From Clostridiales bacterium (GTDB taxonomy: Bacteria; Bacillota; Clostridia; Saccharofermentanales; Saccharofermentanaceae), in assembly GCA_017561715.1 (NCBI GenBank), contig JAFZBN010000021.1, positions 1 through 64,000 of the forward strand: a stretch of DNA of 64,000 nt, written 5' to 3'. The notes under the pieces were generated by a model. It saw only the letters and a list, made by a program, of their open reading frames with translations. It ran no database searches and had not been told where the DNA came from. Shown piece after piece: positions 1 through 64,000 of this stretch (positions within the stretch are counted from its first letter, which is position 1; every line of letters begins with the position of its first letter). Both the position numbers and the translations under genes were made by a program.

Positions 1-283
1 AACGGAAAAAGAACTGGACTCATCAGAAATACAGGATATACAGGTACTAAAAGTAGCGCATCACGGCAGCCGTTTTTCCACGTCAGATGAGTTTTTAAGT
101 GATAAAATGATAGATGCAGCCGTGATAAGTGTGGGGTATAATCATTACGGACACCCTTCCGCAGAAGTCCTTGACCGGCTTTCGGAGCATGAGATCCCAT
201 GGTTTCGGACGGATGATAAAGGATGTGTGCTTCTTACCGCGAATGAAAACGGATGGGATCTTGACTATTATTTCGGTTCCTGA
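1..283 (+). CDS. comEC: ComEC/Rec2 family DNA-uptake protein, C-terminal end (partial)
   Basis: The 5' end lies outside the window; the reading frame begins at base 2 and stops with TGA at 281-283, giving 93 residues. The residues LKVAHHGS and, further on, SVGYNHYGHPS are the signature of the metallo-beta-lactamase-like C-terminal domain of ComEC, the membrane channel protein that carries transforming DNA into the cytoplasm. Position directly before holA (8-base gap) matches the comEC-holA order common in Bacillota. Only the nuclease-like tail is visible, so whether the channel part is intact cannot be judged here. Confidence 0.88.
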   Translation, partial: TEKELDSSEIQDIQVLKVAHHGSRFSTSDEFLSDKMIDAAVISVGYNHYGHPSAEVLDRLSEHEIPWFRTDDKGCVLLTANENGWDLDYYFGS

Positions 284-291
284 GGAGAGAT

Positions 292-1335
292 ATGGCTAAA
301 CAAGAAAAAAACAGTGCATGGAAAGACTACATCGATGTAGTAAATGACCTCAAGAACGATACTGCTTCGAGGGTCTATCTCATTTGTGGTGAAGAGAAGT
401 ATCTTGTCGACAAGACGATCGCCGATATGAAGAAGCGCTGGATCTCGCCCGGAGCGGAAAGCCTGGATTTTTACCTGAAGGATCAGACGAATTCGGAGAT
501 GCCGCTCGATGAATTCCAATCTCTCGTCGGGTCTCCACCGTTTATGTCGAAATATCGTATGACTGTTATCCGAAATCTCGGGCTTTGGGCAAATCGTGCC
601 CCGTCGTCCGCAGCGGATGTGGAGAAATGGAAGACGGCACTGTCTTCGATCCCGGAATTTTCGGCTGTGATCTTTGTCGAAGATAAGATTGATAAACGTA
701 AAAAGCAGCTTCTTGACGCGGTTTCGAGTATCGGAACTTTGGCCGAATTCAGTTTCCAGAACGAAGAGATGCTGACCAAGTGGATCAAGTCCTCGTTTTC
801 CAGAAAGAATATCGCCACATCGCCGATGTGTATCAGTTCTCTTATCAGTAGAACCGATTCTTCTATGAGAATGATCGAAAACGAAGTGACGAAGATCATG
901 CTCTATTGCGAGAATAAGGGCGTAAAAGAGCTGGATATGGATCTTTTGAACCGACTGAGCATTCCGGATGTTCATGCATCCGTGTTCAATATGACCGATG
1001 CGATCGGTAACAGACAGCCGGGTAAGGCTCTTGAGATCTTAAACGATCTGATCCTGCTTAAAGAGGCGATACCGAAGATCCGTCTGATGCTGGCCAGACA
1101 CATCCGCCATCTGATCTGCGCCAAGGAGATCGGAAATGCCGCTGAGATCGCTTCCAGACTGAAAGTGCATCCTTTTGTTGCCAGAAATCTCGTTTCGCAA
1201 TCCAGGGGATTTTCGATCGCCCAGCTGGAGAAGATCTACATGCTCTGTTTTGAGTCTGACCAGTGGGTAAAGACGGGAAAAATGGATGATCGGACGTCTA
1301 TGGAAGTCTTGCTTTCCGCCTGCGGACAGGTTTGA
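292..1335 (+). CDS. holA: DNA polymerase III subunit delta
   Basis: 347 residues, the usual length for HolA, the clamp-loader subunit that opens the beta sliding clamp during replication. The N-terminus carries the family-typical strand and pseudo-Walker region (YLICGEEKYLVDKTI, about residues 29-43), followed by the lid region and a helical C-terminal collar domain rich in Lys, Arg and Leu (LMLARHIRHLICAKE). ATG at 292 follows GGAGA at 284-288, directly after the comEC stop, so the two genes are probably co-transcribed. No anomalies seen. Confidence 0.93.
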   Translation: MAKQEKNSAWKDYIDVVNDLKNDTASRVYLICGEEKYLVDKTIADMKKRWISPGAESLDFYLKDQTNSEMPLDEFQSLVGSPPFMSKYRMTVIRNLGLWANRAPSSAADVEKWKTALSSIPEFSAVIFVEDKIDKRKKQLLDAVSSIGTLAEFSFQNEEMLTKWIKSSFSRKNIATSPMCISSLISRTDSSMRMIENEVTKIMLYCENKGVKELDMDLLNRLSIPDVHASVFNMTDAIGNRQPGKALEILNDLILLKEAIPKIRLMLARHIRHLICAKEIGNAAEIASRLKVHPFVARNLVSQSRGFSIAQLEKIYMLCFESDQWVKTGKMDDRTSMEVLLSACGQV

Positions 1336-1342
1336 TCTGCAA

Positions 1343-1371
1343 TTGACGGATAATAGGAATTAAGATAGAAT
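1343..1371 (+). promoter_or_regulatory. Predicted sigma-A promoter of icd
   Basis: TTGACG (1343-1348) and TAGAAT (1366-1371) are separated by 17 bases and lie about 30 bases before the icd start codon, in the gap after holA. Good match to the vegetative consensus; no operator noticed. Confidence 0.65.
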
Positions 1372-1401
1372 TACTTGGATTTTATAAATGCGGAGGATAA
1401 G

Positions 1402-2601
1402 ATGAGCAAAATTCAAATGAAAACGCCACTCGTTGAGATGGATGGCGATGAAATGACGCGAATCATCTGGAAGCAGATCAAGGATATCGTAATCGAGCCA
1501 TTTGTGGATCTGAAGACAGAGTATTTTGATCTGGGACTGCCTCATCGTGATGAAACTGACGATCAGGTCACGATCGATGCCGCAAACCGCGCCGTTGAAC
1601 TCGGTGTAGCGGTAAAGTGTGCCACGATCACTCCAAACGCTCAGCGTATGGACGAATATAAGCTGAAGCAGATGTGGAAGAGCCCGAACGGAACGATCCG
1701 TGCGATCATGGACGGTACGGTATTCCGTGCGCCGATCCTCGTAAAGGGCATTTCTCCTTTTGTTTCCTGCTGGAAAAAGCCGATCACACTGGCTCGTCAC
1801 GCTTACGGCGATGTTTACCGTGATACGGAGCTGTATGTTTCCGGTCCGGCTACAGCCGAGCTTGTCGTAACATATGAAGACGGCAGAAAAGAAGTAAAGA
1901 AGATCCATGACTTTAAGGGTCCGGGCGTAATTGAAGGAATGCACAATCTGGATGCTTCTATCGAAGCGTTCGCACGTTCTTGCTTCATGTATGCGCTGGA
2001 TATCAAGCAGGATCTCTGGTTTGCGACAAAGGATACCATTTCCAAGGTTTATGACCATCGTTTCAAGGACATCTTCCAGGAGATCTTTGATAATGAGTTC
2101 AAGGATAAGTTCGAGGAAGCAGGTATTACATATTTCTATACACTGATCGACGATGCCGTTGCTCGTGTAATGCGTTCCGAGGGCGGTATGCTCTGGGCCT
2201 GCAAGAACTATGACGGAGATGTTATGTCCGATATGGTCGCTTCTGCGTGCGGCAGTCTTGCCATGATGACATCCGTTCTGGTTTCTCCTTCCGGAAAATA
2301 TGAGTTTGAGGCGGCTCATGGTACGGTAACCCGTCACTACTATCGCTACCTCAAGGGTGAGACAACATCTACCAATCCGATGGCGACGCTTTTCGCTTGG
2401 ACAGGGGCTCTCCGTAAGAGAGGTCAGCTCGATGATCTTCCGGATCTTGTCGATTTCGCAGATCGTCTGGAAAAGGCTTCGATCGATACTATTGAAGAAG
2501 GTGTGATCACAGGAGACCTCAATGCTCTCATGGATCATCCGAATAAGAAAGTTGTTAATACTGAAGAATTCCTGCGCGCAATCGCAGAAAAATTAAACTG
2601 A
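1402..2601 (+). CDS. icd: NADP-dependent isocitrate dehydrogenase
   Basis: 399 residues. Oxidatively decarboxylates isocitrate to 2-oxoglutarate with NADP, supplying carbon skeletons for glutamate. The sequence belongs to the homodimeric type shared with eukaryotic cytosolic IDH rather than the E. coli Icd type: [11 protein letters not shown] near residue 12-22, [17 protein letters not shown] around 95-111 (substrate loop), a conserved [13 protein letters not shown] stretch and [10 protein letters not shown] for NADP binding. ATG at 1402 is preferred over an in-frame upstream codon at 1375 because GGAGG sits at 1392-1396. It has its own promoter. No aconitase or citrate synthase gene is adjacent, so an incomplete (biosynthetic) TCA branch is possible, but that is inference. 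Confidence 0.95.
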
Positions 2602-2616
2602 TCTGGAGGTTTCAAA

Positions 2617-3138
2617 ATGAGCTATTTTGAAAGTTGGACCAAACATTCTGAGACGGTCGAGAACGAAAACGATTACAAGGCATATATCTCTAAGTACTAT
2701 GAACTTGAGAAAAATGCTTATGACGAGATCCTTAAGAAGTATCCGGATAATGAGGATCTTCTGAACGGTAAGGCTGTTGATCTTGCCGAGAAGCTCGGAT
2801 TCGGAAAAGAGAATATGGAGATCTTCGTCGGTTTCCTCGAGGGAATCAGCACAAGCCTTACTGAGGAGTATGATTACAAGTCAGTTGACGATGATTCCGA
2901 TGTTGCTCTGAAAGTTGATTATGAGAAACTTTTCTACAACATGCGTGACGCAAAGGCTGAGTGGCTTTATACACTGAAGAGCTGGGATAACGTTCTTACC
3001 GCTGAAAAGCAGCAGGAGATCACAAAACAGTATCGTGAGGACAACATTGTTCATGTCGAGAAGATCGGCAGAAACGATCCGTGTCCGTGCGGAAGCGGCA
3101 AAAAGTACAAGAAGTGCTGCGGTAAAAAAGAAAACTGA
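2617..3138 (+). CDS. SEC-C motif protein of unknown function
   Basis: 173 residues. Residues 1-145 are acidic and helical with many Tyr and Glu and have no domain I can name. The C-terminus is a SEC-C zinc-binding motif ([16 protein letters not shown]), the same type that ends SecA and binds SecB or ribosomes. A strong GGAGGT at 2605-2610 sets the start, 16 bases after icd, so it may be read from the icd promoter. The DNA around the motif shares a 26-base identical stretch with the secA end of this window (near 16318). Likely a cytoplasmic soluble protein; the actual role is unknown. Confidence 0.75.
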
Positions 3139-3175
3139 TCTTAGGATCTTATACAACTGAATAAATCAGGATGAA

Positions 3176-3265
3176 CGGGCTTATGGCCCGAAAAGTTCGG
3201 TTTTAACCCGACTATGAAATGAGATTACATGAAATGTATCCTCGCTTCTGGTCGGGATTTTTTTA
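3176..3265 (+). terminator. Two tandem hairpins between the SEC-C gene and radC; the second ends in a T-tract
   Basis: A small perfect hairpin CGGGC-TTATG-GCCCG (3176-3190) is followed by a longer element: CCCGAC (from 3207) pairs with GTCGGG (3251-3256), with an inner GAG..TACAT / ATGTA..CTC pairing, then seven T (3258-3264). The second has the form of an intrinsic terminator. Its position only 20 bases before the radC start leaves open a leader or attenuator role for radC. Confidence 0.6.
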
Positions 3266-3283
3266 TGCAAAGGAGGTGAAAAA

Positions 3284-3979
3284 ATGAAAATGAAAGAACT
3301 GCATCCTTCCGTTCGACCGTATGAACGTTTGGAATCATCCGGAGCCGAAGCGCTTTCGGATGAGGAACTTCTCGCGATCATCATAAGGACCGGAACAAAA
3401 GGGAGGTCGGCAAAAGAAATCGCATCGCAGATCCTTTCTTCCGAAAACACCCCGGACGGGCTTTCGGGATTAAATCAGCTTTCGATCTCGGAACTTTCAG
3501 ATATCGATGGTGTCGGCCGGATCAAAGCGATTATGATCAAAGCCAGCCTGGAACTGGGAAAACGAAGCGTGACGGCCTTTTCTAATGACAATCGGGTGCG
3601 TTTTCTGTCTGAAGATATTGCCTGCAGATACTTTCAGGAGAAAATGTCCTGGCTGGATACGGAAGAAGTACAGGTGGTGTATCTGGATACGCAGAAGCGC
3701 CTGATCGCACATCATGTTTTGTGCAAGGGAACACTGAATTCCGTCGGCGTCAGTAACCGTGAGGTTTTCAGGATCGCCGTGAAGGTAAACGCAGCTGCGT
3801 TGATCTTAGCGCACAATCATCCGAGCGGCGACGCCAAGCCAAGCGAAGAAGATATTCAGGCTACAAAAGAACTGCAAAAGAGCGGACAACTGATCGGAAT
3901 AGATGTGATCGATCACATTGTTGTCGGTCGCGGGGTATCGATCAGTATGCTGAAAAACGGATATATGGAGGAAATATAA
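3284..3979 (+). CDS. radC: RadC family JAB/MPN+ protein
   Basis: 231 residues, typical length. The N-terminal half holds a helix-hairpin-helix-like region (LSDIDGVGRIKAIMIKA, about 71-87); the C-terminal half is a JAMM-type domain with the full metal motif: His177, His179, Ser187 and Asp190 within HNHPSGD...SEED. Despite the old name, a DNA-repair role is not established for the family; a metal-dependent hydrolase fold is. Start ATG at 3284 follows AAGGAGGTG at 3270-3278. The stop (3979) nearly touches the next gene at 3981, so the two are probably one transcript. Confidence 0.92.
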   Translation: MKMKELHPSVRPYERLESSGAEALSDEELLAIIIRTGTKGRSAKEIASQILSSENTPDGLSGLNQLSISELSDIDGVGRIKAIMIKASLELGKRSVTAFSNDNRVRFLSEDIACRYFQEKMSWLDTEEVQVVYLDTQKRLIAHHVLCKGTLNSVGVSNREVFRIAVKVNAAALILAHNHPSGDAKPSEEDIQATKELQKSGQLIGIDVIDHIVVGRGVSISMLKNGYMEEI

Positions 3980-3980
3980 A

Positions 3981-4919
3981 ATGGTCACAGAGCGTAAAAC
4001 AACAACCGGAAAACTGAGTTTTAAAGAGTTCATGGAAGCTTTCCGCGCACAATACAAGTACGGCGCTTCGCAGCCGTTGAAAAAATACACGATCACGGAA
4101 CAGGTCATTCATAAGAATAACCGTAATCTTCACGGGATCATCGTCAGGGCTCCGGGTAATCGAATTGCCCCGGTCTTCTACTATGAGGACTTCTATGATG
4201 CTTATAAGAAGGGCACATCGATCGAAGAATGTATCGCAAAAATGGTCGGATTCGTAAGTAAGAACAAATTCCCGGATAACGCCTTAAGTGAAGTGTTTAC
4301 ATGCTGGGACAAGGTGAAGGATAAGCTCATCGTTAAACTCATGAATTTTGATAAGAACAAGAAGGATATAATTCAAAAACCATACATGATGATCGGTGAT
4401 ATGGTCGTGATCGTTCAGATATTCGTGAATGATCCGACGATCGGAAACGGCTGTGTCACCGTGGATAACGCGCTTTTAGATATCTGGTCGGTCGAACGTG
4501 AAGTGATCTTCAAGCATGCGTTTGACAATATGAATGATTATCGGATCAAGGCGATCAATCTTTTAGACCTGGAGTTTGATGACGACTCGAAGGAGAAAGA
4601 AGAACCGAATATCTATGTTGTTTCGTACGATGCTCCTTTCCCGGGTGCCGCGGTACTGCTTCGTACAGACTATCTTCACGATTTTGCTCTGACGAAAGAG
4701 ATGGACTTTTTCGTGCTTCCGGTCTCGGTGCATGAGATCCTTCTGATCGAAAAGCGTCCTCAGATCGGCCAGGAGCATCTGTTTGCCATGATGCAGGCGA
4801 TCAATTCCGATAAAGCGTTGTCTGAAAATATGCTTTCGGAAAGGATCTTTACTCTTGATCGCGGTGAAAAGACACTTCGAAGCATTACCGACGGGCAGGA
4901 ACTGCAGCTGGTATGTTAG
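3981..4919 (+). CDS. DUF5688 family protein
   Basis: 312 residues, cytoplasmic by lack of signal or membrane segments. It has the layout of the DUF5688 family seen in Lachnospiraceae and relatives: an N-terminal part reading HGIIVRAPGNRIAPVFYYEDFYDAY (about residues 50-74) and a C-terminal part with FFVLPVSVHEILLI (about 246-259). No catalytic motif is evident and no function is known for the family. Start one base after the radC stop suggests co-translation with radC, though no link in function is implied. Assignment rests on recognition of the family pattern, not on a search. Confidence 0.65.
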   Translation: MVTERKTTTGKLSFKEFMEAFRAQYKYGASQPLKKYTITEQVIHKNNRNLHGIIVRAPGNRIAPVFYYEDFYDAYKKGTSIEECIAKMVGFVSKNKFPDNALSEVFTCWDKVKDKLIVKLMNFDKNKKDIIQKPYMMIGDMVVIVQIFVNDPTIGNGCVTVDNALLDIWSVEREVIFKHAFDNMNDYRIKAINLLDLEFDDDSKEKEEPNIYVVSYDAPFPGAAVLLRTDYLHDFALTKEMDFFVLPVSVHEILLIEKRPQIGQEHLFAMMQAINSDKALSENMLSERIFTLDRGEKTLRSITDGQELQLVC

Positions 4920-4938
4920 AGATCTCTTATTCTTCGCT

Positions 4939-4969
4939 TTGAACACAGGAAACAAAAGTGTGGTATAAT
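4939..4969 (+). promoter_or_regulatory. Predicted promoter of the mreCD-PBP2 operon
   Basis: TTGAAC (4939-4944) and an extended -10 TGG-TATAAT (hexamer 4964-4969), spacer 19 bases. The spacer is long but the TGn extension compensates. It lies 30 bases before the mreC start. Confidence 0.6.
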
Positions 4970-4999
4970 TTTTGAAAGTTTGAAGTGGAGGATGCTGAA

Positions 5000-5992
5000 A
5001 TGAGAAGGTTATTCGATAATAAGTTGCTGGTGTTGGTGCTTGCGACATTATTACTGATTGCTTTTATCGTTCTCAGCGCGATTCCGGGAAGCCCTCTTTC
5101 CGGCGCGACAAAGCCTCTTTCCGTCATCGTCGATCCGATCCAGTCTGTTTTCCAGAAGATCGGAACCAAGATTTCTGACTTTTATTCCGCTATCGCAGAA
5201 GGTATGGAGATCCGAAAAGAAAATGAGGAGCTCCGAGCGGAGATCGCCGAACTGGAATATGAGGTTCAGCAGGGTGAAGAAGCCCGCATACGCTGGGAAG
5301 AATTGAAAAGTGCTTTCAGCATCCAGGATTCTTTTGAAAACTACCATATTCACGGTGCTTCCGTTCTCACAAGAGAAGCGGACGAGTGGTTCAGCGTCAT
5401 TCGTGTCAATGTAGGCACGGATTCCGGAATCGATTCATCTACCGGATCATATGCTGTCGTTGATGCCCGAATGAATCTTGTAGGCCGTGTTATGACAACG
5501 GATAAGGATTCTTCTAAAATCCTGCCGTTACTTCATGAAGGTTTTACCGTAAGCGCCAAGGTCAATGAAGTAAACGGCGCCACGGTATTAGTTTCCGGTG
5601 ATATTACATTAAAGAGCGAAGGTTTATGTGTCGTTACGAGAATACCGAGTAATATCATACTCAAGCCGGGACAGGAACTCGTTACAAGCGGAGAAGGAGG
5701 ACTGTTTCCGGCGGGTATTCCTATCGGTGTGATCGAGACATTCGATGATTCGGATCCGAACGATCTGAAGGCAACATTGCGCCCTTATGCCGTTATTTCC
5801 GACATTAAAGACGTATTCATCATGGTTCCGAATGACGATACTGATCCGACAAAGGAATCTGCAAAGGATCCGACTTCTTCGGAGATGATCGAAGATCCGT
5901 CCGGAACTTCTCTTGATACAACACCTGACACGACGCCTGTTTCTGAATCACCGGCCGATACTTCTCCCGAATCTACAGGAGAAGCCGCATAA
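5000..5992 (+). CDS. mreC: Rod shape-determining protein MreC
   Basis: 330 residues. MreC is the extracytoplasmic scaffold of the elongasome that links MreB/MreD to penicillin-binding proteins. A single N-terminal membrane segment (about residues 8-29) is followed by a coiled coil (about 68-100, rich in Glu/Leu) and the MreC beta domain (SGEGGLFPAGIPIGVI near 230-245). The C-terminal ~45 residues are a Ser/Thr/Pro/Asp-rich low-complexity tail. ATG at 5000 is chosen over GTG at 4985 because the latter lies inside the ribosome site GTGGAGGA. The stop overlaps the mreD start (TAATG). Confidence 0.93.
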   Translation: MRRLFDNKLLVLVLATLLLIAFIVLSAIPGSPLSGATKPLSVIVDPIQSVFQKIGTKISDFYSAIAEGMEIRKENEELRAEIAELEYEVQQGEEARIRWEELKSAFSIQDSFENYHIHGASVLTREADEWFSVIRVNVGTDSGIDSSTGSYAVVDARMNLVGRVMTTDKDSSKILPLLHEGFTVSAKVNEVNGATVLVSGDITLKSEGLCVVTRIPSNIILKPGQELVTSGEGGLFPAGIPIGVIETFDDSDPNDLKATLRPYAVISDIKDVFIMVPNDDTDPTKESAKDPTSSEMIEDPSGTSLDTTPDTTPVSESPADTSPESTGEAA

Positions 5993-6609
5993 TGAATAAG
6001 AAGGAACGCGCGCGTCAGATCATTGTATATGCCGTATATATTACGAGTGTGTGCTGCCTGCAGGTCACATTCCCGCATGTTTTCGGTCTTTTTGGAAGAA
6101 CCTGTGATCTTATGCTTGTGTTTGTAGTGCTTTCCGGATATCTTTTCGGAACTGTTGATGGAGTCGTCGTCGGCCTTTTGGTAGGTATGCTCCGAGATTA
6201 CTTTTCAGGACCTGTTATTTCTGGTATGAATAACGCGCCGGTGGCAGTGCTGGGTATCGGACTTTTGGCATTCCTTTATGTCGGAATTCTCTCTTCGATC
6301 CTTTTTCGAACAAGATTCCGCAGAAAGTACAATCTCGGGCTCGTTCAGGTAGCCATGGTATCGGCGATGTATTATACTCTCGGACACATTCTTTCCTGGA
6401 TGTATCTGAGAATTGGCAGAAACAGCTCATCATATCACTCGATAAGGTATATACTGTTATCAAGCATTTTCCCGCAGATATTGGTAAATATCATAGCTGC
6501 GGTTCCGATATTGTTTCTTCTTCGATTTGCCGGGCCATACAAAAAAGGCATTAAATCCGGTCTGGTCGATGGATACAGTGTGGAGGACAGAGGATGGCAA
6601 AAAATCTGA
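5992..6609 (+). CDS. mreD: Rod shape-determining protein MreD
   Basis: 205 residues with five or six hydrophobic segments spanning most of its length and a conserved acidic residue region near GLLVGMLRDYFSGPV (about 63-77), as in MreD. It is an integral membrane partner of MreC in lateral wall synthesis. ATG overlaps the mreC stop by one base and its own end overlaps the next gene by 16 bases, so expression of mreC, mreD and PBP2 is translationally coupled. No mreB copy lies in the window. Confidence 0.9.
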   Translation: MNKKERARQIIVYAVYITSVCCLQVTFPHVFGLFGRTCDLMLVFVVLSGYLFGTVDGVVVGLLVGMLRDYFSGPVISGMNNAPVAVLGIGLLAFLYVGILSSILFRTRFRRKYNLGLVQVAMVSAMYYTLGHILSWMYLRIGRNSSSYHSIRYILLSSIFPQILVNIIAAVPILFLLRFAGPYKKGIKSGLVDGYSVEDRGWQKI

Positions 6610-8948
6610 ACGACGACAACTTATACGTATTCGATGAAGACCATGTCTCGTCGAATAATGTGCCGTCAGATGGCGGTGTACCTTCGCGTATCCTTGATTT
6701 TGTCACCAGCCGTTACTTCGTTCTGGGCCTGTTGTTCTGCGTTTTCGGTCTTCTGATACTGATCAAGACCGTTTCTTTGCAGTTCTCCGATGCGTCAAAG
6801 AAGATCTCCGCGAGTTCTGTCGGCGTTTCCCATCAGTATGTTGTTCCAGCTCCGCGAGGCGATATCGTCGACTGCAATGGTCGTGTAATCGCCACAAGTC
6901 AGGAGATCAATGTTCTGATGCTGGCCAATTCCGGCCTTACAGATGATCAGTTAAACAGCATGTGCCTTGAATTGTCCTATCTTTTCGATGAGTATAACTG
7001 TATTCCGGTTTCAGACCTTGACGAGTACTTCTCCGTCGATCCGTACGAATTCTTAAAGCCGGACGATGAGATCGCGCTTTGGCAGACGAACCGAAATCTC
7101 TTTGCTCTCAAAGAGCCGAATCCGAATACTGTCGTTACTTACACGGATACTTACGTGAAAAATGATCCGAAGATCTTTTTCCTTTATCTCAGAAGACTTT
7201 TCAAAGTAGATGAGAATTATAACGAAGATGAAGCATATCGTATTATCCGTATCCGTTATCAGATCTATACGGATAACTGGTCATTCCAGACCGGTACCCC
7301 GGTTATGATCGCAAGAGATGTTCCGGAAGAACTGATCCGGCTTCTTATGGAGCAGAACTACCACTATATGGGCATTTTGCCGAATAAGGAGTACCGACGG
7401 GTATATACCCCTCTTGCTAAAACGTCTTCGCATGTTATCGGATATGTCGGAAAGATCTCACAGGAAAGACTTGCCGAGCTTTCTTCGGTAGGATATCTTG
7501 CCTCGGATCTTGTCGGTCAGGGCGGCGTTGAAGCCCAGATGGAACGATACCTGCATGGCCAGTATGGCGAGAAACCGTATAACATCTGGTCAACCGATGA
7601 AGAGAACGGATTCTTTTATGATTCAAATCTCGGAATCGATCCTGTCCCGGGATCTACCGTTAATCTTACGATCGACTCGAACATTCAGCAGGTGGGAATT
7701 GACGCGATCAAGGATTACATCGCCGCAGCCCAGCGAGCAGAAGAAAAAAAGCCTGAGGATGAGCGGTACAAGACCGCAAACGCCGGCGCTTTTGTAATGA
7801 TGAACGTCAAGAACGGCGAGATCATCGCCATGGGTTCTTACCCGGACTTTGACCCGAATGACTTTGTTCTTTCCATGGAAGGCGACGCTCAGGCGAAGGT
7901 CCAGGTCAAGTATTACCTCGGAATCGATGAGTATCAGGACATTACGGCGGTCGACATGCCTCTTTGGAATCGAGCGATCATGTCCATGTATCCTCCGGGA
8001 TCCACATTTAAGATGGTCACTGCGTTAGCAGCCCTGGACTGTGGAACGATCACCACGCAAAACAGTGAAGTCCGCTGTGTCAGCCCTACGGAATTCGGCG
8101 GCATGCCTTGGAAGTGTCTTGAGCGTCCTGATACAGGTCACGGAATGCTTGACCTTACATCCGGTCTTGCCACTTCTTGCAATATCTATTTTGCGAAGCT
8201 CGGAGTTGATACCACGATCAATGAAATTGACCGTATTGGTGCAAAGCTCGGTCTTGGCGAACTCACAGGCATCGACCTCCCCGGTGAGATTCCCGGAATC
8301 CGTGCCAATCGAGTAAATAAGAGACTTCTCCGACAGACCATGACGGATGAGGACTTAGACTGGCACGTAGCTGATACGGCCCAGGCCGCTATCGGACAGT
8401 TCGACAACTGCTTTACGGTTACACAGCTTGCAAGATATACGGCTGCAATTGCCACGAATAATCTGGTAACGCCTCATGTTATTCGAAGTGTCGTAGCTGA
8501 TGACGGCTCGATACTGTATACGGGTAATACTCAGGCTGTTCCATGCGGGTTTAATCAGGACTATCTTGATGCGATCCATACAGGCATGCGTGCCGTTGTT
8601 ACTAGTGATCAGGGAACCGCGCATAACATCCTCGGCAATTTCCCGATCAAGGTTGCCTGTAAGACGGGTACGGCTGAGACGGGATTTGAGGAAAAGAAGA
8701 AAGAGTATTCGAATGGATTGTTCGTATGTTACGCGCCGGCGGATGATCCGGAGATCTGCATCGCACTTTGTATCGAAAAAGGTGAGTGGGGTTCTTATAC
8801 GAGTGATATCGCGAAGAAACTGCTTATGGCCTATTTTGGAATATCTGACCCGAGTGAAAGTGCTCCTGAACAAAGTTCCCCGCCGCTTGGTGATGTCGGT
8901 GTTGTCGAAGAAACCACAAGTACGGAAACTACGGAAGATCCCGGTTGA
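6594..8948 (+). CDS. mrdA: Penicillin-binding protein 2 (elongation-specific transpeptidase)
   Basis: 784 residues. Class B penicillin-binding protein: one membrane segment (about 41-62), a dimerisation/pedestal domain opening with PRGDIVDCNGRVIA (about 84-97), and a transpeptidase domain with all three active-site motifs: STFK with nucleophile Ser470, SCN at 528-530 and KTG at 690-692. It cross-links peptidoglycan during cell elongation. Start ATG at 6594 follows TGGAGGA inside the end of mreD. The last ~40 residues are Ser/Thr/Glu-rich, like the MreC tail. Gene order mreC-mreD-PBP2 supports the PBP2 rather than division PBP3 identity. Confidence 0.92.
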   Translation: MAKNLNDDNLYVFDEDHVSSNNVPSDGGVPSRILDFVTSRYFVLGLLFCVFGLLILIKTVSLQFSDASKKISASSVGVSHQYVVPAPRGDIVDCNGRVIATSQEINVLMLANSGLTDDQLNSMCLELSYLFDEYNCIPVSDLDEYFSVDPYEFLKPDDEIALWQTNRNLFALKEPNPNTVVTYTDTYVKNDPKIFFLYLRRLFKVDENYNEDEAYRIIRIRYQIYTDNWSFQTGTPVMIARDVPEELIRLLMEQNYHYMGILPNKEYRRVYTPLAKTSSHVIGYVGKISQERLAELSSVGYLASDLVGQGGVEAQMERYLHGQYGEKPYNIWSTDEENGFFYDSNLGIDPVPGSTVNLTIDSNIQQVGIDAIKDYIAAAQRAEEKKPEDERYKTANAGAFVMMNVKNGEIIAMGSYPDFDPNDFVLSMEGDAQAKVQVKYYLGIDEYQDITAVDMPLWNRAIMSMYPPGSTFKMVTALAALDCGTITTQNSEVRCVSPTEFGGMPWKCLERPDTGHGMLDLTSGLATSCNIYFAKLGVDTTINEIDRIGAKLGLGELTGIDLPGEIPGIRANRVNKRLLRQTMTDEDLDWHVADTAQAAIGQFDNCFTVTQLARYTAAIATNNLVTPHVIRSVVADDGSILYTGNTQAVPCGFNQDYLDAIHTGMRAVVTSDQGTAHNILGNFPIKVACKTGTAETGFEEKKKEYSNGLFVCYAPADDPEICIALCIEKGEWGSYTSDIAKKLLMAYFGISDPSESAPEQSSPPLGDVGVVEETTSTETTEDPG

Positions 8949-8989
8949 TCGTGATTTGATGCTATTTTATGCAAAATAGTAAATTTCGG

Positions 8990-9018
8990 TTGCAGATTCT
9001 GCCCCGAGTTAGTAGAAT
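8990..9018 (+). promoter_or_regulatory. Predicted promoter for the methylglyoxal-synthase-like gene
   Basis: TTGCAG (8990-8995) and TAGAAT (9013-9018), spacer 17 bases, followed by an AT-only stretch and the GGAGG of the next gene. Confidence 0.55.
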
Positions 9019-9047
9019 ATATATATACTTTTTTGGAGGCAGCGAGA

Positions 9048-9449
9048 ATGAAGATCGTTATTATGGCTGATAATCGAAAGAATGAGCTTCTTGTAAACTT
9101 TTGTATTGCGTATCGTCAGCTCCTTTCCAAACACACCTTGATCTCGCTGCATAATACAGCCACACTTCTCGAATCTGCTGCTGAACTGAGTGTTGTTGGT
9201 CTTTCTACCGACTATTCCGGTGGATTTGATCAGCTTGCTTCTCGTGCGGAATATAACGAGATCGACTGCGTTATTTATCTGAGAGATACCCAGCTTGCAA
9301 ATTACAATGAGATCAACCCGCTTCTTAAGGCATGCGACTATAACAGCATTCCTTACGCGACGAACCTTGCAAGCGCCGAGATCCTGATCCTTGCGATCGA
9401 TCGTGGTGACCTCGACTGGCGTGAACTTATTCGCGACAATAAATTCTGA
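9048..9449 (+). CDS. Methylglyoxal synthase-like protein (divergent)
   Basis: 133 residues, whole length aligns by eye with methylglyoxal synthase (dihydroxyacetone phosphate to methylglyoxal): MKIVIMADN start, a DQ pair corresponding to the catalytic Asp region (Asp61), IDCVIYLRD (Asp80) and IPYATNLASAEIL. However the phosphate-binding TGTTG is HNTAT here, the GPxGGDQQ loop is YSGGFDQL, and the His normally found before the ALL helix is replaced (NYNEINPLL). It may be an altered or non-catalytic homologue. ATG at 9048 follows GGAGGC at 9035-9040; a TTG at 9033 lies in the ribosome site. The next gene starts six bases downstream. Confidence 0.7.
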   Translation: MKIVIMADNRKNELLVNFCIAYRQLLSKHTLISLHNTATLLESAAELSVVGLSTDYSGGFDQLASRAEYNEIDCVIYLRDTQLANYNEINPLLKACDYNSIPYATNLASAEILILAIDRGDLDWRELIRDNKF

Positions 9450-9454
9450 TCGAC

Positions 9455-10084
9455 ATGAAGATCCTTACTTTTTCCTATGGGTTGGCAAGTGCCAATATGT
9501 ATGTCCTGCTCTTCGGCAGCGAAGCGCTTGTCATCGATCCATGCTGTCCCTGGAGCGAAACGGAGCTTGAAGATATCGATGTGAAGGCTGTTTTCTGTAC
9601 ACATGGACATTTTGATCACATATCCGCAGCAGACGATATCTACTCGCGTTTCAAATGCCCGATCTATGTCTCGAAGGAAGATCAGGAAATGCTACCGGAT
9701 CCGATCTTAAATCACGGTGTTGATTTCGGTCTGAATGTGTCTGTTTCGGTTCCTGCTTCTGTTTTCCCTGAAACTGAAATGAATAACCGCGTGCTCGGAC
9801 TTTCTGACTCAGAGGAGTTTTCATTAAAGGTCATCTCGACTCCGGGACATACATCCGGTTCGTCGTGTTTCCTTTTTACTCTTGCCAATGGCGAAAAACA
9901 CATGTTTACAGGAGATATGCTTTTTATGCGCAGTATCGGAAGAACTGATCTCGGCGGTTCCTACTCTGACATGACGCGTTCGATCGAACTTCTGAAAACA
10001 CTGGATGACGATATAGTGTGCTATCCGGGCCACGGCCCCGTAACTGTTCTAGGTGCTGAGAAGAAGAGTAATCCGTATTTCTGA
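9455..10084 (+). CDS. MBL-fold metallo-hydrolase (glyoxalase II-like)
   Basis: 209 residues. Metallo-beta-lactamase fold with the THGHFDH zinc motif (about residues 49-55), TPGHTSGS, FTGDMLF and YPGHGP in the expected order, as in hydroxyacylglutathione-hydrolase-type enzymes of about 200-210 residues. The substrate cannot be read from sequence. The ATG follows the previous stop by five bases with no clear ribosome site, so translation is probably coupled to the methylglyoxal-synthase-like gene. That pairing suggests, but does not prove, a role in methylglyoxal or lactoylthiol handling. Confidence 0.85.
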   Translation: MKILTFSYGLASANMYVLLFGSEALVIDPCCPWSETELEDIDVKAVFCTHGHFDHISAADDIYSRFKCPIYVSKEDQEMLPDPILNHGVDFGLNVSVSVPASVFPETEMNNRVLGLSDSEEFSLKVISTPGHTSGSSCFLFTLANGEKHMFTGDMLFMRSIGRTDLGGSYSDMTRSIELLKTLDDDIVCYPGHGPVTVLGAEKKSNPYF

Positions 10085-10112
10085 TCAAATCTTTCAAATC
10101 TCGCATTTTTGT

Positions 10113-10146
10113 CGGCTTTTGTATTTTCAGAAGCCGTTTTTATTTT
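10113..10146 (+). terminator. Intrinsic terminator after the MBL hydrolase
   Basis: CGGCTTTT / AGAAGCCG stem (8 pairs, one wobble) with an 8-base loop, followed by TTTTTATTTT (10137-10146). Confidence 0.75.
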
Positions 10147-10182
10147 CCTCCTCTTGCTATATTGAAGCAGGAGGTGATCAAT

Positions 10183-10455
10183 ATGCATACGATACAGGCA
10201 TCAATCGTGTTTTCAATAGTATTTGCAGTCATCTGCGGAATTCTCGCCATGAATCCGATCATGTATGCGAGAACTGAAGAGATTGCCGGTCTGTCTGTTT
10301 CCTGCCAGAAAGACAGTAATCACAAAGACGACATGTTCAAAGTAAAAGCCAAGACGAGCAACAATAATTCCTGGGATGTCGAGTTCAGCTGCCCGGAGAA
10401 GGCATACCGTTTTTCTAAAGGCATCCGTGATTCGGTCAGGATCCTGATCGGGTAG
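10183..10455 (+). CDS. Small membrane-anchored protein of the TadE-like cluster
   Basis: 90 residues. A hydrophobic N-terminal segment (about 5-28, ASIVFSIVFAVICGILA) is followed by a short polar region with two Cys (SVSCQ and EFSCPEK) that would be outside the membrane. I do not recognise a named family. AGGAGGTGA at 10169-10177 sets ATG 10183. An extended -10 (TGC-TATATT, 10158-10163) just upstream could start a transcript for this and the next two genes. Its shape and its neighbours suggest a pseudopilin-like or envelope component; that is inference from context. Confidence 0.6.
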   Translation: MHTIQASIVFSIVFAVICGILAMNPIMYARTEEIAGLSVSCQKDSNHKDDMFKVKAKTSNNNSWDVEFSCPEKAYRFSKGIRDSVRILIG

Positions 10456-10464
10456 GAGGCTTAT

Positions 10465-11868
10465 ATGAAAAGAAAACTATTCGGACGGCGCGGATCCATT
10501 ACGCTGTTCCTTTGTATTATCCTTTCAGCGGCCATCCTGCTTGAAACGATCTACCTGGAGGGTGCTTACAGAAGAAAGCAGGAGGTAATACTTACTGAAG
10601 CCGTTTCACATCAGACGGAACAGATCCTTTCGCAATTTAACAGGGATTATCTGGACTGGTACGGCATCTATGTGCTTGATGATGTAAGTTCCGGCAGTGC
10701 GGTATTCGATGAAATGACAAAAGGATACTCGGACATGTCTTTTGAATATGAGTTGACCGACGAATTTGATAAGGATGATCTCCGCGCGTCTGCCATCGAA
10801 TACATGAAACTCCGAGGTATCGCATTTGAAGGCTCTGCCTTGTTGGATCGACTGAATATATCTGTTTCACAGCTTTCCGAAAACAGTCATACAAGCGGGA
10901 TCGGACTTGGAAACTGGCTTCCTACATTTAAGGATTACTTAGAAAACAAGGAAAAGTATAAAGACAGATTATCCGATTTTGAAGATGTATGTGATCACTT
11001 GGGGCTGGGTGATAAGCTGCCCTACTTTTCTGCTTTTTGTGATGATGTTTCAGAGACGTGGGAAAAAAGCAGCAGTCAGTATTTCGAATGCGGAGATTCA
11101 TCTGTCACGGTGTCACTTTTTGATCCGGGAAGTATTGATTCGCTGACCTCAGCATTTGACAATTATATCGATGCTGACCTGCCGTCGATCGTCGACAGGC
11201 TTCTCATCAATGAATATGCCGTATATTCTTTCGATTCTTATGTGACAAGATATCAGGGTGATGATGATTATGAGCCGGAGAGTAATATACTTGGGATTCC
11301 ATTTGATGAGATCCATGATTCCAATGAAATGGGTGATCTTGAATACCTTTTTGTCGGTTCATCAGATAAAACATTGAATAAGCTCGTTTCGTACGGCACT
11401 TTGTTCGGAACAAGGCTTATCTTGAATTACAGTGCGTTTTTGCTTGATGAAGAAAAGAGGAGCACAGCCTTGGTTTTTGCCGAGATACTTTGCATTCTGA
11501 TCTCACTGCTCACTTTTTTTACGGTCAATCTTTCTCCGACGGTCGTAATGTATTTTATTTTGTTCGTTTATGCCTATACTGCGGCACTTACTGATGTGAC
11601 AAAACTTGTTCTCGGCATGACGGTGCCGATCTTTTACAACGATTCGGTATGTGAGGCATTAGGAGATTTTGCGGATACCTGCTATCGCGACTATTTTCGA
11701 GTTTTCCTTCTCTTTGTTCCGGAAGATGATCTTCTTGAAAGAATGGTCTACGTGATCAAACGGGACTGCGAAGACTCTCTATACACGGGCGTGAGAGCCG
11801 AAGGATCTTTACGTGAGGACAAATTCACGGTGAAAAGGAGGTTTGAACTTTATGAAAATCCGGAATAA
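10465..11868 (+). CDS. DUF5702-like membrane protein
   Basis: 467 residues. Begins GSITLFLCIILSAAILLETIYLEGAY, a pseudopilin-like hydrophobic N-terminus (about residues 10-35), then a long Asp/Ser/Tyr-rich exterior domain and, near residues 333-385, two hydrophobic segments before a cytoplasmic tail. This arrangement fits the DUF5702 proteins that accompany Tad-type loci in Clostridia. Function unknown. It starts nine bases after the previous gene and its end overlaps the TadE-like gene by 17 bases, so the three are one unit. Confidence 0.6.
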   Translation: MKRKLFGRRGSITLFLCIILSAAILLETIYLEGAYRRKQEVILTEAVSHQTEQILSQFNRDYLDWYGIYVLDDVSSGSAVFDEMTKGYSDMSFEYELTDEFDKDDLRASAIEYMKLRGIAFEGSALLDRLNISVSQLSENSHTSGIGLGNWLPTFKDYLENKEKYKDRLSDFEDVCDHLGLGDKLPYFSAFCDDVSETWEKSSSQYFECGDSSVTVSLFDPGSIDSLTSAFDNYIDADLPSIVDRLLINEYAVYSFDSYVTRYQGDDDYEPESNILGIPFDEIHDSNEMGDLEYLFVGSSDKTLNKLVSYGTLFGTRLILNYSAFLLDEEKRSTALVFAEILCILISLLTFFTVNLSPTVVMYFILFVYAYTAALTDVTKLVLGMTVPIFYNDSVCEALGDFADTCYRDYFRVFLLFVPEDDLLERMVYVIKRDCEDSLYTGVRAEGSLREDKFTVKRRFELYENPE

Positions 11869-12880
11869 AAAACGGATCATAAGAACCGGTTCTATAGTAT
11901 TGGAAGCTACTCTTACTTTCCCGCTTTTTCTGGTCCTTCTTTTGTCGGTCCTCAGCTCAATGACAGTTGTAAATGCGGATCTGTATATGCAGAGAGCGAC
12001 GGAAAACGTTGTTTCCGAACTTAATGTGGCTATCCCTCTTGTAGCAAACGGAATTTCTACGATCGATGATATCGTCTCCGAATTCGGACTGTCTGATAGT
12101 GATTCGATCGATACTTCTGGACTGGATGAGGCGCTCGGTGTTTTGGGCGGTGTTTCCGGCACGACCGGTGTTGATCTGGAGGATGTCTTAAGTACCGGTG
12201 TATTTGGAAGCTATGTAAGAGACCGGATCGTAAATGAATTCGTGAAGTTGACGGATAACGGCTGGGTATACAACGCGCTTGTTAAAAACGTTTCAGTATA
12301 TCTTGATGTCGAGACCGAAGACAGAAGCGTTTTTCTTAAGGTGTATTACGATATCGATGCAGGTGCGCTTACGCTTTCTCGCTCATATTGTTCATCCCTG
12401 GCTCTTTATGCCGATATGATCCCGCTGCGAGCGGAAAACGAACGAGAAGAAGTCAGTAATGAGACAGTTTGGGATCTGGATAATTTTGACCGAGGGGTCG
12501 AAATAAGAGAGCGTTTCGGCGGCAACCTCCCGTATAACTATCCCGTGATCTGTTATAGCTCGGGAAATGAAGTAAAGTCAGTAAAAAGCCTGGATGGAAC
12601 TTCGCCGTACTATGCTTCCAGAGTTGAAGTGAATGATAAGGTCAAAAAGTACATACGCGATCTTTCTGATTTCGACGGATCTGACTTTTCAGGAGTTTCC
12701 GTGACTGTGGATGAATATACGAAAAAGACACTGATCATCGTCGTTCCGGAGAACTGTTCCGATAAAGTATACGGGTATATCGAAGATCTTCATGGTTACG
12801 CGCAGCAGCGTAATGTAGATCTTTGCATAGAAAAATATGAGATATCACACCGATATGACGAAAAAGACACTGAAATCTAA
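11852..12880 (+). CDS. TadE-like pseudopilin-related protein
   Basis: 342 residues. The N-terminus, GSIVLEATLTFPLFLVLLLSV (about 15-35), has the TadE pattern: a Gly-Ser, a conserved Glu and Pro, then a hydrophobic helix. The remaining ~300 residues form a large exterior domain with no motif I recognise, much longer than a classical TadE. ATG 11852 follows AAGGAGGT at 11835-11842; a TTG at 11843 is less likely. No Flp pilin, TadA ATPase, TadB/C or prepilin peptidase is nearby, so either the assembly machinery is elsewhere or these three genes do something separate. Confidence 0.6.
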   Translation: MKIRNKKRIIRTGSIVLEATLTFPLFLVLLLSVLSSMTVVNADLYMQRATENVVSELNVAIPLVANGISTIDDIVSEFGLSDSDSIDTSGLDEALGVLGGVSGTTGVDLEDVLSTGVFGSYVRDRIVNEFVKLTDNGWVYNALVKNVSVYLDVETEDRSVFLKVYYDIDAGALTLSRSYCSSLALYADMIPLRAENEREEVSNETVWDLDNFDRGVEIRERFGGNLPYNYPVICYSSGNEVKSVKSLDGTSPYYASRVEVNDKVKKYIRDLSDFDGSDFSGVSVTVDEYTKKTLIIVVPENCSDKVYGYIEDLHGYAQQRNVDLCIEKYEISHRYDEKDTEI

Positions 12881-12912
12881 GCGTTTTATATATTATATAT
12901 ATTAAAAAGTTG

Positions 12913-12941
12913 TTGTCACATCTGGAACCTTGCGGTATAGT
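12913..12941 (+). promoter_or_regulatory. Predicted promoter of the yerC-secA transcript
   Basis: TTGTCA (12913-12918) and TATAGT (12936-12941), spacer 17 bases, 47 bases before the TTG start of the small membrane protein. No terminator was found between here and the end of the ahcY/deaminase run. Confidence 0.6.
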
Positions 12942-12987
12942 ATTAGTTGCTGATATTTTGAGTAACTGTGTTTTCGGAGGAATTTGA

Positions 12988-13221
12988 TTGAAACAGAGCG
13001 TCGAACAGGTTAGAGAAGTCGGTTCTACAAGACAGGCATCCGTCGGTTCCAATGAAGAAGCATCGATCGGTGATGTTCTTCGTAAAGCAAGAAAAGAGTT
13101 GATGACCAAACGCATATTGATTGCCATAGTCGTTATTCTTTTGTTCACCATATGTTTCTTTTTTGCTGTAAATGGTACTTTTGACCGCTTTGTTGACTAT
13201 CTTATCAGTCTTGCGGAGTGA
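12988..13221 (+). CDS. Small single-pass membrane protein
   Basis: 77 residues, starting with TTG at 12988 seven bases after GGAGG (12976-12980). The first 45 residues are polar and charged; residues about 43-64 (LIAIVVILLFTICFFFAV) form one membrane helix, leaving a short tail outside or inside. No family recognised. Placed immediately before the YerC-like regulator and secA, four bases from the next start, so it is probably expressed with secA. Coding status rests on a good ribosome site, a promoter and the tight spacing. Confidence 0.55.
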   Translation: MKQSVEQVREVGSTRQASVGSNEEASIGDVLRKARKELMTKRILIAIVVILLFTICFFFAVNGTFDRFVDYLISLAE

Positions 13222-13225
13222 AAAA

Positions 13226-13564
13226 ATGGTGAATGGCAAGTTAAAAGATGAACATATGGATGACCTCTTCAGGGCAATCCTGACATTGGAAACAACAGAT
13301 GAATGCTATTCTCTGTTTGAAGACCTTTGCACGATCTCCGAGATCAAGTCGCTTGCTTCAAGATTTCAGGTCGCTATCCTTCTTGATAAAGGGTACACAT
13401 ATACTGAGATCTTTGAGAAGACGGGCGTCAGTACTGCTACGATCAGTCGTGTCAAGCGCTGCCTGGATTATGGCGCAGATGGCTATAGGACGGTTCTTGA
13501 CAGAATGAATATACAGGCTGAGAAGTCTGAAAAAGGAAGAATGGAAGGAAAAAGCAAGAAATGA
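13226..13564 (+). CDS. YerC/YecD family TrpR-related DNA-binding protein
   Basis: 112 residues. Clear match by eye to the YerC/YecD group: LEDLCTI-type helix (SLFEDLCTISEIKSLASRF), then a helix-turn-helix GYTYTEIFEKTGVSTATISRVKRCLDYG, the TrpR-like fold. TrpR itself senses tryptophan; ligands of YerC proteins are not known. ATG 13226 is preferred to an upstream start at 13172 that would overlap the previous gene. Its TGA overlaps the secA ATG (ATGA at 13561), so it is coupled to secA. The C-terminal 20 residues are Lys/Glu-rich. Confidence 0.87.
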   Translation: MVNGKLKDEHMDDLFRAILTLETTDECYSLFEDLCTISEIKSLASRFQVAILLDKGYTYTEIFEKTGVSTATISRVKRCLDYGADGYRTVLDRMNIQAEKSEKGRMEGKSKK

Positions 13565-16383
13565 GCATTATTAGTAAGATTTTCGGTACGCACAGCGATC
13601 ACGAGATCAAACACATTATGCCGATCGTGGAGGCTATCGAAAGTCGCTCCGACAAATTCAAGGAAATGTCGGAAAGTGAACTTAAGGGCATGACCGATGT
13701 CCTCAAAAAACGTCTGGCAGACGGAGAGACTCTGGATGATATCCTCCCGGACGCATTCGCAACGATCAGAGAAGCTGCATGGAGAGTACTGGGACTTCGT
13801 CCTTATAAAGTACAGCTCATCGGTGGTATTATTCTTCATCAGGGCCGTATCGCCGAGATGAAGACAGGTGAAGGTAAGACACTTGTTGCTACACTTCCTG
13901 TTTATCTCAACGCACTTACCGGCCGCGGTGTTCACGTAGTAACCGTCAACGATTATCTTGCTCGAAGAGACAGTGAGTGGATGGGTAAGGTTTATCGCTA
14001 TCTCGGTCTTTCCGTAGGTCTTATCGTTCACGATCTGGACAACGATGAAAGAAGAAAAGCTTATAATTCCGATATCACATACGGTACAAACAATGAATTC
14101 GGTTTCGACTATCTCCGTGATAACATGGTCGATCGAAAAGAGAAAATGGTTCAGCGTGATCTCGTTTACGCGATCGTCGACGAGGTCGATAGTATCCTTA
14201 TCGATGAAGCCAGAACGCCTCTTATTATTTCCGGCATGGGCGGCGAGTCCTCCGATATGTACACCAAGGCGGACCGCTTCGTTAAGACTCTTAAGAAATT
14301 CGTCGTAGTTGAAACAGATGAAAAGGTCGACATTGATGATGTCAGCGGAGACTGCGATTACGTTGTCGACGAAAAGGCAAAGACGGCTGTTCTTACAGCA
14401 AATGGTATTTCCAAGGCTGAGAAGCACTTCGGTGTTGAGAACCTTTCCGATCCTGAGAATTTCGATCTTCAGCACTATATTAATAACGCTCTCAAAGCAA
14501 ATGGTACGATGGAGCGCGACCAGAAGTACGTTGTTACCAATGGTGAAGTTATCATCGTTGACGACTTTACCGGTCGTTTGATGTATGGCCGTCGTTTCAG
14601 TGATGGTCTCCATCAGGCAATCGAAGCCAAGGAAGGTGTTAAGGTCGAAAGAGAGTCCAAGACACTTGCTACCATCACATTCCAGAATTATTTCCGTATG
14701 TACGAGAAACTTGCCGGTATGACAGGTACTGCTTATACAGAGGAATCTGAATTCCGTCAGATCTACAGCCTCGACGTAATCCAGATCCCGACAAATAAGC
14801 CGATCGCCCGTATCGATGAGCATGACGCCGTTTATAAGAACCAGAGCGGTAAGTACGCTGCTGTACTCCGTCAGGTCAAGGAAGCTCATGAGAAGGGCCA
14901 GCCGGTTCTTGTCGGTACTGTTGAAGTAAGTAAGTCTGAGTTCCTTTCCAAGATCTTTACCCGTGCCGGCATCAAGCACGATGTATTGAACGCCAAGAAC
15001 CACCTGCGAGAAGCTGAGATCGTTGCTCAGGCAGGCCGTTACGGTGCAGTAACGATCGCGACCAACATGGCAGGTCGTGGTACCGATATTTTGCTCGGTG
15101 GTAACCCCGAGTTCATGGCAAAACAGGAAATGCGTAAGCTCGGTTATACAGAAGAACTGATCGATGCATCTACAGCTTACAATGAGACTGACGATGAGGT
15201 CATTATCGAAGCTCGTGAGCGTTTCTCTACTCTTGAAAAAGAGTTTAAAGAAAAGATCAAGGATGAGACTGAAAAGGTCAGAGAGGCCGGCGGTCTTTTC
15301 ATCATCGGTACAGAACGTCACGAATCCCGTCGTATTGATAACCAGCTCCGTGGTCGTGCCGGTCGTCAGGGTGACCCGGGACGCACGAAGTTCTTCCTTG
15401 CATTGGATGACGATCTGATGCGTCTTTTCGGTGGTGAGCGTGCGAATGCCGCATTTGAGACACTCGGTGTTGATGAAACAGTTGAGATTCAGTCCGGTAT
15501 CCTCAGCAAGCAGATCGAAAGTGCGCAGAAGAAGGTTGAAGGTCAGAACTTCAGTATGAGACGTCACGTTCTCGAGTACGACGATGTTATGAACGTTCAG
15601 AGAAACCTCATCTATGAACAGCGTCGTAAGGTGCTTGACGGTGTGGATATCCACGAAACGATCAAGAAGATGGTTGAAGCCGTTGCAGAACGTGTTGTTG
15701 ACCGTGTTGCTCTTGACGGTGACATCGGAACTGAGGAATGTCTCGGTCTTAAAGCAAACATCGCAGACGTATTCGGAGCGGTTCCGGTTCTCGAAGATAT
15801 CGAGAAGAAGATCAGCGCGAAAGAATCCGCTGACGCGGATGAGATCTCTTCCAAGCTGGTTGAGCAGAGCCTTGAAAAGCTTGAAAAACGTGATGAGGAG
15901 ATCACACCTGAGATCTTCCGTGAAGCAGAGCGTCAGATCCTTCTTTTCAACGTAGACCAGAAGTGGATGGATCACATCGATGCCATGGATCAGCTGAGAA
16001 ATGCGATCGGCATGAGATCTGTCGGCCAGAAGGATCCGGTCGTTGAGTATCGTATTGAAGGTTCCGATATGTTTGATGAGATGAACATGCTCATCCAGAA
16101 TGATACCGTTCGACTGATCATGAAGGCGAACATCGAAGCCGGACAGCGTATCGAGAGAAAGAATTCCGTTAAAAAGCTTCAGGAAGGTCACGGCAGTGCC
16201 CAGCTGGATTCTGTTGCTAAGCGAGCTCAGTCCGGTGAAGACGCTAAGGCTAACCAGCAGGCAGGTATCACGCAGAACCAGCCGGCTAAGCGTGACGCCA
16301 AGAAGGTAGGCCGCAATGATCCGTGTCCGTGCGGAAGCGGCAAGAAGTATAAAAACTGCTGTGGAAAGGAATCCAATGACTAA
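13561..16383 (+). CDS. secA: Preprotein translocase ATPase SecA
   Basis: 940 residues. Motor of Sec-dependent protein export at the inner face of the membrane. Walker A MKTGEGKT at residues 100-107, DEVDSILIDEARTPL (DEAD-like motif II) near 205-219, RGTDI and GRAGRQGDPG (motifs V/VI), preprotein cross-linking and scaffold regions, then a C-terminal SEC-C zinc motif ([16 protein letters not shown]) that contacts SecB or ribosomes. Length is slightly above the usual ~840-900 because of a longer linker (about 860-915) before the SEC-C motif. The stop overlaps the next start. Confidence 0.97.
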   Translation: MSIISKIFGTHSDHEIKHIMPIVEAIESRSDKFKEMSESELKGMTDVLKKRLADGETLDDILPDAFATIREAAWRVLGLRPYKVQLIGGIILHQGRIAEMKTGEGKTLVATLPVYLNALTGRGVHVVTVNDYLARRDSEWMGKVYRYLGLSVGLIVHDLDNDERRKAYNSDITYGTNNEFGFDYLRDNMVDRKEKMVQRDLVYAIVDEVDSILIDEARTPLIISGMGGESSDMYTKADRFVKTLKKFVVVETDEKVDIDDVSGDCDYVVDEKAKTAVLTANGISKAEKHFGVENLSDPENFDLQHYINNALKANGTMERDQKYVVTNGEVIIVDDFTGRLMYGRRFSDGLHQAIEAKEGVKVERESKTLATITFQNYFRMYEKLAGMTGTAYTEESEFRQIYSLDVIQIPTNKPIARIDEHDAVYKNQSGKYAAVLRQVKEAHEKGQPVLVGTVEVSKSEFLSKIFTRAGIKHDVLNAKNHLREAEIVAQAGRYGAVTIATNMAGRGTDILLGGNPEFMAKQEMRKLGYTEELIDASTAYNETDDEVIIEARERFSTLEKEFKEKIKDETEKVREAGGLFIIGTERHESRRIDNQLRGRAGRQGDPGRTKFFLALDDDLMRLFGGERANAAFETLGVDETVEIQSGILSKQIESAQKKVEGQNFSMRRHVLEYDDVMNVQRNLIYEQRRKVLDGVDIHETIKKMVEAVAERVVDRVALDGDIGTEECLGLKANIADVFGAVPVLEDIEKKISAKESADADEISSKLVEQSLEKLEKRDEEITPEIFREAERQILLFNVDQKWMDHIDAMDQLRNAIGMRSVGQKDPVVEYRIEGSDMFDEMNMLIQNDTVRLIMKANIEAGQRIERKNSVKKLQEGHGSAQLDSVAKRAQSGEDAKANQQAGITQNQPAKRDAKKVGRNDPCPCGSGKKYKNCCGKESND

Positions 16384-17203
16384 GTCAGATTATTATTCTG
16401 ATGTATTGGAGGCATCCGAGTATATCCGTTCGAAAGTTGCGGACATACCGGATGTTTGCCTTGTCCTGGGCTCCGGACTCGGCCCGCTGACAGAACGTGT
16501 TGAAACGATCAATGAGCTCTCTTATGAGAATATTCCGCATTTCCCGAAAACCACTGTTGCCGGACATGACGGAAAGCTCCTTGTCGCCAGACTTTCTGGT
16601 GTCTTGACTTTCATCATGAAAGGCCGTTTCCACTATTATGAAGGGTATTCGACACAGGAAGCTACGTTCTATGTTCGCGTCATGGCGAAGCTCGGTGTTT
16701 CGACTTTGGTTATGACAAATGCCGCAGGCGGTATCAATACAGCCATGAACCCGAGTGAACTGATGCTGATCACTGATCATATAGGACTGTTCTGCGATTC
16801 TCCGCTTCGTGGGCCGAATCTTGATGAGTTCGGACCTCGTTTCCCGGATCAGACAAGAGTCTATGATCGTGAGCTTTCCGAGAAGATGATCGAATCTGCC
16901 GAAGAATTAAGCATTCCTCTTCATCAAGGAGTTTATGCATATACACGCGGTCCGCAGTACGAGACACCGGCGGAGATCAGGGCATTAAAGGTATTAGGCG
17001 CAGATGCAGTCGGAATGTCGACGGTAGCTGAAGCGATCGCGGCCAGCCACAGCGGAATGAAGGTATTGGCTGTTTCTTGCATCACAAACTTTGCCGCCGG
17101 AATCTCCGGGCAGCCGCTTTCTCATGCGGAAGTCATGGAAAACGCCAATAAATCATCTAAAAACAGTATCGCGTTAATGGAGAAATTCTTCTCAAAACTT
17201 TAA
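16376..17203 (+). CDS. Purine nucleoside phosphorylase (trimeric type)
   Basis: 275 residues. Cleaves purine (deoxy)nucleosides with phosphate to the base and (deoxy)ribose 1-phosphate. Motifs: VLGSGLGPL near residues 28-36 (phosphate), GRFHYYEG (about 83-90), TNAAGGI, GPQYETPAE and a Glu-Met-Asn-type region KVLGADAVGMSTVAEAIAA. This is the PunA/human-PNP type, not DeoD. ATG at 16376 overlaps the end of secA by eight bases and has GGAAAGGA before it. Followed by SAH hydrolase and a deaminase, consistent with recycling of adenosine and inosine released from S-adenosylhomocysteine. Confidence 0.93.
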   Translation: MTKSDYYSDVLEASEYIRSKVADIPDVCLVLGSGLGPLTERVETINELSYENIPHFPKTTVAGHDGKLLVARLSGVLTFIMKGRFHYYEGYSTQEATFYVRVMAKLGVSTLVMTNAAGGINTAMNPSELMLITDHIGLFCDSPLRGPNLDEFGPRFPDQTRVYDRELSEKMIESAEELSIPLHQGVYAYTRGPQYETPAEIRALKVLGADAVGMSTVAEAIAASHSGMKVLAVSCITNFAAGISGQPLSHAEVMENANKSSKNSIALMEKFFSKL

Positions 17204-17214
17204 GGAGAACGTCT

Positions 17215-18480
17215 ATGAGTGATTTGCCTCTTTACGAAATCAAGGACATCAAACTGGCTCCGGAAGGACACCACAAGATCGACTGGGCCTACAGGAACAT
17301 GCCTGTTTTACGCATTATCGAAAAGGAACTTAAGGAGACCAGACCTTTTGAGGGATTAAAGATCTCCGTAAGTGTTCATGTTGAGGCAAAGACCGCCAAT
17401 CTTGCGCTCGTTCTTCGCGAAGGCGGCGCAGATGTTGCACTTACAGGTTGTAATCCTCTTTCCACGCAGGATGATGTTGCAGCTGCTCTTGTCGAGCGCG
17501 GTATGAAAGTATACTGCATTCACGGTGCCGATCCTGAGACATACAGAAGACATCTTGAAATGACGCTGGCATTCGGTCCGGATATCGTTATCGATGACGG
17601 CGGTGACCTTGCGATGCTTCTGCATTCTACGCATAAGCATCTTGTTGCCGGTATGCTCGGTTCTTGCGAAGAAACGACGACAGGTGTACACAGACTTAAG
17701 ATCCTGGAAGAGCAGGGAAAGCTTTCTTACCCTGTAATCGCCGTTAATGACGCGCGCTGTAAGCATCTTTTTGATAACCGTTTCGGAACCGGTCAATCCG
17801 TCTGGACGGCGATCATGGCGACTACCAATCTTATCGTTGCTGGTAAGTATGTGGTTGTAGCCGGGTTCGGCATGTGCGGAAAGGGCGTTGCTCTTCGCGC
17901 GAAGGGTATGGGTGCCCGTGTTATCGTTACTGAGATCGATCCGGTCAAGGCCTGCGAAGCGATCATGGAAGGCTATGACGTCATGACGATGGACGAAGCG
18001 GCTTCTCTCGGAGATGTATTCGTAACTGTTACAGGTTGTAAGGACGTCATCACCAAGAAGCATTTCGAGAAGATGAAGGATGGCGCTATCTGTTGTAATG
18101 CCGGTCATTTCGACGTTGAGATCAATCTTGTCCAGCTTGCTGAAATGGCAAAAGAACGTAAGGAACTTCGTAAGAATATCGAAGGATTCATCATGGAAGA
18201 CGGCAGAACGATCTGCATCCTTGCGGAAGGTCGTCTTGTCAACCTTGCTTCCGGTGACGGACATCCTGTCGAGATCATGGATATGAGCTTTGCGCTTCAG
18301 GCACAGAGCGCCAGATATATTGCCGAACATGGAAAAGAACTGGAGAAGAAGGTATATGACACACCGACAGTCATTGATGACCGTGTAGGTGAATTCCTGC
18401 TTCAGTCTAAGGGTTATTCGATCGATAAACTCACTCCCGAACAGGACAGATATATCCATTCCTGGGATCTGGAGGAGTGA
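17215..18480 (+). CDS. ahcY: Adenosylhomocysteinase (SAH hydrolase)
   Basis: 421 residues. Converts S-adenosylhomocysteine to adenosine plus homocysteine, removing the product inhibitor of methyltransferases. NAD-binding Rossmann motif VVAGFGMCGKGVALRAKGMGA (about 220-240), catalytic region NDARCKHLFDNRFGTGQS, and CNAGHFDVEI; length fits the bacterial/archaeal short form that lacks the ~40-residue insertion. Start has AAGGAGAA before it. The gene ends two bases before the deaminase start. The pairing with an SAH/MTA deaminase suggests two possible SAH exits. Confidence 0.95.
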   Translation: MSDLPLYEIKDIKLAPEGHHKIDWAYRNMPVLRIIEKELKETRPFEGLKISVSVHVEAKTANLALVLREGGADVALTGCNPLSTQDDVAAALVERGMKVYCIHGADPETYRRHLEMTLAFGPDIVIDDGGDLAMLLHSTHKHLVAGMLGSCEETTTGVHRLKILEEQGKLSYPVIAVNDARCKHLFDNRFGTGQSVWTAIMATTNLIVAGKYVVVAGFGMCGKGVALRAKGMGARVIVTEIDPVKACEAIMEGYDVMTMDEAASLGDVFVTVTGCKDVITKKHFEKMKDGAICCNAGHFDVEINLVQLAEMAKERKELRKNIEGFIMEDGRTICILAEGRLVNLASGDGHPVEIMDMSFALQAQSARYIAEHGKELEKKVYDTPTVIDDRVGEFLLQSKGYSIDKLTPEQDRYIHSWDLEE

Positions 18481-18481
18481 T

Positions 18482-19798
18482 ATGAATAAGTCTGTACTGT
18501 TTTCGGATATTACGATCGTTACGCCTCATGACGGATCTCCTGTTTCCATACAGGAACATGCTTATTGCTCGGTATCTGGCAATAAGATCGTATATGTAGG
18601 AACTTCTAAGGAAGAAGCAGCTGAAGCGCTGAAGGACTCAGTCGAAGTTTTCGAGTATAACGGTAAGAATAAGATCCTTTGTCCGTCTTTCGCTAACGCG
18701 CACGGTCATACTCCGATGTCGATCTTCCGAAATATCGCGGATGACAGGTCTCTTCAGGACTGGCTTTTCGGCCAGATCATCCCGCGTGAAGACAAGATGG
18801 TCGCTGATGATTTCTATTATGGAAATCTTCTTACACTTGCCGAGATGATCGAAGGTGGTACCGGCTGTGTCGCCAATATGTATGATGGCGCGCTTCTTAT
18901 CGCGAAAGGCGCTGTAGAAACGGGATTCCGCGTTCAGCAGACTTCTATGGGAAAGAAGTGTATCGACGGAAAGTGGTCGGTAGATCGTACGAGTGTCGAT
19001 GAACTCAACGCTTTCATTGAAGGTGAGGGGAAAGGACTTATTACCCACAGTCTTCTGGTACATTCGATCTATCTTTATCCGGAAGATTTCTATAAGCCGC
19101 TGGCTGAACTTGCGAAAGAATATGATCTTCCGGTAAGTGTCCATATTTCCGAGACGATCACTGAAAATGAGAACTGTCAGAAGAGTTACGGTTGTTCTCC
19201 GGTTCAAAAGCTCGACTGGGCAGGTCTGTTAAACGATAGAACCGTAGCAGCGCACTGTGTTCATTTAACTCCGGAAGACCGAAAGATCCTTGCGGATCGA
19301 AAAGTCTGGGTGGCACATAACCCGTCAAGTAATATGAAGCTTGCTTCCGGATTCGCGGATATGGTCAATATGCAGAAAGACGGCGTTCGTCTCTGCATCG
19401 GTTCCGACGGTGCGGCAAGTAACAATAATCAGGATATGTACATGGAGATGCGTCTTGCTTCCTTTATGGCAAAAGGAACGACACTTGATCCGACTGTTCT
19501 TAAGGCGGAAGACGTTTTCACGATGGCGACCAGAAACGGTTATCTGGCGTGTGGTTTTGAGGACTGTGGTATTATAGAGCAAGGCATGCGTGCGGATCTT
19601 CAGATCGTAGATTATGACTGCCCGCAGATGTGGCCTCTCGGAAATCCTCTGTCTGCACTGGTTTACTCCTGTGGACCGAAGTGTGTAGAGTCCGTTATGA
19701 TCGATGGTCAGTTTGTTCTTTTCAAGCATGAACTGAAAACGATCGACATGGAGAAGGTCAAAGCCGAAACAAAAAAGACGATGCAGCGCCTTCAGTGA
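18482..19798 (+). CDS. SAH/5'-methylthioadenosine deaminase-type amidohydrolase
   Basis: 438 residues. Amidohydrolase-superfamily TIM barrel with the metal ligands in order: NAHGHT (HxH), VHISET (His), AAHCVHLTPED (His), IGSDGAASNN (Asp). The segment IIPREDKM and the following acidic stretch match the MtaD/SAH-deaminase branch, which deaminates S-adenosylhomocysteine, methylthioadenosine or adenosine. The substrate range is not decidable by eye. ATG 18482 follows GGAGGAGTGA, within the end of ahcY. It is the last gene of the secA-PNP-ahcY run and precedes tRNA-Arg. Confidence 0.85.
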   Translation: MNKSVLFSDITIVTPHDGSPVSIQEHAYCSVSGNKIVYVGTSKEEAAEALKDSVEVFEYNGKNKILCPSFANAHGHTPMSIFRNIADDRSLQDWLFGQIIPREDKMVADDFYYGNLLTLAEMIEGGTGCVANMYDGALLIAKGAVETGFRVQQTSMGKKCIDGKWSVDRTSVDELNAFIEGEGKGLITHSLLVHSIYLYPEDFYKPLAELAKEYDLPVSVHISETITENENCQKSYGCSPVQKLDWAGLLNDRTVAAHCVHLTPEDRKILADRKVWVAHNPSSNMKLASGFADMVNMQKDGVRLCIGSDGAASNNNQDMYMEMRLASFMAKGTTLDPTVLKAEDVFTMATRNGYLACGFEDCGIIEQGMRADLQIVDYDCPQMWPLGNPLSALVYSCGPKCVESVMIDGQFVLFKHELKTIDMEKVKAETKKTMQRLQ

Positions 19799-19830
19799 TC
19801 TGATGGAAACAGCTTTGGCTGATTTCATAT

Positions 19831-19907
19831 GTCCACGTAGCTCAGCAGGATAGAGCGACCGCCTCCTAAGCGGTAGGCCGGAGGTTCGAATCCCCTCGTG
19901 GACGCCA
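19831..19907 (+). tRNA. tRNA-Arg (anticodon CCT)
   Basis: Complete cloverleaf: acceptor GTCCACG/CGTGGAC, D-arm TAGCTCAGCAGGATAGAGC, anticodon stem CCGC-CTCCTAA-GCGG with CCT in the loop, T-arm GGTTCGAATCC, discriminator G, encoded CCA at 19905-19907. Reads AGG. It lies 32 bases after the deaminase gene and is followed by a strong terminator, so it may be released from the operon transcript. Confidence 0.95.
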
Positions 19908-19941
19908 GAAAGACTCCCTTTTCGGGAGTCTTTCTTTTTTT
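19908..19941 (+). terminator. Intrinsic terminator after tRNA-Arg
   Basis: GAAAGACTCCC / GGGAGTCTTTC stem with a short TTTTC loop, then a run of T (19935-19941). Confidence 0.9.
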
Positions 19942-19991
19942 CTTTATATTGATTTATAATGACGTTAAGTTATCTTTTAGGAGGTTATCTT

Positions 19992-20537
19992 ATGAAAACA
20001 CTGATCGTTGTTGACATGCAGACTGATTTTATCGATGGCGCGCTGGGTTCGAAAGAAGCCGAAAAGATCGTTTCAAACGTAGTAAAGAAGATCAAATCCT
20101 ATGTTAAGAAAGGTGACCGCGTGATCTTTACGCAGGACACACATAAGAAGACATATATGAATACCAGAGAGGGAAAGTATCTGCCGGTTCCGCACTGCAT
20201 TAAGGGTTCCGACGGATGGATGATTCCCGAAAAGATCCGAAAGGCCGCGCCTGAAGACACACTTGTCATCGAAAAGCCGTCCTTCGGGTACACCGGTTGG
20301 AAGAAGTTCCTTAAGGACGATAATGATCCGATCGAAGTCATCGGACTTTGCACGGATATCTGCGTTGTATCCAATGCGCTTACGATCAAAAACCTTTTCC
20401 CGGAAAGAGATATCATCGTTGATTCTGCATGCTGCGCAGGCGTTTCACCGGCTTCTCACGATGCTGCGCTCCTTACGATGAAGTGCTGCCAGATCGATAT
20501 CCTGCATGAGGGAAAAGAACCGTGGAGGGAAGCATAA
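19992..20537 (+). CDS. pncA: Nicotinamidase / isochorismatase-family hydrolase
   Basis: 181 residues. Hydrolyses nicotinamide to nicotinate for NAD salvage. Catalytic elements: VVDMQTDFIDGAL (Asp, about residues 6-18), a Lys in the mid region (VIEKPSFGYT), and LCTDICVVSNA with the nucleophilic Cys. The cis-peptide-type GLCTDIC pattern is typical. ATG 19992 has AGGAGG eight bases upstream; an upstream in-frame codon at 19959 lies in the putative -10. TATAAT (19955-19960) precedes it with a weak -35. Next to nicotinate phosphoribosyltransferase (one base gap), which supports the nicotinamidase call. Confidence 0.9.
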   Translation: MKTLIVVDMQTDFIDGALGSKEAEKIVSNVVKKIKSYVKKGDRVIFTQDTHKKTYMNTREGKYLPVPHCIKGSDGWMIPEKIRKAAPEDTLVIEKPSFGYTGWKKFLKDDNDPIEVIGLCTDICVVSNALTIKNLFPERDIIVDSACCAGVSPASHDAALLTMKCCQIDILHEGKEPWREA

Positions 20538-20538
20538 T

Positions 20539-21750
20539 ATGAAACTACATCCGATCATCACAAGTCTCCTTGAGACCGATATGTATAAGTTTTCCATGGG
20601 ACAGGCGATCTATCACCAGTTTCCGTCCTATAAGACGACATGGACATTCCGCTGCAGAAATAAAGACGTTAAGTTTACCGAGGAGATGATCCAGGAGATC
20701 AAGGATCAGCTTCAGGCGTACTGCAAACTGCGCTTTACGGAAGAAGAACTGCAGTATCTTGACGATATCAAGTGGATCAAGGGATCTTATGTCGACTTTC
20801 TGAGACTATGGGAGCCGAGATATGAGGATTTCGAGATCACTTCTGACGCGGAATGCAATCTTTCCATCGAGGCTCGTGGAACGTGGCTCAATACCTCTAT
20901 GTATGAGATCCCGACGCTTGCGATCGTCAATGAAGTCTATTTCCGTATGGCATATGACTATAACGACCTGATCAAGAGCTTTGAAGAACGTCTTAACGAG
21001 AAGGTCGGCTGGCTGAAGAGCGGTAAATACAGCCTTTCCTCGTTCAGTGAATTCGGTATGAGACGCCGTCTTTCGGCTGAGGCTCAGGAAATGGCCGTCC
21101 GTGCTCTTGCGGATGCGGATCTTTCCGGGACGGACAGTCACTTTGTCGGAACATCGAATGTCTACCTTGCCATGAAGTATAATCTGACACCTGTCGGAAC
21201 GATGGCGCATGAATGGATCATGTGTGTCGGACAGGGTGATCATAAGCATAATCCGGCGTATTCTAACTGGTATGCGCTTCGTGCCTGGGTCGATGAGTAC
21301 GGCGTTCTGAACGGCACCGCGCTGACTGATGCGATCACGACGGATTGTTTCCTTCGTGATTTCCAGCTGACGTATTCGACGCTCTTTTCCGGTGTGCGTC
21401 ATGACTCAGGTGATCCGATCGAGTGGGGCGAGAAGATGATCGCTCACTATAATTCTCTGGGGATCGACGCGACAACCAAGACGCTTCTTTTCTCGGACAG
21501 CCTGAATTTCGAAAAGGCCGATAAGATCTATAAGCATTTCCGTGGCCGCGCGAAAGTTGCCTTCGGTATCGGTACATATATTGCAAATGATACCTGTGTA
21601 CCTGCGCTTAACATCGTCATGAAGACAACGCTCTGTAACGGCCAGGATGTCGCAAAGATCTCCGATGTCGACGGAAAGGGCATGTGCAAGAACCCCGATT
21701 ACGTCAACTACTTGCAGCGTTGTATCGACTGGAGAATGGAACACGAGTAA
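20539..21750 (+). CDS. pncB: Nicotinate phosphoribosyltransferase
   Basis: 403 residues. Joins nicotinate to PRPP to make nicotinate mononucleotide, the step after PncA. The N-terminus LLETDMYKFSMGQAIYH is the family hallmark; GMRRRLS, GTMAHEWIM and GVRHDSGDP with FSDSLNFEKA give the phosphoribosyl site. ATG 20539 follows TGGAGGGA at 20523-20530 inside the end of pncA. The transcript ends at the terminator at 21784. Confidence 0.95.
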   Translation: MKLHPIITSLLETDMYKFSMGQAIYHQFPSYKTTWTFRCRNKDVKFTEEMIQEIKDQLQAYCKLRFTEEELQYLDDIKWIKGSYVDFLRLWEPRYEDFEITSDAECNLSIEARGTWLNTSMYEIPTLAIVNEVYFRMAYDYNDLIKSFEERLNEKVGWLKSGKYSLSSFSEFGMRRRLSAEAQEMAVRALADADLSGTDSHFVGTSNVYLAMKYNLTPVGTMAHEWIMCVGQGDHKHNPAYSNWYALRAWVDEYGVLNGTALTDAITTDCFLRDFQLTYSTLFSGVRHDSGDPIEWGEKMIAHYNSLGIDATTKTLLFSDSLNFEKADKIYKHFRGRAKVAFGIGTYIANDTCVPALNIVMKTTLCNGQDVAKISDVDGKGMCKNPDYVNYLQRCIDWRMEHE

Positions 21751-21783
21751 ACCGTGGTATTTTCTGCATATACACATGATGAG

Positions 21784-21813
21784 AAAGACCGGTTCTTTTG
21801 AATCGGTCTTTTT
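21784..21813 (+). terminator. Intrinsic terminator after pncB
   Basis: AAAGACCGGTTC / GAATCGGTCTTT stem (12 pairs, one wobble), TTTT loop, T-tract to 21813. Confidence 0.88.
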
Positions 21814-21836
21814 ATGTACGGAACATGATTAGTAAC

Positions 21837-21865
21837 TTGACATCTAATGAAATAATCGGTATATT
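21837..21865 (+). promoter_or_regulatory. Predicted promoter of tRNA-Thr
   Basis: TTGACA (21837-21842) and TATATT (21860-21865), spacer 17; perfect -35. Starts about 20 bases before the tRNA. Confidence 0.75.
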
Positions 21866-21885
21866 TTTATGTGCTTTAGAGCAAT

Positions 21886-21960
21886 GCCAATGTGGCTCAG
21901 GGGTAGAGCAATTCACTCGTAATGAATAGGTCGTGGGTTCGATTCCCACCATTGGCTCCA
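21886..21960 (+). tRNA. tRNA-Thr (anticodon CGT)
   Basis: Acceptor GCCAATG/CATTGGC, D-arm GGCTCAGGGGTAGAGC, anticodon stem ATTCA-CTCGTAA-TGAAT with CGT, T-arm GGGTTCGATTCCC, discriminator T, encoded CCA. Reads ACG. The opposite-strand reading frame here is a known kind of tRNA-derived false ORF. Confidence 0.95.
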
Positions 21961-21961
21961 G

Positions 21962-22006
21962 AAAGAACTGTTTCGAGGCGGCTGCCGAAGAGACAGTTCT
22001 TTTTTA
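21962..22006 (+). terminator. Intrinsic terminator after tRNA-Thr
   Basis: AAAGAACTGT / ACAGTTCTTT stem with an inner GCGGC-type hairpin, then six T (22001-22005). Confidence 0.8.
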
Positions 22007-22060
22007 TTGTTTTATTGTATAATTGGAATAGAAACAGAAGTGAGGAATTGCGTAAAGAAT

Positions 22061-23479
22061 ATGGTCTCTTCAGGATCCAAAAGAAATATGGCCCGTCTTT
22101 CCGGCGTAAAACAGACAGTATCTCTATTGGTGATCTTATCGATCCTTTTGAGTTTTTCTCTTTCTTCCTGCAAAAAGACAAATAACGAATTCCCGACGAT
22201 CCCGACATCTGAGACATCTGAAACATCTGAATCCGAGACTTCCGAGACATCTGTCAAAGCAACCTCTCTGGAACTGACGATCGCGTCGCCTCTATCTTAT
22301 GAGACCTGTCAGTATCTGGCAAAGCTTTACTATGCGAAGGAAAACGGCCTTCTCGGTGATGGTGTTACCGGTTCGACGGTCGATCTGGCTTATCTTTCTT
22401 CGATCGATCTTCCTTTCGTTCTGAACGTATATACGACATCCGATAACGGCTGTAATGTCGCGACATTAAGTCAGTGGAAAGGTGAGGACATGCCGGATAT
22501 CTTCCTGACAGACAGTTTTGATCAGGCGGTCCTCAAAGGATATGCGCTGCCGATCAATGATTATCTTGCGGAGATCCCTCTGTTTTCTTCCGATCGGATC
22601 TATCCGGACCTCATCTCCGAGTTCCATGTAGAGAACAGTCAGTACGGTATTCCGTATCAAATGTCGGCGGCAGTGCTTTTCTGTGATATGGAAGTGCTTC
22701 GTCAGGCGGATATCCCGTCCGTTAACTTCAGGCAGAGTAAGTCGTCATTACTGGATCTTCTTTCCGAGATCTCCAAACTGAATGAAGAAGAAATGACCGT
22801 GCTTCCGTTTTATCTGGCTGCGAATATGGTGCCGTATCTTCCGTGTTCGATCTACAGCCGAGATTACCTTTCCGCATCAAACGGGGACGAGAGGATCGAT
22901 CCGAACTTCCGTGATTCCGTCTCTTATGTCGAATCCGTCATTACATCCGGTTATTCTTACGAGAGCTTGAGCGATGAAGATTCCGAGACCCTTTTCTCCG
23001 GTATTTCTCCGTTGCTTTCTCGTAAAGTCGGTATCTGGGCAGGAACAACAGATGAGATCCCGTTATATGACAACTATATGCCGAATACGCTGAATATGAT
23101 GCAACTTCCTGGAATCAAGGACGATGAGTATTCAGCACCGCTTATTATCGCTTATCCATTCTGCGTTTCATCTACCTGCAAGAATCCGAAAGAGGCTTGT
23201 GAGCTTGCTTCCTTCATCGCGCTTGATGAGGATGCGCTGCTTCTTATTTCGAGACTTTCGGAAAGAACCGGATATCTTCCGGTAGTAAAGACGCCTTCGG
23301 TTTGGCAGAGCACGGTAAAGAACCAGAAATACGGAAACTATTTGATGCAGTATCAGGAACTTATGGATCAGGCGATATTGATCCCGAAAGTTTCCGACAG
23401 CGTGAATTTCAGTAATGATCTGGAGTATATAACGAATTCGATCAATAAGACGATATCTTCGAAGAAGGATGATAACTAA
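22061..23479 (+). CDS. ABC-type extracellular solute-binding lipoprotein (orphan)
   Basis: About 472 residues. A lipoprotein signal peptide (VSLLVILSILLSFSLSSC, lipobox Cys) is followed by a Thr/Ser/Glu linker with repeated TSE units and a bilobal sugar-binding-protein fold typical of family 1 binding proteins (SQWKGEDMPDIFLTD; GIPYQMSAAVLFCD). No permease or ATPase gene is adjacent, so its transporter, if any, is encoded elsewhere. The start is uncertain: ATG 22061 and ATG 22088 are both possible and neither has a well-placed ribosome site; TATAAT at 22018-22023 makes 22061 plausible. Confidence 0.75.
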   Translation: MVSSGSKRNMARLSGVKQTVSLLVILSILLSFSLSSCKKTNNEFPTIPTSETSETSESETSETSVKATSLELTIASPLSYETCQYLAKLYYAKENGLLGDGVTGSTVDLAYLSSIDLPFVLNVYTTSDNGCNVATLSQWKGEDMPDIFLTDSFDQAVLKGYALPINDYLAEIPLFSSDRIYPDLISEFHVENSQYGIPYQMSAAVLFCDMEVLRQADIPSVNFRQSKSSLLDLLSEISKLNEEEMTVLPFYLAANMVPYLPCSIYSRDYLSASNGDERIDPNFRDSVSYVESVITSGYSYESLSDEDSETLFSGISPLLSRKVGIWAGTTDEIPLYDNYMPNTLNMMQLPGIKDDEYSAPLIIAYPFCVSSTCKNPKEACELASFIALDEDALLLISRLSERTGYLPVVKTPSVWQSTVKNQKYGNYLMQYQELMDQAILIPKVSDSVNFSNDLEYITNSINKTISSKKDDN

Positions 23480-23521
23480 GGGGTTGGGACTGTAGCCGCA
23501 GAGGCTGAAGAGAGGTAGTAA

Positions 23522-24619
23522 ATGGCTGACATTCGATTATCGCCATTAAGAGTCTTGGACAAGACCAAGATCCGGGAGCAGGGAATCCTGGATCGTGTCA
23601 CTGATGATGTGTCTTCTTTTATCCGTTCGGTGCTTTCGGATCCGAACAGGAAGTACTTTACGGCCTCGTTTTTTGAGTTGGGAAAAGAACTGGTCTTCGG
23701 AGTTCTGGGCCTCGACGCTTATTCGGAAAAGAACCGAAGCGCGACTTCCGTGATGTATTTTGTTGATAAGATCACAGCCGAGGAAGGCGAGAGGAGCATT
23801 CCCGAAGATTACTTTGTATCCGCATTCGACAGCCTTCTGCGATACGCGTTTTTCGATCTTCAGATCCATAGGGTATCGACATTGATCCCTGTAACGGACG
23901 AAGCGTCCTCACGAATCCTCCTTGCCTGCAATATGCGCCAGGAAGCTCTTTTGGATGAGGCACTCTGTATCGACGGAGCTTTTTGTGACGCGGCATTGTT
24001 CTCGCAGCTGGATTCCGAGTATCCGAACTATTCAGTCGGATTTGTACCGTTTAAAAAGGGTGTTGTCGCGATCCGCGGAGATAATGATGTCGTTGAGATG
24101 ACGCAGTTCTTCGCTTATGGAAAAGAAGTGACCGGAAACCTGGAAAGAAACGTCGCGATCCGAACGGGGATCGCGGATGGTCACGGGGTCTTGAAAGAAG
24201 AAGGTTCACCGGAGTATAAGGATCTCATCAAGCTTGATTTCCCGGATGAAGTCAAGCGCTGCATGATCGAGTTCGGCGAGTATTTTTCGAAAAGAAGGAC
24301 CGGTTTTACCATTCACGCGAAGCCGCTTTATGGCAGTGATTTCCAAAAGAAGGTCTGGGATAAGGTCAGTACGATCCCTTATGGCGCTACCTGCAGTTAT
24401 GAAGATATCGCGCTCGAACTGACCGGCGGGGATAAGGTCTCTGCCAGAAATCTGACAAGAGCAGTTGGCTCCGCCTGCGGTGACAATCCGCTTCCGCTTC
24501 TGGTCCCATGCCATCGAATCATCGGTAAAGACGGCCGACTCGTCGGATTTTCCGGTGGACTTGAGATAAAAGAATTTCTGCTGAACCACGAAATGTTCGG
24601 CATTCATATAATCGATTGA
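23522..24619 (+). CDS. GNAT-like domain fused to methylated-DNA-protein cysteine methyltransferase
   Basis: 365 residues with two parts. Residues about 45-165 look like a GNAT acetyltransferase: LLRYAFFDLQIHRVSTLIPVTDEASS, then RILLACNMRQEALLDEAL and a D.ALFSQL end, the RimJ/RimL pattern. Residues about 255-360 are an O6-alkylguanine-DNA alkyltransferase: GSDFQKKVWDKVSTIPYG, TRAVGSACG (Arg finger region), VPCHRIIG with acceptor Cys330, and SGG. The methyltransferase repairs O6-methylguanine by transferring the alkyl group to its own Cys. This domain pairing is not the classical Ada layout. Start ATG 23522 has GAGAGGTAG before it. The flavin reductase gene follows by 16 bases. Confidence 0.82.
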   Translation: MADIRLSPLRVLDKTKIREQGILDRVTDDVSSFIRSVLSDPNRKYFTASFFELGKELVFGVLGLDAYSEKNRSATSVMYFVDKITAEEGERSIPEDYFVSAFDSLLRYAFFDLQIHRVSTLIPVTDEASSRILLACNMRQEALLDEALCIDGAFCDAALFSQLDSEYPNYSVGFVPFKKGVVAIRGDNDVVEMTQFFAYGKEVTGNLERNVAIRTGIADGHGVLKEEGSPEYKDLIKLDFPDEVKRCMIEFGEYFSKRRTGFTIHAKPLYGSDFQKKVWDKVSTIPYGATCSYEDIALELTGGDKVSARNLTRAVGSACGDNPLPLLVPCHRIIGKDGRLVGFSGGLEIKEFLLNHEMFGIHIID

Positions 24620-24635
24620 TTGAAGGGAGAAAACT

Positions 24636-25277
24636 ATGAAAGTTGTAATGCCGCCATCCACGATGCTGAATCCGGTACCGGTCGTTATGGTTTCCTGTGC
24701 GGGAAAAGAACCGAAGAAGATCGAAAAGAGACCGAATATCATTACGGTTGCCTGGGCAGGAACGATCAATTCCGAACCGCCGATGGTATCCGTTTCGATC
24801 CGTAAATCACGTCACTCTCATGAATTGATCTGTGAGACTCAGGAATTCGTCATCAACCTGGTCACCGAGGATCTTGCCAAGTCCTGCGATTACTGCGGTG
24901 TAAGATCCGGAGACAAAGAAGATAAGTTTGAAAAAACAGGACTTACCGCGATTAAGGCGGATGGTCTGAAATACGCGCCGCAGATCAAAGAGGCGCCTGT
25001 ATCGCTGTTTTGCAAGTTGAAGGATATTATCGAACTCGGTTCCCATGATATGTTTCTTGCGGAGATCACAGGTGTTTCCGTTGATGAAAAACTCATTGAT
25101 GAAAAAGGTAAGATCTGCCTGGAAAAAGCCAATCTCGTGACGTATTCACACGGTGAATACTACACTCTCGGAAAAATGCTCGGTTTCTTCGGTTATTCTG
25201 TTGCTTCGAAAGAAGCGTTGAAAAGAAGGATGCCTTCGAAAAAAACAAAAAAATCTAACAAAAACGCCAACAAATAA
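24636..25277 (+). CDS. Flavin reductase-like FMN-binding protein
   Basis: 213 residues. Flavin-reductase-domain protein (split-barrel FMN fold): PVPVVMVSCAG near residues 13-23, NIITVAWAGTINSEPPMVSVSIRKSRHSHELI, and a FVINLV strand are the usual FMN-contact elements; C-terminal HGEYYTLGKMLGFFGYSVA. The last ~20 residues are a Lys-rich tail. The electron donor and physiological partner are unknown. It starts 16 bases after the alkyltransferase gene with AAGGGAGAA before ATG, so it is likely co-transcribed, but no common task is evident. Confidence 0.85.
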   Translation: MKVVMPPSTMLNPVPVVMVSCAGKEPKKIEKRPNIITVAWAGTINSEPPMVSVSIRKSRHSHELICETQEFVINLVTEDLAKSCDYCGVRSGDKEDKFEKTGLTAIKADGLKYAPQIKEAPVSLFCKLKDIIELGSHDMFLAEITGVSVDEKLIDEKGKICLEKANLVTYSHGEYYTLGKMLGFFGYSVASKEALKRRMPSKKTKKSNKNANK

Positions 25278-25287
25278 ACCGATTAAG

Positions 25288-25317
25288 TTGACAATCGAAG
25301 TATTTTTTCATTAAAAT
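25288..25317 (+). promoter_or_regulatory. Predicted promoter of rny
   Basis: TTGACA (25288-25293) and TAAAAT (25312-25317), spacer 18 bases, about 65 bases upstream of the rny start. Confidence 0.65.
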
Positions 25318-25383
25318 TATATGGTGTTCTTAAGAGGGACATATGATTTGAATCTTGAAAATTAAATATTGGAGGTGAGTACC

Positions 25384-26958
25384 ATAGAACTTTGGTTAGC
25401 AATTCTATTGATTGTAATTGCTTTCGTAGTCGGTGCTCTCATCAGTGTAGGATTTTCCGTATTATATTACCGCAAAGGCCTTTCCGCAAAGCAGAAGAAG
25501 CTTGAAGAGGATGTGGCTAAAGCAGAAGAAGATGCAGAAAGAGTAATTGGTGAGGCGCAGAAGAATGCAGAAAGCAGAAAGAGGGAACTTCTTTTACAGG
25601 CGAAGGAGGAGATAACTAACGCGAAACTCGATCTTGAGAAGGACGTTAGAGAGAGAAAATCCGAGATCGCCAGAGAGAGAAACCGTCTTGAGCAGAAAGA
25701 AGAATCATTAAACCGCAAGATCGAAGCGATGGAACAGAAAGAAACAGCCCTTGAGTCCCGTGTCAGCGATGTTATGGCATTGGAAGAAAAGGCAAAGGAA
25801 CTGGAACGTCAGAAAGTGATCGAACTTGAGAAAGTATCCGGTTTATCTGTTAGTGATGCTCGAAATCTTGTTCTTGACGCTGCACAGCGTGAATACAGCC
25901 ACGATATGGCGGTCATGCTCAAGCAGATGGAAGAACAGGCAAAAGCTGAAGCCGACAAGAAATCGCGTGAGATCGTCGTGAATGCGATCCAGCGTTATGC
26001 TTCAGATTACGTGTCCGAAGTGACCGTATCGGTTGTGTCCCTGCCGAATGACGAAATGAAGGGACGTATTATCGGCCGTGAAGGTAGAAACATCCGTGCG
26101 ATCGAGACAAGCACTGGTGTTGACATTATTATCGACGATACACCTGAGGCCGTTATCCTTTCGAGTTTTGACCCAATCCGGCGTGAGATCGCCCGATTGA
26201 CAATTGAGAGATTGATTTTGGATGGCCGTATCCATCCTGCGAGAATCGAAGAGATGTCTCACAAAGCCCGTAAAGAAGTCAACCAGACGATCAAGCAGGA
26301 GGGTGAAAGAGCTGCTTTTGATACAGGTATCGTCGGTTTGAATCCTGAGATCATCAAGTATCTCGGACGTTTGCGTTATCGTACAAGTTACGGGCAGAAT
26401 GTGTTGCAGCATTCAATTGAAGTCGCCTGGCTTGCCAGCATGATGGCGGCGGAATTAGGTCTGGATGAGATGCTTGCTCGTAGAGCAGGCTTGTTGCATG
26501 ATATCGGAAAGGCTGCTGACTTTGAACTTGAGGGTTCTCATATTGAGTTAGGCGCAGACATTGCACGTCGTTATAAAGAAAATGACACTGTAATCAACGC
26601 GATCATGTCCCACCACGGTGACTGCGAACCGACAACAGAGATCGCAGTACTGGTTGCCGCCGCAGATGCTATTTCTGCCGCAAGACCGGGTGCACGTCGT
26701 GAGAACATGGAAACTTATATCAAGAGAATTCAGAAGCTTGAAGAAATCGCTACCAGTTTTGATGGTGTCGAGAAAGCCTTTGCGATCCAGGCAGGTCGTG
26801 AGATCCGCGTAATCGTCAGCCCGGATAAGGTGTCTGACGATGAGATGGTCTTGAGAGCCCGTGATATCTGTAAGAGAATCGAGGAAGAACTCGATTATCC
26901 GGGTCAGATCAAGGTCAATATCATTCGTGAAACACGTGCCTCGGATGTAGCAAAGTAA
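25384..26958 (+). CDS. rny: Ribonuclease Y (apparent AUA start codon)
   Basis: 524 residues from codon 25384. RNase Y is the membrane-tethered endoribonuclease that starts bulk mRNA decay in Bacillota. One N-terminal membrane helix (about 2-25), a long Glu/Lys/Arg coiled coil (about 32-170), a KH domain ([15 protein letters not shown], about 223-237), then an HD domain with LLHDIGKA and SHHGD. The strong GGAGGTGAG at 25371-25379 is followed at normal distance only by ATA at 25384; the in-frame GTG (25375) lies inside the ribosome site and TTG (25369) has no site of its own. All give the same frame. Downstream ymdB completes the known rny-ymdB pairing. Confidence 0.93.
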
Positions 26959-26971
26959 ACCCGAAACAGAA

Positions 26972-27007
26972 AGAGCCTGTCCTTATATGGGACGGGCTCT
27001 TTTTTTG
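26972..27007 (+). terminator. Intrinsic terminator after rny
   Basis: AGAGCCTGTCC / GGGACGGGCTCT stem (11 pairs including one wobble) with a TTATAT loop, then seven T (27001-27006 and beyond). Confidence 0.88.
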
Positions 27008-27070
27008 TTCCCGAAAACGCTGCGTTTATGGTAAAATACAGAGTATATTTTTAGAATTGAGGAATAAGAA

Positions 27071-27859
27071 TTGCGGGTCCTTTTTGTAGGTGATGTCGTC
27101 GCCCATCCGGGAAAGCGCATATTAAAGAACAAACTGAAGGCATTTTTGTCTGAAAATGCCGTAGATGCCTGTATCGTAAACGCGGAGAATGTGGCCGCGG
27201 GTCTCGGCATCAACTACGCTTCGGCTAAAGAGATCTTTTCATACGGCGCGGATTGCATTACTCTCGGAAACCATTCTTTTTCCTGCCCGAGTTATCTTCA
27301 GTTCGCAGAATCCGAACCTCGTGTCATCCGTCCCGGAAATGTAAGTGATTCCTGGCCGGGACAAAGTGAATATCTTGTCGATCTTAAGGAAAAGGGAAGA
27401 CTTCTTGTTATTTCCCTGATGGGACAGGTTTTCGTAACACCCCTTTCGGATTCTCCGTTTAAGTTTTTTCAGAATAATATCGAGAGATGGAAGAAGGACT
27501 ATGCGCCTACGAACATCCTTATCGATTTTCATGCGGAAACGACGAGTGAAAAAGGAGCCATGGGCTTTTTCTGCGATGGAAAAGTATCTTTGGTGCTCGG
27601 GACTCATACGCATGTTCAGACTGCAGATGAAAAAATACTTCCCTGTGGAACGGGATATATTACCGATGTCGGTATGACGGGTACGGATGCCGGCATACTC
27701 GGTATGGACGCTGACGCATCTTTGCGCCGTCTTGCCGATAAGCTTCCTGCCAGATATCAGCCGGCAGAAGGAACGGCATCCATTCAGGCCATTCTTGCGG
27801 ATCTGGATGAGAAGACCGGTAAATGCCTGAAAATAGAAAGGATCAAACTGAATGAATAA
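27071..27859 (+). CDS. ymdB: YmdB family metallophosphoesterase
   Basis: 262 residues, starting with TTG at 27071 after GAGGAAT (27060-27066). YmdB-type binuclear metallophosphoesterases hydrolyse 2',3'-cyclic nucleotides and affect biofilm and sporulation choices in Bacillus. Motifs: VGDVVAHPG (about 6-14), NAENVAAGLG, TLGNHSF (GNH), IDFHAETTSEKGAMG and VLGTHTHVQTAD, with metal ligands Asp, Asn, His in place. A TGG-TAAAAT extended -10 (27032-27037) lies upstream with a poor -35. The stop overlaps the lspA start by eight bases. Confidence 0.93.
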   Translation: MRVLFVGDVVAHPGKRILKNKLKAFLSENAVDACIVNAENVAAGLGINYASAKEIFSYGADCITLGNHSFSCPSYLQFAESEPRVIRPGNVSDSWPGQSEYLVDLKEKGRLLVISLMGQVFVTPLSDSPFKFFQNNIERWKKDYAPTNILIDFHAETTSEKGAMGFFCDGKVSLVLGTHTHVQTADEKILPCGTGYITDVGMTGTDAGILGMDADASLRRLADKLPARYQPAEGTASIQAILADLDEKTGKCLKIERIKLNE

Positions 27860-28448
27860 TGAACTTAGAAAACCGACCTGGATGACATATGTTCTTTTCT
27901 CGGAACTCTTTGTCGTTCTTGTATTTATCGACCAGTTTACGAAGGATCTGATCGTTAAATCTTTTGCACTCGCGCAGAAAGACCCGATCATCGACGGATT
28001 CTTTTCCTTCATGTACGTAAGAAACACGGGCAGTGCTTTCAGCATGTTCTCGGAAAAATCCTGGGGGATCACTTTCCTGTCCGTGATCTCTACTATCGCC
28101 TTTTTGATCCTGTTTGTTCTTTCGTTCTTTGTTCTTGCGCGTTTTAGAAGCAGAAAGCTTTCGATCTGTCTGATCTTCCTGTCCGCAGGAACTCTCGGAA
28201 ATCTGATCGACAGGATCCGCTTAAAGTATGTCGTCGACTTTATCTGTTTTGATTTCGGAAGCTACACGTTCCCGATCTTTAATGTCGCGGATATCTATGT
28301 AACACTTTCCTGTATTGCGCTCGCGATCCTTTTGCTCTTCAATGAGAAATTCATTCCGGAGATCCCGTTTAATCCTCCGAAGGAAGAACCGCAGAAAGAA
28401 AGCGGCCTGATTGACTTTTCCGGCAATGATGAAGCTGACGAGGAGTAA
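27852..28448 (+). CDS. lspA: Lipoprotein signal peptidase (signal peptidase II)
   Basis: 198 residues, a little longer than the usual ~160 owing to N- and C-terminal tails. Four membrane segments; the catalytic aspartates lie in GNLIDRI (about residue 120) and FNVADIYVT (about 145). It cleaves signal peptides of prolipoproteins after lipid attachment. Two lipoprotein substrates are encoded in this window (22061 and 51541). Start ATG overlaps the end of ymdB. The last 25 residues are acidic and cytoplasmic. Confidence 0.94.
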   Translation: MNNELRKPTWMTYVLFSELFVVLVFIDQFTKDLIVKSFALAQKDPIIDGFFSFMYVRNTGSAFSMFSEKSWGITFLSVISTIAFLILFVLSFFVLARFRSRKLSICLIFLSAGTLGNLIDRIRLKYVVDFICFDFGSYTFPIFNVADIYVTLSCIALAILLLFNEKFIPEIPFNPPKEEPQKESGLIDFSGNDEADEE

Positions 28449-28451
28449 CGC

Positions 28452-29360
28452 ATGATCGAGTCTTACATCGTTGAAAACTATCAGGGTCGTGTTGATGCTT
28501 ATATCCCGCAGGCCTGTCCGGATCTGACTCGCTCCCGTGCGGCGCAGCTGATCTCGGATGGAGCGGTATGCGTTGACGGGAAGCCCGTAAAAGCTTCGTT
28601 TAAGGTTTTCGGGGGAGAGAAGATCGATATCGATTTCCCGCCGCCGGTGGATACTGATGCTAAGCCTGAGAATATTCCGCTGGATATCGTTTTTGAAGAT
28701 GATGACCTGATCATTATCAATAAGCCTCAGGGTATGGTCGTTCATCCCGCGCCGGGCCATTACTCGGGAACGCTTGTTAACGCGCTTTTGTATCACTGCG
28801 CCGGGAAGCTCTCCGACATCAATGGTGTCATCCGTCCGGGTATCGTTCATCGAATCGATATGGACACTTCCGGACTTATGGTCGTCGTTAAAAACAATGA
28901 GACACATCTGGCGATGGCGGAAATGATCGCTAACCATGAAGTGGTAAGAGAGTATCGCGCTTGTGTCTACGGTATCGTGGATTCCGATAAAGGAACGATC
29001 CATGCGCCGATCGGCCGTGCTACCAATGACAGAAGAAAGATGACTGTCTGTGAAGGCGGAAAGGATTCGATCACTCATTTTGAAGTGCTTGAACGATTCA
29101 GAAAAGGAACGGATCTTCTTTGTCGCCTGGAAACGGGAAGAACGCATCAGATCCGCGCGCATATGACATATATCGGCCATCCCTGTATCGGTGATCCGCT
29201 TTACGCTCCGAAGAGAGAAAAGTACAATCTTCATGGCCAGGCGCTTCACAGTACATCTATACGTTTTATTCATCCTCGTACGGAAGAGGTCATTGAATTT
29301 ACCGCGGACATCCCGGAGCATTATAAGAAACTTCTCGAAACACTGAGAAATGACGTTTAA
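28452..29360 (+). CDS. RluA/RluD family pseudouridine synthase
   Basis: 302 residues. An N-terminal S4 RNA-binding domain (LTRSRAAQLISDGAVCVDG, about 25-43) and a catalytic domain with the motif GIVHRIDMDTSGLMVV, where the Asp is the nucleophile; normally HRLDKDTSG, so Leu to Ile and Lys to Met are mild changes. Modifies uridines in rRNA (RluD type: 23S helix 69). Starts three bases after the lspA stop with GAGGAG before the ATG. The lspA-rluD order is common in Clostridia. Confidence 0.92.
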   Translation: MIESYIVENYQGRVDAYIPQACPDLTRSRAAQLISDGAVCVDGKPVKASFKVFGGEKIDIDFPPPVDTDAKPENIPLDIVFEDDDLIIINKPQGMVVHPAPGHYSGTLVNALLYHCAGKLSDINGVIRPGIVHRIDMDTSGLMVVVKNNETHLAMAEMIANHEVVREYRACVYGIVDSDKGTIHAPIGRATNDRRKMTVCEGGKDSITHFEVLERFRKGTDLLCRLETGRTHQIRAHMTYIGHPCIGDPLYAPKREKYNLHGQALHSTSIRFIHPRTEEVIEFTADIPEHYKKLLETLRNDV

Positions 29361-29373
29361 AGGAGAGATGGAT

Positions 29374-30336
29374 TTGATCGAAGAAACTGTTTTAAGAGTA
29401 AATCATCTTGTTGAACTTTCTTCCAACAACTGTGCCTGGTTGAAAGCTGTTTCCGATTCTTTCGACTGCGAAGTCGTCGCGCTGGACAGCGGTATCTCCG
29501 TTCGTGGCGAGACCGGTGTTCTTCCGAAGGCAGAAGCAGTTCTCTCTTGCATGGACAAGATCGTCGGAAAGAAAGAACAGCTGGATATCCTGACGGTAAA
29601 GTATCTCTGTCAACTCGAAAAGGAAGGCCTTCTTGAAGAGTTCATGGAAGATGAAGATCCGATCATCCTTACCACACCTGCCGGACGTTCCGTTCGCGCA
29701 AAGACACTCGGACAGAGAGTCTATGTTGATTCCATGGCGAAAAATGAAGTCGTTATCTGTAAAGGACCCGCGGGATCAGGTAAGACTTTCCTCGGTGTCG
29801 CGATGGCTGTTCTCGCCCTTCGTGACCGTTCTGTCTCAAGGATCATTCTGACTCGTCCTGCGGTTGAAGCAGGTGAAAAACTCGGTTATCTTCCGGGTGA
29901 TATTGAGGAAAAAGTCGATCCTTATATGAGACCGATCTATGACGCGCTTCTCGAACTGATGGGAAGAGAAGCATTCGAAAGAAATCTCGAACGCGGCATT
30001 ATCGAAGTATCTCCGCTCGCTTACATGCGCGGACGAAACCTCGACGACAGCTTTATCCTTCTTGATGAAGCGCAGAATACGACGATCGAGCAGATGATGA
30101 TGTTCCTTACCCGTATGGGTATGAATTCCCGTGTCTGTGTTTGCGGTGATACGACACAGATCGACCTTCCTTCCGGTTATCCGAACGGACTTGATGACGC
30201 TATGCATATCCTTCGTGATATTCCCGGTATTTCGATCGTATCTTTGCAAGAGACGGATATTGTCAGAAACCCGTTGGTACAAAAGATAATAATGGCTTAT
30301 AATGCAAGAGAGAGGAGACACGGGGGACATGCGTAA
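29374..30336 (+). CDS. phoH: PhoH family ATPase (YbeZ-like)
   Basis: About 320 residues. PhoH-like P-loop ATPase with Walker A GPAGSGKT, VEAGEKLGYLPGD, and DEAQNTT (Walker B), and CGDTTQIDLP. In many bacteria YbeZ/PhoH, YbeY and Era act together in 16S rRNA maturation, and here it lies one gene before the YbeY-Era fusion. The start is chosen as TTG 29374, eight bases after AAAGGAG; ATG 29368 would be only two bases from it and ATG 29350 lies upstream of it. The end overlaps the pgpH start by eight bases. Confidence 0.92.
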   Translation: MIEETVLRVNHLVELSSNNCAWLKAVSDSFDCEVVALDSGISVRGETGVLPKAEAVLSCMDKIVGKKEQLDILTVKYLCQLEKEGLLEEFMEDEDPIILTTPAGRSVRAKTLGQRVYVDSMAKNEVVICKGPAGSGKTFLGVAMAVLALRDRSVSRIILTRPAVEAGEKLGYLPGDIEEKVDPYMRPIYDALLELMGREAFERNLERGIIEVSPLAYMRGRNLDDSFILLDEAQNTTIEQMMMFLTRMGMNSRVCVCGDTTQIDLPSGYPNGLDDAMHILRDIPGISIVSLQETDIVRNPLVQKIIMAYNARERRHGGHA

Positions 30337-32416
30337 TTCGAAGAAGAACCAGAAGCTTTTCCAAGTGATTCGTATCGCGTCCATTGCAGTACTTGCCGTA
30401 CTGATGGTATTGGTCGTGTATTTTGGTTCTCTTCCGAGACAGTATGATGTCCGTCAGGGACAGACCTCTGAATACGATATTACGGCAACAAGAACCGTAA
30501 AGGATTCGTATGAGACCGAGCGCCGTGCTGTCCTGGCAAAAACTGAAGTTGCTCCTATCTATGTCATTTCCGAAGAGATCTCAAATGAGAATATGCAGCT
30601 TGTCGCGGATTTCTTCAATTACTGCGAAGAACTCCGAAAGGCGAATATTGACGAATTGGGAATGGTCATCCGCAATAAGTCCGAGATGGCTACACTTTTG
30701 AAGAAGGCTGTTAAGGAGTCTTACGATATTGAGCTGCCGGATGATGTCTCCTATACGCTCGCGAATATTTCCTTTGTGGACTACGCATATGTTGAACTCG
30801 AAGCCAATCAGATCGCCGCAATGATCAGCATGGATGCTCTTGATGAACAGGCGCTTTTGCAGGAGATCAATAACTATGCTTCCTCCGTCGAAGAGACAAA
30901 GACGCATGACGATCAGGAATATATCTCGTCCAAAGATCTTCTGGTCAGAACTCTGAGAAGTCTTTTGAAGCCGAATGCCGTTTATGATGAAAAAGCAACG
31001 GAGAACGAAAGAGTCGCCGCGTATAAAAACGCTGTCGCGGATCCGGTCATGATCCAGAAGGGAACACGTATTGTAAGTGTCGGTGAGACGATCACTCCTC
31101 ATGTATACAGCCAACTGGAAGACCTGGATCTTTTGCCGACGGATTCATTTAACTACATACTGCTGATCGGTATTGTTGTTTATATCTGCATCATCGTTTC
31201 TGCCGGCGCTTTCTATCTGAGTAAGATCAAAAACGAGTATCCGATCGATTCTAAGACTTGGATCTCTCTGATGCTCGCTTTTGTCATTCCGTTGATCTCG
31301 AGCCGTTATCTGACTCAGATCTCGCCGCTTTTCTCGACGATCATGTTTACCTCGTATATCTTCTCCATATACCTTGGTATGCAGGGCGGCGTCGTAATGA
31401 GTATCCTTTCGCTTCTCATGGTCCTTCCGATGAGCGGATTTAATACAGAGCTCATGTTTGTTTCGATCATCAGTATTTTCATATGTGCGGCGATCGCAGG
31501 ACAGAGAAATCACAAATTCAACGCGGCAACGCTGATCATCTATACGTCGGCGGCATCGCTCATCGCTTCGCTCGGCTATAATCTTGTAAGCCAGTCCTCC
31601 AAGACGGATACGTTTAATTCTGCCTTGTGGTCTGTCATCAGTACAGGATGTTCCGTTGTCGCAGCGATCGGTACACAGCCGCTTTTCGAGCTGATCTCGA
31701 ATACAGCTTCTCCGATGAGACTTCTTGATCTCGCGCAGCAGAGTCATCCGCTTCAGAAGAGACTTTTCCTTGAGGCTCCGGGTACATCCCAGCATTCCAT
31801 GATGGTAGCGAACCTTGCTGATTCCGCGGCGGAAGCAATCGGCGCGAACGCACTTCTCGCAAAGGTCGGTTCTTACTACCACGATATCGGTAAACTCGAA
31901 AGACCTGAGTACTTTACCGAGAATCAGAAGGATGGTGTAAATCCGCACGACAATCTCACGATGGAAGAGAGCGTAGCGATCATAACGTCTCATCCGTCTG
32001 ACGGTTTGAAACTCGCTAAGAAGTACAGACTTCCGGCGCCGATCCAGAATATCATTTTGGAGCATCACGGTACGACATGTCCGGGTTACTTCTATTACAA
32101 GGCTCAGAAAGAAGCTCAGGAGAATGGCGAACCGGCACCTCCGAGAGAGAAGTTCTCTTATCGCGGATCCGTTCCGTCTTCTCGTGAATCGGCGATCATC
32201 ATGATCGCGGACTCCTGTGAGGCGGCGATCCGTTCCCGCGGTGTACATGATATCGAAGAGGCGGAGGCGCTTTTCAGAAAGATCATAAAGCAAAAGATTG
32301 AGGAAGATCAGCTTGTGCATTCAGGACTCTCGTTCGACGACCTTGAACTGATGATCGGAACCTTTATTCAGGTATATGCAGGCTACTTCCACGAAAGGGT
32401 GAAATATCCGGAATGA
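30329..32416 (+). CDS. pgpH: PgpH/YqfF-type 7TM-HD phosphodiesterase
   Basis: 695 residues. An N-terminal membrane helix (about 12-33), a large exterior 7TMR-HDED domain (about 40-265), seven membrane segments (about 270-465) and a cytoplasmic HD domain with HSMMVANLADSAAEAIG, YYHDIGKLERPEYF and EHHGT. Family members of this layout hydrolyse c-di-AMP. ATG 30329 lies in GGGGGACATG, inside the end of phoH. The end overlaps the YbeY-Era gene by four bases (ATGA). The phoH-pgpH-ybeY order is conserved in Bacillota. Confidence 0.92.
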   Translation: MRNSKKNQKLFQVIRIASIAVLAVLMVLVVYFGSLPRQYDVRQGQTSEYDITATRTVKDSYETERRAVLAKTEVAPIYVISEEISNENMQLVADFFNYCEELRKANIDELGMVIRNKSEMATLLKKAVKESYDIELPDDVSYTLANISFVDYAYVELEANQIAAMISMDALDEQALLQEINNYASSVEETKTHDDQEYISSKDLLVRTLRSLLKPNAVYDEKATENERVAAYKNAVADPVMIQKGTRIVSVGETITPHVYSQLEDLDLLPTDSFNYILLIGIVVYICIIVSAGAFYLSKIKNEYPIDSKTWISLMLAFVIPLISSRYLTQISPLFSTIMFTSYIFSIYLGMQGGVVMSILSLLMVLPMSGFNTELMFVSIISIFICAAIAGQRNHKFNAATLIIYTSAASLIASLGYNLVSQSSKTDTFNSALWSVISTGCSVVAAIGTQPLFELISNTASPMRLLDLAQQSHPLQKRLFLEAPGTSQHSMMVANLADSAAEAIGANALLAKVGSYYHDIGKLERPEYFTENQKDGVNPHDNLTMEESVAIITSHPSDGLKLAKKYRLPAPIQNIILEHHGTTCPGYFYYKAQKEAQENGEPAPPREKFSYRGSVPSSRESAIIMIADSCEAAIRSRGVHDIEEAEALFRKIIKQKIEEDQLVHSGLSFDDLELMIGTFIQVYAGYFHERVKYPE

Positions 32417-33921
32417 GTATTTCGTTAGAGAACAAGACAAGATCATTTAGTAAAGAAGAAGCGGAAGGTTTTGTTTCCTATGTGGAAAAAGCACTTTCGC
32501 TCATCCTTTCTATGGATTATATCGATAAGGCGATCAAAGATACTGACGCTGAGGTCAGTGTGGATATCCGACTGGTCGGTTCCGATGCGATCAGAAAGCT
32601 GAACGCGAAGTACAGGGAAAAAGATAAGGTAACGGATGTCCTTTCTTTCCCGATCCTTGATATGACGGACGGAAAGCTTCAGAACAAGCTCATGCCTTAT
32701 GATTTCTCTTATGATGAAGATAAGAAACTCCTTCCGATCGGCGATGTCGTGATCTGTCCGGAAAGAGCCAGAAAGCAGGCGGAAGAGTACGGGCATTCCA
32801 TGGACCGCGAGATGGTCTTCCTGGCTGTGCATTCTCTTTTGCATCTTCTTGGATTTGATCATGAAAACGGAAGAGATGAAGAGCTGATGTTCAGTAAGCA
32901 GGAAGAGATCATGTCAGGTATCGGTCTTCCGAGATCTTCGGATGACGATTCCAAAATGATCGAATCCGTTGAAGGCGATCATCCGGTCGGTGAGATGCTT
33001 TCCCATTGCGGATACTGCGCGCTCGTAGGACGTCCGAATGTCGGTAAATCCACGCTCCTTAACACGATCTCCGGTATGAAGCTCGCGATCGTTTCTCATA
33101 AGCCACAGACGACAAGAAATAACATTCAGGCGATCTATAACAGAGATGACGCGCAGGTGATCTTTGTCGATACTCCGGGTATACATAAGCCGCAGTCCAA
33201 ACTTGCCGAGTTCATGGTAGATTCTTCTTTCCGTGCGGCAAAAGGTGCTGATGTTGTCGTTCTTATGGCGGACGGCAGATTCTCGAAGCCTGCAAATGTA
33301 GAGATCCGTGCCGCTGAGATGGCCAGGAAACTCAAAAAACCTATCATCCTTGCGGTAAATAAAGCAGACGCGGTGACGAAAGAATCGCTCCTGCCCCTTA
33401 TCGCGAATTATTCGAAGATCGCAGATTTTGTAGATATCGTTCCGATCTCCGCGCTGAAAGATGACGGTGTCGATGAGCTTATGGATGTCATTATCTCTAA
33501 GCTTCCTAGCGCGCCGAGGTATTTCCCGATCGAGGAAGTCACCGATCAGTCTGAGAGAGAGATCTCTGCCGAGTTGATCCGTGAACAGATCCTGCATTAC
33601 ACCAATGAAGAGATCCCTCACGGAACGGCTGTGGAGATCGACGCTTTTGAAGAAGTGCTGAAAGATGACGCTGAAGACAGCTATGACAGAAGTCTTATCA
33701 AGATCCACGCTTCGATCATCTGCGAAAGAGACTCACATAAGAGCATCCTTCTCGGAAAGAACGGCCAGATGATCAAACGCATCGGTACGGCTGCAAGAGA
33801 AAACATCGAGAAGATGACGGATTGCAAGGTCTTTTTGGATCTTCATATCAAAGTACGTAAGGATTGGAAGAATCGTCAGGTATTTCTTGACGAGTTCGGT
33901 TATAAGAAGAAGGAAGATTAA
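32413..33921 (+). CDS. Fused YbeY endoribonuclease and Era GTPase
   Basis: 502 residues in a single uninterrupted frame. Residues about 1-172 are YbeY, the zinc endoribonuclease of 16S rRNA 3'-end maturation, with H3 motif at His140, His144 and His150 (HSLLHLLGFDH). After a short acidic linker (about 175-198) residues about 200-502 are Era: G1 GRPNVGKS (206-213), G2 TT, G3 DTPGIH, G4 NKAD, and the C-terminal KH domain (LLGKNGQMIKRIG). Era binds the 16S 3' end near the same site. Usually ybeY, dgkA, cdd and era are separate genes; here dgkA and cdd are absent. No good ribosome site exists before the internal Met codons at 32956 or 32995, so separate Era translation is unlikely. Confidence 0.9.
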   Translation: MSISLENKTRSFSKEEAEGFVSYVEKALSLILSMDYIDKAIKDTDAEVSVDIRLVGSDAIRKLNAKYREKDKVTDVLSFPILDMTDGKLQNKLMPYDFSYDEDKKLLPIGDVVICPERARKQAEEYGHSMDREMVFLAVHSLLHLLGFDHENGRDEELMFSKQEEIMSGIGLPRSSDDDSKMIESVEGDHPVGEMLSHCGYCALVGRPNVGKSTLLNTISGMKLAIVSHKPQTTRNNIQAIYNRDDAQVIFVDTPGIHKPQSKLAEFMVDSSFRAAKGADVVVLMADGRFSKPANVEIRAAEMARKLKKPIILAVNKADAVTKESLLPLIANYSKIADFVDIVPISALKDDGVDELMDVIISKLPSAPRYFPIEEVTDQSEREISAELIREQILHYTNEEIPHGTAVEIDAFEEVLKDDAEDSYDRSLIKIHASIICERDSHKSILLGKNGQMIKRIGTAARENIEKMTDCKVFLDLHIKVRKDWKNRQVFLDEFGYKKKED

Positions 33922-33924
33922 GAG

Positions 33925-34683
33925 ATGGGCGCGACTTTTACGATACGTGGTGTGGTGATCGCTTCCCGTCCGCATCGTGATCAGGACGCCATCATTACTA
34001 TCCTGACTCCCAAACAGGGACTTGTTTCCGTTATGGTACCCGGTGCCAAGAAGCATTCTTCGCGACTCGCTTCACTTGCGACTCCGCCGCTTTTGGCTGA
34101 CATGGTCTTATCCGAAAGTAAGAGTTTTTATTACTTAAAAGAAGGGGAGACAGTCGAGAGTTTCCGTGGCCTTTATGATTCTTTCGAAGGTCTGACGTCT
34201 GCTTCCCATATCCTTGAAGTCGTAAAAGATACCGCGATCGATCCGGAGTCTGCGCAGTCTCTTTATCCGTTACTGCTTTACGTTTTATATGATCTTTCCA
34301 AGCACCCGGAAAAATACCGTCAGATCGTTGCCGCATTTGAATGGCGCGTCATGGACGCTCTGGGTTTCGCTTTTGATCTGAATGAATGCGACTGCGGAAA
34401 GCCGGACGAAATGCCGACTCGCGCTTTTTCTTTCAGTAAATGCAGACTGTATTGCTCGAATATCCGCTGTGTGGAAAAAGCAAAGGACTATCAGTTTGTA
34501 TCTTTAGGCTGCGTGGAAGCGCTGCGATATATAAGAGAAGCCCCGCTTGAACGCTTAAGTGCTTTTCGCGCGGAAAAATACGTGCTCGATGATCTTTGCT
34601 CGGTCACGCACAGATATTTATGTGAACGTCTTGAAAAGAACTACGATAAGATGTCGATCCTGGACACGCTTCCGCCTCTTTGA
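33925..34683 (+). CDS. recO: DNA repair protein RecO
   Basis: 252 residues. N-terminal OB fold (TIRGVVIASRPHRDQDAIITILT with VMVPGAKK) and a helical domain with a four-Cys zinc site (CDCGKPDE... CRLYCSNIRC). RecO loads RecA on SSB-coated gaps with RecR. The gene begins three bases after the YbeY-Era stop, in the usual era-recO order. Its TGA (34681-34683) is directly followed by the stop of the opposite-strand helicase, so the two genes meet with zero intergenic bases (TGATCA). Confidence 0.92.
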   Translation: MGATFTIRGVVIASRPHRDQDAIITILTPKQGLVSVMVPGAKKHSSRLASLATPPLLADMVLSESKSFYYLKEGETVESFRGLYDSFEGLTSASHILEVVKDTAIDPESAQSLYPLLLYVLYDLSKHPEKYRQIVAAFEWRVMDALGFAFDLNECDCGKPDEMPTRAFSFSKCRLYCSNIRCVEKAKDYQFVSLGCVEALRYIREAPLERLSAFRAEKYVLDDLCSVTHRYLCERLEKNYDKMSILDTLPPL

Positions 34684-37125
34684 TCAGAGTTCGTCCCAAA
34701 GGATCTCGGCGTCATCGGATGTGTATTCCGTTGCTTTCCAGTGTTCCGGCCAAAGAAGACGGTAATCATCTCTGCAATATCTTTCATCCATCAAAACAAT
34801 GAAGCCTTTGTCGTTTTCGTCGCGGATGACGCGCCCCGCGGCCTGAAGGACTTTTTCCCAGCCCGGGAACTTATATGCGAATGAGAAGCCGTCACCAAAC
34901 TTATTTTGATAATACTGGCTCAGAATTTCTCTTTCTTTGCTGATCTGAGGAAGTCCTACGCCTACGATGAAGGCGCCTTTCAGTTTATCTCCGACAAGAT
35001 CGATGCCTTCGCCGAAATGTCCGCCCATGACGGCAAAACCGAGAAGCGTTTTATCTCCATGGCGGTTGAAACGGTCGAGATAACGCTTTTTGTCCTCTGG
35101 ATTCATTCCCGGATTCTGGATCATGAGTTCAATGTCAGGATCCTTCTGCGTGGCTTTAAAGATCTTGGTGTAGACCATCTCCATGTATTTAAACGACGGG
35201 AAGAAGACCATGAAGTTCTCTTTATGGCCGTTTACGATGCGAAGGATGGTATTTGCGACTTTCTCTGCGGAGAAGTTTCTTTCCTGATAAGTCGTCTGAA
35301 TGTCATTGATGATCACGACCTGAAGGTTCTCGGGCGGAAAAGGACTCGGGAGCTGCAGCATCTTCGAAAACGACGTTTCTTTGCCGACGATCATGCTCTG
35401 GTAGTACAGTGCCGGTGACATGGTCGCCGAGAAGAAGACGGCATTGTGATTATCCGCCAGGATCGAAGCAAGCTTATCGGAAGCGTCCAGACAGTCTAAT
35501 GTGATCGAGATGTCGTACTGACCGTTCTCGCAGACACCGGAACGCGTGACCTCGATGATGTAGGCATTATCGAAGTAAAGCTCGAGGATGGTCAGGAAGA
35601 ATCTTGCCTCAAAATAGAACTCGGTAAGGATCCTTCGCTTCTCGCGATCTTCGAGATCCGCAAGGATATTGGCGATATGAAAGCACAGCGCCCAAAGAAG
35701 CTGGTAGAGATTCTTCGGCACGATTCTTGTTGCTCTGAAATCTTCTCCGATGACGATATCGTTTTCTTTGATCGTCGGCTCGACCATATTGATCCCTGCC
35801 GAGTCTTTTTCAAAAGCATAATCCAGAAGAGTGAAATAGTCAGCGATCTGATGGCTGTATTTTTCTGTTTTCGGAGAGATCGTCGTTAGAAGTGGAAGCG
35901 CTGTCAGAAGCGTGCTTCTGGAAAGAACGGCGCTGAACATATCCCTGGATCTTGAGATCATGTTATGTGCCTCGTCGATCAGGATCGTATGACAGAATTC
36001 GTTTACGGCAAAGTACCTCTGCAGACGGATCCTCGGATGGAAGATGTGGTTATAGTCGCAGATGATGACGTCACACATATTCGAAGCGTCGAGCTGAAGT
36101 TCATGCGCACAGATCCTGTGTTTCTGGGCGATGCGCCGGATGTCCTCCGGATAGATCGCGTCAAGCGCGTGAACGTCTTCCAGAGCGGCATTGAGTCTGG
36201 AATAGTATCCGTCGGCAAAAGCACAGAAACGGCTGTCGCAGAATTCTTCCTTTGCCGTACACATCTGTTCCTTTGGGGCAAGCTGGATCGATTTGATGAC
36301 AAGGCCCTGATTTCTCATGTCATTGAGTGCCTTATCCGCGACTTCTCTTGTAGCCAGCTTGGCCGTGGCGTAGAATATCTTTCCGCCTTCGGCATTCGGG
36401 AGCCATTTAATGGCAGGGTAGAGGGTACTGATCGTTTTTCCGATTCCCGTCGGAGCCTCTGCGATCAGAGTCTCTTTGTGCTTAAGTGAGGAAAGCACCG
36501 CTTTCATGAAGTCTTTCTGTCCGTTTCTGACAACGGAATACGGGAACTTCATAGTGGCAATGGATTCGTTTCGCGCATTCTCGTAATTGGCGATCCTGGT
36601 GGCTTCCTGGAGATACAGAGCTACAGTATCTTCAAAGAAGTCCGCTGCTTCTTCTCTTGAGAAGACACGGCTCTTTTCAAGGAACTGATAATTCAGGAAA
36701 GACACATAGCGAAGCGTGATCGTGAGATCTTCGACTTCCGCGTGAGAAAGATAATACAGATACGCGTAGATCTTCACCTGAGCTTCATGTGTGGGAAGGA
36801 TCAGGGATTCGACCTTTTCGACGACACGGTTATGCGTCTTGATCTCGATGATGTTGACGTTCCCGTTTTCTTCTTCGATGATGCAGTCGGCACGACCGGA
36901 GATCTGTATGGTAAAAAGCTCATATTCTCTGGTAGTTCCGAGAGAATACTCAGAAGTTACGCCGTCTTCACCGTATTCTTTTTTAATGTCCTTGAATACT
37001 CTCTGATGCATCCTGGTTCCGTCTAATCCGGACACGCCGCCATAACCGGCACCGAGAAGAGAGCCGGAACGATAAATGCGCTCGCAGAGCGCGCGAACAG
37101 AGATCTTGTGAAGTGCTTTTTCCAT
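34684..37125 (-). CDS. PD-(D/E)XK nuclease and XPD/DinG-type helicase fusion
   Basis: 813 residues (start ATG at 37125). N-terminal region (about 60-125) contains GRADCIIEEENGN followed by IIEIKTH, a PD-(D/E)XK (Cas4/RecB-like) nuclease core. It is followed by an SF2 Rad3/XPD helicase: motif I EAPTGIGKT, a four-Cys iron-sulfur cluster region (MCTAKEEFCDSRFC.. and further Cys), DEAHNM, GGHFGEGIDL and QAAGRVIRDENDKG (motif VI). Likely acts on DNA with 5' ends in repair. An extended -10 (TGA-TATAAT, 37138-37133 on the minus strand) lies so close that transcripts would start at or next to this ATG, so it may be leaderless. An upstream ATG at 37134 would fall inside the -10. Confidence 0.88.
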   Translation of the reverse strand: MEKALHKISVRALCERIYRSGSLLGAGYGGVSGLDGTRMHQRVFKDIKKEYGEDGVTSEYSLGTTREYELFTIQISGRADCIIEEENGNVNIIEIKTHNRVVEKVESLILPTHEAQVKIYAYLYYLSHAEVEDLTITLRYVSFLNYQFLEKSRVFSREEAADFFEDTVALYLQEATRIANYENARNESIATMKFPYSVVRNGQKDFMKAVLSSLKHKETLIAEAPTGIGKTISTLYPAIKWLPNAEGGKIFYATAKLATREVADKALNDMRNQGLVIKSIQLAPKEQMCTAKEEFCDSRFCAFADGYYSRLNAALEDVHALDAIYPEDIRRIAQKHRICAHELQLDASNMCDVIICDYNHIFHPRIRLQRYFAVNEFCHTILIDEAHNMISRSRDMFSAVLSRSTLLTALPLLTTISPKTEKYSHQIADYFTLLDYAFEKDSAGINMVEPTIKENDIVIGEDFRATRIVPKNLYQLLWALCFHIANILADLEDREKRRILTEFYFEARFFLTILELYFDNAYIIEVTRSGVCENGQYDISITLDCLDASDKLASILADNHNAVFFSATMSPALYYQSMIVGKETSFSKMLQLPSPFPPENLQVVIINDIQTTYQERNFSAEKVANTILRIVNGHKENFMVFFPSFKYMEMVYTKIFKATQKDPDIELMIQNPGMNPEDKKRYLDRFNRHGDKTLLGFAVMGGHFGEGIDLVGDKLKGAFIVGVGLPQISKEREILSQYYQNKFGDGFSFAYKFPGWEKVLQAAGRVIRDENDKGFIVLMDERYCRDDYRLLWPEHWKATEYTSDDAEILWDEL

Positions 37126-37206
37126 ATAAATCATTATATCAAATGCGGTTATTACAGGTGATAAGAAGAAAATGCAATTTCGTTCAGAGATTACTGCAAA
37201 TTTGCG

Positions 37207-37235
37207 TTGTGCACGTCAGATAATAGTGCTATACT
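37207..37235 (+). promoter_or_regulatory. Predicted promoter of ddh
   Basis: TTGTGC (37207-37212) and TATACT (37230-37235), spacer 17. It lies 50 bases before the ddh start codon. Confidence 0.55.
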
Positions 37236-37284
37236 TCACTTTGTTATATAAATATATGAAATACTAAAAGGAGAAAGTTGCAAA

Positions 37285-38271
37285 ATGGCGATTCGAATTG
37301 GTATTTATGGTTATGGTAATCTCGGTAGAGGAGTAGAATCCAGCATCCGTCAGAATCCGGATATGGAACTCGTGGCTGTTTTCACACGTCGTGATCCCTC
37401 TGCATTGAAAATTCAGACTGAATCCGCTAAGGTCATGTCCGTTAATGATGTCGCTTCCATGAAGGACAGCATCGATGTTATGATCCTCTGCGGCGGTTCC
37501 GCTACAGATCTTCCGGAACAGACACCGAAGCTCGCTTCCATGTTCAACGTAGTAGACAGCTTCGATACACACGCAAACATCCCGCAGCACTTTGCTGAGG
37601 TTGACGCAGCGGCTAAGGCTGCCGGTACAGTCGGTGCGATCTCTGTAGGTTGGGATCCGGGTATGTTCTCTCTGGCAAGAATCTATTCACAGAGCATCCT
37701 GCCGGAAGGTGAGAGCTACACATTCTGGGGTAAGGGCGTAAGCCAGGGCCACTCCGACGCGATCCGTCGTGTTAAGGGAGTAAAGAACGGCAAGCAGTAC
37801 ACGATCCCGGTAGAGAGCGCTCTTGAAGCAGTTCGCTCCGGTTCTCAGCCGACTTTGACAACACGCGAAAAGCACACTCGTGAGTGCTTCGTTGTTCCTG
37901 AAGAGGGTGCTGATCTTAAGCAGATCGAGAACGATATCAAGACCATGCCGAACTATTTCTCCGATTACGATACAACCGTTCACTTCATCACAGAAGAAGA
38001 ACTCCAGAAGAACCACAGCGGTATTCCGCACGGCGGTTTCTGCTTCAGAAGCGGCGTTTCCGGCTTTAATAAAGAGAACAAGCATGTGATCGAGTACAGC
38101 CTGAAGCTTGATTCCAACCCGGAATTCACGGCAGGCGTTCTCACAGCATACGCTCGCGCGATCGCTCGTCTCTCTAAGGAAGGCGTTACAGGCTGCAAGA
38201 CAGTTCTCGACATCGCTCCGTCTTATCTCAGCCCGCTTTCCGGTGAAGAACTGAGAAAAGAACTCGTTTGA
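37285..38271 (+). CDS. ddh: meso-Diaminopimelate dehydrogenase
   Basis: 328 residues. NADPH-dependent reductive amination of tetrahydrodipicolinate straight to meso-DAP, the one-step branch to peptidoglycan precursor and lysine. Rossmann motif GIYGYGNLGRGVE (about 6-18), CGGSATDLP, the VDSFDTHANIP region (about 92-102) and SVGWDPGMFSLAR (about 121-133) are hallmarks of Ddh. AAAGGAG before ATG. The upstream aspartate branch enzyme Asd is encoded at 59687 in the same window. Confidence 0.94.
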   Translation: MAIRIGIYGYGNLGRGVESSIRQNPDMELVAVFTRRDPSALKIQTESAKVMSVNDVASMKDSIDVMILCGGSATDLPEQTPKLASMFNVVDSFDTHANIPQHFAEVDAAAKAAGTVGAISVGWDPGMFSLARIYSQSILPEGESYTFWGKGVSQGHSDAIRRVKGVKNGKQYTIPVESALEAVRSGSQPTLTTREKHTRECFVVPEEGADLKQIENDIKTMPNYFSDYDTTVHFITEEELQKNHSGIPHGGFCFRSGVSGFNKENKHVIEYSLKLDSNPEFTAGVLTAYARAIARLSKEGVTGCKTVLDIAPSYLSPLSGEELRKELV

Positions 38272-38290
38272 TCGAGAAATCAATTTAGTC

Positions 38291-38360
38291 AAGAAAAGAA
38301 GCTTTCTTGTGCTGGTCCACGGGCTTTGCCCTGCGGAGGCGCATCGAAAGCTTTTTTCTT
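38291..38360 (+). terminator. Long hairpin terminator after ddh
   Basis: AAGAAAAGAAGCTTTC (38291-38306) pairs with GAAAGCTTTTTTCTT (38346-38360), enclosing a GGGC-TTT-GCCC hairpin. The T-rich right arm provides the release tract. Confidence 0.65.
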
Positions 38361-38416
38361 GCCTTGATTTCTCTTTTGCGTTTTTTTAAATTATTCGAAT
38401 TCATACGAGATCTTGA

Positions 38417-38453
38417 GGAAAAGAAAAAGATCGGAAACCTTTCGATTTCCGAT
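38417..38453 (-). terminator. Intrinsic terminator of tRNA-Leu (minus strand)
   Basis: On the minus strand AGATCGGAAA / TTTCCGATCT with an 8-base loop, then TTTTTCTTTT, directly after the tRNA CCA end. Confidence 0.85.
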
Positions 38454-38541
38454 CTGGTGCGGATAGCAGGACTTGAACCTGTACGACCTTGCGATCACTA
38501 GCACCTGAAGCTAGCGCGTCTGCCAATTCCGCCATATCCGC
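38454..38541 (-). tRNA. tRNA-Leu (anticodon CAG)
   Basis: Minus strand. Acceptor GCGGATA/TATCCGC, D-arm GGCGGAATTGGCAGACGC, anticodon stem CTAGC-TTCAGGT-GCTAG with CAG, a long variable arm (class II), T-arm GGTTCAAGTCC, discriminator A and encoded CCA. Reads CUG. Between ddh and the 72-residue protein; the rest of 38272-38683 holds only its promoter, terminators and the next gene's leader. Confidence 0.95.
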
Positions 38542-38553
38542 GAGCGCTTTAAT

Positions 38554-38582
38554 ATAATAATATAACGAACCTTAAAATGCAA
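38554..38582 (-). promoter_or_regulatory. Predicted promoter of tRNA-Leu (CAG)
   Basis: Minus strand TTGCAT (38582-38577) and TATTAT (38559-38554), spacer 17, about 13 bases upstream of the tRNA 5' end. Confidence 0.6.
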
Positions 38583-38683
38583 GGTTATTTTTCCAATTAT
38601 TGAAAGAATAGAATTTGCCTTTTTTATGAGCCTGATTTGAAAATGTGATAAAATGAAATCAGCTTATCTTGGAGGTGAAATAC

Positions 38684-38902
38684 ATGGATATTAAAGCTAA
38701 AGTTGATGAAGTCGTAAAGAAAGTTCAGAGCGATCCGTCTGTTGCCAAGAATTTCGAAAAAGAGCCTGTTAAGACGGTAGAAGGCATTATCGGAGTTGAT
38801 CTTCCGGATGATGTTATCAATAACGTAGTTGATGGCGTTAAGGCTAAGATCTCCGTGGATAAAGCCGGCGGATTCGTAGATAAGATCAAGAATCTCTTCT
38901 GA
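38684..38902 (+). CDS. Conserved-looking 72-residue small protein
   Basis: 72 residues, no signal or membrane segment. Two helical stretches rich in Lys/Val/Asp flank a central DPSVAKNFEKEPVKTVEGIIG and LPDD turn; the protein ends in KNLF. The DP..V..F..EP..TVE...G..LPDD pattern is reminiscent of nitrile-hydratase-type (NHLP) leader-like small proteins of Clostridia, but no Gly-Gly cleavage site and no modification or export genes are adjacent. GGAGGTGAA at 38671-38679 sets the ATG; an extended -10 (TGA-TAAAAT, 38649-38654) precedes it; a hairpin follows. Single-gene transcript; function unknown. Confidence 0.65.
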   Translation: MDIKAKVDEVVKKVQSDPSVAKNFEKEPVKTVEGIIGVDLPDDVINNVVDGVKAKISVDKAGGFVDKIKNLF

Positions 38903-38933
38903 TCCTTCGAATCAAAACTTGATCAGTATTTGA

Positions 38934-38960
38934 AAAGGGCGGTCATATTGACCGCCCTTT
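38934..38960. terminator. Probable bidirectional terminator hairpin
   Basis: AAAGGGCGGTCA / TGACCGCCCTTT perfect 12-pair stem with a 3-base loop between two convergent genes (38684 and the esterase-GH43 gene). T-tracts are short on both sides, so efficiency is uncertain. Confidence 0.65.
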
Positions 38961-38999
38961 CCTGATGAGGATGAGGTAGAAAAAAATTGTAATTATGCG

Positions 39000-41975
39000 T
39001 TAGTGTGTAAATGCAAAGGACTTAAGCTGAACATCGCCGCCTCCTTTGTAGGTGAGGAAGAGTGATGCTTTCGGATCCGTAAGAGGAGAAGAGAAGGAAG
39101 CTTCATACTTCTCCCATACAGTCATGAAACGAACCGGGATCTCGGCAAGAACAGATCCGTCAATGGATGTTCTTACTTCAAATGTACCGTTTCCGTATCC
39201 TCTGACATGGAGGATGAGTCCTTTTGCATCCTTCACGTCGAAGTATTTAAATCCGATCGTTGTACCTTCGTTGATCGATGAGATGTATGCAGTCTCATGA
39301 TCACCGTCACGGCCATCCTGGATCACTCGGGCGACCTTATGCTTGCCGACATACGGATCTTCTTCCTTTTTTTCGGAGAAGATGTTGCAGGCGATATAAG
39401 ACGGATATTCGCAAGTATCCTTCAGAGGACCGCCGTTTAAACCGCAGGAAGTCATTTCGACCTGCTTGATGCTGCCGTCCTCGGCAAACTCGATCTTTTC
39501 GGCACAGCCCTGACGTGAATACCATGTGTTGTTCGTATGTCTGTGATAGAAGATGTACCACTCGCCATTGATCTCAACGATGCTTCCGTGATTGTTCGCG
39601 CCGTAAGCGGTCGGCTTATCGGAAGGCTTATATGAGTCGATTCCGAGATCGCAGTTGCTGACGATGACTCCGCCGTACTTAAATGGTCCTTCCGGATCCT
39701 TTGATGTTGCGTAGCAGAGCTCGTGCATGACCTGAGACGAATAGATGAAGTAATAGATGCCGTTTCTGTAACGGATCGAAGGTGCCTCGAAGAAAGCATG
39801 TCCTTCGTATTCGGTTCCCTTTGAATACATCGTACCCGGAATAATGAATTCCGGTCCTTTCTTGATCGTGAGCATATCCGGACCGATCACGGTGACCATG
39901 GCGCCATGACGAGTAGGATCGGTCTGGCCGCAGAAACCGGTATAAAGATATGTGGTATCTCCGACTGTGATGACACCCGGATCAAACTGCGGTTCGTTTC
40001 CTTCTTTAAGACCGAGAAGCGTGCCGTCTTCGTAATGCACGTGACCATAGAACTTGAACGGTCCCTGAGGCTTATCGCTCTTAGCGACTGCTACGACGCT
40101 CTGGTTATCAAGAACATAGAAGAGGTAGTACTGTCCGTCAGTGCCGACAGTAATATCCGGCGCGTAAAGACAGCCCTTATTCTCCTGGTTATCCGGATCA
40201 TCTGTACGCTTAAAAGAAACGCCCTCGTATTTCCAGTTGCCGAGATCATTTACGGGTGCTGACCAGGATACATAGTCACCCGGGCAGAAGAACGAGCAGT
40301 TAAAGTAGTCGTGTGATCCGTAGATGTAAAGACGATCACCGAATACATACGGCTCGCCATCCGGAATATACTCCCAGGAAGGAAGATACGGGTTGAACGC
40401 CTGTTTCTTGGAAGGAGCGGCAAGAGCAGCGATGCTGGCGCTTTTCGCTTCGGATACAGTGATGGTTCCAAGTGTCTTATCAGTAAGCCAGTCGATAAAG
40501 AACTGGATGAATTCAGAATCCTGAACTTTCGGGACACAGCCTTCCGGTGTGAAGTGCATCTCGTTTCTGTCTGAATCGGAATACGCAAGCCAGTTCGGCA
40601 TAGCCTCGCCCGTGATATCTTCGCCGTTCGGATTTCCGCTCTTTACGAAGTTCGTAATGTAATTGGTCATTCTTCTCGCGATGTCGTAATGACGTCCGAC
40701 AAACGGTCTCCAGCAAGCGGCCAGAGTCTCGAAGAAGAACCAGAGATCAACAGAATGGAATGTTCCCGGATCATCTTCACCCGGAATATCTACTTCAAAG
40801 CTGTAGTAGAAGCATGGTGCTTTTGTCTTATCCAGAGCCGCCTTAACGGAACATTCGATACCGCGAAGACCTGCGTACTTGTTTCCGTCTTCTACGATAC
40901 GACTTTCCGGGAAGGAAAGGAACTGAGCAGCGCGATCTCCAAAGATATCATTTGCCTGCTGTACGAAGCTTTCCTCGTTATCTGCGTAGATAAAGCTCTT
41001 GAATTCATCGAATGTATTACCGGCGATGAGCGGCACATTTGCCTGCTTTCCCTGAAGCATCAGCTTGAAAGGCTCATCCTTAAGGAATACATGATCGATA
41101 CAAGGTGTGAAGAAGAACATTTCTTTTTCACGGAATTCCGCATATTTGGAACGGATCGTAAAGGCGTCGATCTTTCTTGCTTCTTCGATCGTTTTCACGC
41201 CGAGAGATTCAAGGAACTTTTCACCCATCTTGGATGTTTCTTCGATTGGCTTTGGAGAAATTACCTGGTCCTTGATGTACGGGCTTTCGATGATTCCCGA
41301 GTAGATGATGGCCTTCTGGTAAAGACCGATACTGGATTCAGAAGTAAGGTGGGTGAGAACTGATCCGCCACCCGCGGACTGGCCCGCGATCGTGATGTTC
41401 TTCGGGTCACCACCGAAGTTCTTGATATTCTTTACGACCCACTTGATACCTGCCTGCTGGTCGAGATTACCGAAGTTTGCAGGAGCATCCGGAGATTCTT
41501 TTATCAGATCCGGGTGAGAAAGGAAGCCGAGCGCGCCAAGACGATAGTTAACACTTACGACGATGATGCCTCTTTTTGCCATATTCTCGCCGTTGAATTC
41601 CATCTCGCGAGGATAACCCCACTGGAATCCGCCACCGAAGAACCATACAAATACCGGAAGATTATCGTTTTCACTGTTTGCAGGTGTCCAAACGTTGAGA
41701 TAGAGGCAGTCTTCGTCGATCTCGATGTCTTTATCGACATGCCACTCACGACAGTAGATTTCTGTTCCGACACCCGGCTGATCCTGAACAGAGATCGGCA
41801 TGAACTTACTGCATTCACGCACACCTTCCCAGGATTCGCAAGGCTGAGGAGCTCTCCAGCGGTTTTCACCAACCGGCGGAGCAGCAAACGGAATTCCCTT
41901 AAATACGGATATACGAGTATTATTTCCCTGAAAACCTTTTACTAAACCATTTTCAGTTTGGACCAATTTGAGCAT
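39000..41975 (-). CDS. Carboxylesterase type B - GH43 - CBM6-like fusion enzyme
   Basis: 991 residues, no signal peptide, so probably cytoplasmic. Residues about 1-505: type B carboxylesterase with nucleophile Ser200 in GQSAGG, probable acid Glu324 (FDEF) and His407. Residues about 525-835: GH43 five-bladed propeller beginning NPYLPSWEYIPDGEPYVF, with likely catalytic Asp539, Asp607 (YAPDIT) and Glu730 (FFEAPS). Residues about 870-991: CBM6-like beta-sandwich ending KSFAFTH. GH43 enzymes are beta-xylosidases or alpha-arabinofuranosidases; the esterase would remove acyl groups. ATG 41975 follows TGGAGGAAATA; an upstream in-frame codon at 42017 lacks a site. Divergent from the GH51 gene across a 239-base regulatory gap. 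Confidence 0.88.
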   Translation of the reverse strand: MLKLVQTENGLVKGFQGNNTRISVFKGIPFAAPPVGENRWRAPQPCESWEGVRECSKFMPISVQDQPGVGTEIYCREWHVDKDIEIDEDCLYLNVWTPANSENDNLPVFVWFFGGGFQWGYPREMEFNGENMAKRGIIVVSVNYRLGALGFLSHPDLIKESPDAPANFGNLDQQAGIKWVVKNIKNFGGDPKNITIAGQSAGGGSVLTHLTSESSIGLYQKAIIYSGIIESPYIKDQVISPKPIEETSKMGEKFLESLGVKTIEEARKIDAFTIRSKYAEFREKEMFFFTPCIDHVFLKDEPFKLMLQGKQANVPLIAGNTFDEFKSFIYADNEESFVQQANDIFGDRAAQFLSFPESRIVEDGNKYAGLRGIECSVKAALDKTKAPCFYYSFEVDIPGEDDPGTFHSVDLWFFFETLAACWRPFVGRHYDIARRMTNYITNFVKSGNPNGEDITGEAMPNWLAYSDSDRNEMHFTPEGCVPKVQDSEFIQFFIDWLTDKTLGTITVSEAKSASIAALAAPSKKQAFNPYLPSWEYIPDGEPYVFGDRLYIYGSHDYFNCSFFCPGDYVSWSAPVNDLGNWKYEGVSFKRTDDPDNQENKGCLYAPDITVGTDGQYYLFYVLDNQSVVAVAKSDKPQGPFKFYGHVHYEDGTLLGLKEGNEPQFDPGVITVGDTTYLYTGFCGQTDPTRHGAMVTVIGPDMLTIKKGPEFIIPGTMYSKGTEYEGHAFFEAPSIRYRNGIYYFIYSSQVMHELCYATSKDPEGPFKYGGVIVSNCDLGIDSYKPSDKPTAYGANNHGSIVEINGEWYIFYHRHTNNTWYSRQGCAEKIEFAEDGSIKQVEMTSCGLNGGPLKDTCEYPSYIACNIFSEKKEEDPYVGKHKVARVIQDGRDGDHETAYISSINEGTTIGFKYFDVKDAKGLILHVRGYGNGTFEVRTSIDGSVLAEIPVRFMTVWEKYEASFSSPLTDPKASLFLTYKGGGDVQLKSFAFTH

Positions 41976-42214
41976 TATTTCCTCCAGGACGGCTGCATTC
42001 AAAAGATGCGCCAACAATTATATAAATCATCATAAAAAACTTTGTTTTTCACTTCAACATGATAAAGTCTAGGTCTCTCCCCCCAAAACTATATATTTCA
42101 ATACACTCGTGTTGATTTTCTTCTCCTGGTCTTGTAACTTTAATCTATGCAAACAATACCCTGCACATCAAAAAAGTAATATCTGCAAAGGGGCAGGATG
42201 AGTAAGGAGTCAAC

Positions 42215-43729
42215 ATGTTTAAACTGGTTATCGATCCTCAAAAAGAACGTGGACATATCAATCCCGAGCTTCAGGGCCATTTTTCCGAACACCTCGGTCG
42301 CTGTATCTATGGCGGTGTTTTTGTAGGTGAAAATTCTGATATTCCGAATACAAACGGTATGAGAAACGATGTCGTTTCCGCTTTAAAAGAACTGAACATC
42401 CCCGTACTTCGCTGGCCGGGCGGTTGTTTTGCCGATGAATACCATTGGAAGGACGGTATCGGTGAAAAATCCAAGAGAAAGAAAATGATCAATACCAACT
42501 GGGGCGGTGTCGTTGAAGACAACAGTTTTGGTACTCATGAGTACATGGAACTTTGTCGTCAGCTCGGATGTAAGACATATGTGAACGGAAATGTTGGTTC
42601 GGGCACGGTTCAGGAAATGAGCGAATGGGTCGAGTATATGACATTTAACGGCGTTTCCCCGATGGCGGAACTTCGTAAAGAAAACGGACACGCGGAGCCA
42701 TGGACAGTCGATTTCTTCGGAGTCGGTAATGAGAACTGGGGCTGCGGCGGTAATATGGTTCCGGAATACTACGCGAATCTTTTCCGTCAGTATCAGTCTT
42801 ATGTAAAGAATTATGATCCGGAAAAGCCGATCAAAAAGATCGCCTGCGGTCCGAATGCGCAGGATTATGAATGGACGGAAACGGTATTGAATCAGTGCCA
42901 TAAGCTTTCCGGATCCTGGAATAACGCGCATGGTTTCATGGACGGCATTTCTCTTCATTACTACACGCTTCCTTACGATTGGGCTAAGAAGGGTGCCGCG
43001 ACGGGATTTAATGAGAAGGAGTGGTACATGACTCTTTCCAAGACCCTCTTTATGGAAGAACTAGTTACCAAGCATTCCGCGATCATCGATCGTTACGATC
43101 CGGATCACAAGATCGGTCTGATCGTCGATGAATGGGGTACATGGTACGATGTCGAAGAGGGCACGAACCCGGGATTCCTATATCAGCAGAATACGATCCG
43201 TGATGCCCTCGTTGCCGCGATCAACCTGAATATCTTCAACAAGCACTGCGACCGCGTGAAGATGGCGAATATCGCACAGCTTGTCAATGTCCTTCAGGCC
43301 GTGATACTGACAGAAGGCGACCAGATGGTCAAGACACCGACTTACTACGTATTTAATTTGTACAAGCATCACCAGAACGGAACTCTGATCGAAAGTTTTG
43401 TTGATACAAAGACGATCGGTCTTGAGGAAGAATATCAGGTTCCGAATCTTCACGAGTCTGTTTCAAAAGATGAAAACGGCAAGTATCACATCACTCTTGC
43501 CAATCTTTCTGTTTCTGAGGACTACGAGATCTCTGCGGATCTTCTTGATAACAGCATTAAGAGCGCAAAGGCCGAGATCCTTACGGGGAAGATGGATGAC
43601 AAGAATACTTTCGAGGATCCGGACTGTGTGAAGATCAGTGCTTTTGAAGGAGTAAAAACAGAAGGCGACAAGATCACATTTACGATCCCGAAAAACAGTG
43701 TGATGCATATCGAGGTCGAACTCGGATGA
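42215..43729 (+). CDS. abfA: GH51 alpha-L-arabinofuranosidase
   Basis: 504 residues, no signal peptide, intracellular. Releases terminal alpha-L-arabinosyl groups from arabino-oligosaccharides. GH51 marks: HFSEHLGRCIYGGV (about 22-35), LRWPGGCFAD (65-74), GVGNENWG with acid/base Glu173 and IVDEWGTWY with nucleophile Glu306, then a C-terminal beta domain. Start follows AAGGAGTCAAC. It heads a run with a small Cys-rich protein, the FGGY kinase, AraD and the isomerase, so released arabinose enters catabolism directly. Stop overlaps the next ATG (ATGA). Confidence 0.95.
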   Translation: MFKLVIDPQKERGHINPELQGHFSEHLGRCIYGGVFVGENSDIPNTNGMRNDVVSALKELNIPVLRWPGGCFADEYHWKDGIGEKSKRKKMINTNWGGVVEDNSFGTHEYMELCRQLGCKTYVNGNVGSGTVQEMSEWVEYMTFNGVSPMAELRKENGHAEPWTVDFFGVGNENWGCGGNMVPEYYANLFRQYQSYVKNYDPEKPIKKIACGPNAQDYEWTETVLNQCHKLSGSWNNAHGFMDGISLHYYTLPYDWAKKGAATGFNEKEWYMTLSKTLFMEELVTKHSAIIDRYDPDHKIGLIVDEWGTWYDVEEGTNPGFLYQQNTIRDALVAAINLNIFNKHCDRVKMANIAQLVNVLQAVILTEGDQMVKTPTYYVFNLYKHHQNGTLIESFVDTKTIGLEEEYQVPNLHESVSKDENGKYHITLANLSVSEDYEISADLLDNSIKSAKAEILTGKMDDKNTFEDPDCVKISAFEGVKTEGDKITFTIPKNSVMHIEVELG

Positions 43730-43977
43730 GTACTTCCAAGCCGTGCCGGAAATGCCTGGTTTCCGAGCTGAATGACAAGTCAGTTCAAGAGACTGTCGCT
43801 CGGTCTGTTTCGGAGATTTCGGAAAATGATAAAACCGATGAAAAAGATTATCAGAAGAGGTTATCTATTTGCCTTTCTTGTGATAACTTATTAAGTGGAA
43901 CGTGTCTTTCGTGCGGATGCTATGTGGAGATACGTGCTGCTATTAAGAGGGGCAGATGCCCTGATAAAAAGTGGTGA
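43726..43977 (+). CDS. Cys-rich DUF6171-like small protein
   Basis: 83 residues with six Cys arranged as CRKC near the N-terminus, CLSC and CLSCGC followed by YVEIRAAIKRGRCP at the C-terminus, which suggests zinc or iron binding. This is the DUF6171 layout as I recall it. ATG overlaps the stop of the GH51 gene, so it is translationally coupled to a sugar operon; a link to arabinose metabolism is only contextual. Function unknown. Confidence 0.65.
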   Translation: MSTSKPCRKCLVSELNDKSVQETVARSVSEISENDKTDEKDYQKRLSICLSCDNLLSGTCLSCGCYVEIRAAIKRGRCPDKKW

Positions 43978-43987
43978 GGTGAAAAAG

Positions 43988-45577
43988 ATGGATGCGAAGA
44001 ATTTGATTGAAGAGGGAAAAAGCGTTTTGGGAATCGAATTCGGTTCGACTCGTATCAAGGCTGTTTTGGTCGATGAAAAGGGTAATCCGATCGCTTCGGG
44101 AAGCAAGGAATGGGAGAACGAGCTTCTTGACGGCATCTGGACCTATTCGGAAAAGGCGATCTGGGACGGTCTTGCTGAGTGTTACGCTGATCTCAAGAAG
44201 AATGTAAAAGACCAGTATGGCGTTACGATCAAGAAACTCGGCGCTATCGGTTTTTCCGGAATGATGAACGGTTATCTTCCGTTTGATGAAAATGACAAGC
44301 TTCTGGTTCCTTTCAGAACATGGAGAAATACGATCACGGAAGAAGCAGCGGCGAAGCTTACTGAAGCCCTGAACTTCAACATTCCGCAGAGATGGAGTAT
44401 CGCGCACCTTTATCAGGCGATCTTAAACGGTGAGTATCACGTTCCGTCCATCCGTCATTTCACGACACTTGCAGGTTATGTGCATTTTAAGCTTTCCGGC
44501 CGAAAAGTACTCGGCGTCGGTGATGCTTCCGGTATGTTCCCGATCGATTCCAAGACCGGTAACTACGATAAGAAGATGCTCAAGACATTTGATTCCATGG
44601 TAAAGGACAACGGCTTCCCGTGGAAGCTCAGTGATATCCTTCCGGAAGTCCTTTCCGCAGGTGAGAATGCCGGCGAGCTGACAGAAGAAGGTGTTAAGCT
44701 TCTTGATGTTGACGGAGATCTTTCCGCAGGTATCCCGATGTGTCCTCCGGAAGGTGACGCAGGAACAGGAATGGTTGCTACTAATTCCGTACTTGTCGAG
44801 ACCGGTAACATCTCCGCGGGTACATCCGTATTTGCCATGATCGTTCTTAAAGAGAACATGAAGAATCTCCATAAGGAGATCGATATGGTCACAACTCCGG
44901 CAGGTGATCCGGTTGCCATGGTCCACTGCAATAACTGCACATCCGAGATCAACGCGTGGGTTCGTATCTTCGATGAGTTCGGTAAGCTCATGGGCAAAGA
45001 ATTCGATCGCGGCGAGCTCTTTTCGAAACTCTACGGAGTCGCTCTTGACGGCGATAAGGACTGTGGTGGTCTTATTTCCTATAACTATTTCTCCGGCGAG
45101 CCGGTAACGGGTTTCTCTAAGGGCAGTCCGCTCTTCGTAAGAACAGCCGAAGATTCTTTTACACTTCCGAACTTCATGAGAATGCACCTTTATTCCGCTC
45201 TTGCTACTCTTAAAGTCGGCCTGGATATCCTGACCGTTGAAGAGAAGGTCAAGGTGAAGAAGATGTATGGTCACGGCGGATTCTTCAAGACTCCTAAGGC
45301 CGGTCAGACGATCGCTTCTGCTGCCACAGGATCTCCGGTAAGCGTCATGGAGACAGCGGGCGAGGGTGGTGCCTGGGGTATCGCACTTCTTGCGCTTTAC
45401 ATGGTTGAGAAGAAGGCGAAGCAGTCACTTGCTTCCTATCTCGAGGATGTGATCTTTGCAGGTTCCACAGGTACTGAACTGATGGCTTCTCCGGAAGATA
45501 TCGAAGGCTTCACGGCTTTCATGAAGAAGTATGTTGCCGGTCTTTCTGTTGAACAGGCAGCCGTTGTATTCCTTTGA
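43988..45577 (+). CDS. araB: FGGY-family carbohydrate kinase (probable L-ribulokinase)
   Basis: 529 residues. FGGY kinase with VLGIEFGSTRIKAVLVDEKG (about 13-32, phosphate-1), GAIGFSGMMNGYLP, and a C-terminal ATPase half with VKKMYGHGGFFKTP and GEGGAWGIALLALY. Phosphorylates a pentulose; immediate neighbours AraD and a sugar isomerase make L-ribulose the likely substrate. It is not the classical AraB by eye and lies closer to a kinase type that goes with the isomerase found here. ATG 43988 follows GAGGTGAAAAAG, ten bases after the DUF6171 stop. Confidence 0.83.
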   Translation: MDAKNLIEEGKSVLGIEFGSTRIKAVLVDEKGNPIASGSKEWENELLDGIWTYSEKAIWDGLAECYADLKKNVKDQYGVTIKKLGAIGFSGMMNGYLPFDENDKLLVPFRTWRNTITEEAAAKLTEALNFNIPQRWSIAHLYQAILNGEYHVPSIRHFTTLAGYVHFKLSGRKVLGVGDASGMFPIDSKTGNYDKKMLKTFDSMVKDNGFPWKLSDILPEVLSAGENAGELTEEGVKLLDVDGDLSAGIPMCPPEGDAGTGMVATNSVLVETGNISAGTSVFAMIVLKENMKNLHKEIDMVTTPAGDPVAMVHCNNCTSEINAWVRIFDEFGKLMGKEFDRGELFSKLYGVALDGDKDCGGLISYNYFSGEPVTGFSKGSPLFVRTAEDSFTLPNFMRMHLYSALATLKVGLDILTVEEKVKVKKMYGHGGFFKTPKAGQTIASAATGSPVSVMETAGEGGAWGIALLALYMVEKKAKQSLASYLEDVIFAGSTGTELMASPEDIEGFTAFMKKYVAGLSVEQAAVVFL

Positions 45578-45617
45578 TCTTTAAGGTCATTCTGATTTCA
45601 TCAACGGAGGCATCATA

Positions 45618-46310
45618 ATGTTAGAAGATTTAAAACAGAAAGTATTTGAAGCAAACATGCTTCTCCCCAAGTACGGACTTGTTACATTCACATGGGGCAA
45701 TGTCAGCGCGATCGATCGTGAAAGCGGACTTTTTGTCATTAAGCCGAGTGGTGTTCCTTATGAGACGATGACGGCGGATGATATGGTCGTCATGGATCTT
45801 GAAGGAAACAGAGTGGAAGGAAAGTACAAACCGTCTTCCGATACACCGACACATCTTATTCTTTATAAGAGACTTCCGAACATCGGCGGCGTCGTTCATA
45901 CACACTCTTCTTATGCGACATCCTGGGCCCAGAGCGGAAGAAGCATCCCGTGCTACGGAACGACTCACGCGGACTATTACTATGGAGCGATCCCTTGTGT
46001 CCGCTGCCTGACCAAAGAAGAGATCGACGCGGATTATGAGACCAATACAGGTATACTGATCGCCGATTCTTTTGAAGCCGAAAACCTCGATTACGAAGCG
46101 GTTCCGGGAGTCCTTTGCAAGAACCACGGTCCTTTTACCTGGGGCAAAGACGCACACGAAGCCGTGCACAACGCGGTCGTTCTTGAAGAGGTCGCAAAGA
46201 TGGCTTATCGCACGGAATTGATCAACAAGGAAGTGCTCCCTGCACCTTCTGAATTGCAGGATAAACATTATTTCAGAAAACATGGAAAAAATGCTTATTA
46301 TGGACAATAA
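45618..46310 (+). CDS. araD: L-ribulose-5-phosphate 4-epimerase
   Basis: 230 residues. Class II aldolase fold: TWGNVSAID near residues 26-34, [22 protein letters not shown] with zinc ligands His-x-His, and NHGPFTWG with the third His. It epimerises L-ribulose 5-phosphate to D-xylulose 5-phosphate, the entry into the pentose phosphate pathway. ATG follows CGGAGG. It is placed between kinase and isomerase. Confidence 0.95.
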
Positions 46311-46322
46311 TAATGCTATAAT
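46295..46322 (+). promoter_or_regulatory. Predicted internal promoter before the isomerase gene
   Basis: Extended -10 TGC-TATAAT (hexamer 46317-46322) with a poor -35 (TTATTA, 46295-46300, spacer 16) at the 3' end of araD; it could give extra isomerase transcription. Confidence 0.45.
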
Positions 46323-46350
46323 GTAAGAACCAATTAAGGAGGATTTAGAC

Positions 46351-47832
46351 ATGAACAACATTCCAGAAATCAAATTAGGTATCGTTGCTGTTTCCCGTGA
46401 CTGTTTCCCGATCGCGCTTTCCGAAAAGAGAAGAGCTGCGATTAAGGCTGCTTATAAGGGCGATCTTTATGAGTGCCCGGTCACTGTTGAGAATGAGCTC
46501 GATATGCTCAAGGCAGTGGAAGATGTAAAGAAGGCTGAATGCAACGCACTCGTTGTTTTCCTCGGTAACTTCGGCCCTGAAACACCTGAGACACTGATCG
46601 CGAAGAATTTTGATGGTCCTTGCATGTTCGTGGCTGCAGCAGAGGGTGACGGAGACATGGTCAACGGCCGTGGCGATGCTTACTGTGGTATGCTCAACTG
46701 CTCATACAACCTCGGTATGAGACATCTTGACGGATATATTCCAGAATATCCTGTCGGAACAGCTGAAGATATCGCTGCTATGATCGCTGATTTCGTACCG
46801 ATCGCTCGTGCGGTTATCGGTGTTAAGAACCTCAAGATCATCACATTTGGTCCACGTCCGCAGGACTTCTTCGCTTGTAACGCTCCGATCAAGGGCCTCT
46901 ACGAACTCGGCGTTGAGATCGAAGAGAACTCCGAGCTTGACCTTCTCGTTTCCTACAAGGAGCACGAGAATGACCCGCGTATCCCGGCTGTATGCGAAGA
47001 TATGGCTAAGGAAATGGGCGAAGGCAAGTACTATCCTGAGATGAGCGCTCGTATGGCACAGTTCGAACTCACACTTCTCGACTGGGCTGAAAATCACAAG
47101 GGTGCAAGAAAGTATGTAGCATTTGCTGATAAGTGCTGGCCGGCATTCCCGTCCCAGTTCGGTTTCGAGCCTTGCTATGTTAACAGCCGTCTGGCTTCCC
47201 GTGGTATCCCGGTATCCTGCGAAGTAGATATCTACGGCGCACTTTCCGAGTACATCGGTATCTGCATCAGCAATGACGCCATTACTCTTCTTGACATCAA
47301 CAACTCCGTACCGCAGTACATCTACGATGAAGATATCAAGGGCAAGTTCGATTACAAGCTCACAGATACATTCATGGGCTTCCACTGTGGTAACACACCT
47401 TCCTGCAAGATGTGCGCCGATCGTGCGATCAAGTATCAGCTCATCCAGCACAGACTCCTTGAGCCGGCTGGTTCTGATCCGGATTTCACACGTGGTACTC
47501 TTGAGGGCGACATCGCTGCATCCCCGATCACATTCTATCGTCTGCAGTGCAACAGCGAAGGAGAACTCGTTTCTTACATCGCTGAAGGTGAGATCCTCCC
47601 GGTTAAGACACGTTCCTTCGGTGGTATCGCTATCTTCGCTATCAATGAGATGGCCAGATTCTATCGTCACGTTCTCATCCAGGGCAGATTCCCGCACCAC
47701 GGTGCTGTTGCATTCGGTCACTACGGCAAGCTGATGTTCGAGACATTTAAGCTCCTCGGCATCTGCCCGTGCAAGATCGGCTACAACAAGCCGGCAGGAG
47801 ATCTCTACAAGACAGAGAATCCGTTCAACTGA
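46351..47832 (+). CDS. L-fucose/L-arabinose isomerase-fold protein (probable arabinose isomerase)
   Basis: 493 residues. Belongs to the L-fucose isomerase-like superfamily rather than the classical AraA family: an N-terminal Rossmann-like domain, a middle domain with RPQDFFACNAP and IEENSELDLL, then the metal-site region with SCEVDIYGALSEYIG and later GRFPHHGAVAFGHYG. In an operon with AraD and an FGGY kinase it most likely converts L-arabinose to L-ribulose, but D-arabinose or L-fucose cannot be excluded by eye. AAGGAGG before ATG. Followed by a strong terminator. Confidence 0.8.
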   Translation: MNNIPEIKLGIVAVSRDCFPIALSEKRRAAIKAAYKGDLYECPVTVENELDMLKAVEDVKKAECNALVVFLGNFGPETPETLIAKNFDGPCMFVAAAEGDGDMVNGRGDAYCGMLNCSYNLGMRHLDGYIPEYPVGTAEDIAAMIADFVPIARAVIGVKNLKIITFGPRPQDFFACNAPIKGLYELGVEIEENSELDLLVSYKEHENDPRIPAVCEDMAKEMGEGKYYPEMSARMAQFELTLLDWAENHKGARKYVAFADKCWPAFPSQFGFEPCYVNSRLASRGIPVSCEVDIYGALSEYIGICISNDAITLLDINNSVPQYIYDEDIKGKFDYKLTDTFMGFHCGNTPSCKMCADRAIKYQLIQHRLLEPAGSDPDFTRGTLEGDIAASPITFYRLQCNSEGELVSYIAEGEILPVKTRSFGGIAIFAINEMARFYRHVLIQGRFPHHGAVAFGHYGKLMFETFKLLGICPCKIGYNKPAGDLYKTENPFN

Positions 47833-47906
47833 TGAACACTTCTTATTCAGATGAATTGATATTCTGAAATGTTGTTCCGGATTTCCGGAAAGATAGAAGT
47901 TAAGAG

Positions 47907-47945
47907 GCACTGCTTCCGCACAATATGTGCGGGGGCAGTGCTTTT
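47907..47945 (+). terminator. Intrinsic terminator after the arabinose genes
   Basis: GCACTGC..CCGCAC / GTGCGG..GCAGTGC (13 pairs with a 2x2 mismatch bulge), AATAT loop, then TTTT. Confidence 0.85.
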
Positions 47946-47986
47946 CTGTTATAATATAATGAATTATAAGAGGATGTTTTCGGGCC

Positions 47987-49753
47987 TTGATCAAGAAACT
48001 GCTGATAAAACTGTTCAATAAACTGAAACTGCATAATAAGTTTCTTATTATGTACGTGTTCTGCGTTATCATTCCTTTGTTTATCACGGACGCGGTCATT
48101 GTCAACGCGATCTATGACCGTGAATACGATTCGAAACAATACCAGCTCGAAAACATTGCCAACCAGTACATTTCCAGCATGAAAAGCACTTTTGAATACT
48201 CGGCCAGAGTAGCCCGTGCGTTTTCCGGTAACCATGAACTGTATCGTTTCCTGGATGCCGAATATGAAACGCCTTATGACTATTTCGAAGAGTATTATCA
48301 GTTCATCAATAAATCGTTCTTCAAGTCTCTCATGCAGACCAGGACCGATAAGATCACGATCTATGTTGATAACCCGACCATTTCTTACGGAAGTTATTTC
48401 AAATCCATGGAGGAAGCACAGAGTTCCGAGTGGTATCGTCGTTATCAGGAGATGGGGAGAAATGACTGTCTTCTCGTATATTATGATGAGACGGTCGATC
48501 CGCGTCTCGAAAAACAACAGAAGATCATTTATCTTCAGAAGATGACAAAGTATACTTCCAGTCATGAAAAGATCATCAAGATCGAGATCGATAACTCTAT
48601 CCTTCGAAATCAGTTGATCGATATATCCGATGAATATCCGATGTTTGTCTGTAACGGGGATTATGTTGTATGCGCCCGTTATGGTGAAGGTGTGAAGACG
48701 ATCAACCCTGAAAAACTTCAGAAGGACTATAAGATCTGTGTGCAGAAGGAGTTTTCCTATCTCGGAACCACGTTGGACGTTTATCTTTTCACGGACAATC
48801 TGAGTGTCTATTCGATTTTTCTCGAAAACTACTGGATCATTGTCATTATGATCATCATCACCCTTATGCTTCCTGTCATCATCATGAACCTGATCGAGCA
48901 GTCATTGGCTTCCCGGATCAAAAAACTGGAAAAAGCATTCAGTGGTAAGCAGGATAACAAGTTCCTTCCGATCGAGGGAATCGACGGTGATGACGAGATC
49001 TCGCAACTGATGCTCAACTACAACAATATCGTTTCGATCAATAACGATCTTATCAATACGCTTTATAAGGATAAACTGAAAGAGCAGGCAAACGCGCTTT
49101 CCCGTAAGAATGCCGAGCTTCTTGCCTTGCAGAGTCAGATCAATCCGCACTTCCTGTTTAATTCCCTGGAAAGCATCCGCATGCACAGTATCCTGAAGGG
49201 AGAAGAGCAGACGGCGGACATGGTCGAAAAGCTTGCTGTTATGACCCGTCAGAATGTTGAGTGGGGAAATGACCTTGTTACGATCAAGAAAGAGGCTGAA
49301 TCGATCGAGGCATATCTTTATCTTCAGAGTTATCGTTTCGGTGACCGTCTTTCTTTCGACATTGACGTTGAACCTGATTGTGAGCAGTATCTGATCCCTA
49401 AACTGACGCTGGTTACTTTTGTTGAGAATGCTTGTGTCCATGGCATTGAGTCTAAGTCTTCCGCCGGATGGATCTTCGTTCGTGTATATAAGAAAGATAA
49501 TGATATATATATGGAGATCGAAGATACCGGCGGCGGCATGAGCGATGAAGAGATCAAAGAACTTTCCGATAACATCAATAACGTAAGCATCGATATGATC
49601 AAGGGAAGAAAGCATGTAGGAATCCTCAATGCCTGCCTGAGAATAAAGATGCATACGGATAATCAGGTGAAATTCTCAATTGAGAGTGAAGTCGGAGTCG
49701 GCATGAGTGTAACGATCCGAGTACCTGTGAATAAACTGAAAAGACAGTCATAA
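47987..49753 (+). CDS. YesM-type sensor histidine kinase
   Basis: 588 residues from TTG 47987. Two membrane helices (about 18-40 and 283-305) enclose a ~240-residue exterior sensor; then a HAMP-like segment, a His_kinase domain with INPHFLFNSLE (phosphorylated His388) and an HATPase domain with FVENACVHG (N box) and DTGGGM (G1). This is the YesM/LytS class that controls sugar transporters in Bacillota. It is followed twelve bases later by its response regulator. Tandem TATAAT boxes (47950-47960) precede it; the GAGG ribosome site is somewhat far from the TTG. Confidence 0.9.
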   Translation: MIKKLLIKLFNKLKLHNKFLIMYVFCVIIPLFITDAVIVNAIYDREYDSKQYQLENIANQYISSMKSTFEYSARVARAFSGNHELYRFLDAEYETPYDYFEEYYQFINKSFFKSLMQTRTDKITIYVDNPTISYGSYFKSMEEAQSSEWYRRYQEMGRNDCLLVYYDETVDPRLEKQQKIIYLQKMTKYTSSHEKIIKIEIDNSILRNQLIDISDEYPMFVCNGDYVVCARYGEGVKTINPEKLQKDYKICVQKEFSYLGTTLDVYLFTDNLSVYSIFLENYWIIVIMIIITLMLPVIIMNLIEQSLASRIKKLEKAFSGKQDNKFLPIEGIDGDDEISQLMLNYNNIVSINNDLINTLYKDKLKEQANALSRKNAELLALQSQINPHFLFNSLESIRMHSILKGEEQTADMVEKLAVMTRQNVEWGNDLVTIKKEAESIEAYLYLQSYRFGDRLSFDIDVEPDCEQYLIPKLTLVTFVENACVHGIESKSSAGWIFVRVYKKDNDIYMEIEDTGGGMSDEEIKELSDNINNVSIDMIKGRKHVGILNACLRIKMHTDNQVKFSIESEVGVGMSVTIRVPVNKLKRQS

Positions 49754-49765
49754 GGAGTGATTGCT

Positions 49766-51355
49766 ATGTTAAAAGTTATGGTTGTTGATGACGAGCCTTA
49801 TATCCTTCAGGGTCTTCAGGTCCTTGTGGACTGGGAAAGTGAAGGTTTTGAGATCGACGCGCTGATGTCAAACGGCAAAGAAGCGCTCGATTATCTGAAA
49901 GATCATACCGTCGACCTGATCATCTCCGACATCAAGATGCCGGTAATGAATGGCCTGGAGCTTTTGGAGGAGATCGAAAAGAACCATCTTTCCGAAGCGA
50001 AATTCGTCCTGCTTACCGGTTACGATGATTTTTCCTACATGCAGCGGGCGATCCGAAACAACTGCATGGATTATATTCTTAAGCCTGTAAGTAAAGAAGA
50101 TCTGATTGCCATCCTCCATAAGGTATCGAATCTTTCGAGTGAGAAGGAGAGCGTACGTGAGACTCAGAAGAACATGGAAGATGCGTACCTTGCTTCGAAT
50201 CTCATGTCGATCATCAAAGGGAAATACGACGACCAGAACGTAGAATATGTTAATAAGCATCTCCAGCTTACCGGCGGTATCCGATTCGTCGACATCGAAA
50301 TGGTCACTGACATGATCGTCGATGATGAAGACGATTCAGATCTTCGTCTTTCTCAGAAACAACTGTTTATTGCCTGTAAGGACATATTGAAGGACAGCGC
50401 GAATCATTTTATCTTCGATGTTTCTTACGAGAAAGACAACTATGACGTCGGATTCATATATTGTGAGAACATGGCGACAAGACGTGACTTGGATGAAAAG
50501 GCTTTCTTTGAAATGTTTCTTAAGAAACTGGAAGTTCTATTCATCAAGCCTGTCCGTATCATGTGCGGTAAGATGGTTAATGATGTTTCTGCACTTTCGA
50601 AATCCTACAGTTCGTGCATTAGAATAAGCAGTATTAAAGGTTTCCACAGTCAGAAGAGCATTTACTACTATGAAGATGATATCCAGGTTGTGTTAAGCGG
50701 AATGGTCCTTTGTAAGAACGGTCTGGATGAAGTTATCTCGGCGATCCAGACGAATAACGAGGAAATGATACGTAAAGCCGTTGCTGATCTTTACGAGGAA
50801 ATGAATGTTTCCGGAGACAATAATAATATCGTAGATCTTAACATTAACTATCTGCTTTTCCAGTTGATCCACCTTGCTTCCGAACAGGATGATAATGTTA
50901 ACCAGGAAGAGGTTATCCAGTATATTTCCGAGAAATCATTCGAGAATTCCATCAATCGTGGATCCAGACAGCATATCGAAAGATTCGCGATCGAATACGC
51001 CGATTATCTCAATGGACTTCGTAAAAATGTATCGAGAGGTATCCTGTCCGATATCGAGGCGGAGATCCGTGACCATTATGCCGAAAACATCAGCTTGAGA
51101 AACCTGGGTGAGAAGTACTATATCAATAGTTCGTACCTGGGACAGATCTTCCGGAAAAAGTATAACCAGTCGTTCAAGGATTACCTGACAAACTATAGAA
51201 TCAATGAAGCGGCCAGACAGCTTATCAGTACCGATAAAAAGATCAATCAGATCGCCGCTGATGTAGGGTACAGGGACTGTGACTACTTTATCCGCAAATT
51301 CATTGAAACTCAGGGTTGTACGCCTTCCAAGTACCGTAAAAACCACTCGATGTAA
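49766..51355 (+). CDS. YesN/AraC-type response regulator
   Basis: 529 residues. REC domain with VVDDEP (8-13) and phospho-acceptor Asp55 (ISDIKMP); a ~280-residue middle region of unknown fold; C-terminal AraC-type double helix-turn-helix (NLGEKYYINSSYLGQIFRKKY and INQIAADVGYRDCDYFIRKF). ATG 49766 follows AAGGAGTGA; a GTG at 49757 lies inside that site. It most likely responds to the preceding YesM-like kinase and activates the adjoining transporter; two direct repeats at 51427-51459 are candidate binding sites. Confidence 0.92.
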   Translation: MLKVMVVDDEPYILQGLQVLVDWESEGFEIDALMSNGKEALDYLKDHTVDLIISDIKMPVMNGLELLEEIEKNHLSEAKFVLLTGYDDFSYMQRAIRNNCMDYILKPVSKEDLIAILHKVSNLSSEKESVRETQKNMEDAYLASNLMSIIKGKYDDQNVEYVNKHLQLTGGIRFVDIEMVTDMIVDDEDDSDLRLSQKQLFIACKDILKDSANHFIFDVSYEKDNYDVGFIYCENMATRRDLDEKAFFEMFLKKLEVLFIKPVRIMCGKMVNDVSALSKSYSSCIRISSIKGFHSQKSIYYYEDDIQVVLSGMVLCKNGLDEVISAIQTNNEEMIRKAVADLYEEMNVSGDNNNIVDLNINYLLFQLIHLASEQDDNVNQEEVIQYISEKSFENSINRGSRQHIERFAIEYADYLNGLRKNVSRGILSDIEAEIRDHYAENISLRNLGEKYYINSSYLGQIFRKKYNQSFKDYLTNYRINEAARQLISTDKKINQIAADVGYRDCDYFIRKFIETQGCTPSKYRKNHSM

Positions 51356-51385
51356 AGACATTTTTACATTATGTAAATACGCATA

Positions 51386-51412
51386 AAGAGCGAAGCGTTT
51401 CGCTCTTTTTTG
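51386..51412 (+). terminator. Intrinsic terminator after the response regulator
   Basis: AAAGAGCGAA / TTTCGCTCTTT stem with a GCG loop and a T-tract to 51411. Confidence 0.85.
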
Positions 51413-51426
51413 TTGTGATTCTTACC

Positions 51427-51459
51427 TAGAGTTTTTCGGGTAATGAGGTAGAGTTTTTC
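51427..51459 (+). promoter_or_regulatory. Two 11-bp direct repeats, 22-bp period (candidate AraC-type operator)
   Basis: TAGAGTTTTTC occurs at 51427-51437 and again at 51449-51459, a period of 22 bp or two helical turns, ending three bases before the -35 box of the binding-protein gene. Such tandem half-sites next to the -35 are typical for AraC-family activators; the YesN-type regulator gene lies directly upstream. Confidence 0.55.
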
Positions 51460-51462
51460 ATG

Positions 51463-51491
51463 TTGTATGAAACATTACGGAAATCTAAAAT
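51463..51491 (+). promoter_or_regulatory. Predicted promoter of the oligosaccharide-binding lipoprotein gene
   Basis: TTGTAT (51463-51468) and TAAAAT (51486-51491), spacer 17. A GTTGC/GCAAC inverted repeat (51505-51519) lies in the leader before the GAGGAGGT ribosome site. Confidence 0.6.
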
Positions 51492-51540
51492 TAATACGAA
51501 GTAAGTTGCAACAAGCAACAAATTTTGAGGAGGTTATGTA

Positions 51541-53292
51541 ATGAAATCAAAGAAGATTTTTGCTCTCGTTATGGCATGTGTTCTTGGTGTTAGCGCAATC
51601 GGTTGCTCCAAGAAAGACGATAACGGCGAGTCCAAAACAACAGATGCTGCTACAGAAGGCAGTACTGAAGCCGTTGATGGCAGCTCTGAAGATGTAGACA
51701 CAAGTAGTGTTGACGCTTCTGACATCAAGGACTGGACATTCTATGCTTGTATGTCCGGTAAGGAGATCAACGACGGTAACGAGATTCAGGAAGAAATCGC
51801 TAAGCTGACAGGTGTCCGCGTTAAGGAAACTTGGATGGCAGGTCAGGAGCCGGCTGAGGCTATCGGCGCTATGATCGTTACAAACGATCTGCCGGACTTC
51901 ATCGACGGTGGTGACGCTTCCGACCAACTCGTAGAAGCTGGCGTACTCGTAGCTTGGGATGATTACATTGAGAAGTACCCGAACCTTAAGGAAATGTACA
52001 CCGATAAGGAATGGGAACTCTTCCGTAAGGACGATGGACACATCTACTGGGCAAACGTTTTCGGTAACACATACGGCGAATCTCAGGCTCGTGGTCACAA
52101 CGACGAGGCTTTCTGGATTCAGAACCGTGTACTTGCTTGGGATAACTATCCGACAATCGAGACTCTTGATGAGTATTTCGATCTCCTGAAGAGATATTCT
52201 GAAGCAAACCCGAAGAATGAAGACGGCGTAGACGTAATTCCTTACACAGCTCTTTGCGAAGGTTGGAGATACTTCTGCGTTGAGAACGCTCCGCAGTTCC
52301 TCGACGGTTATCCGAACGACGGTTCCGTTATCGTACAGCTCGAGGGTGTTGACAAGCCGACAATCGTTGACTACAACACAACTCCTACAGCTAAGATGTA
52401 CTTCAAGAAACTGAACGAAGTATACAACGCTGGTCTTATGGATCAGGAATTCGCTACAATGTCCTATGACGACTATATCGCTAAGCTGGCTACAGGTGCT
52501 GTACTCGGTATGTGCGATCAGTGGTGGGATTTTGCTTACACAGTAAACGATAAGTTCAAGGCTTCCGGCTATGACGAACTCGGTTACAACTATGTACCTC
52601 TCGGTCTCGTTGCTGAGAAAGGCACAAAGAATCACTGGCATACATATGGTGATACTCTGAACTCCGCTTCCGGTATCTGCGTTACAACAAAGTGCGATGA
52701 TCCGGATAAGGCTTTCGAGTTCCTTTCCAGATGTCTTGATCAGGAAATCCTCGACCTCCGTTTCTGGGGCATCAAGGATGTTGACTACCTCGTAGACGAC
52801 AATGGTATGTATTACAGAACACAGGAAATGAGAGATAAGTGGGCAGACGAGAACTACAAGGCTAACCACATCTGTGCATATTCCTACTTCCCGCAGTACT
52901 CCGGTACTTCTAAGACATCCAAGAACGCTATGAAGCCTGAGGATCAGGAGAGCGAGTTCTTTGATGGTCTTGCTAAGCCGCTGCAGGATTGCTTCAGAGC
53001 TTATGATTATGACTCTTACGATGACTTCCTCAAGTCTGAGCATGATGAGATGGGCTTCTGGTATCCGATGTACTCCTACTCCAACCTGATGTCCACAATG
53101 ACTGAGGGTGGTGCTGCTTGGACAGAAATGGGCGAGTGCAAGCACGAGTGGCTCCCGAAGGTTATCACAGCTAAGGATTTCGATTCCGCATGGGCTGACT
53201 ACATGAAGGCTTATGAGGCTTGTAACCCGCAGGCATTCCTCGACGAAATGCAGGAAGAGCTTGATCGCCGTGTTGCTCTTGCTAACAGCTAA
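51541..53292 (+). CDS. LplA-like extracellular solute-binding lipoprotein
   Basis: 583 residues. Lipoprotein signal peptide with lipobox (GVSAIGC, Cys about 22), an acidic Ser/Thr linker, then a large bilobal binding protein. The size and the partners (LplB/LplC-like permeases, YesL) place it with the oligosaccharide-binding LplA type. Many aromatic residues (Trp, Tyr) fit carbohydrate stacking. The ligand is unknown; the surrounding genes suggest arabinoxylan-derived oligosaccharides. It is followed by a stable hairpin (53325-53358) that may keep its mRNA level above that of the permeases. Ala codons in this gene are largely GCT, suggesting high expression. Confidence 0.9.
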   Translation: MKSKKIFALVMACVLGVSAIGCSKKDDNGESKTTDAATEGSTEAVDGSSEDVDTSSVDASDIKDWTFYACMSGKEINDGNEIQEEIAKLTGVRVKETWMAGQEPAEAIGAMIVTNDLPDFIDGGDASDQLVEAGVLVAWDDYIEKYPNLKEMYTDKEWELFRKDDGHIYWANVFGNTYGESQARGHNDEAFWIQNRVLAWDNYPTIETLDEYFDLLKRYSEANPKNEDGVDVIPYTALCEGWRYFCVENAPQFLDGYPNDGSVIVQLEGVDKPTIVDYNTTPTAKMYFKKLNEVYNAGLMDQEFATMSYDDYIAKLATGAVLGMCDQWWDFAYTVNDKFKASGYDELGYNYVPLGLVAEKGTKNHWHTYGDTLNSASGICVTTKCDDPDKAFEFLSRCLDQEILDLRFWGIKDVDYLVDDNGMYYRTQEMRDKWADENYKANHICAYSYFPQYSGTSKTSKNAMKPEDQESEFFDGLAKPLQDCFRAYDYDSYDDFLKSEHDEMGFWYPMYSYSNLMSTMTEGGAAWTEMGECKHEWLPKVITAKDFDSAWADYMKAYEACNPQAFLDEMQEELDRRVALANS

Positions 53293-53324
53293 TTGCAACT
53301 GACGAATTTAGTTAAGTGACGGTG

Positions 53325-53358
53325 GTGGCGACCACGGTTGTATGACTGTGGTCGCCAC
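53325..53358 (+). promoter_or_regulatory. Stable intercistronic hairpin between binding protein and permease genes
   Basis: GTGGCGACCAC (53325-53335) and its exact complement GTGGTCGCCAC (53348-53358), loop 12 bases, no T-tract after it. Likely a transcript-stabilising or partial-termination element rather than a full terminator. Confidence 0.6.
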
Positions 53359-53385
53359 TTCTGAATTTAGGGGAGGCAATTATAC

Positions 53386-54333
53386 ATGAGCTCTAATGAA
53401 AAAGATGCTCCGGAGATCGAACTTAAGAGTAAGATCAGTAAAACCGAGTTAAAGCGTCAGAAAGTTTTGCTCATCATCGCTGCACTGTATGTAATCTATG
53501 GTATCGTTTTCTATTACCTGCCGCTCGCCGGTTGGGTCATGGCTTTTGAGAACTTTAGCATAGGTAAAGGAATCTTCAAATCTGAAAAAGCAGGGCTTCG
53601 TTGGTTCAAATACCTTTTCAAGAAGAATTCTTCTTTCCCGCGAGTTATCAGAAATACTCTCGCAATGGGTTCTCTGAATCTCATATCGCAGACTGTTACT
53701 GCTATTGGTTTCGCTATTCTGCTTAATGAGGTACGAAATACATTTGGTAAGAAACTCGTACAGACGATTTCTTATCTGCCTCATTTCTTGTCTTGGATCG
53801 TAGTAACAAGTATCGTTCGTGAAGCATTCGCTACAAACGGTATGGTTAACGAACTTCTTGTTAATTTACATATCTTGAAAACGCCTATCAGCTATTTCAT
53901 GCACACTCAGTATTTCTGGCCGATCGTTGCTATTTCCAATGTTTGGAAAGAGACAGGTTGGAATGCGATCATCTATCTGGCTACCATTACGGCTATTGAC
54001 CCTGCTCTATATGAAGCAGCCGCTATCGATGGCGCCGGCAGATGGCAGAAGATCAAAAACATCACACTTCCGGGTCTGCGTTCTACGATTATCATTCTCC
54101 TCATCATGAATATCGGTAACGTAATCAACGCAGGATTTGAAATCCAGTATCTCCTCGGTACAGGTGTTCTTTCACCGGTTTCTACTACCATTGATATCTA
54201 CGTCCTCAATCATGGTATGAAGAACTTTTCACTTGGTACTGCGGCGGGTATTTTCAAAACCTTTGTGTCGATGATATTCGTATTCACGTTTAACTTCATA
54301 GCCCGAAAGACGGGCGAAGATCACCTGTTCTAA
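53386..54333 (+). CDS. ABC transporter permease, LplB/YtcP type
   Basis: 315 residues, six membrane segments, and the EAA loop YEAAAIDGAGRWQKIKNITLPGL (about 206-228) that docks the ATPase. It forms the heterodimeric channel with the next gene. A polar ~25-residue N-terminus precedes the first helix (VLLIIAALYVIYGIVFYYLPL). GGGGAGG before ATG. The operon contains no ATPase; a shared MsmX/MsmK-type ATPase encoded elsewhere is the usual solution in this family. Confidence 0.92.
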   Translation: MSSNEKDAPEIELKSKISKTELKRQKVLLIIAALYVIYGIVFYYLPLAGWVMAFENFSIGKGIFKSEKAGLRWFKYLFKKNSSFPRVIRNTLAMGSLNLISQTVTAIGFAILLNEVRNTFGKKLVQTISYLPHFLSWIVVTSIVREAFATNGMVNELLVNLHILKTPISYFMHTQYFWPIVAISNVWKETGWNAIIYLATITAIDPALYEAAAIDGAGRWQKIKNITLPGLRSTIIILLIMNIGNVINAGFEIQYLLGTGVLSPVSTTIDIYVLNHGMKNFSLGTAAGIFKTFVSMIFVFTFNFIARKTGEDHLF

Positions 54334-54348
54334 AGGAGGGAATTTCAT

Positions 54349-55455
54349 ATGAGTGATAAAGAAAAGATCAATGAAAATGAAGTTCTCCAGAACGAGGTGA
54401 AAGAGAACGTTGCAAAAGATGATGCGCTTGAAAAAGCCAGAGAAGCCAGAAAGGCTATGGCTGCCAGAAGCGCTGCCGTTAAAGAAGTAGCTGAAAAAGC
54501 AAGTGCTGATGATGTAGTAGTTTCTAATGGCGAAGCTGCTGTTCATGAAATCAAGTTCAAAAAGCCTCGCGCGAAGATGAACGGTTGGGATTGGGCATTT
54601 GTAATCTGCAATACCATCTTCCTGATCTGCTTCTGTATCGTAACTCTGTATCCTGTTTTGAATACTGCAGCTTATTCGTTTACAGACGGTCGTGAAGCTA
54701 TCCTGAAGAACGTACATCTTTTGCCGAAGAAATTTACTACTGCAGCTTATGAGCAGGTTTTTGAAATGCCTGGTATCCGTTGGGGTCTTCTGACAACAGT
54801 CGGCCGTACGGCAATCGGTTCCATTCTTTCTCTTGCAGCGAATGCGCTTCTTGCATTCATCATCTCGAGAAAGAAGTTCCTCTTCAGAAACGGTCTGTCT
54901 CTGTTCTGGGTAATCACAATGTACGCCAGCGGTGGTCTTATCCCGACCATCTACCTGATGACAAAACTACATTTTGTAGGTACTTTCTGGGTATATGTCA
55001 TTCCTGGTATGGTTAGTGCATTTAACATCCTTGTACTTCGTACATTCATGGATGGTATCCCGGAGTCTTACGAAGAGTCTGCACAGCTTGATGGTGCAGG
55101 TTATATGACGATCTTTGCCAAGATCATTTCACCTCTTTGTAAGCCGGTTTACGCTACGATCTTCCTGTTCGTTGCCGTAGGCCACTGGAACTCCTGGTTT
55201 GACGCTTTGATCTATAACAAGTTCAATATCAAACTGACAACACTTCAGTATGAGTTGCAGAAACTTCTTGCAAGTTTGACTCAGAAGACAGGTTCTGCTG
55301 ATAGTGGCGGTAAGACAACTACTCAGTCTCCGACAACTTCCATTCAGGTTCGTTCCGCAGCAACGATCGCGACAATGCTCCCGATCATCTGTCTGTATCC
55401 GTTCCTGCAGAGATACTTCGTTACAGGTATCCAGCTTGGTGGTGTAAAAGAGTAA
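54349..55455 (+). CDS. ABC transporter permease, LplC/YtcP type, with long charged N-terminus
   Basis: 368 residues, about 70 more than usual. Residues 1-75 are Ala/Glu/Lys-rich and probably helical, rich in charges, before GWDWAFVICNTIFLICFCIV. The permease core has six membrane segments and the EAA loop YEESAQLDGAGYMTIFAKIISPL. The QTT-rich loop near 320-330 is typical of LplC. AAGGAGGG precedes ATG, 15 bases after the first permease. The transcript probably ends at the terminator at 55473. Confidence 0.9.
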   Translation: MSDKEKINENEVLQNEVKENVAKDDALEKAREARKAMAARSAAVKEVAEKASADDVVVSNGEAAVHEIKFKKPRAKMNGWDWAFVICNTIFLICFCIVTLYPVLNTAAYSFTDGREAILKNVHLLPKKFTTAAYEQVFEMPGIRWGLLTTVGRTAIGSILSLAANALLAFIISRKKFLFRNGLSLFWVITMYASGGLIPTIYLMTKLHFVGTFWVYVIPGMVSAFNILVLRTFMDGIPESYEESAQLDGAGYMTIFAKIISPLCKPVYATIFLFVAVGHWNSWFDALIYNKFNIKLTTLQYELQKLLASLTQKTGSADSGGKTTTQSPTTSIQVRSAATIATMLPIICLYPFLQRYFVTGIQLGGVKE

Positions 55456-55472
55456 TAAAGTCTTTTGTGTTG

Positions 55473-55517
55473 TACTGCCTGCCCGGAAGCACTTTTCGGG
55501 CAGGTAGTATTTTTTTT
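55473..55517 (+). terminator. Intrinsic terminator after the permease genes
   Basis: TACTGCCTGCCCG / CGGGCAGGTAGTA stem (13 positions, one wobble), 11-base loop, then eight T (55510-55517). Confidence 0.9.
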
Positions 55518-55564
55518 GCTTTGTTGTATAATACTTTCATGGTTGTAAGGAGATAGAAAAACAC

Positions 55565-56233
55565 ATGAATCTATTAAACTATGACAGTCCTTTGATCCAG
55601 TTTCTGAATAAAGTAACGGATCTGTTCATCTTAAATCTGCTTTGCCTGATCTGCTGTATACCGATCATTACGATCGGAGCGGCACTTACCGCTAAGTACG
55701 ATGTTGCCATGCGTATCGTAAGAAAAGAAGAACCGACTGTCTTAAAGCCTTTCTTTAAAGCATTTAAATCAAACTTTAAACAGGCTACGATCATTTGGAT
55801 GATTCTTCTTGTCGCATGTGTATTGCTTTGCATGGACTGGACATGGATCTACGAAAACGGATTTCTTGATGTACCTGCCGCTTACTTTGCGGGAGCTGTT
55901 TTTGTAACCACGATCGTTCTTTTTATCATCATGACGATTTTCCCGATCATTGCCAGATTCAAGGTGACGGTAAAAGAAGCCTTTAAAACGTCGGCTCTGT
56001 TCGCGATGCTATATTTCTACAGTCTGATCCCGATCATCGTTTTGATGTTCGGATCCGTTTTCCTTTGCATTAAATATATCCGCTTTTTGCCTTTGGTTCT
56101 TGTACTTTGTCATGTTGTCATCGTTTTCTGTCATTGCCTGGTCTTGCAAAGAGGGTTTACTAAACTCGAGAAGCAGTTCGGAACCGAGGATGCTGATTCG
56201 GATGAATCTCAAACTGAGGAGGATAAGGCATAA
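55565..56233 (+). CDS. yesL: YesL-like (DUF624) membrane protein
   Basis: 222 residues with four to five membrane segments and the DUF624 start (LLNYDSPLIQFLNKVTDLFILNLLCLICCIPIITIGAALTAKYDV). YesL proteins accompany YesMN and Lpl-type transporters in Bacillota; their molecular role is unknown. TATAAT at 55527-55532 between terminator and gene could start a separate transcript. The last 20 residues are acidic. TAA overlaps the next ATG (TAATG). Confidence 0.88.
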   Translation: MNLLNYDSPLIQFLNKVTDLFILNLLCLICCIPIITIGAALTAKYDVAMRIVRKEEPTVLKPFFKAFKSNFKQATIIWMILLVACVLLCMDWTWIYENGFLDVPAAYFAGAVFVTTIVLFIIMTIFPIIARFKVTVKEAFKTSALFAMLYFYSLIPIIVLMFGSVFLCIKYIRFLPLVLVLCHVVIVFCHCLVLQRGFTKLEKQFGTEDADSDESQTEEDKA

Positions 56234-56886
56234 TGTCTGATTCTGATCAGGTTAAAGATTCCGTAACGACTGAAAAGGCGAAAAAGCAGCCGATGACTTT
56301 CAAACAGAAGGTCGATTATTTCAAGGACTACTACCTGTTAAAGGTAGTGCTGGTTCTCATTGCTTTGGTCTTTGTCGGATTGTTCATTAAAGATGCCATC
56401 AAGAACAGTAAAACGATCTATACCGGCGGAACAGTCGGATTCGACATCTATCAAGAGAAGTATCCTTTGCTCTGCGATGGTTTTATCAGCTATTTAGGTG
56501 ATGACTATAAAGGAAAGAATGCGAATTTCGGCGGGAATGCTTTAATGGTCCCGGAAGGCCAGGAATACGATAAGAATTCGATCGAAACAGCATTCATTGC
56601 TCAGCTCAATGCCGGAATGTACGACTATCTTTTCATGACAGAAAAGCAATTCGAATACTTCGCTGAAGTGGAATTTTATCAGGATCTTTCTTATCTTCAA
56701 AGTGATCCGAAGTATTCTGATCTTGAATTCGGCAATGGAATTGACGGAAAACCCGCAGGTATCAAATTGAATGATAAAGTCCTTTCAAAACTTGATCTAT
56801 CCGGTATGGATATCTATTTAGTGTTCGTTATCAAAAAGGACCAGAATGATATGAACATGAAGTTTGTTGATTATCTATATTCATAA
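56233..56886 (+). CDS. Membrane-anchored protein of unknown function in the sugar locus
   Basis: 217 residues. A polar N-terminus (1-34) with FKQKVDYFKDYYLLK, one membrane helix (about 35-56), then a soluble exterior domain of ~160 residues containing GFDIYQEKYPLLCDGFISYLGDDY, an Asn-rich turn and FIAQLNAGMYDYLFMTEKQFEYFAE. The latter has the look of a solute-binding-protein lobe, but I do not recognise a family. Overlap with yesL by one base shows coupled expression. Possible accessory to the transporter or sensor kinase; this is inference. Confidence 0.65.
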   Translation: MSDSDQVKDSVTTEKAKKQPMTFKQKVDYFKDYYLLKVVLVLIALVFVGLFIKDAIKNSKTIYTGGTVGFDIYQEKYPLLCDGFISYLGDDYKGKNANFGGNALMVPEGQEYDKNSIETAFIAQLNAGMYDYLFMTEKQFEYFAEVEFYQDLSYLQSDPKYSDLEFGNGIDGKPAGIKLNDKVLSKLDLSGMDIYLVFVIKKDQNDMNMKFVDYLYS

Positions 56887-56899
56887 CAGGAGGTGTGTT

Positions 56900-58510
56900 A
56901 TGAAGATCTCAAGTATATATAGTGATGGCATGATCCTTCAAAGAGACACCGAAAATGTGATCTCCGGTTCTTTTGAAGCCGGTGAGGTCATTGGTGTTTC
57001 TTTCGACAATACTGTTCTTGAAGTCATTTCGGATAACGAAAATTTCAAATGGAAAGCGGTTCTGCCTCCGACGGAAGCAGGCGGTCCGCATGAGATCACG
57101 ATCACCGGAAAAGAAGGGGAGATGAAGATCTCGGATATCCTTTTCGGTGATGTATTCGTTCTCGGCGGTCAGTCGAATATGGAGCTTCCGTTGATCTGGA
57201 CGACCGATTTTCACTATGACGAGATCAGAAGTGCCGATTATTCGATGATCCGTCAGTTTGAAGTTCCGAAGATCCCTTTGTTCGGAAGAAAAGAAGATAT
57301 GCTTACCGGTGGCAAATGGGTAAATGCCGACCAGGTGAATATTAACGGCTTCAGCGCGATCGGTTTTTACTTTGCAAAGTATAAGTATTTAAAAGACAAT
57401 ATCCCGGTCGGTTTGGTTCAGACGGCTGTTGGCGGTGCTCCTGTAGAGAGTCTGATGAGCGAAGAAAATCTTCGCGAGTCCTTTTCGCGCATCGAACCGG
57501 AATATTCCGATTCCGGAAAATGTAATAACGATAAGAGCAAGGGATGTCTTTGGTGCTATAAGGATAAACTTGCAAAATACAGCGATATGAAATATGTCGA
57601 ATCAGTCGTTGCCGAGGATATCCGCCGTCAGGATGCCTGGCACAAAAACGTCGATGACAATGATATCGGCCTTAAGGAAAACTGGAAAGATGCTTGGGAA
57701 GAAGGGGAGTATGAGACATTTACGCTTCCTTCGACATTCTATCAGACCAAGTATGAAAGCTTTAAGGGTGTTTTTTGGATCCAGAAAACTGTTGATGTGC
57801 CTTCTGACTGGTGCGACAAGGAAGTAGAGCTTCGTCTCGGAACCTTGATGGACGGTGACACGACATATGTGAACGGAGTTTTGGTCGGCGGCTTCACGTT
57901 TAAATATCCTCCGAGAAGGTATTTCCTTGCCCCTGGAACTCTTAAAGAGGGAAAGAATACTATCACGGTTCGTCTGGTCGTTGATACGAACATCGGCGGC
58001 GCCGTAAAAGAATGCCCGTATTATCTGAAGCTTGGAGATAAGAAGATCGATCTGGAAGGCGACTGGAAGATGCGCTTCGGTTACGAATCCGGTCCGCTTG
58101 AAGGACAGACATTCTTTATCTGGTCTCCGACGGCGCTCTTTAACTCCATGCTGTATCCGATCAGAAATCTATCCTGCAAGGCGATCCTTTTCTATCAGGG
58201 TGAATCCAACTGTGAGTACCCGCAGTACTATGGTCCGCTTCTGAAAGACATGGTCAGAGAGTGGAGAGATCTTTTCGGAAAAGAGACTCCGTTTTATATG
58301 GCAGAGGTCACTTATTGGCTCGGCGATGGTCCGGTATATGAATCGGATCCGTTTGATGGCGTAAGAGATGTCCAGAGAAGTGTAGTCAACGAGATCCCCA
58401 TGTCGTATCTGATACCGACATATGATCTCGGCTTCTATAATGACCTGCATCCGCAGAACAAAAAGGAAGTCGCGCTAAGATTCCTTGAGAGTTATCTGAA
58501 GAATGAATAA
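56900..58510 (+). CDS. Sialate O-acetylesterase-type SGNH esterase
   Basis: 536 residues, no signal peptide. SASA-type SGNH hydrolase: FVLGGQSNMELPL with nucleophile Ser92, a central inserted jelly-roll (about 260-390; FWIQKTVDVPSDWCDKEVELRLG), FYQGESN and a C-terminal DLHPQNK with the Asp/His pair. Such enzymes in xylan loci deacetylate xylo-oligosaccharides; in this context sialic acid is unlikely. ATG 56900 follows AGGAGGTG; an upstream TTG at 56864 is not needed. It is the last gene of the sugar locus and ends at a shared terminator. Confidence 0.87.
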   Translation: MKISSIYSDGMILQRDTENVISGSFEAGEVIGVSFDNTVLEVISDNENFKWKAVLPPTEAGGPHEITITGKEGEMKISDILFGDVFVLGGQSNMELPLIWTTDFHYDEIRSADYSMIRQFEVPKIPLFGRKEDMLTGGKWVNADQVNINGFSAIGFYFAKYKYLKDNIPVGLVQTAVGGAPVESLMSEENLRESFSRIEPEYSDSGKCNNDKSKGCLWCYKDKLAKYSDMKYVESVVAEDIRRQDAWHKNVDDNDIGLKENWKDAWEEGEYETFTLPSTFYQTKYESFKGVFWIQKTVDVPSDWCDKEVELRLGTLMDGDTTYVNGVLVGGFTFKYPPRRYFLAPGTLKEGKNTITVRLVVDTNIGGAVKECPYYLKLGDKKIDLEGDWKMRFGYESGPLEGQTFFIWSPTALFNSMLYPIRNLSCKAILFYQGESNCEYPQYYGPLLKDMVREWRDLFGKETPFYMAEVTYWLGDGPVYESDPFDGVRDVQRSVVNEIPMSYLIPTYDLGFYNDLHPQNKKEVALRFLESYLKNE

Positions 58511-58512
58511 GG

Positions 58513-58546
58513 AAAAAGACAGCCGGGATCTCTCAGCTGTCTTTTT
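58513..58546. terminator. Bidirectional terminator between the esterase and xerC
   Basis: AAAAAGACAGC (58513-58523) and GCTGTCTTTTTT (58535-58546) with a 12-base loop. T-tracts exist for both directions; the right arm overlaps the last codons of the recombinase gene. Confidence 0.85.
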
Positions 58547-59537
58547 TGATATCGGCAAGCGGATTCTTCGCTACCGCGTCGTGCAGCGAATCTTCGTCAA
58601 CATGTGTGTAGATCTGCGTAGTTGCTACACTTTGATGTCCGAGGATCGCCTGAAGCGTTCGGATGTCGACCTGACCGTATTTGTACATTAAAGTGGCACA
58701 CGTGTGTCTGAGCTTATGAACGGAATAGGCAGAAGCGTCAATTCCGGATGCGGTGAAAAGGCGCTTAATGATGTTTTGGATCATGGGACCGCTTATCCTT
58801 GTTCCACGGCTACTGAGGAAAAGAGCTTCCTTGTCTTTCTTTTTCATGGCGTCTCTTTCCGGATAATAATCGGAAAGCGCACGTATGCAGGCATCATTCA
58901 GATAGATCGTACGTTCTTTGTTGCCTTTTCCGACGACTCGCAGTGTGTCCTCGGAGATATCTGAAAGATCGATGCTGCGAAGTTCCGAAAGACGCATCCC
59001 GCAGTTAAGAAATAAAGTCACGATACAGTAATCTCTCGCGGCAAATGCACTTTCAGAGTGCTCGGCTGCTTCCAGAAGATCCCGACTCTGTTCAAGATTG
59101 AGATATTTAGGAAGTCTTTTCGCGCGTCTGGGAGTTTCCAGATCATAAGAAGGATCATCTTTTACGATACGTTTCTTTTGCGACAGATACTTAAAGAATG
59201 ATTTGACCGTTGCGACCTTTCTTGCACGTGTAGCAGAAGAGGCCTTTCTCTGACGGGAAAGGAAGATCATGAACGCAAACAGGTCATCAGAAGTAATGCT
59301 GTTTAAAAACTTCTCATCGATATCATTGATCGGAATATCTTCGAATTTAAAGTCGTCGGTAATCTTAACAAGATCGCGGTCCTGTTTTAGAAATCGAAAG
59401 AGAAGAATAAGATCATATTTATATTCTTTTATCGTCAAAGGAGACTTTTCCTGAACGGCCTGCATATAACGCAGGTACTGTTCAAGAATCGGGAATGTGG
59501 CATTTTCACCTGAAGATTTTCCTTTGGGACGACTCAT
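58533..59537 (-). CDS. XerC/XerD-type tyrosine recombinase
   Basis: 334 residues. N-terminal SAM-like core-binding domain (ILEQYLRYMQAVQEKSPLTIKEYKYDL) and catalytic domain with Arg (GMRLSELR), Lys (GKGNKER), HKLRH, LGHQSVATTQIYTH ending in the nucleophilic Tyr. Size and neighbours (asd, esterase) suit the housekeeping dimer-resolution recombinase used at dif, not a phage integrase; there is no adjacent att duplication. A somewhat long N-terminal domain (~150 residues) is noted. AGGAGCAACT precedes ATG on the minus strand. Which Xer paralogue it is cannot be told. Confidence 0.88.
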   Translation of the reverse strand: MSRPKGKSSGENATFPILEQYLRYMQAVQEKSPLTIKEYKYDLILLFRFLKQDRDLVKITDDFKFEDIPINDIDEKFLNSITSDDLFAFMIFLSRQRKASSATRARKVATVKSFFKYLSQKKRIVKDDPSYDLETPRRAKRLPKYLNLEQSRDLLEAAEHSESAFAARDYCIVTLFLNCGMRLSELRSIDLSDISEDTLRVVGKGNKERTIYLNDACIRALSDYYPERDAMKKKDKEALFLSSRGTRISGPMIQNIIKRLFTASGIDASAYSVHKLRHTCATLMYKYGQVDIRTLQAILGHQSVATTQIYTHVDEDSLHDAVAKNPLADIKKDS

Positions 59538-59602
59538 AGTTGCTCCTGATTAAACAAAACTAAACTGTTAGGATAATCTTATCATAAATATCGAAAAATA
59601 AC

Positions 59603-59631
59603 TTGCTTTCCGTATTTGGTTGCGCTATAAT
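59603..59631 (+). promoter_or_regulatory. Predicted promoter of asd
   Basis: TTGCTT (59603-59608) and TATAAT (59626-59631), spacer 17. A TGTCC/GGACA hairpin (59650-59668) sits in the leader; no lysine riboswitch shape was recognised. Confidence 0.7.
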
Positions 59632-59686
59632 ACACCCATCAAAGACAAATGTCCACCGTACACGGACAGTGAAAGAGGAAAAGAAA

Positions 59687-60772
59687 ATGGCTAAGTTAAG
59701 AGTCGGCGTCATTGGCGCAACAGGTTATGTAGGACAGAGATTTATCTCGCTTCTGAATGATCATCCGTGGTTTGAGTGCGTAGCAGTAGTTGCTTCTCCG
59801 CGTTCCGCAGGTAAGCCTTATGCTGAGGCAGTCGAAGGCCGTTGGAAGATCGATGTTGATATGCCTTCTTATGTAAAGGATATGATTGTTGAAAGCACTG
59901 AGGATATCGAAAAGGTCTGCGAGAAGGTCGATTTTGTATTCTGCGCGGTTGATATGAAGAAAGATGAGATCCGTGCGCTGGAAGAGAAGATCGCTAAACT
60001 CGAGACTCCTGTAGTATCGAATAACTCCGCTCACAGATGGACAGCTGATGTTCCGATGATGGTTCCGGAGATCAATTCCGATCACGCGGCGATCATTGAA
60101 AAGCAGAGAGAAAGACTTGGCACAAAGCGCGGCTTTATTGCCGTCAAGCCGAACTGCTCCATTCAGAGCTATGTGCCTGCTTTGACACCGCTTCTCGGCT
60201 TCGGTATCAAGTATATCAATGTTTGCACATACCAGGCGATCTCCGGTGCAGGTAAGACCTTTAAGGACTGGCCGGAAATGGTCGGAAACATGATCCCTTA
60301 TATCGGCGGCGAAGAAGAGAAGAGTGAGCAGGAGCCGCTTAAGGTCTGGGGCCATATTGAGGGCAACGAGATCGTTAAGGCGGACGCACCTGTGATTTCC
60401 GCACAGTGCTATCGTGTAGCTGTTCAGGAAGGTCATACTGCGGCAGTTTCCGTTAAGTTCGACAAGAAGCCGACTAAGGAAGAGATGCTTGAAGCATGGA
60501 AGAACTATAAGGGCGCACCGCAGGAACTCGGACTCCCGCACGCACCGAAGCAGTTCCTCCAGTATATCGACGAGGATAATCGTCCGCAGCCGGCTCTGGA
60601 TGCGAACTTCGAAGGCGGCATGGGCGTTTCGATCGGCAGACTGAGAGAAGATCCGATCTTCGATTATAAGTTTACCTGCCTTTCCCACAATACTCTTCGT
60701 GGTGCCGCAGGCGGAGCAATGCTGACAGCAGAGCTTCTTTATAAGAAGGGTTATCTCACAGCCAAGGATTGA
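59687..60772 (+). CDS. asd: Aspartate-semialdehyde dehydrogenase
   Basis: 361 residues. Reduces aspartyl phosphate to the semialdehyde for lysine/DAP, methionine and threonine synthesis. VGVIGATGYVGQRFISLL (about 6-23) binds NADP; catalytic Cys in KPNCSIQSYVPAL and His in HTAAVSV-type region. The pattern matches the archaeal/fungal-type branch (longer than E. coli Asd and with a different C-terminus). ATG 59687 follows GAGGAAAAG; an upstream in-frame codon at 59603 lies in the -35 box. Followed by a strong terminator. Confidence 0.93.
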   Translation: MAKLRVGVIGATGYVGQRFISLLNDHPWFECVAVVASPRSAGKPYAEAVEGRWKIDVDMPSYVKDMIVESTEDIEKVCEKVDFVFCAVDMKKDEIRALEEKIAKLETPVVSNNSAHRWTADVPMMVPEINSDHAAIIEKQRERLGTKRGFIAVKPNCSIQSYVPALTPLLGFGIKYINVCTYQAISGAGKTFKDWPEMVGNMIPYIGGEEEKSEQEPLKVWGHIEGNEIVKADAPVISAQCYRVAVQEGHTAAVSVKFDKKPTKEEMLEAWKNYKGAPQELGLPHAPKQFLQYIDEDNRPQPALDANFEGGMGVSIGRLREDPIFDYKFTCLSHNTLRGAAGGAMLTAELLYKKGYLTAKD

Positions 60773-60797
60773 TCCTTCTTTTCGGAAAAGAACCGTT

Positions 60798-60853
60798 CCG
60801 AGACTCGTTGTTATCTGATAAACAACGGATATTCAACGAGTCTCGGTATTTTT
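60798..60853 (+). terminator. Terminator after asd with a second possible pairing
   Basis: CCGAGACTCGTTG (60798-60810) and CAACGAGTCTCGG (60834-60846) form a perfect 13-pair stem followed by TATTTTT. The 23-base loop contains CAACG, which could pair with the same CGTTG, giving an alternative smaller hairpin. Confidence 0.8.
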
Positions 60854-60863
60854 CGAAAAAGTG

Positions 60864-60892
60864 TTGACGAAACACGTCTTTATCGCTATAAT
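60864..60892 (+). promoter_or_regulatory. Predicted promoter of the tRNA(CAU)-tRNA-Tyr pair
   Basis: TTGACG (60864-60869) and TATAAT (60887-60892), spacer 17. Strong match, ~40 bases before the first tRNA. Confidence 0.8.
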
Positions 60893-60934
60893 CTTTCTTG
60901 CGCTTTGAGAAATGGGTACAAACTCAAAACAAGC

Positions 60935-61011
60935 GGGCCTTTAGCTCAGTTGGTTAGAGCAACCGGCTCATAACCGGTCGGTCCTGGGTTCGAGTCCCTG
61001 AAGGCCCACCA
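60935..61011 (+). tRNA. tRNA with CAT anticodon (elongator Met or lysidine-modified Ile2)
   Basis: Acceptor GGGCCTT/AAGGCCC, D-arm TAGCTCAGTTGGTTAGAGC, anticodon stem ACCGG-CTCATAA-CCGGT, T-arm GGGTTCGAGTCCC, discriminator A, encoded CCA. It is not the initiator (the first base pair is a normal G-C and the stem lacks the GGG/CCC pattern). C4-G69 and C5-G68 pairs are the features TilS uses to recognise tRNA-Ile2, so Ile(CAU) is a real alternative to Met. Confidence 0.9.
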
Positions 61012-61041
61012 ATTCGAAGCCAACTTAATACATATATATGA

Positions 61042-61126
61042 GGGAGAATTCCCGAGCGGCCAAAGGGGGCAGACTGTAAATCTGTTGTCACCGACTTCGG
61101 TGGTTCGAATCCACCTTCTCCCACCA
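61042..61126 (+). tRNA. tRNA-Tyr (anticodon GTA)
   Basis: Acceptor GGGAGAA/TTCTCCC, class II with a long variable arm, anticodon stem CAGA-CTGTAAA-TCTG with GTA, T-arm GGTTCGAATCC, discriminator A, encoded CCA. Lies 30 bases after the CAU tRNA and is probably co-transcribed. Confidence 0.95.
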
Positions 61127-61163
61127 GAAAACCTCTTCTGAAAAGAAGAGGTTTTCTTATTTG
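61127..61163 (+). terminator. Intrinsic terminator after tRNA-Tyr
   Basis: GAAAACCTCTTC / GAAGAGGTTTTC stem of 12 pairs with a TGAAAA loop, then TTATTT. Confidence 0.85.
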
Positions 61164-61189
61164 TAAAAACATTCCATAATTGTTAGAAT
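61161..61189 (+). promoter_or_regulatory. Predicted promoter of galE
   Basis: TTGTAA (61161-61166) and extended -10 TGT-TAGAAT (hexamer 61184-61189), spacer 17; overlaps the end of the tRNA terminator. Confidence 0.6.
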
Positions 61190-61230
61190 TAAGTTTGTTT
61201 GATATTCTTCTTCGTCCATGGAGGTTCTAT

Positions 61231-62238
61231 ATGCAGATTCTCGTTACCGGCGGTACCGGATATATTGGTTCTCATACTTGCGTTGAGTTGATCAATGCCG
61301 GCTATGACGTTGTTGTTTTCGATAACCTTTCGAATTCAAAAGAGGATAGCCTGGACAGAGTCTGCGAAATAACCGGAAAGAAACCGAAATTCTATAAAGC
61401 CGATATGCGTGATATTGAGTCCCTCAGACCCGTGTTTTCCGAGAATGAGATCTCCGCTGTTATTCACTTTGCCGGCCTTAAGGCGGTAGGTGAAAGTGTC
61501 GCTAAGCCATGGGAGTACTACGACAATAACGTATCCGGAACGCTTAACCTGATTCGTGTGATGAAAGAATATGATGTCAAAAATATCGTTTTCTCATCTT
61601 CGGCGACTGTTTATGGCAGTCCTGCCGTTATCCCGATCACTGAGCAGTGTCCGTTGGGAGAGACGACGAATCCTTACGGCGAGACGAAGAAGATGCTTGA
61701 AAGGATACTTTCCGATTATCAAAAGGCAAATCCGGACTGGCATGTCATGCTGCTTCGATATTTTAACCCGATCGGTGCTCACGAGAGCGGTCTTCTCGGA
61801 GAAGAACCAAACGGGATTCCTAATAACCTTATGCCTTACATTATGCAGGTCGTATCCGGAAAACTGCCTTTCCTTCGTGTTTTCGGAAATGATTATGACA
61901 CAGCGGACGGAACGGGTGTCCGTGATTATATCCATGTCGTCGATCTTGCCAAAGGACACGTCGATGTTATGAAGAAGATCAATGATGAACCGGGTGTCTA
62001 CATTTACAATCTCGGAACAGGACATGGTTACAGTGTTCTGGATATCGTTCATGCTTTTGAAAAAGCCAATAACGTAACTATTCCTTATCAGATCACGGAT
62101 CGACGTCCCGGTGATATCGCGTCCTGTTATTCGGATCCTTCCAAGGCGGAAAAAGAACTGGGATGGAAGGCAAGATACGATCTTGAGAAGATGTGCAAAG
62201 ACTCTTATAACTTTGTTTGCAAGAGTGTCCTGAAATAA
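61231..62238 (+). CDS. galE: UDP-glucose 4-epimerase
   Basis: 335 residues. Short-chain dehydrogenase fold: [11 protein letters not shown] (NAD), FSSSATVYG and NPYGETKK with the Tyr-x-x-x-Lys pair, and [13 protein letters not shown], all typical of GalE. It interconverts UDP-glucose and UDP-galactose, here possibly supplying a surface polysaccharide made by the downstream genes. ATG 61231 follows GGAGGT; an upstream in-frame codon at 61180 lies in the promoter. Confidence 0.95.
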
Positions 62239-62271
62239 GCCTATATCCGATATCAACGTTCTTTTTCCGGT

Positions 62272-62303
62272 TTGACACGCTGATATGGGTATGCTAATAT
62301 AAT
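62272..62303 (+). promoter_or_regulatory. Predicted promoter of tRNA-Leu (CAA)
   Basis: TTGACA (62272-62277) with TAATAT (62295-62300, spacer 17) or TATAAT (62298-62303, spacer 20). Just upstream of the tRNA 5' end at 62316. Confidence 0.7.
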
Positions 62304-62315
62304 TTTCGCTATTTC

Positions 62316-62400
62316 GGGGTTGTGGCGGAATGGCAGACGCAGCAGACTCAAAATCTGCCGACCTTAAATCGTATGGGTTCAAGTCCCATCAGCCCCACCA
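62316..62400 (+). tRNA. tRNA-Leu (anticodon CAA)
   Basis: Acceptor GGGGTTG/CAGCCCC (one G-U pair), D-arm GGCGGAATGGCAGACGC, anticodon stem GCAGA-CTCAAAA-TCTGC with CAA, class II variable arm, T-arm GGGTTCAAGTCCC, discriminator A, encoded CCA. Reads UUG; it is the second Leu tRNA in the window. Confidence 0.95.
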
Positions 62401-62418
62401 TATTGTTATTTTGCAATA

Positions 62419-62446
62419 GAATCACCCTATCACGGGTGATTTTATT
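62419..62446 (+). terminator. Intrinsic terminator after tRNA-Leu (CAA)
   Basis: AATCACCC / GGGTGATT stem with a TATCAC loop and TTTATT. Confidence 0.75.
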
Positions 62447-62533
62447 GTATTTATAGTAAGTACACAATTTCAGACATGATTGATATAATGATTCTAAACT
62501 AGGTTATTAGGCGTTTTATGCCAACGAGGTACC

Positions 62534-63856
62534 ATGGAAAAAAGAGTTATCAAGTTCAGTCCGCCGGATATCACAGAAGCTGAAATCGCAGAGGTTGTAG
62601 AGGCTCTCCGCAGTGGCTGGATCACAACAGGTCCCAGAACGAAATTACTTGAGAGAAGACTTGCCGCATATATTGAAACAGGCAAAAACGATGTCGACGT
62701 GGATTCAGATCCGGATCGTTGGAGCAATCGTGTTGTTTGCCTGAATTCCGCAACTGCCGCTGAAGAACTGAATCTTCGCATTCTCGGTGTTACCGAGGGG
62801 GATGAAGTGCTTGTTCCGTCGTATACATACTCCGCGTCCGCGTCTGCCGCGATCCACTGCGGTGCTACCGTAAAGTTTGTCGATATCGTAAAAGACGGCG
62901 ATCCGGTAACTCACATGCCGGAAATGGATTATGACAAGCTCGGTGAGCTGATCACGGAAAAGACAAAAGCCATTGTCTGCGTGGATCTTGCGGGTATTGT
63001 CTGTGACTACGAAAAAGTCTTTAAAGTCGTTGAAGAGAAGAAAGCGTTATTCCGTCCGATCGAGCCGAACGGTGAGCCGCTTCACGATTTTTCTTCCCGT
63101 ATTCAGAAAGCTCTCGGACGTGTCGCAGTAGTCTCTGACTGCGCACATGGATTAGGCGGAAGCAGAATCTTCGAAGGCTCGGTTAAATACTGTGGTGCTC
63201 TTGCTGATTTTACGGGATTTAGTTTCCATGCCGTAAAAAACTTTACGACGGCTGAAGGCGGTGCTGCTACATGGAAAGAGATCCCCGGTATCGATAACGC
63301 AGAGATCTATAAATTCTTCCAGCTTCTGAGCCTTCATGGCCAGAATAAGGACGCTCTTGCCAAGACAAAGGTCGGTGTCTGGGAATATGACATCATCGGC
63401 CCTTGGTATAAGTGCAACATGACGGACATCATGGCGGCGATCGGACTGCGTCAGCTCGATCGTTATGTTGGTCTTTTGGAACGCCGTTCCGAGATCATTG
63501 CAAAATATGATGCTCTCTGTGACGAGCTCGGTATTTCCCATCTGATCCATCACACGGAAGATATCAGCAGTTCGAATCACCTCTATCTGATGAGGATCCC
63601 GGATATCAGTGAAGAAGACAGAAACAAGATCATCGAGCAGCTCGCGCTTCGAGGTGTGACCACAAACGTTCACTACAAGCCGCTTCCGATGATGACCGCT
63701 TATAAGAATCTCGGATGGGATATCAAGGATTTCCCGAATGCTTTCGATTACTATCACAATCTGATCACTTTACCGCTTCATACATTGCTTACCGATGAAG
63801 ATGTCGAGTATATCTGTGAGAACCTTCGTGAAGTAATCAATGAATTCAAAAGATAA
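62534..63856 (+). CDS. DegT/DnrJ/EryC1/StrS-family PLP aminotransferase
   Basis: 440 residues, longer than the usual ~380 because of inserts near residues 50-65 and 180-200. Nucleotide-sugar aminotransferase type: PPDITEAEIAEVVEALRSGWITTGP, CLNSATAAEELNLR, a PLP Asp in VVSDCAHGLGG, and the Schiff-base Lys in FSFHAVKNFTTAEGG. It transfers an amino group to a keto-sugar nucleotide for a surface glycan. An extended -10 (TGA-TATAAT, 62484-62489) precedes it. Flanked by galE and a sugar transferase, so probably part of a polysaccharide cluster. Confidence 0.9.
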   Translation: MEKRVIKFSPPDITEAEIAEVVEALRSGWITTGPRTKLLERRLAAYIETGKNDVDVDSDPDRWSNRVVCLNSATAAEELNLRILGVTEGDEVLVPSYTYSASASAAIHCGATVKFVDIVKDGDPVTHMPEMDYDKLGELITEKTKAIVCVDLAGIVCDYEKVFKVVEEKKALFRPIEPNGEPLHDFSSRIQKALGRVAVVSDCAHGLGGSRIFEGSVKYCGALADFTGFSFHAVKNFTTAEGGAATWKEIPGIDNAEIYKFFQLLSLHGQNKDALAKTKVGVWEYDIIGPWYKCNMTDIMAAIGLRQLDRYVGLLERRSEIIAKYDALCDELGISHLIHHTEDISSSNHLYLMRIPDISEEDRNKIIEQLALRGVTTNVHYKPLPMMTAYKNLGWDIKDFPNAFDYYHNLITLPLHTLLTDEDVEYICENLREVINEFKR

Positions 63857-63902
63857 CGGGCAAAGAGGCTTTAACAAACATATCTGACTGGGGATTAATA
63901 GG

Positions 63903-64000
63903 ATGATGTTAAGAAAATGGGAAGCGATACCTGAATTCATGCGAACACCTGAAGTTCGTGAATATTGGGATATCCTTCGTAAGAAAAGATTTCAGCTTTT
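63903..64000 (+). CDS. Sugar transferase, N-terminal end (partial)
   Basis: Only 32 codons are inside the window: MMLRKWEAIPEF, then VREYWDILRKKRFQL. This start resembles the cytoplasmic N-terminus of bacterial polyprenyl-phosphate sugar-1-phosphate transferases (LP.YM....V..YYDIL.KKR..L), which begin glycan assembly at the membrane. The gene runs off the right edge, so the catalytic part cannot be seen. Start at 63903 is preceded by GGGGATTAATAGG. Position after a nucleotide-sugar aminotransferase fits. Confidence 0.6.
   Translation, partial: MMLRKWEAIPEFMRTPEVREYWDILRKKRFQL

Follow-up and report, generated by a model that had tools for sequence, protein, structure and literature searches.

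What does an acetyltransferase fold do in front of a complete DNA repair protein? The question is raised by one gene in the window –the whole stretch of 64,000 nucleotides analyzed here, taken from contig JAFZBN010000021.1 of a Clostridiales bacterium (GCA_017561715.1). According to the structural model, the product of this gene in a gut bacterium is a 365-amino acid protein made of a GNAT fold and an entire O6-alkylguanine-DNA alkyltransferase of Ogt type (Table 1). The initial annotation, made from the sequence, had proposed that a RimJ/RimL-like GNAT domain was joined to a full alkyltransferase; the profile built from relatives, the Pfam searches and the fold alignments of the model bore this out.

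Table 1. The fusion gene, its parts and its two neighbors, in positions of the window.
Feature	Position	Strand	Evidence
Extracellular solute-binding protein, upstream neighbor; lipoprotein-like N-terminus by eye	22007..23479	+	PF01547 (SBP_bac_1) 32.7 bits vs. cut-off 26; translation may in fact begin past 22007
GNAT-fold/Ogt fusion gene	23522..24619	+	ORF and translation, ATG start, 365 aa; family searches; model
GNAT-fold domain, residues 1-168, probable pseudo-acetyltransferase (SpeG/RimJ/RimL type)	23522..24025	+	Profile match and VIA-align
PEDYFV, residues 94-99, at the place of the acetyl-CoA P-loop; loop absent	23801..23818	+	Position-specific comparison
Ogt N-terminal ribonuclease-like domain, residues 169-267	24026..24322	+	Fold alignment to OGT; PF02870 in homologues L115 and L208
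Ogt DNA-binding/active-site domain PF01035, residues 273-357	24338..24592	+	E 3.3e-27; active-site residues invariant, n=39
Acceptor Cys330 codon (PCHRIIG)	24509..24511	+	Sequence; invariant alignment column
Flavin reductase, downstream neighbor, 16 bases past the fusion gene	24636..25277	+	PF01613 E 9.2e-30

Single-sequence searches gave weak hits for the N-terminal part: residues 1-173 alone matched PF13302 at E 0.26, below the cut-off, the RimJ family model matched the protein at E 0.069, and phmmer against the PDB found 2z0z at E 0.0057. When the PDB was searched with a profile of 36 N-domains (A3), polyamine acetyltransferases of SpeG type matched at E 4.8e-18, and one homologue of the same order (L119) passed PF13302 (Acetyltransf_3; 30.3 vs. 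25.4 bits, E 7.9e-7) with PF01035 in the same ORF. The AlphaFold2 model, built from 41 sequences, reached a mean pLDDT of 90.8 and a pTM of 0.76. When it was used as Foldseek query against the PDB, the first match was Staphylococcus aureus SpeG and the second was Mycobacterium tuberculosis OGT. Residues 3-169 of the model aligned on SpeG with a VIA-align Z score of 19.3 (2.2 A, 153 residues aligned), so that structure prediction and fold search confirmed the GNAT fold proposed earlier; its limits, which had been placed at about residues 45-165, shifted to 1-168. The N-terminal part is not a mere extended MGMT N-domain –the reading that would have undone the first proposal–, as the fold alignment places the Ogt N-domain at residues 169-267.

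The rest of the protein has all the parts of an Ogt. PF01035 matched residues 273-357, including the PCHR motif, with 94.6 bits against a cut-off of 27, and TIGR00589 scored 95.2 bits against 46.4; the full MGMT signature with acceptor Cys330, recognized from the start, thus stood. Residues 169-365 of the model aligned on residues 1-161 of M. tuberculosis OGT (Z 18.8, 2.6 A, 158 aligned, 32% identity). Taken with the SpeG alignment of residues 3-169, this assigns the stretch between the GNAT domain and PF01035 to the Ogt N-terminal domain. The roughly 80 residues that had been called unexplained are therefore its normal ribonuclease-like domain: the Pfam search did not match PF02870 in the window protein itself, where the domain is assigned by fold, and two homologues of the same order reached the PF02870 cut-off of 21 bits there (L115, 21.4 bits; L208, 23.6 bits). 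Y293, R313, N322, C330, H331, and E357 are invariant among 39 aligned homologues and align with identical residues of the human or the M. tuberculosis enzyme; we take them to be human Y114, R128, N137, C145, H146, and E172.

Pfam searches of the window protein up to E 10 found no zinc methylphosphotriester domain, no AraC-type helix-turn-helix and no Endonuclease V domain, and the Ada model scored 63.7 bits against a cut-off of 345, over residues 269-357 only. No other match to the fusion protein was found at E 1e-3 in its genome, which is 92% complete; the cell therefore probably has no other alkyltransferase of the direct-reversal kind.

Whether the GNAT domain could still acetylate was assessed from its cofactor site. 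Active GNATs carry a P-loop with the pattern [Q/R]xxGx[G/A], as defined in the excerpts of PMC3814719. We counted its positions back from the helix phenylalanine F110. Ninety-five fusion ORFs were supplied, 25 went unscored because the profile fell short of Phe110, and 70 were counted, with exact duplicates alone removed, so that close relatives weigh repeatedly. The same profile also yielded the comparison set of 40 stand-alone GNATs, two of which (L142 and L158) are tandem pairs that were scored on their odd first domain. Glycine at -14 together with G/A at -12 was found in 0/70 fusions and 27/40 stand-alone GNATs, and glycine at -14 alone in 7/70 and 36/40, respectively. The motif-B Asn was kept in 11 of the 70 fusions vs. 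38 of the 40 stand-alone domains, and the alignment column of residue 133 held a Tyr in none vs. 13; we presume that the general acid of SpeG is a Tyr near this column.

The window protein reads PEDYFV where stand-alone GNATs have a GKG-type loop, and the loop is intact, as QGKGYA, in a GNAT domain encoded elsewhere in its own genome (contig C18, L214). A loose P-loop scan over the whole N-terminal part (23/96 fusions, 25/40 stand-alone GNATs) was judged meaningless because it ignored where the loop should lie, and we discarded it for the position-specific count. One ORF taken as a fusion by its length (L072) looked Ada-like at its N-terminus on inspection by eye, and we left it out of the count. 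From these sequence patterns, the earlier suggestion that the GNAT part had lost catalysis is probably right and the domain is probably a dead enzyme, a pseudo-acetyltransferase, although a loop missing in the sequence is no proof against the binding of CoA or another ligand.

The fusion is conserved across the order to which the bacterium belongs. Among relatives, 54/59 matched the fusion protein at E 1e-3 or better. The full-length profile (A2) had matches in 142/148 genomes of the order Saccharofermentanales and in 271/391 genomes of the class, and among the class matches listed, those spanning the N-domain all came from the order. Out-of-order matches listed began at model position 175 or later, mostly in frames of 150-220 aa –the usual length of ordinary Ogt ORFs outside the order, whereas the window protein has 168 extra N-terminal residues. 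At the level of the phylum, 248/299 genomes matched, and the window's own protein was the only full-span match among those listed. The search for the same domain order in Clostridia that had been proposed as a check therefore found the fusion and, among the matches listed in 391 class and 299 phylum genomes, found it restricted to Saccharofermentanales. A full-length homologue in 'Candidatus Scatonaster' (L008; 61% in the best segment), placed by NCBI in Saccharofermentanaceae, Saccharofermentanales, scored the same as the ORF of a same-genus genome (G007).

Three long ORFs outside the order were considered as fusions and rejected. One (G095, L213:772-1860) has, by eye, a ribonuclease HI-like start followed by an ordinary GNAT domain within one ORF, and no Ogt. 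Another (G132, L211:684-3068) joins a NYN ribonuclease-like domain to a complete Ogt in an ORF of 795 aa. In the third (G160), the Ogt lies near the start of the ORF and no further Pfam match was seen up to E 0.1. A few other listed matches with long frames outside the order, such as G556, G533, and G682, aligned with the profile over its Ogt portion only.

In a tree of 101 Ogt parts, the 76 fused or cluster Ogts of the order, with the long-branch outsider L067 grouped among them, formed a group apart from the 24 ordinary Ogts (support 99/97); the branching inside the clade of the order was poorly resolved. The second, stand-alone Ogt of one genome of sister family f2 (G056, L131) fell among the ordinary Ogts, so some genomes of that family keep both kinds.

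We read the gene neighborhood at chosen loci of the window's own family (f1) and of three sister families of the order (f2, f3, and f4). The f1 loci were uniform: 52/52 had a fusion-length ORF flanked directly by a solute-binding protein gene on its upstream side and by a flavin reductase gene on its downstream side. In f3, ORFs of 359 aa or more were present in 15/18 loci, a same-strand solute-binding protein gene in 15/18 (13 within 600 nt), and a flavin reductase gene in 17/18. The other three f3 loci (L113, L116, and L118) belong to one genus, g7, where an Ogt ORF of 178-191 aa without the N-domain sits in the same gene cluster, which indicates that the Ogt can do without it. All nine f4 loci had ORFs of 326-419 aa (that of L130 runs to the end of its stretch) and six had a same-strand flavin reductase gene, upstream in two; no solute-binding protein gene was seen in any of the nine. 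The 19 f2 loci showed neither a solute-binding protein nor a flavin reductase gene, and had ORFs of 339-557 aa (19/19) with folA directly upstream or fused (19/19) and thyA upstream (18/19). Pfam recognized thymidylate synthase in L113, L123, and L110 and flavin reductase in L113 and L110. Altogether, the fused and cluster Ogts of the order form an Ogt clade of their own, which is restricted to the lineage and whose gene neighborhood is conserved.

In f2 and f3, the fusion or Ogt gene is preceded by genes for thymidylate and folate synthesis, thyA and folA (e.g., L123:1038-3677 and L113:3-4076). Considering genomes with both genes listed, a same-strand folA no more than 5 kb upstream was present in 34/34 of f2, 13/15 of f3, and 0/8 of f4. 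In f1, folA was 69-244 kb away in the 12 genomes found with both genes on one contig. This linkage is not a general habit: among the matches listed, none of the 33 out-of-order genomes with both genes had folA within 5 kb of the Ogt. The simplest history would be an ancestral thyA-folA-SBP-(GNAT)Ogt-flavin reductase cluster that was trimmed differently in each family.

Other features of these regions deserve mention. The solute-binding lipoproteins beside the Ogt have strongly diverged, since Pfam is blank for L113:1234-2850 and L217:3-1343 despite their homology to window positions 22007-23479. In several f2 and f3 loci, separate GNAT genes whose acetyl-CoA loop is intact are found within a few kb of the Ogt (L242:2953-3501, L128:2021-2602, L113:5517-6104, L127, L118, and L111); the fused domain may have come from such a gene or may have its product as a partner. 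Within the window, at 19959-21750, nicotinamidase-like and nicotinate phosphoribosyltransferase-like ORFs overlap by eye, probably as a NAD salvage pair.

In two f2 genera (g154 and g156), dihydrofolate reductase is part of the protein. All five long ORFs scanned with Pfam (L205, L207, L208, L227, and L228) had DHFR_1 at the N-terminus (E 1.1e-32 to 7.9e-40) and PF01035 at the C-terminus, and a DHFR profile matched a sixth f2 protein (L206) in the same ORF. The middle part of these triple fusions, of about 145-150 residues, was not recognized as GNAT by profile A3. The N-domains of seven f2 proteins other than the triple fusions aligned to A3 with an hhalign E of 1.9e-4 (probability 47.5, 73 columns), and three f2 rows of the profile search (L123, L228, and L244) spanned the full profile. 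By these profile comparisons, the f2 middle or N-terminal domain is likely the same domain as the GNAT-fold domain of the window.

A physical or regulatory tie to thymidylate synthesis is thus conceivable, but the gene order alone may also mean shared transcription. A more far-reaching view, which we regard as speculative and rather doubtful, would make a single unit, physical or regulated, of thymidylate/folate synthesis and alkylation repair in the order. DHFR, the GNAT-fold module and Ogt are encoded next to each other or in a single polypeptide (DHFR-N-domain-Ogt); on this view, the GNAT-fold module would adapt DHFR to Ogt, and the window's family would have kept the adaptor when folA moved elsewhere.

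The N-domain is maintained, as judged from codon comparisons. Nei-Gojobori dN/dS was 0.07-0.17 for residues 1-168, in the comparisons with finite dS, and 0.005-0.042 for the C-terminal Ogt part. Synonymous changes were almost saturated in several pairs, and dS was not computable for some comparisons, so the low level is usable and the exact values are not. These ratios argue for an N-domain under purifying selection, yet less constrained and faster-evolving than the Ogt. Together with homologues of similar length in its own family, the low ratio of the N-domain makes clear that the fusion ORF is not a chance reading frame.

We consider it probable that residues 169-361 are a functional O6-alkylguanine-DNA alkyltransferase of Ogt type and that the N-terminal pseudo-acetyltransferase does not bind acetyl-CoA and serves a protein-protein, oligomerization, or stabilizing role. 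The fusion recurs among relatives within conserved gene clusters, and the job of the extra domain is therefore probably non-enzymatic. If the protein follows the mechanism of its family, the Ogt part would flip the alkylated base out of the DNA and Cys330 would take the alkyl group irreversibly, in a single turnover; the pseudo-GNAT would acetylate nothing and act as an interaction, oligomerization, or stability module of the Ogt. It is quite unlikely that the protein is instead bifunctional, with a GNAT that still acetylates polyamines or a protein terminus via an unusual cofactor site and couples acetylation to repair. The strong structural resemblance to active enzymes of SpeG/RimL type (Z 17-19), the selection on the N-domain and the conserved columns of F110, H116, and D156 speak for such an enzyme, but these columns, being common to active enzymes in the alignments, are probably structural, and the P-loop pattern (0/70), the motif-B Asn (11/70) and the Tyr of column 133 (0/70) are largely or wholly missing from the fusions.

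A GNAT domain fused once in an ancestor and now persisting as a foldable remnant without a function of its own appears unlikely too. Fusion-length ORFs kept in 52/52 f1, 15/18 f3, 9/9 f4, and 19/19 f2 loci, and dN/dS far below 1, argue against a decaying passenger, although its faster evolution relative to the Ogt, its absence from one genus and the listed f2 N-domain loci that the profile left unrecognized as GNAT, with a partial hhalign match, speak for it. The chances are slimmest for a ligand sensor, in which a small molecule –a polyamine or a nucleotide– would occupy the former SpeG-like pocket and tune the Ogt or its DNA binding: few N-domain columns are invariant (R35 and L144), even if the nearest folds are SpeG enzymes, several of them solved with polyamine bound, and the gene adjoins nucleotide-pathway genes in sister families.

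Compared with known proteins, residues 169-365 share the whole fold and the catalytic residues with M. tuberculosis OGT (4wx9 and 4wxc; Ogt/MGMT). Residues 1-168 have the fold of SpeG/RimJ/RimL (GNAT, PF13302), without their acetyl-CoA P-loop, motif-B Asn and Tyr in the residue-133 column. Escherichia coli Ada is an alkyltransferase with an added domain. Excerpts of a 2023 review describe the AGT-EndoV fusion of Ferroplasma and the histone-like AGT-2 of Caenorhabditis elegans, which retain the C-terminal part of AGT only (PMC10779285). By contrast with these, the window protein has a GNAT fold followed by a whole Ogt, and two sister genera put DHFR before both. The words 'acetyltransferase' and 'DHFR' are absent from the text of that review, and we found no report of a GNAT-alkyltransferase or DHFR-alkyltransferase fusion among the papers listed by searches of an open-access full-text library. 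The closest parallel for the N-domain is human O-GlcNAcase, whose pseudo-acetyltransferase is described in excerpts of PMC3814719 as likewise a GNAT fold on an unrelated enzyme, lacking the P-loop and not binding acetyl-CoA. That domain is C-terminal, on an animal glycoside hydrolase, and the likeness considered here is that of the GNAT fold.

The architecture is thus real, conserved across the order and unreported in the open-access literature searched, and it pairs a repair family with a pseudo-enzyme partner. It is a new architecture in a repair family for which natural fusions are scarce, and it offers a clear candidate for a GNAT fold retained as a non-catalytic part of another enzyme. 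In the sister genera with the triple fusion, gene fusion offers a possible link between DHFR/thymidylate synthase and direct-reversal repair, one that may be tested by expressing one protein.
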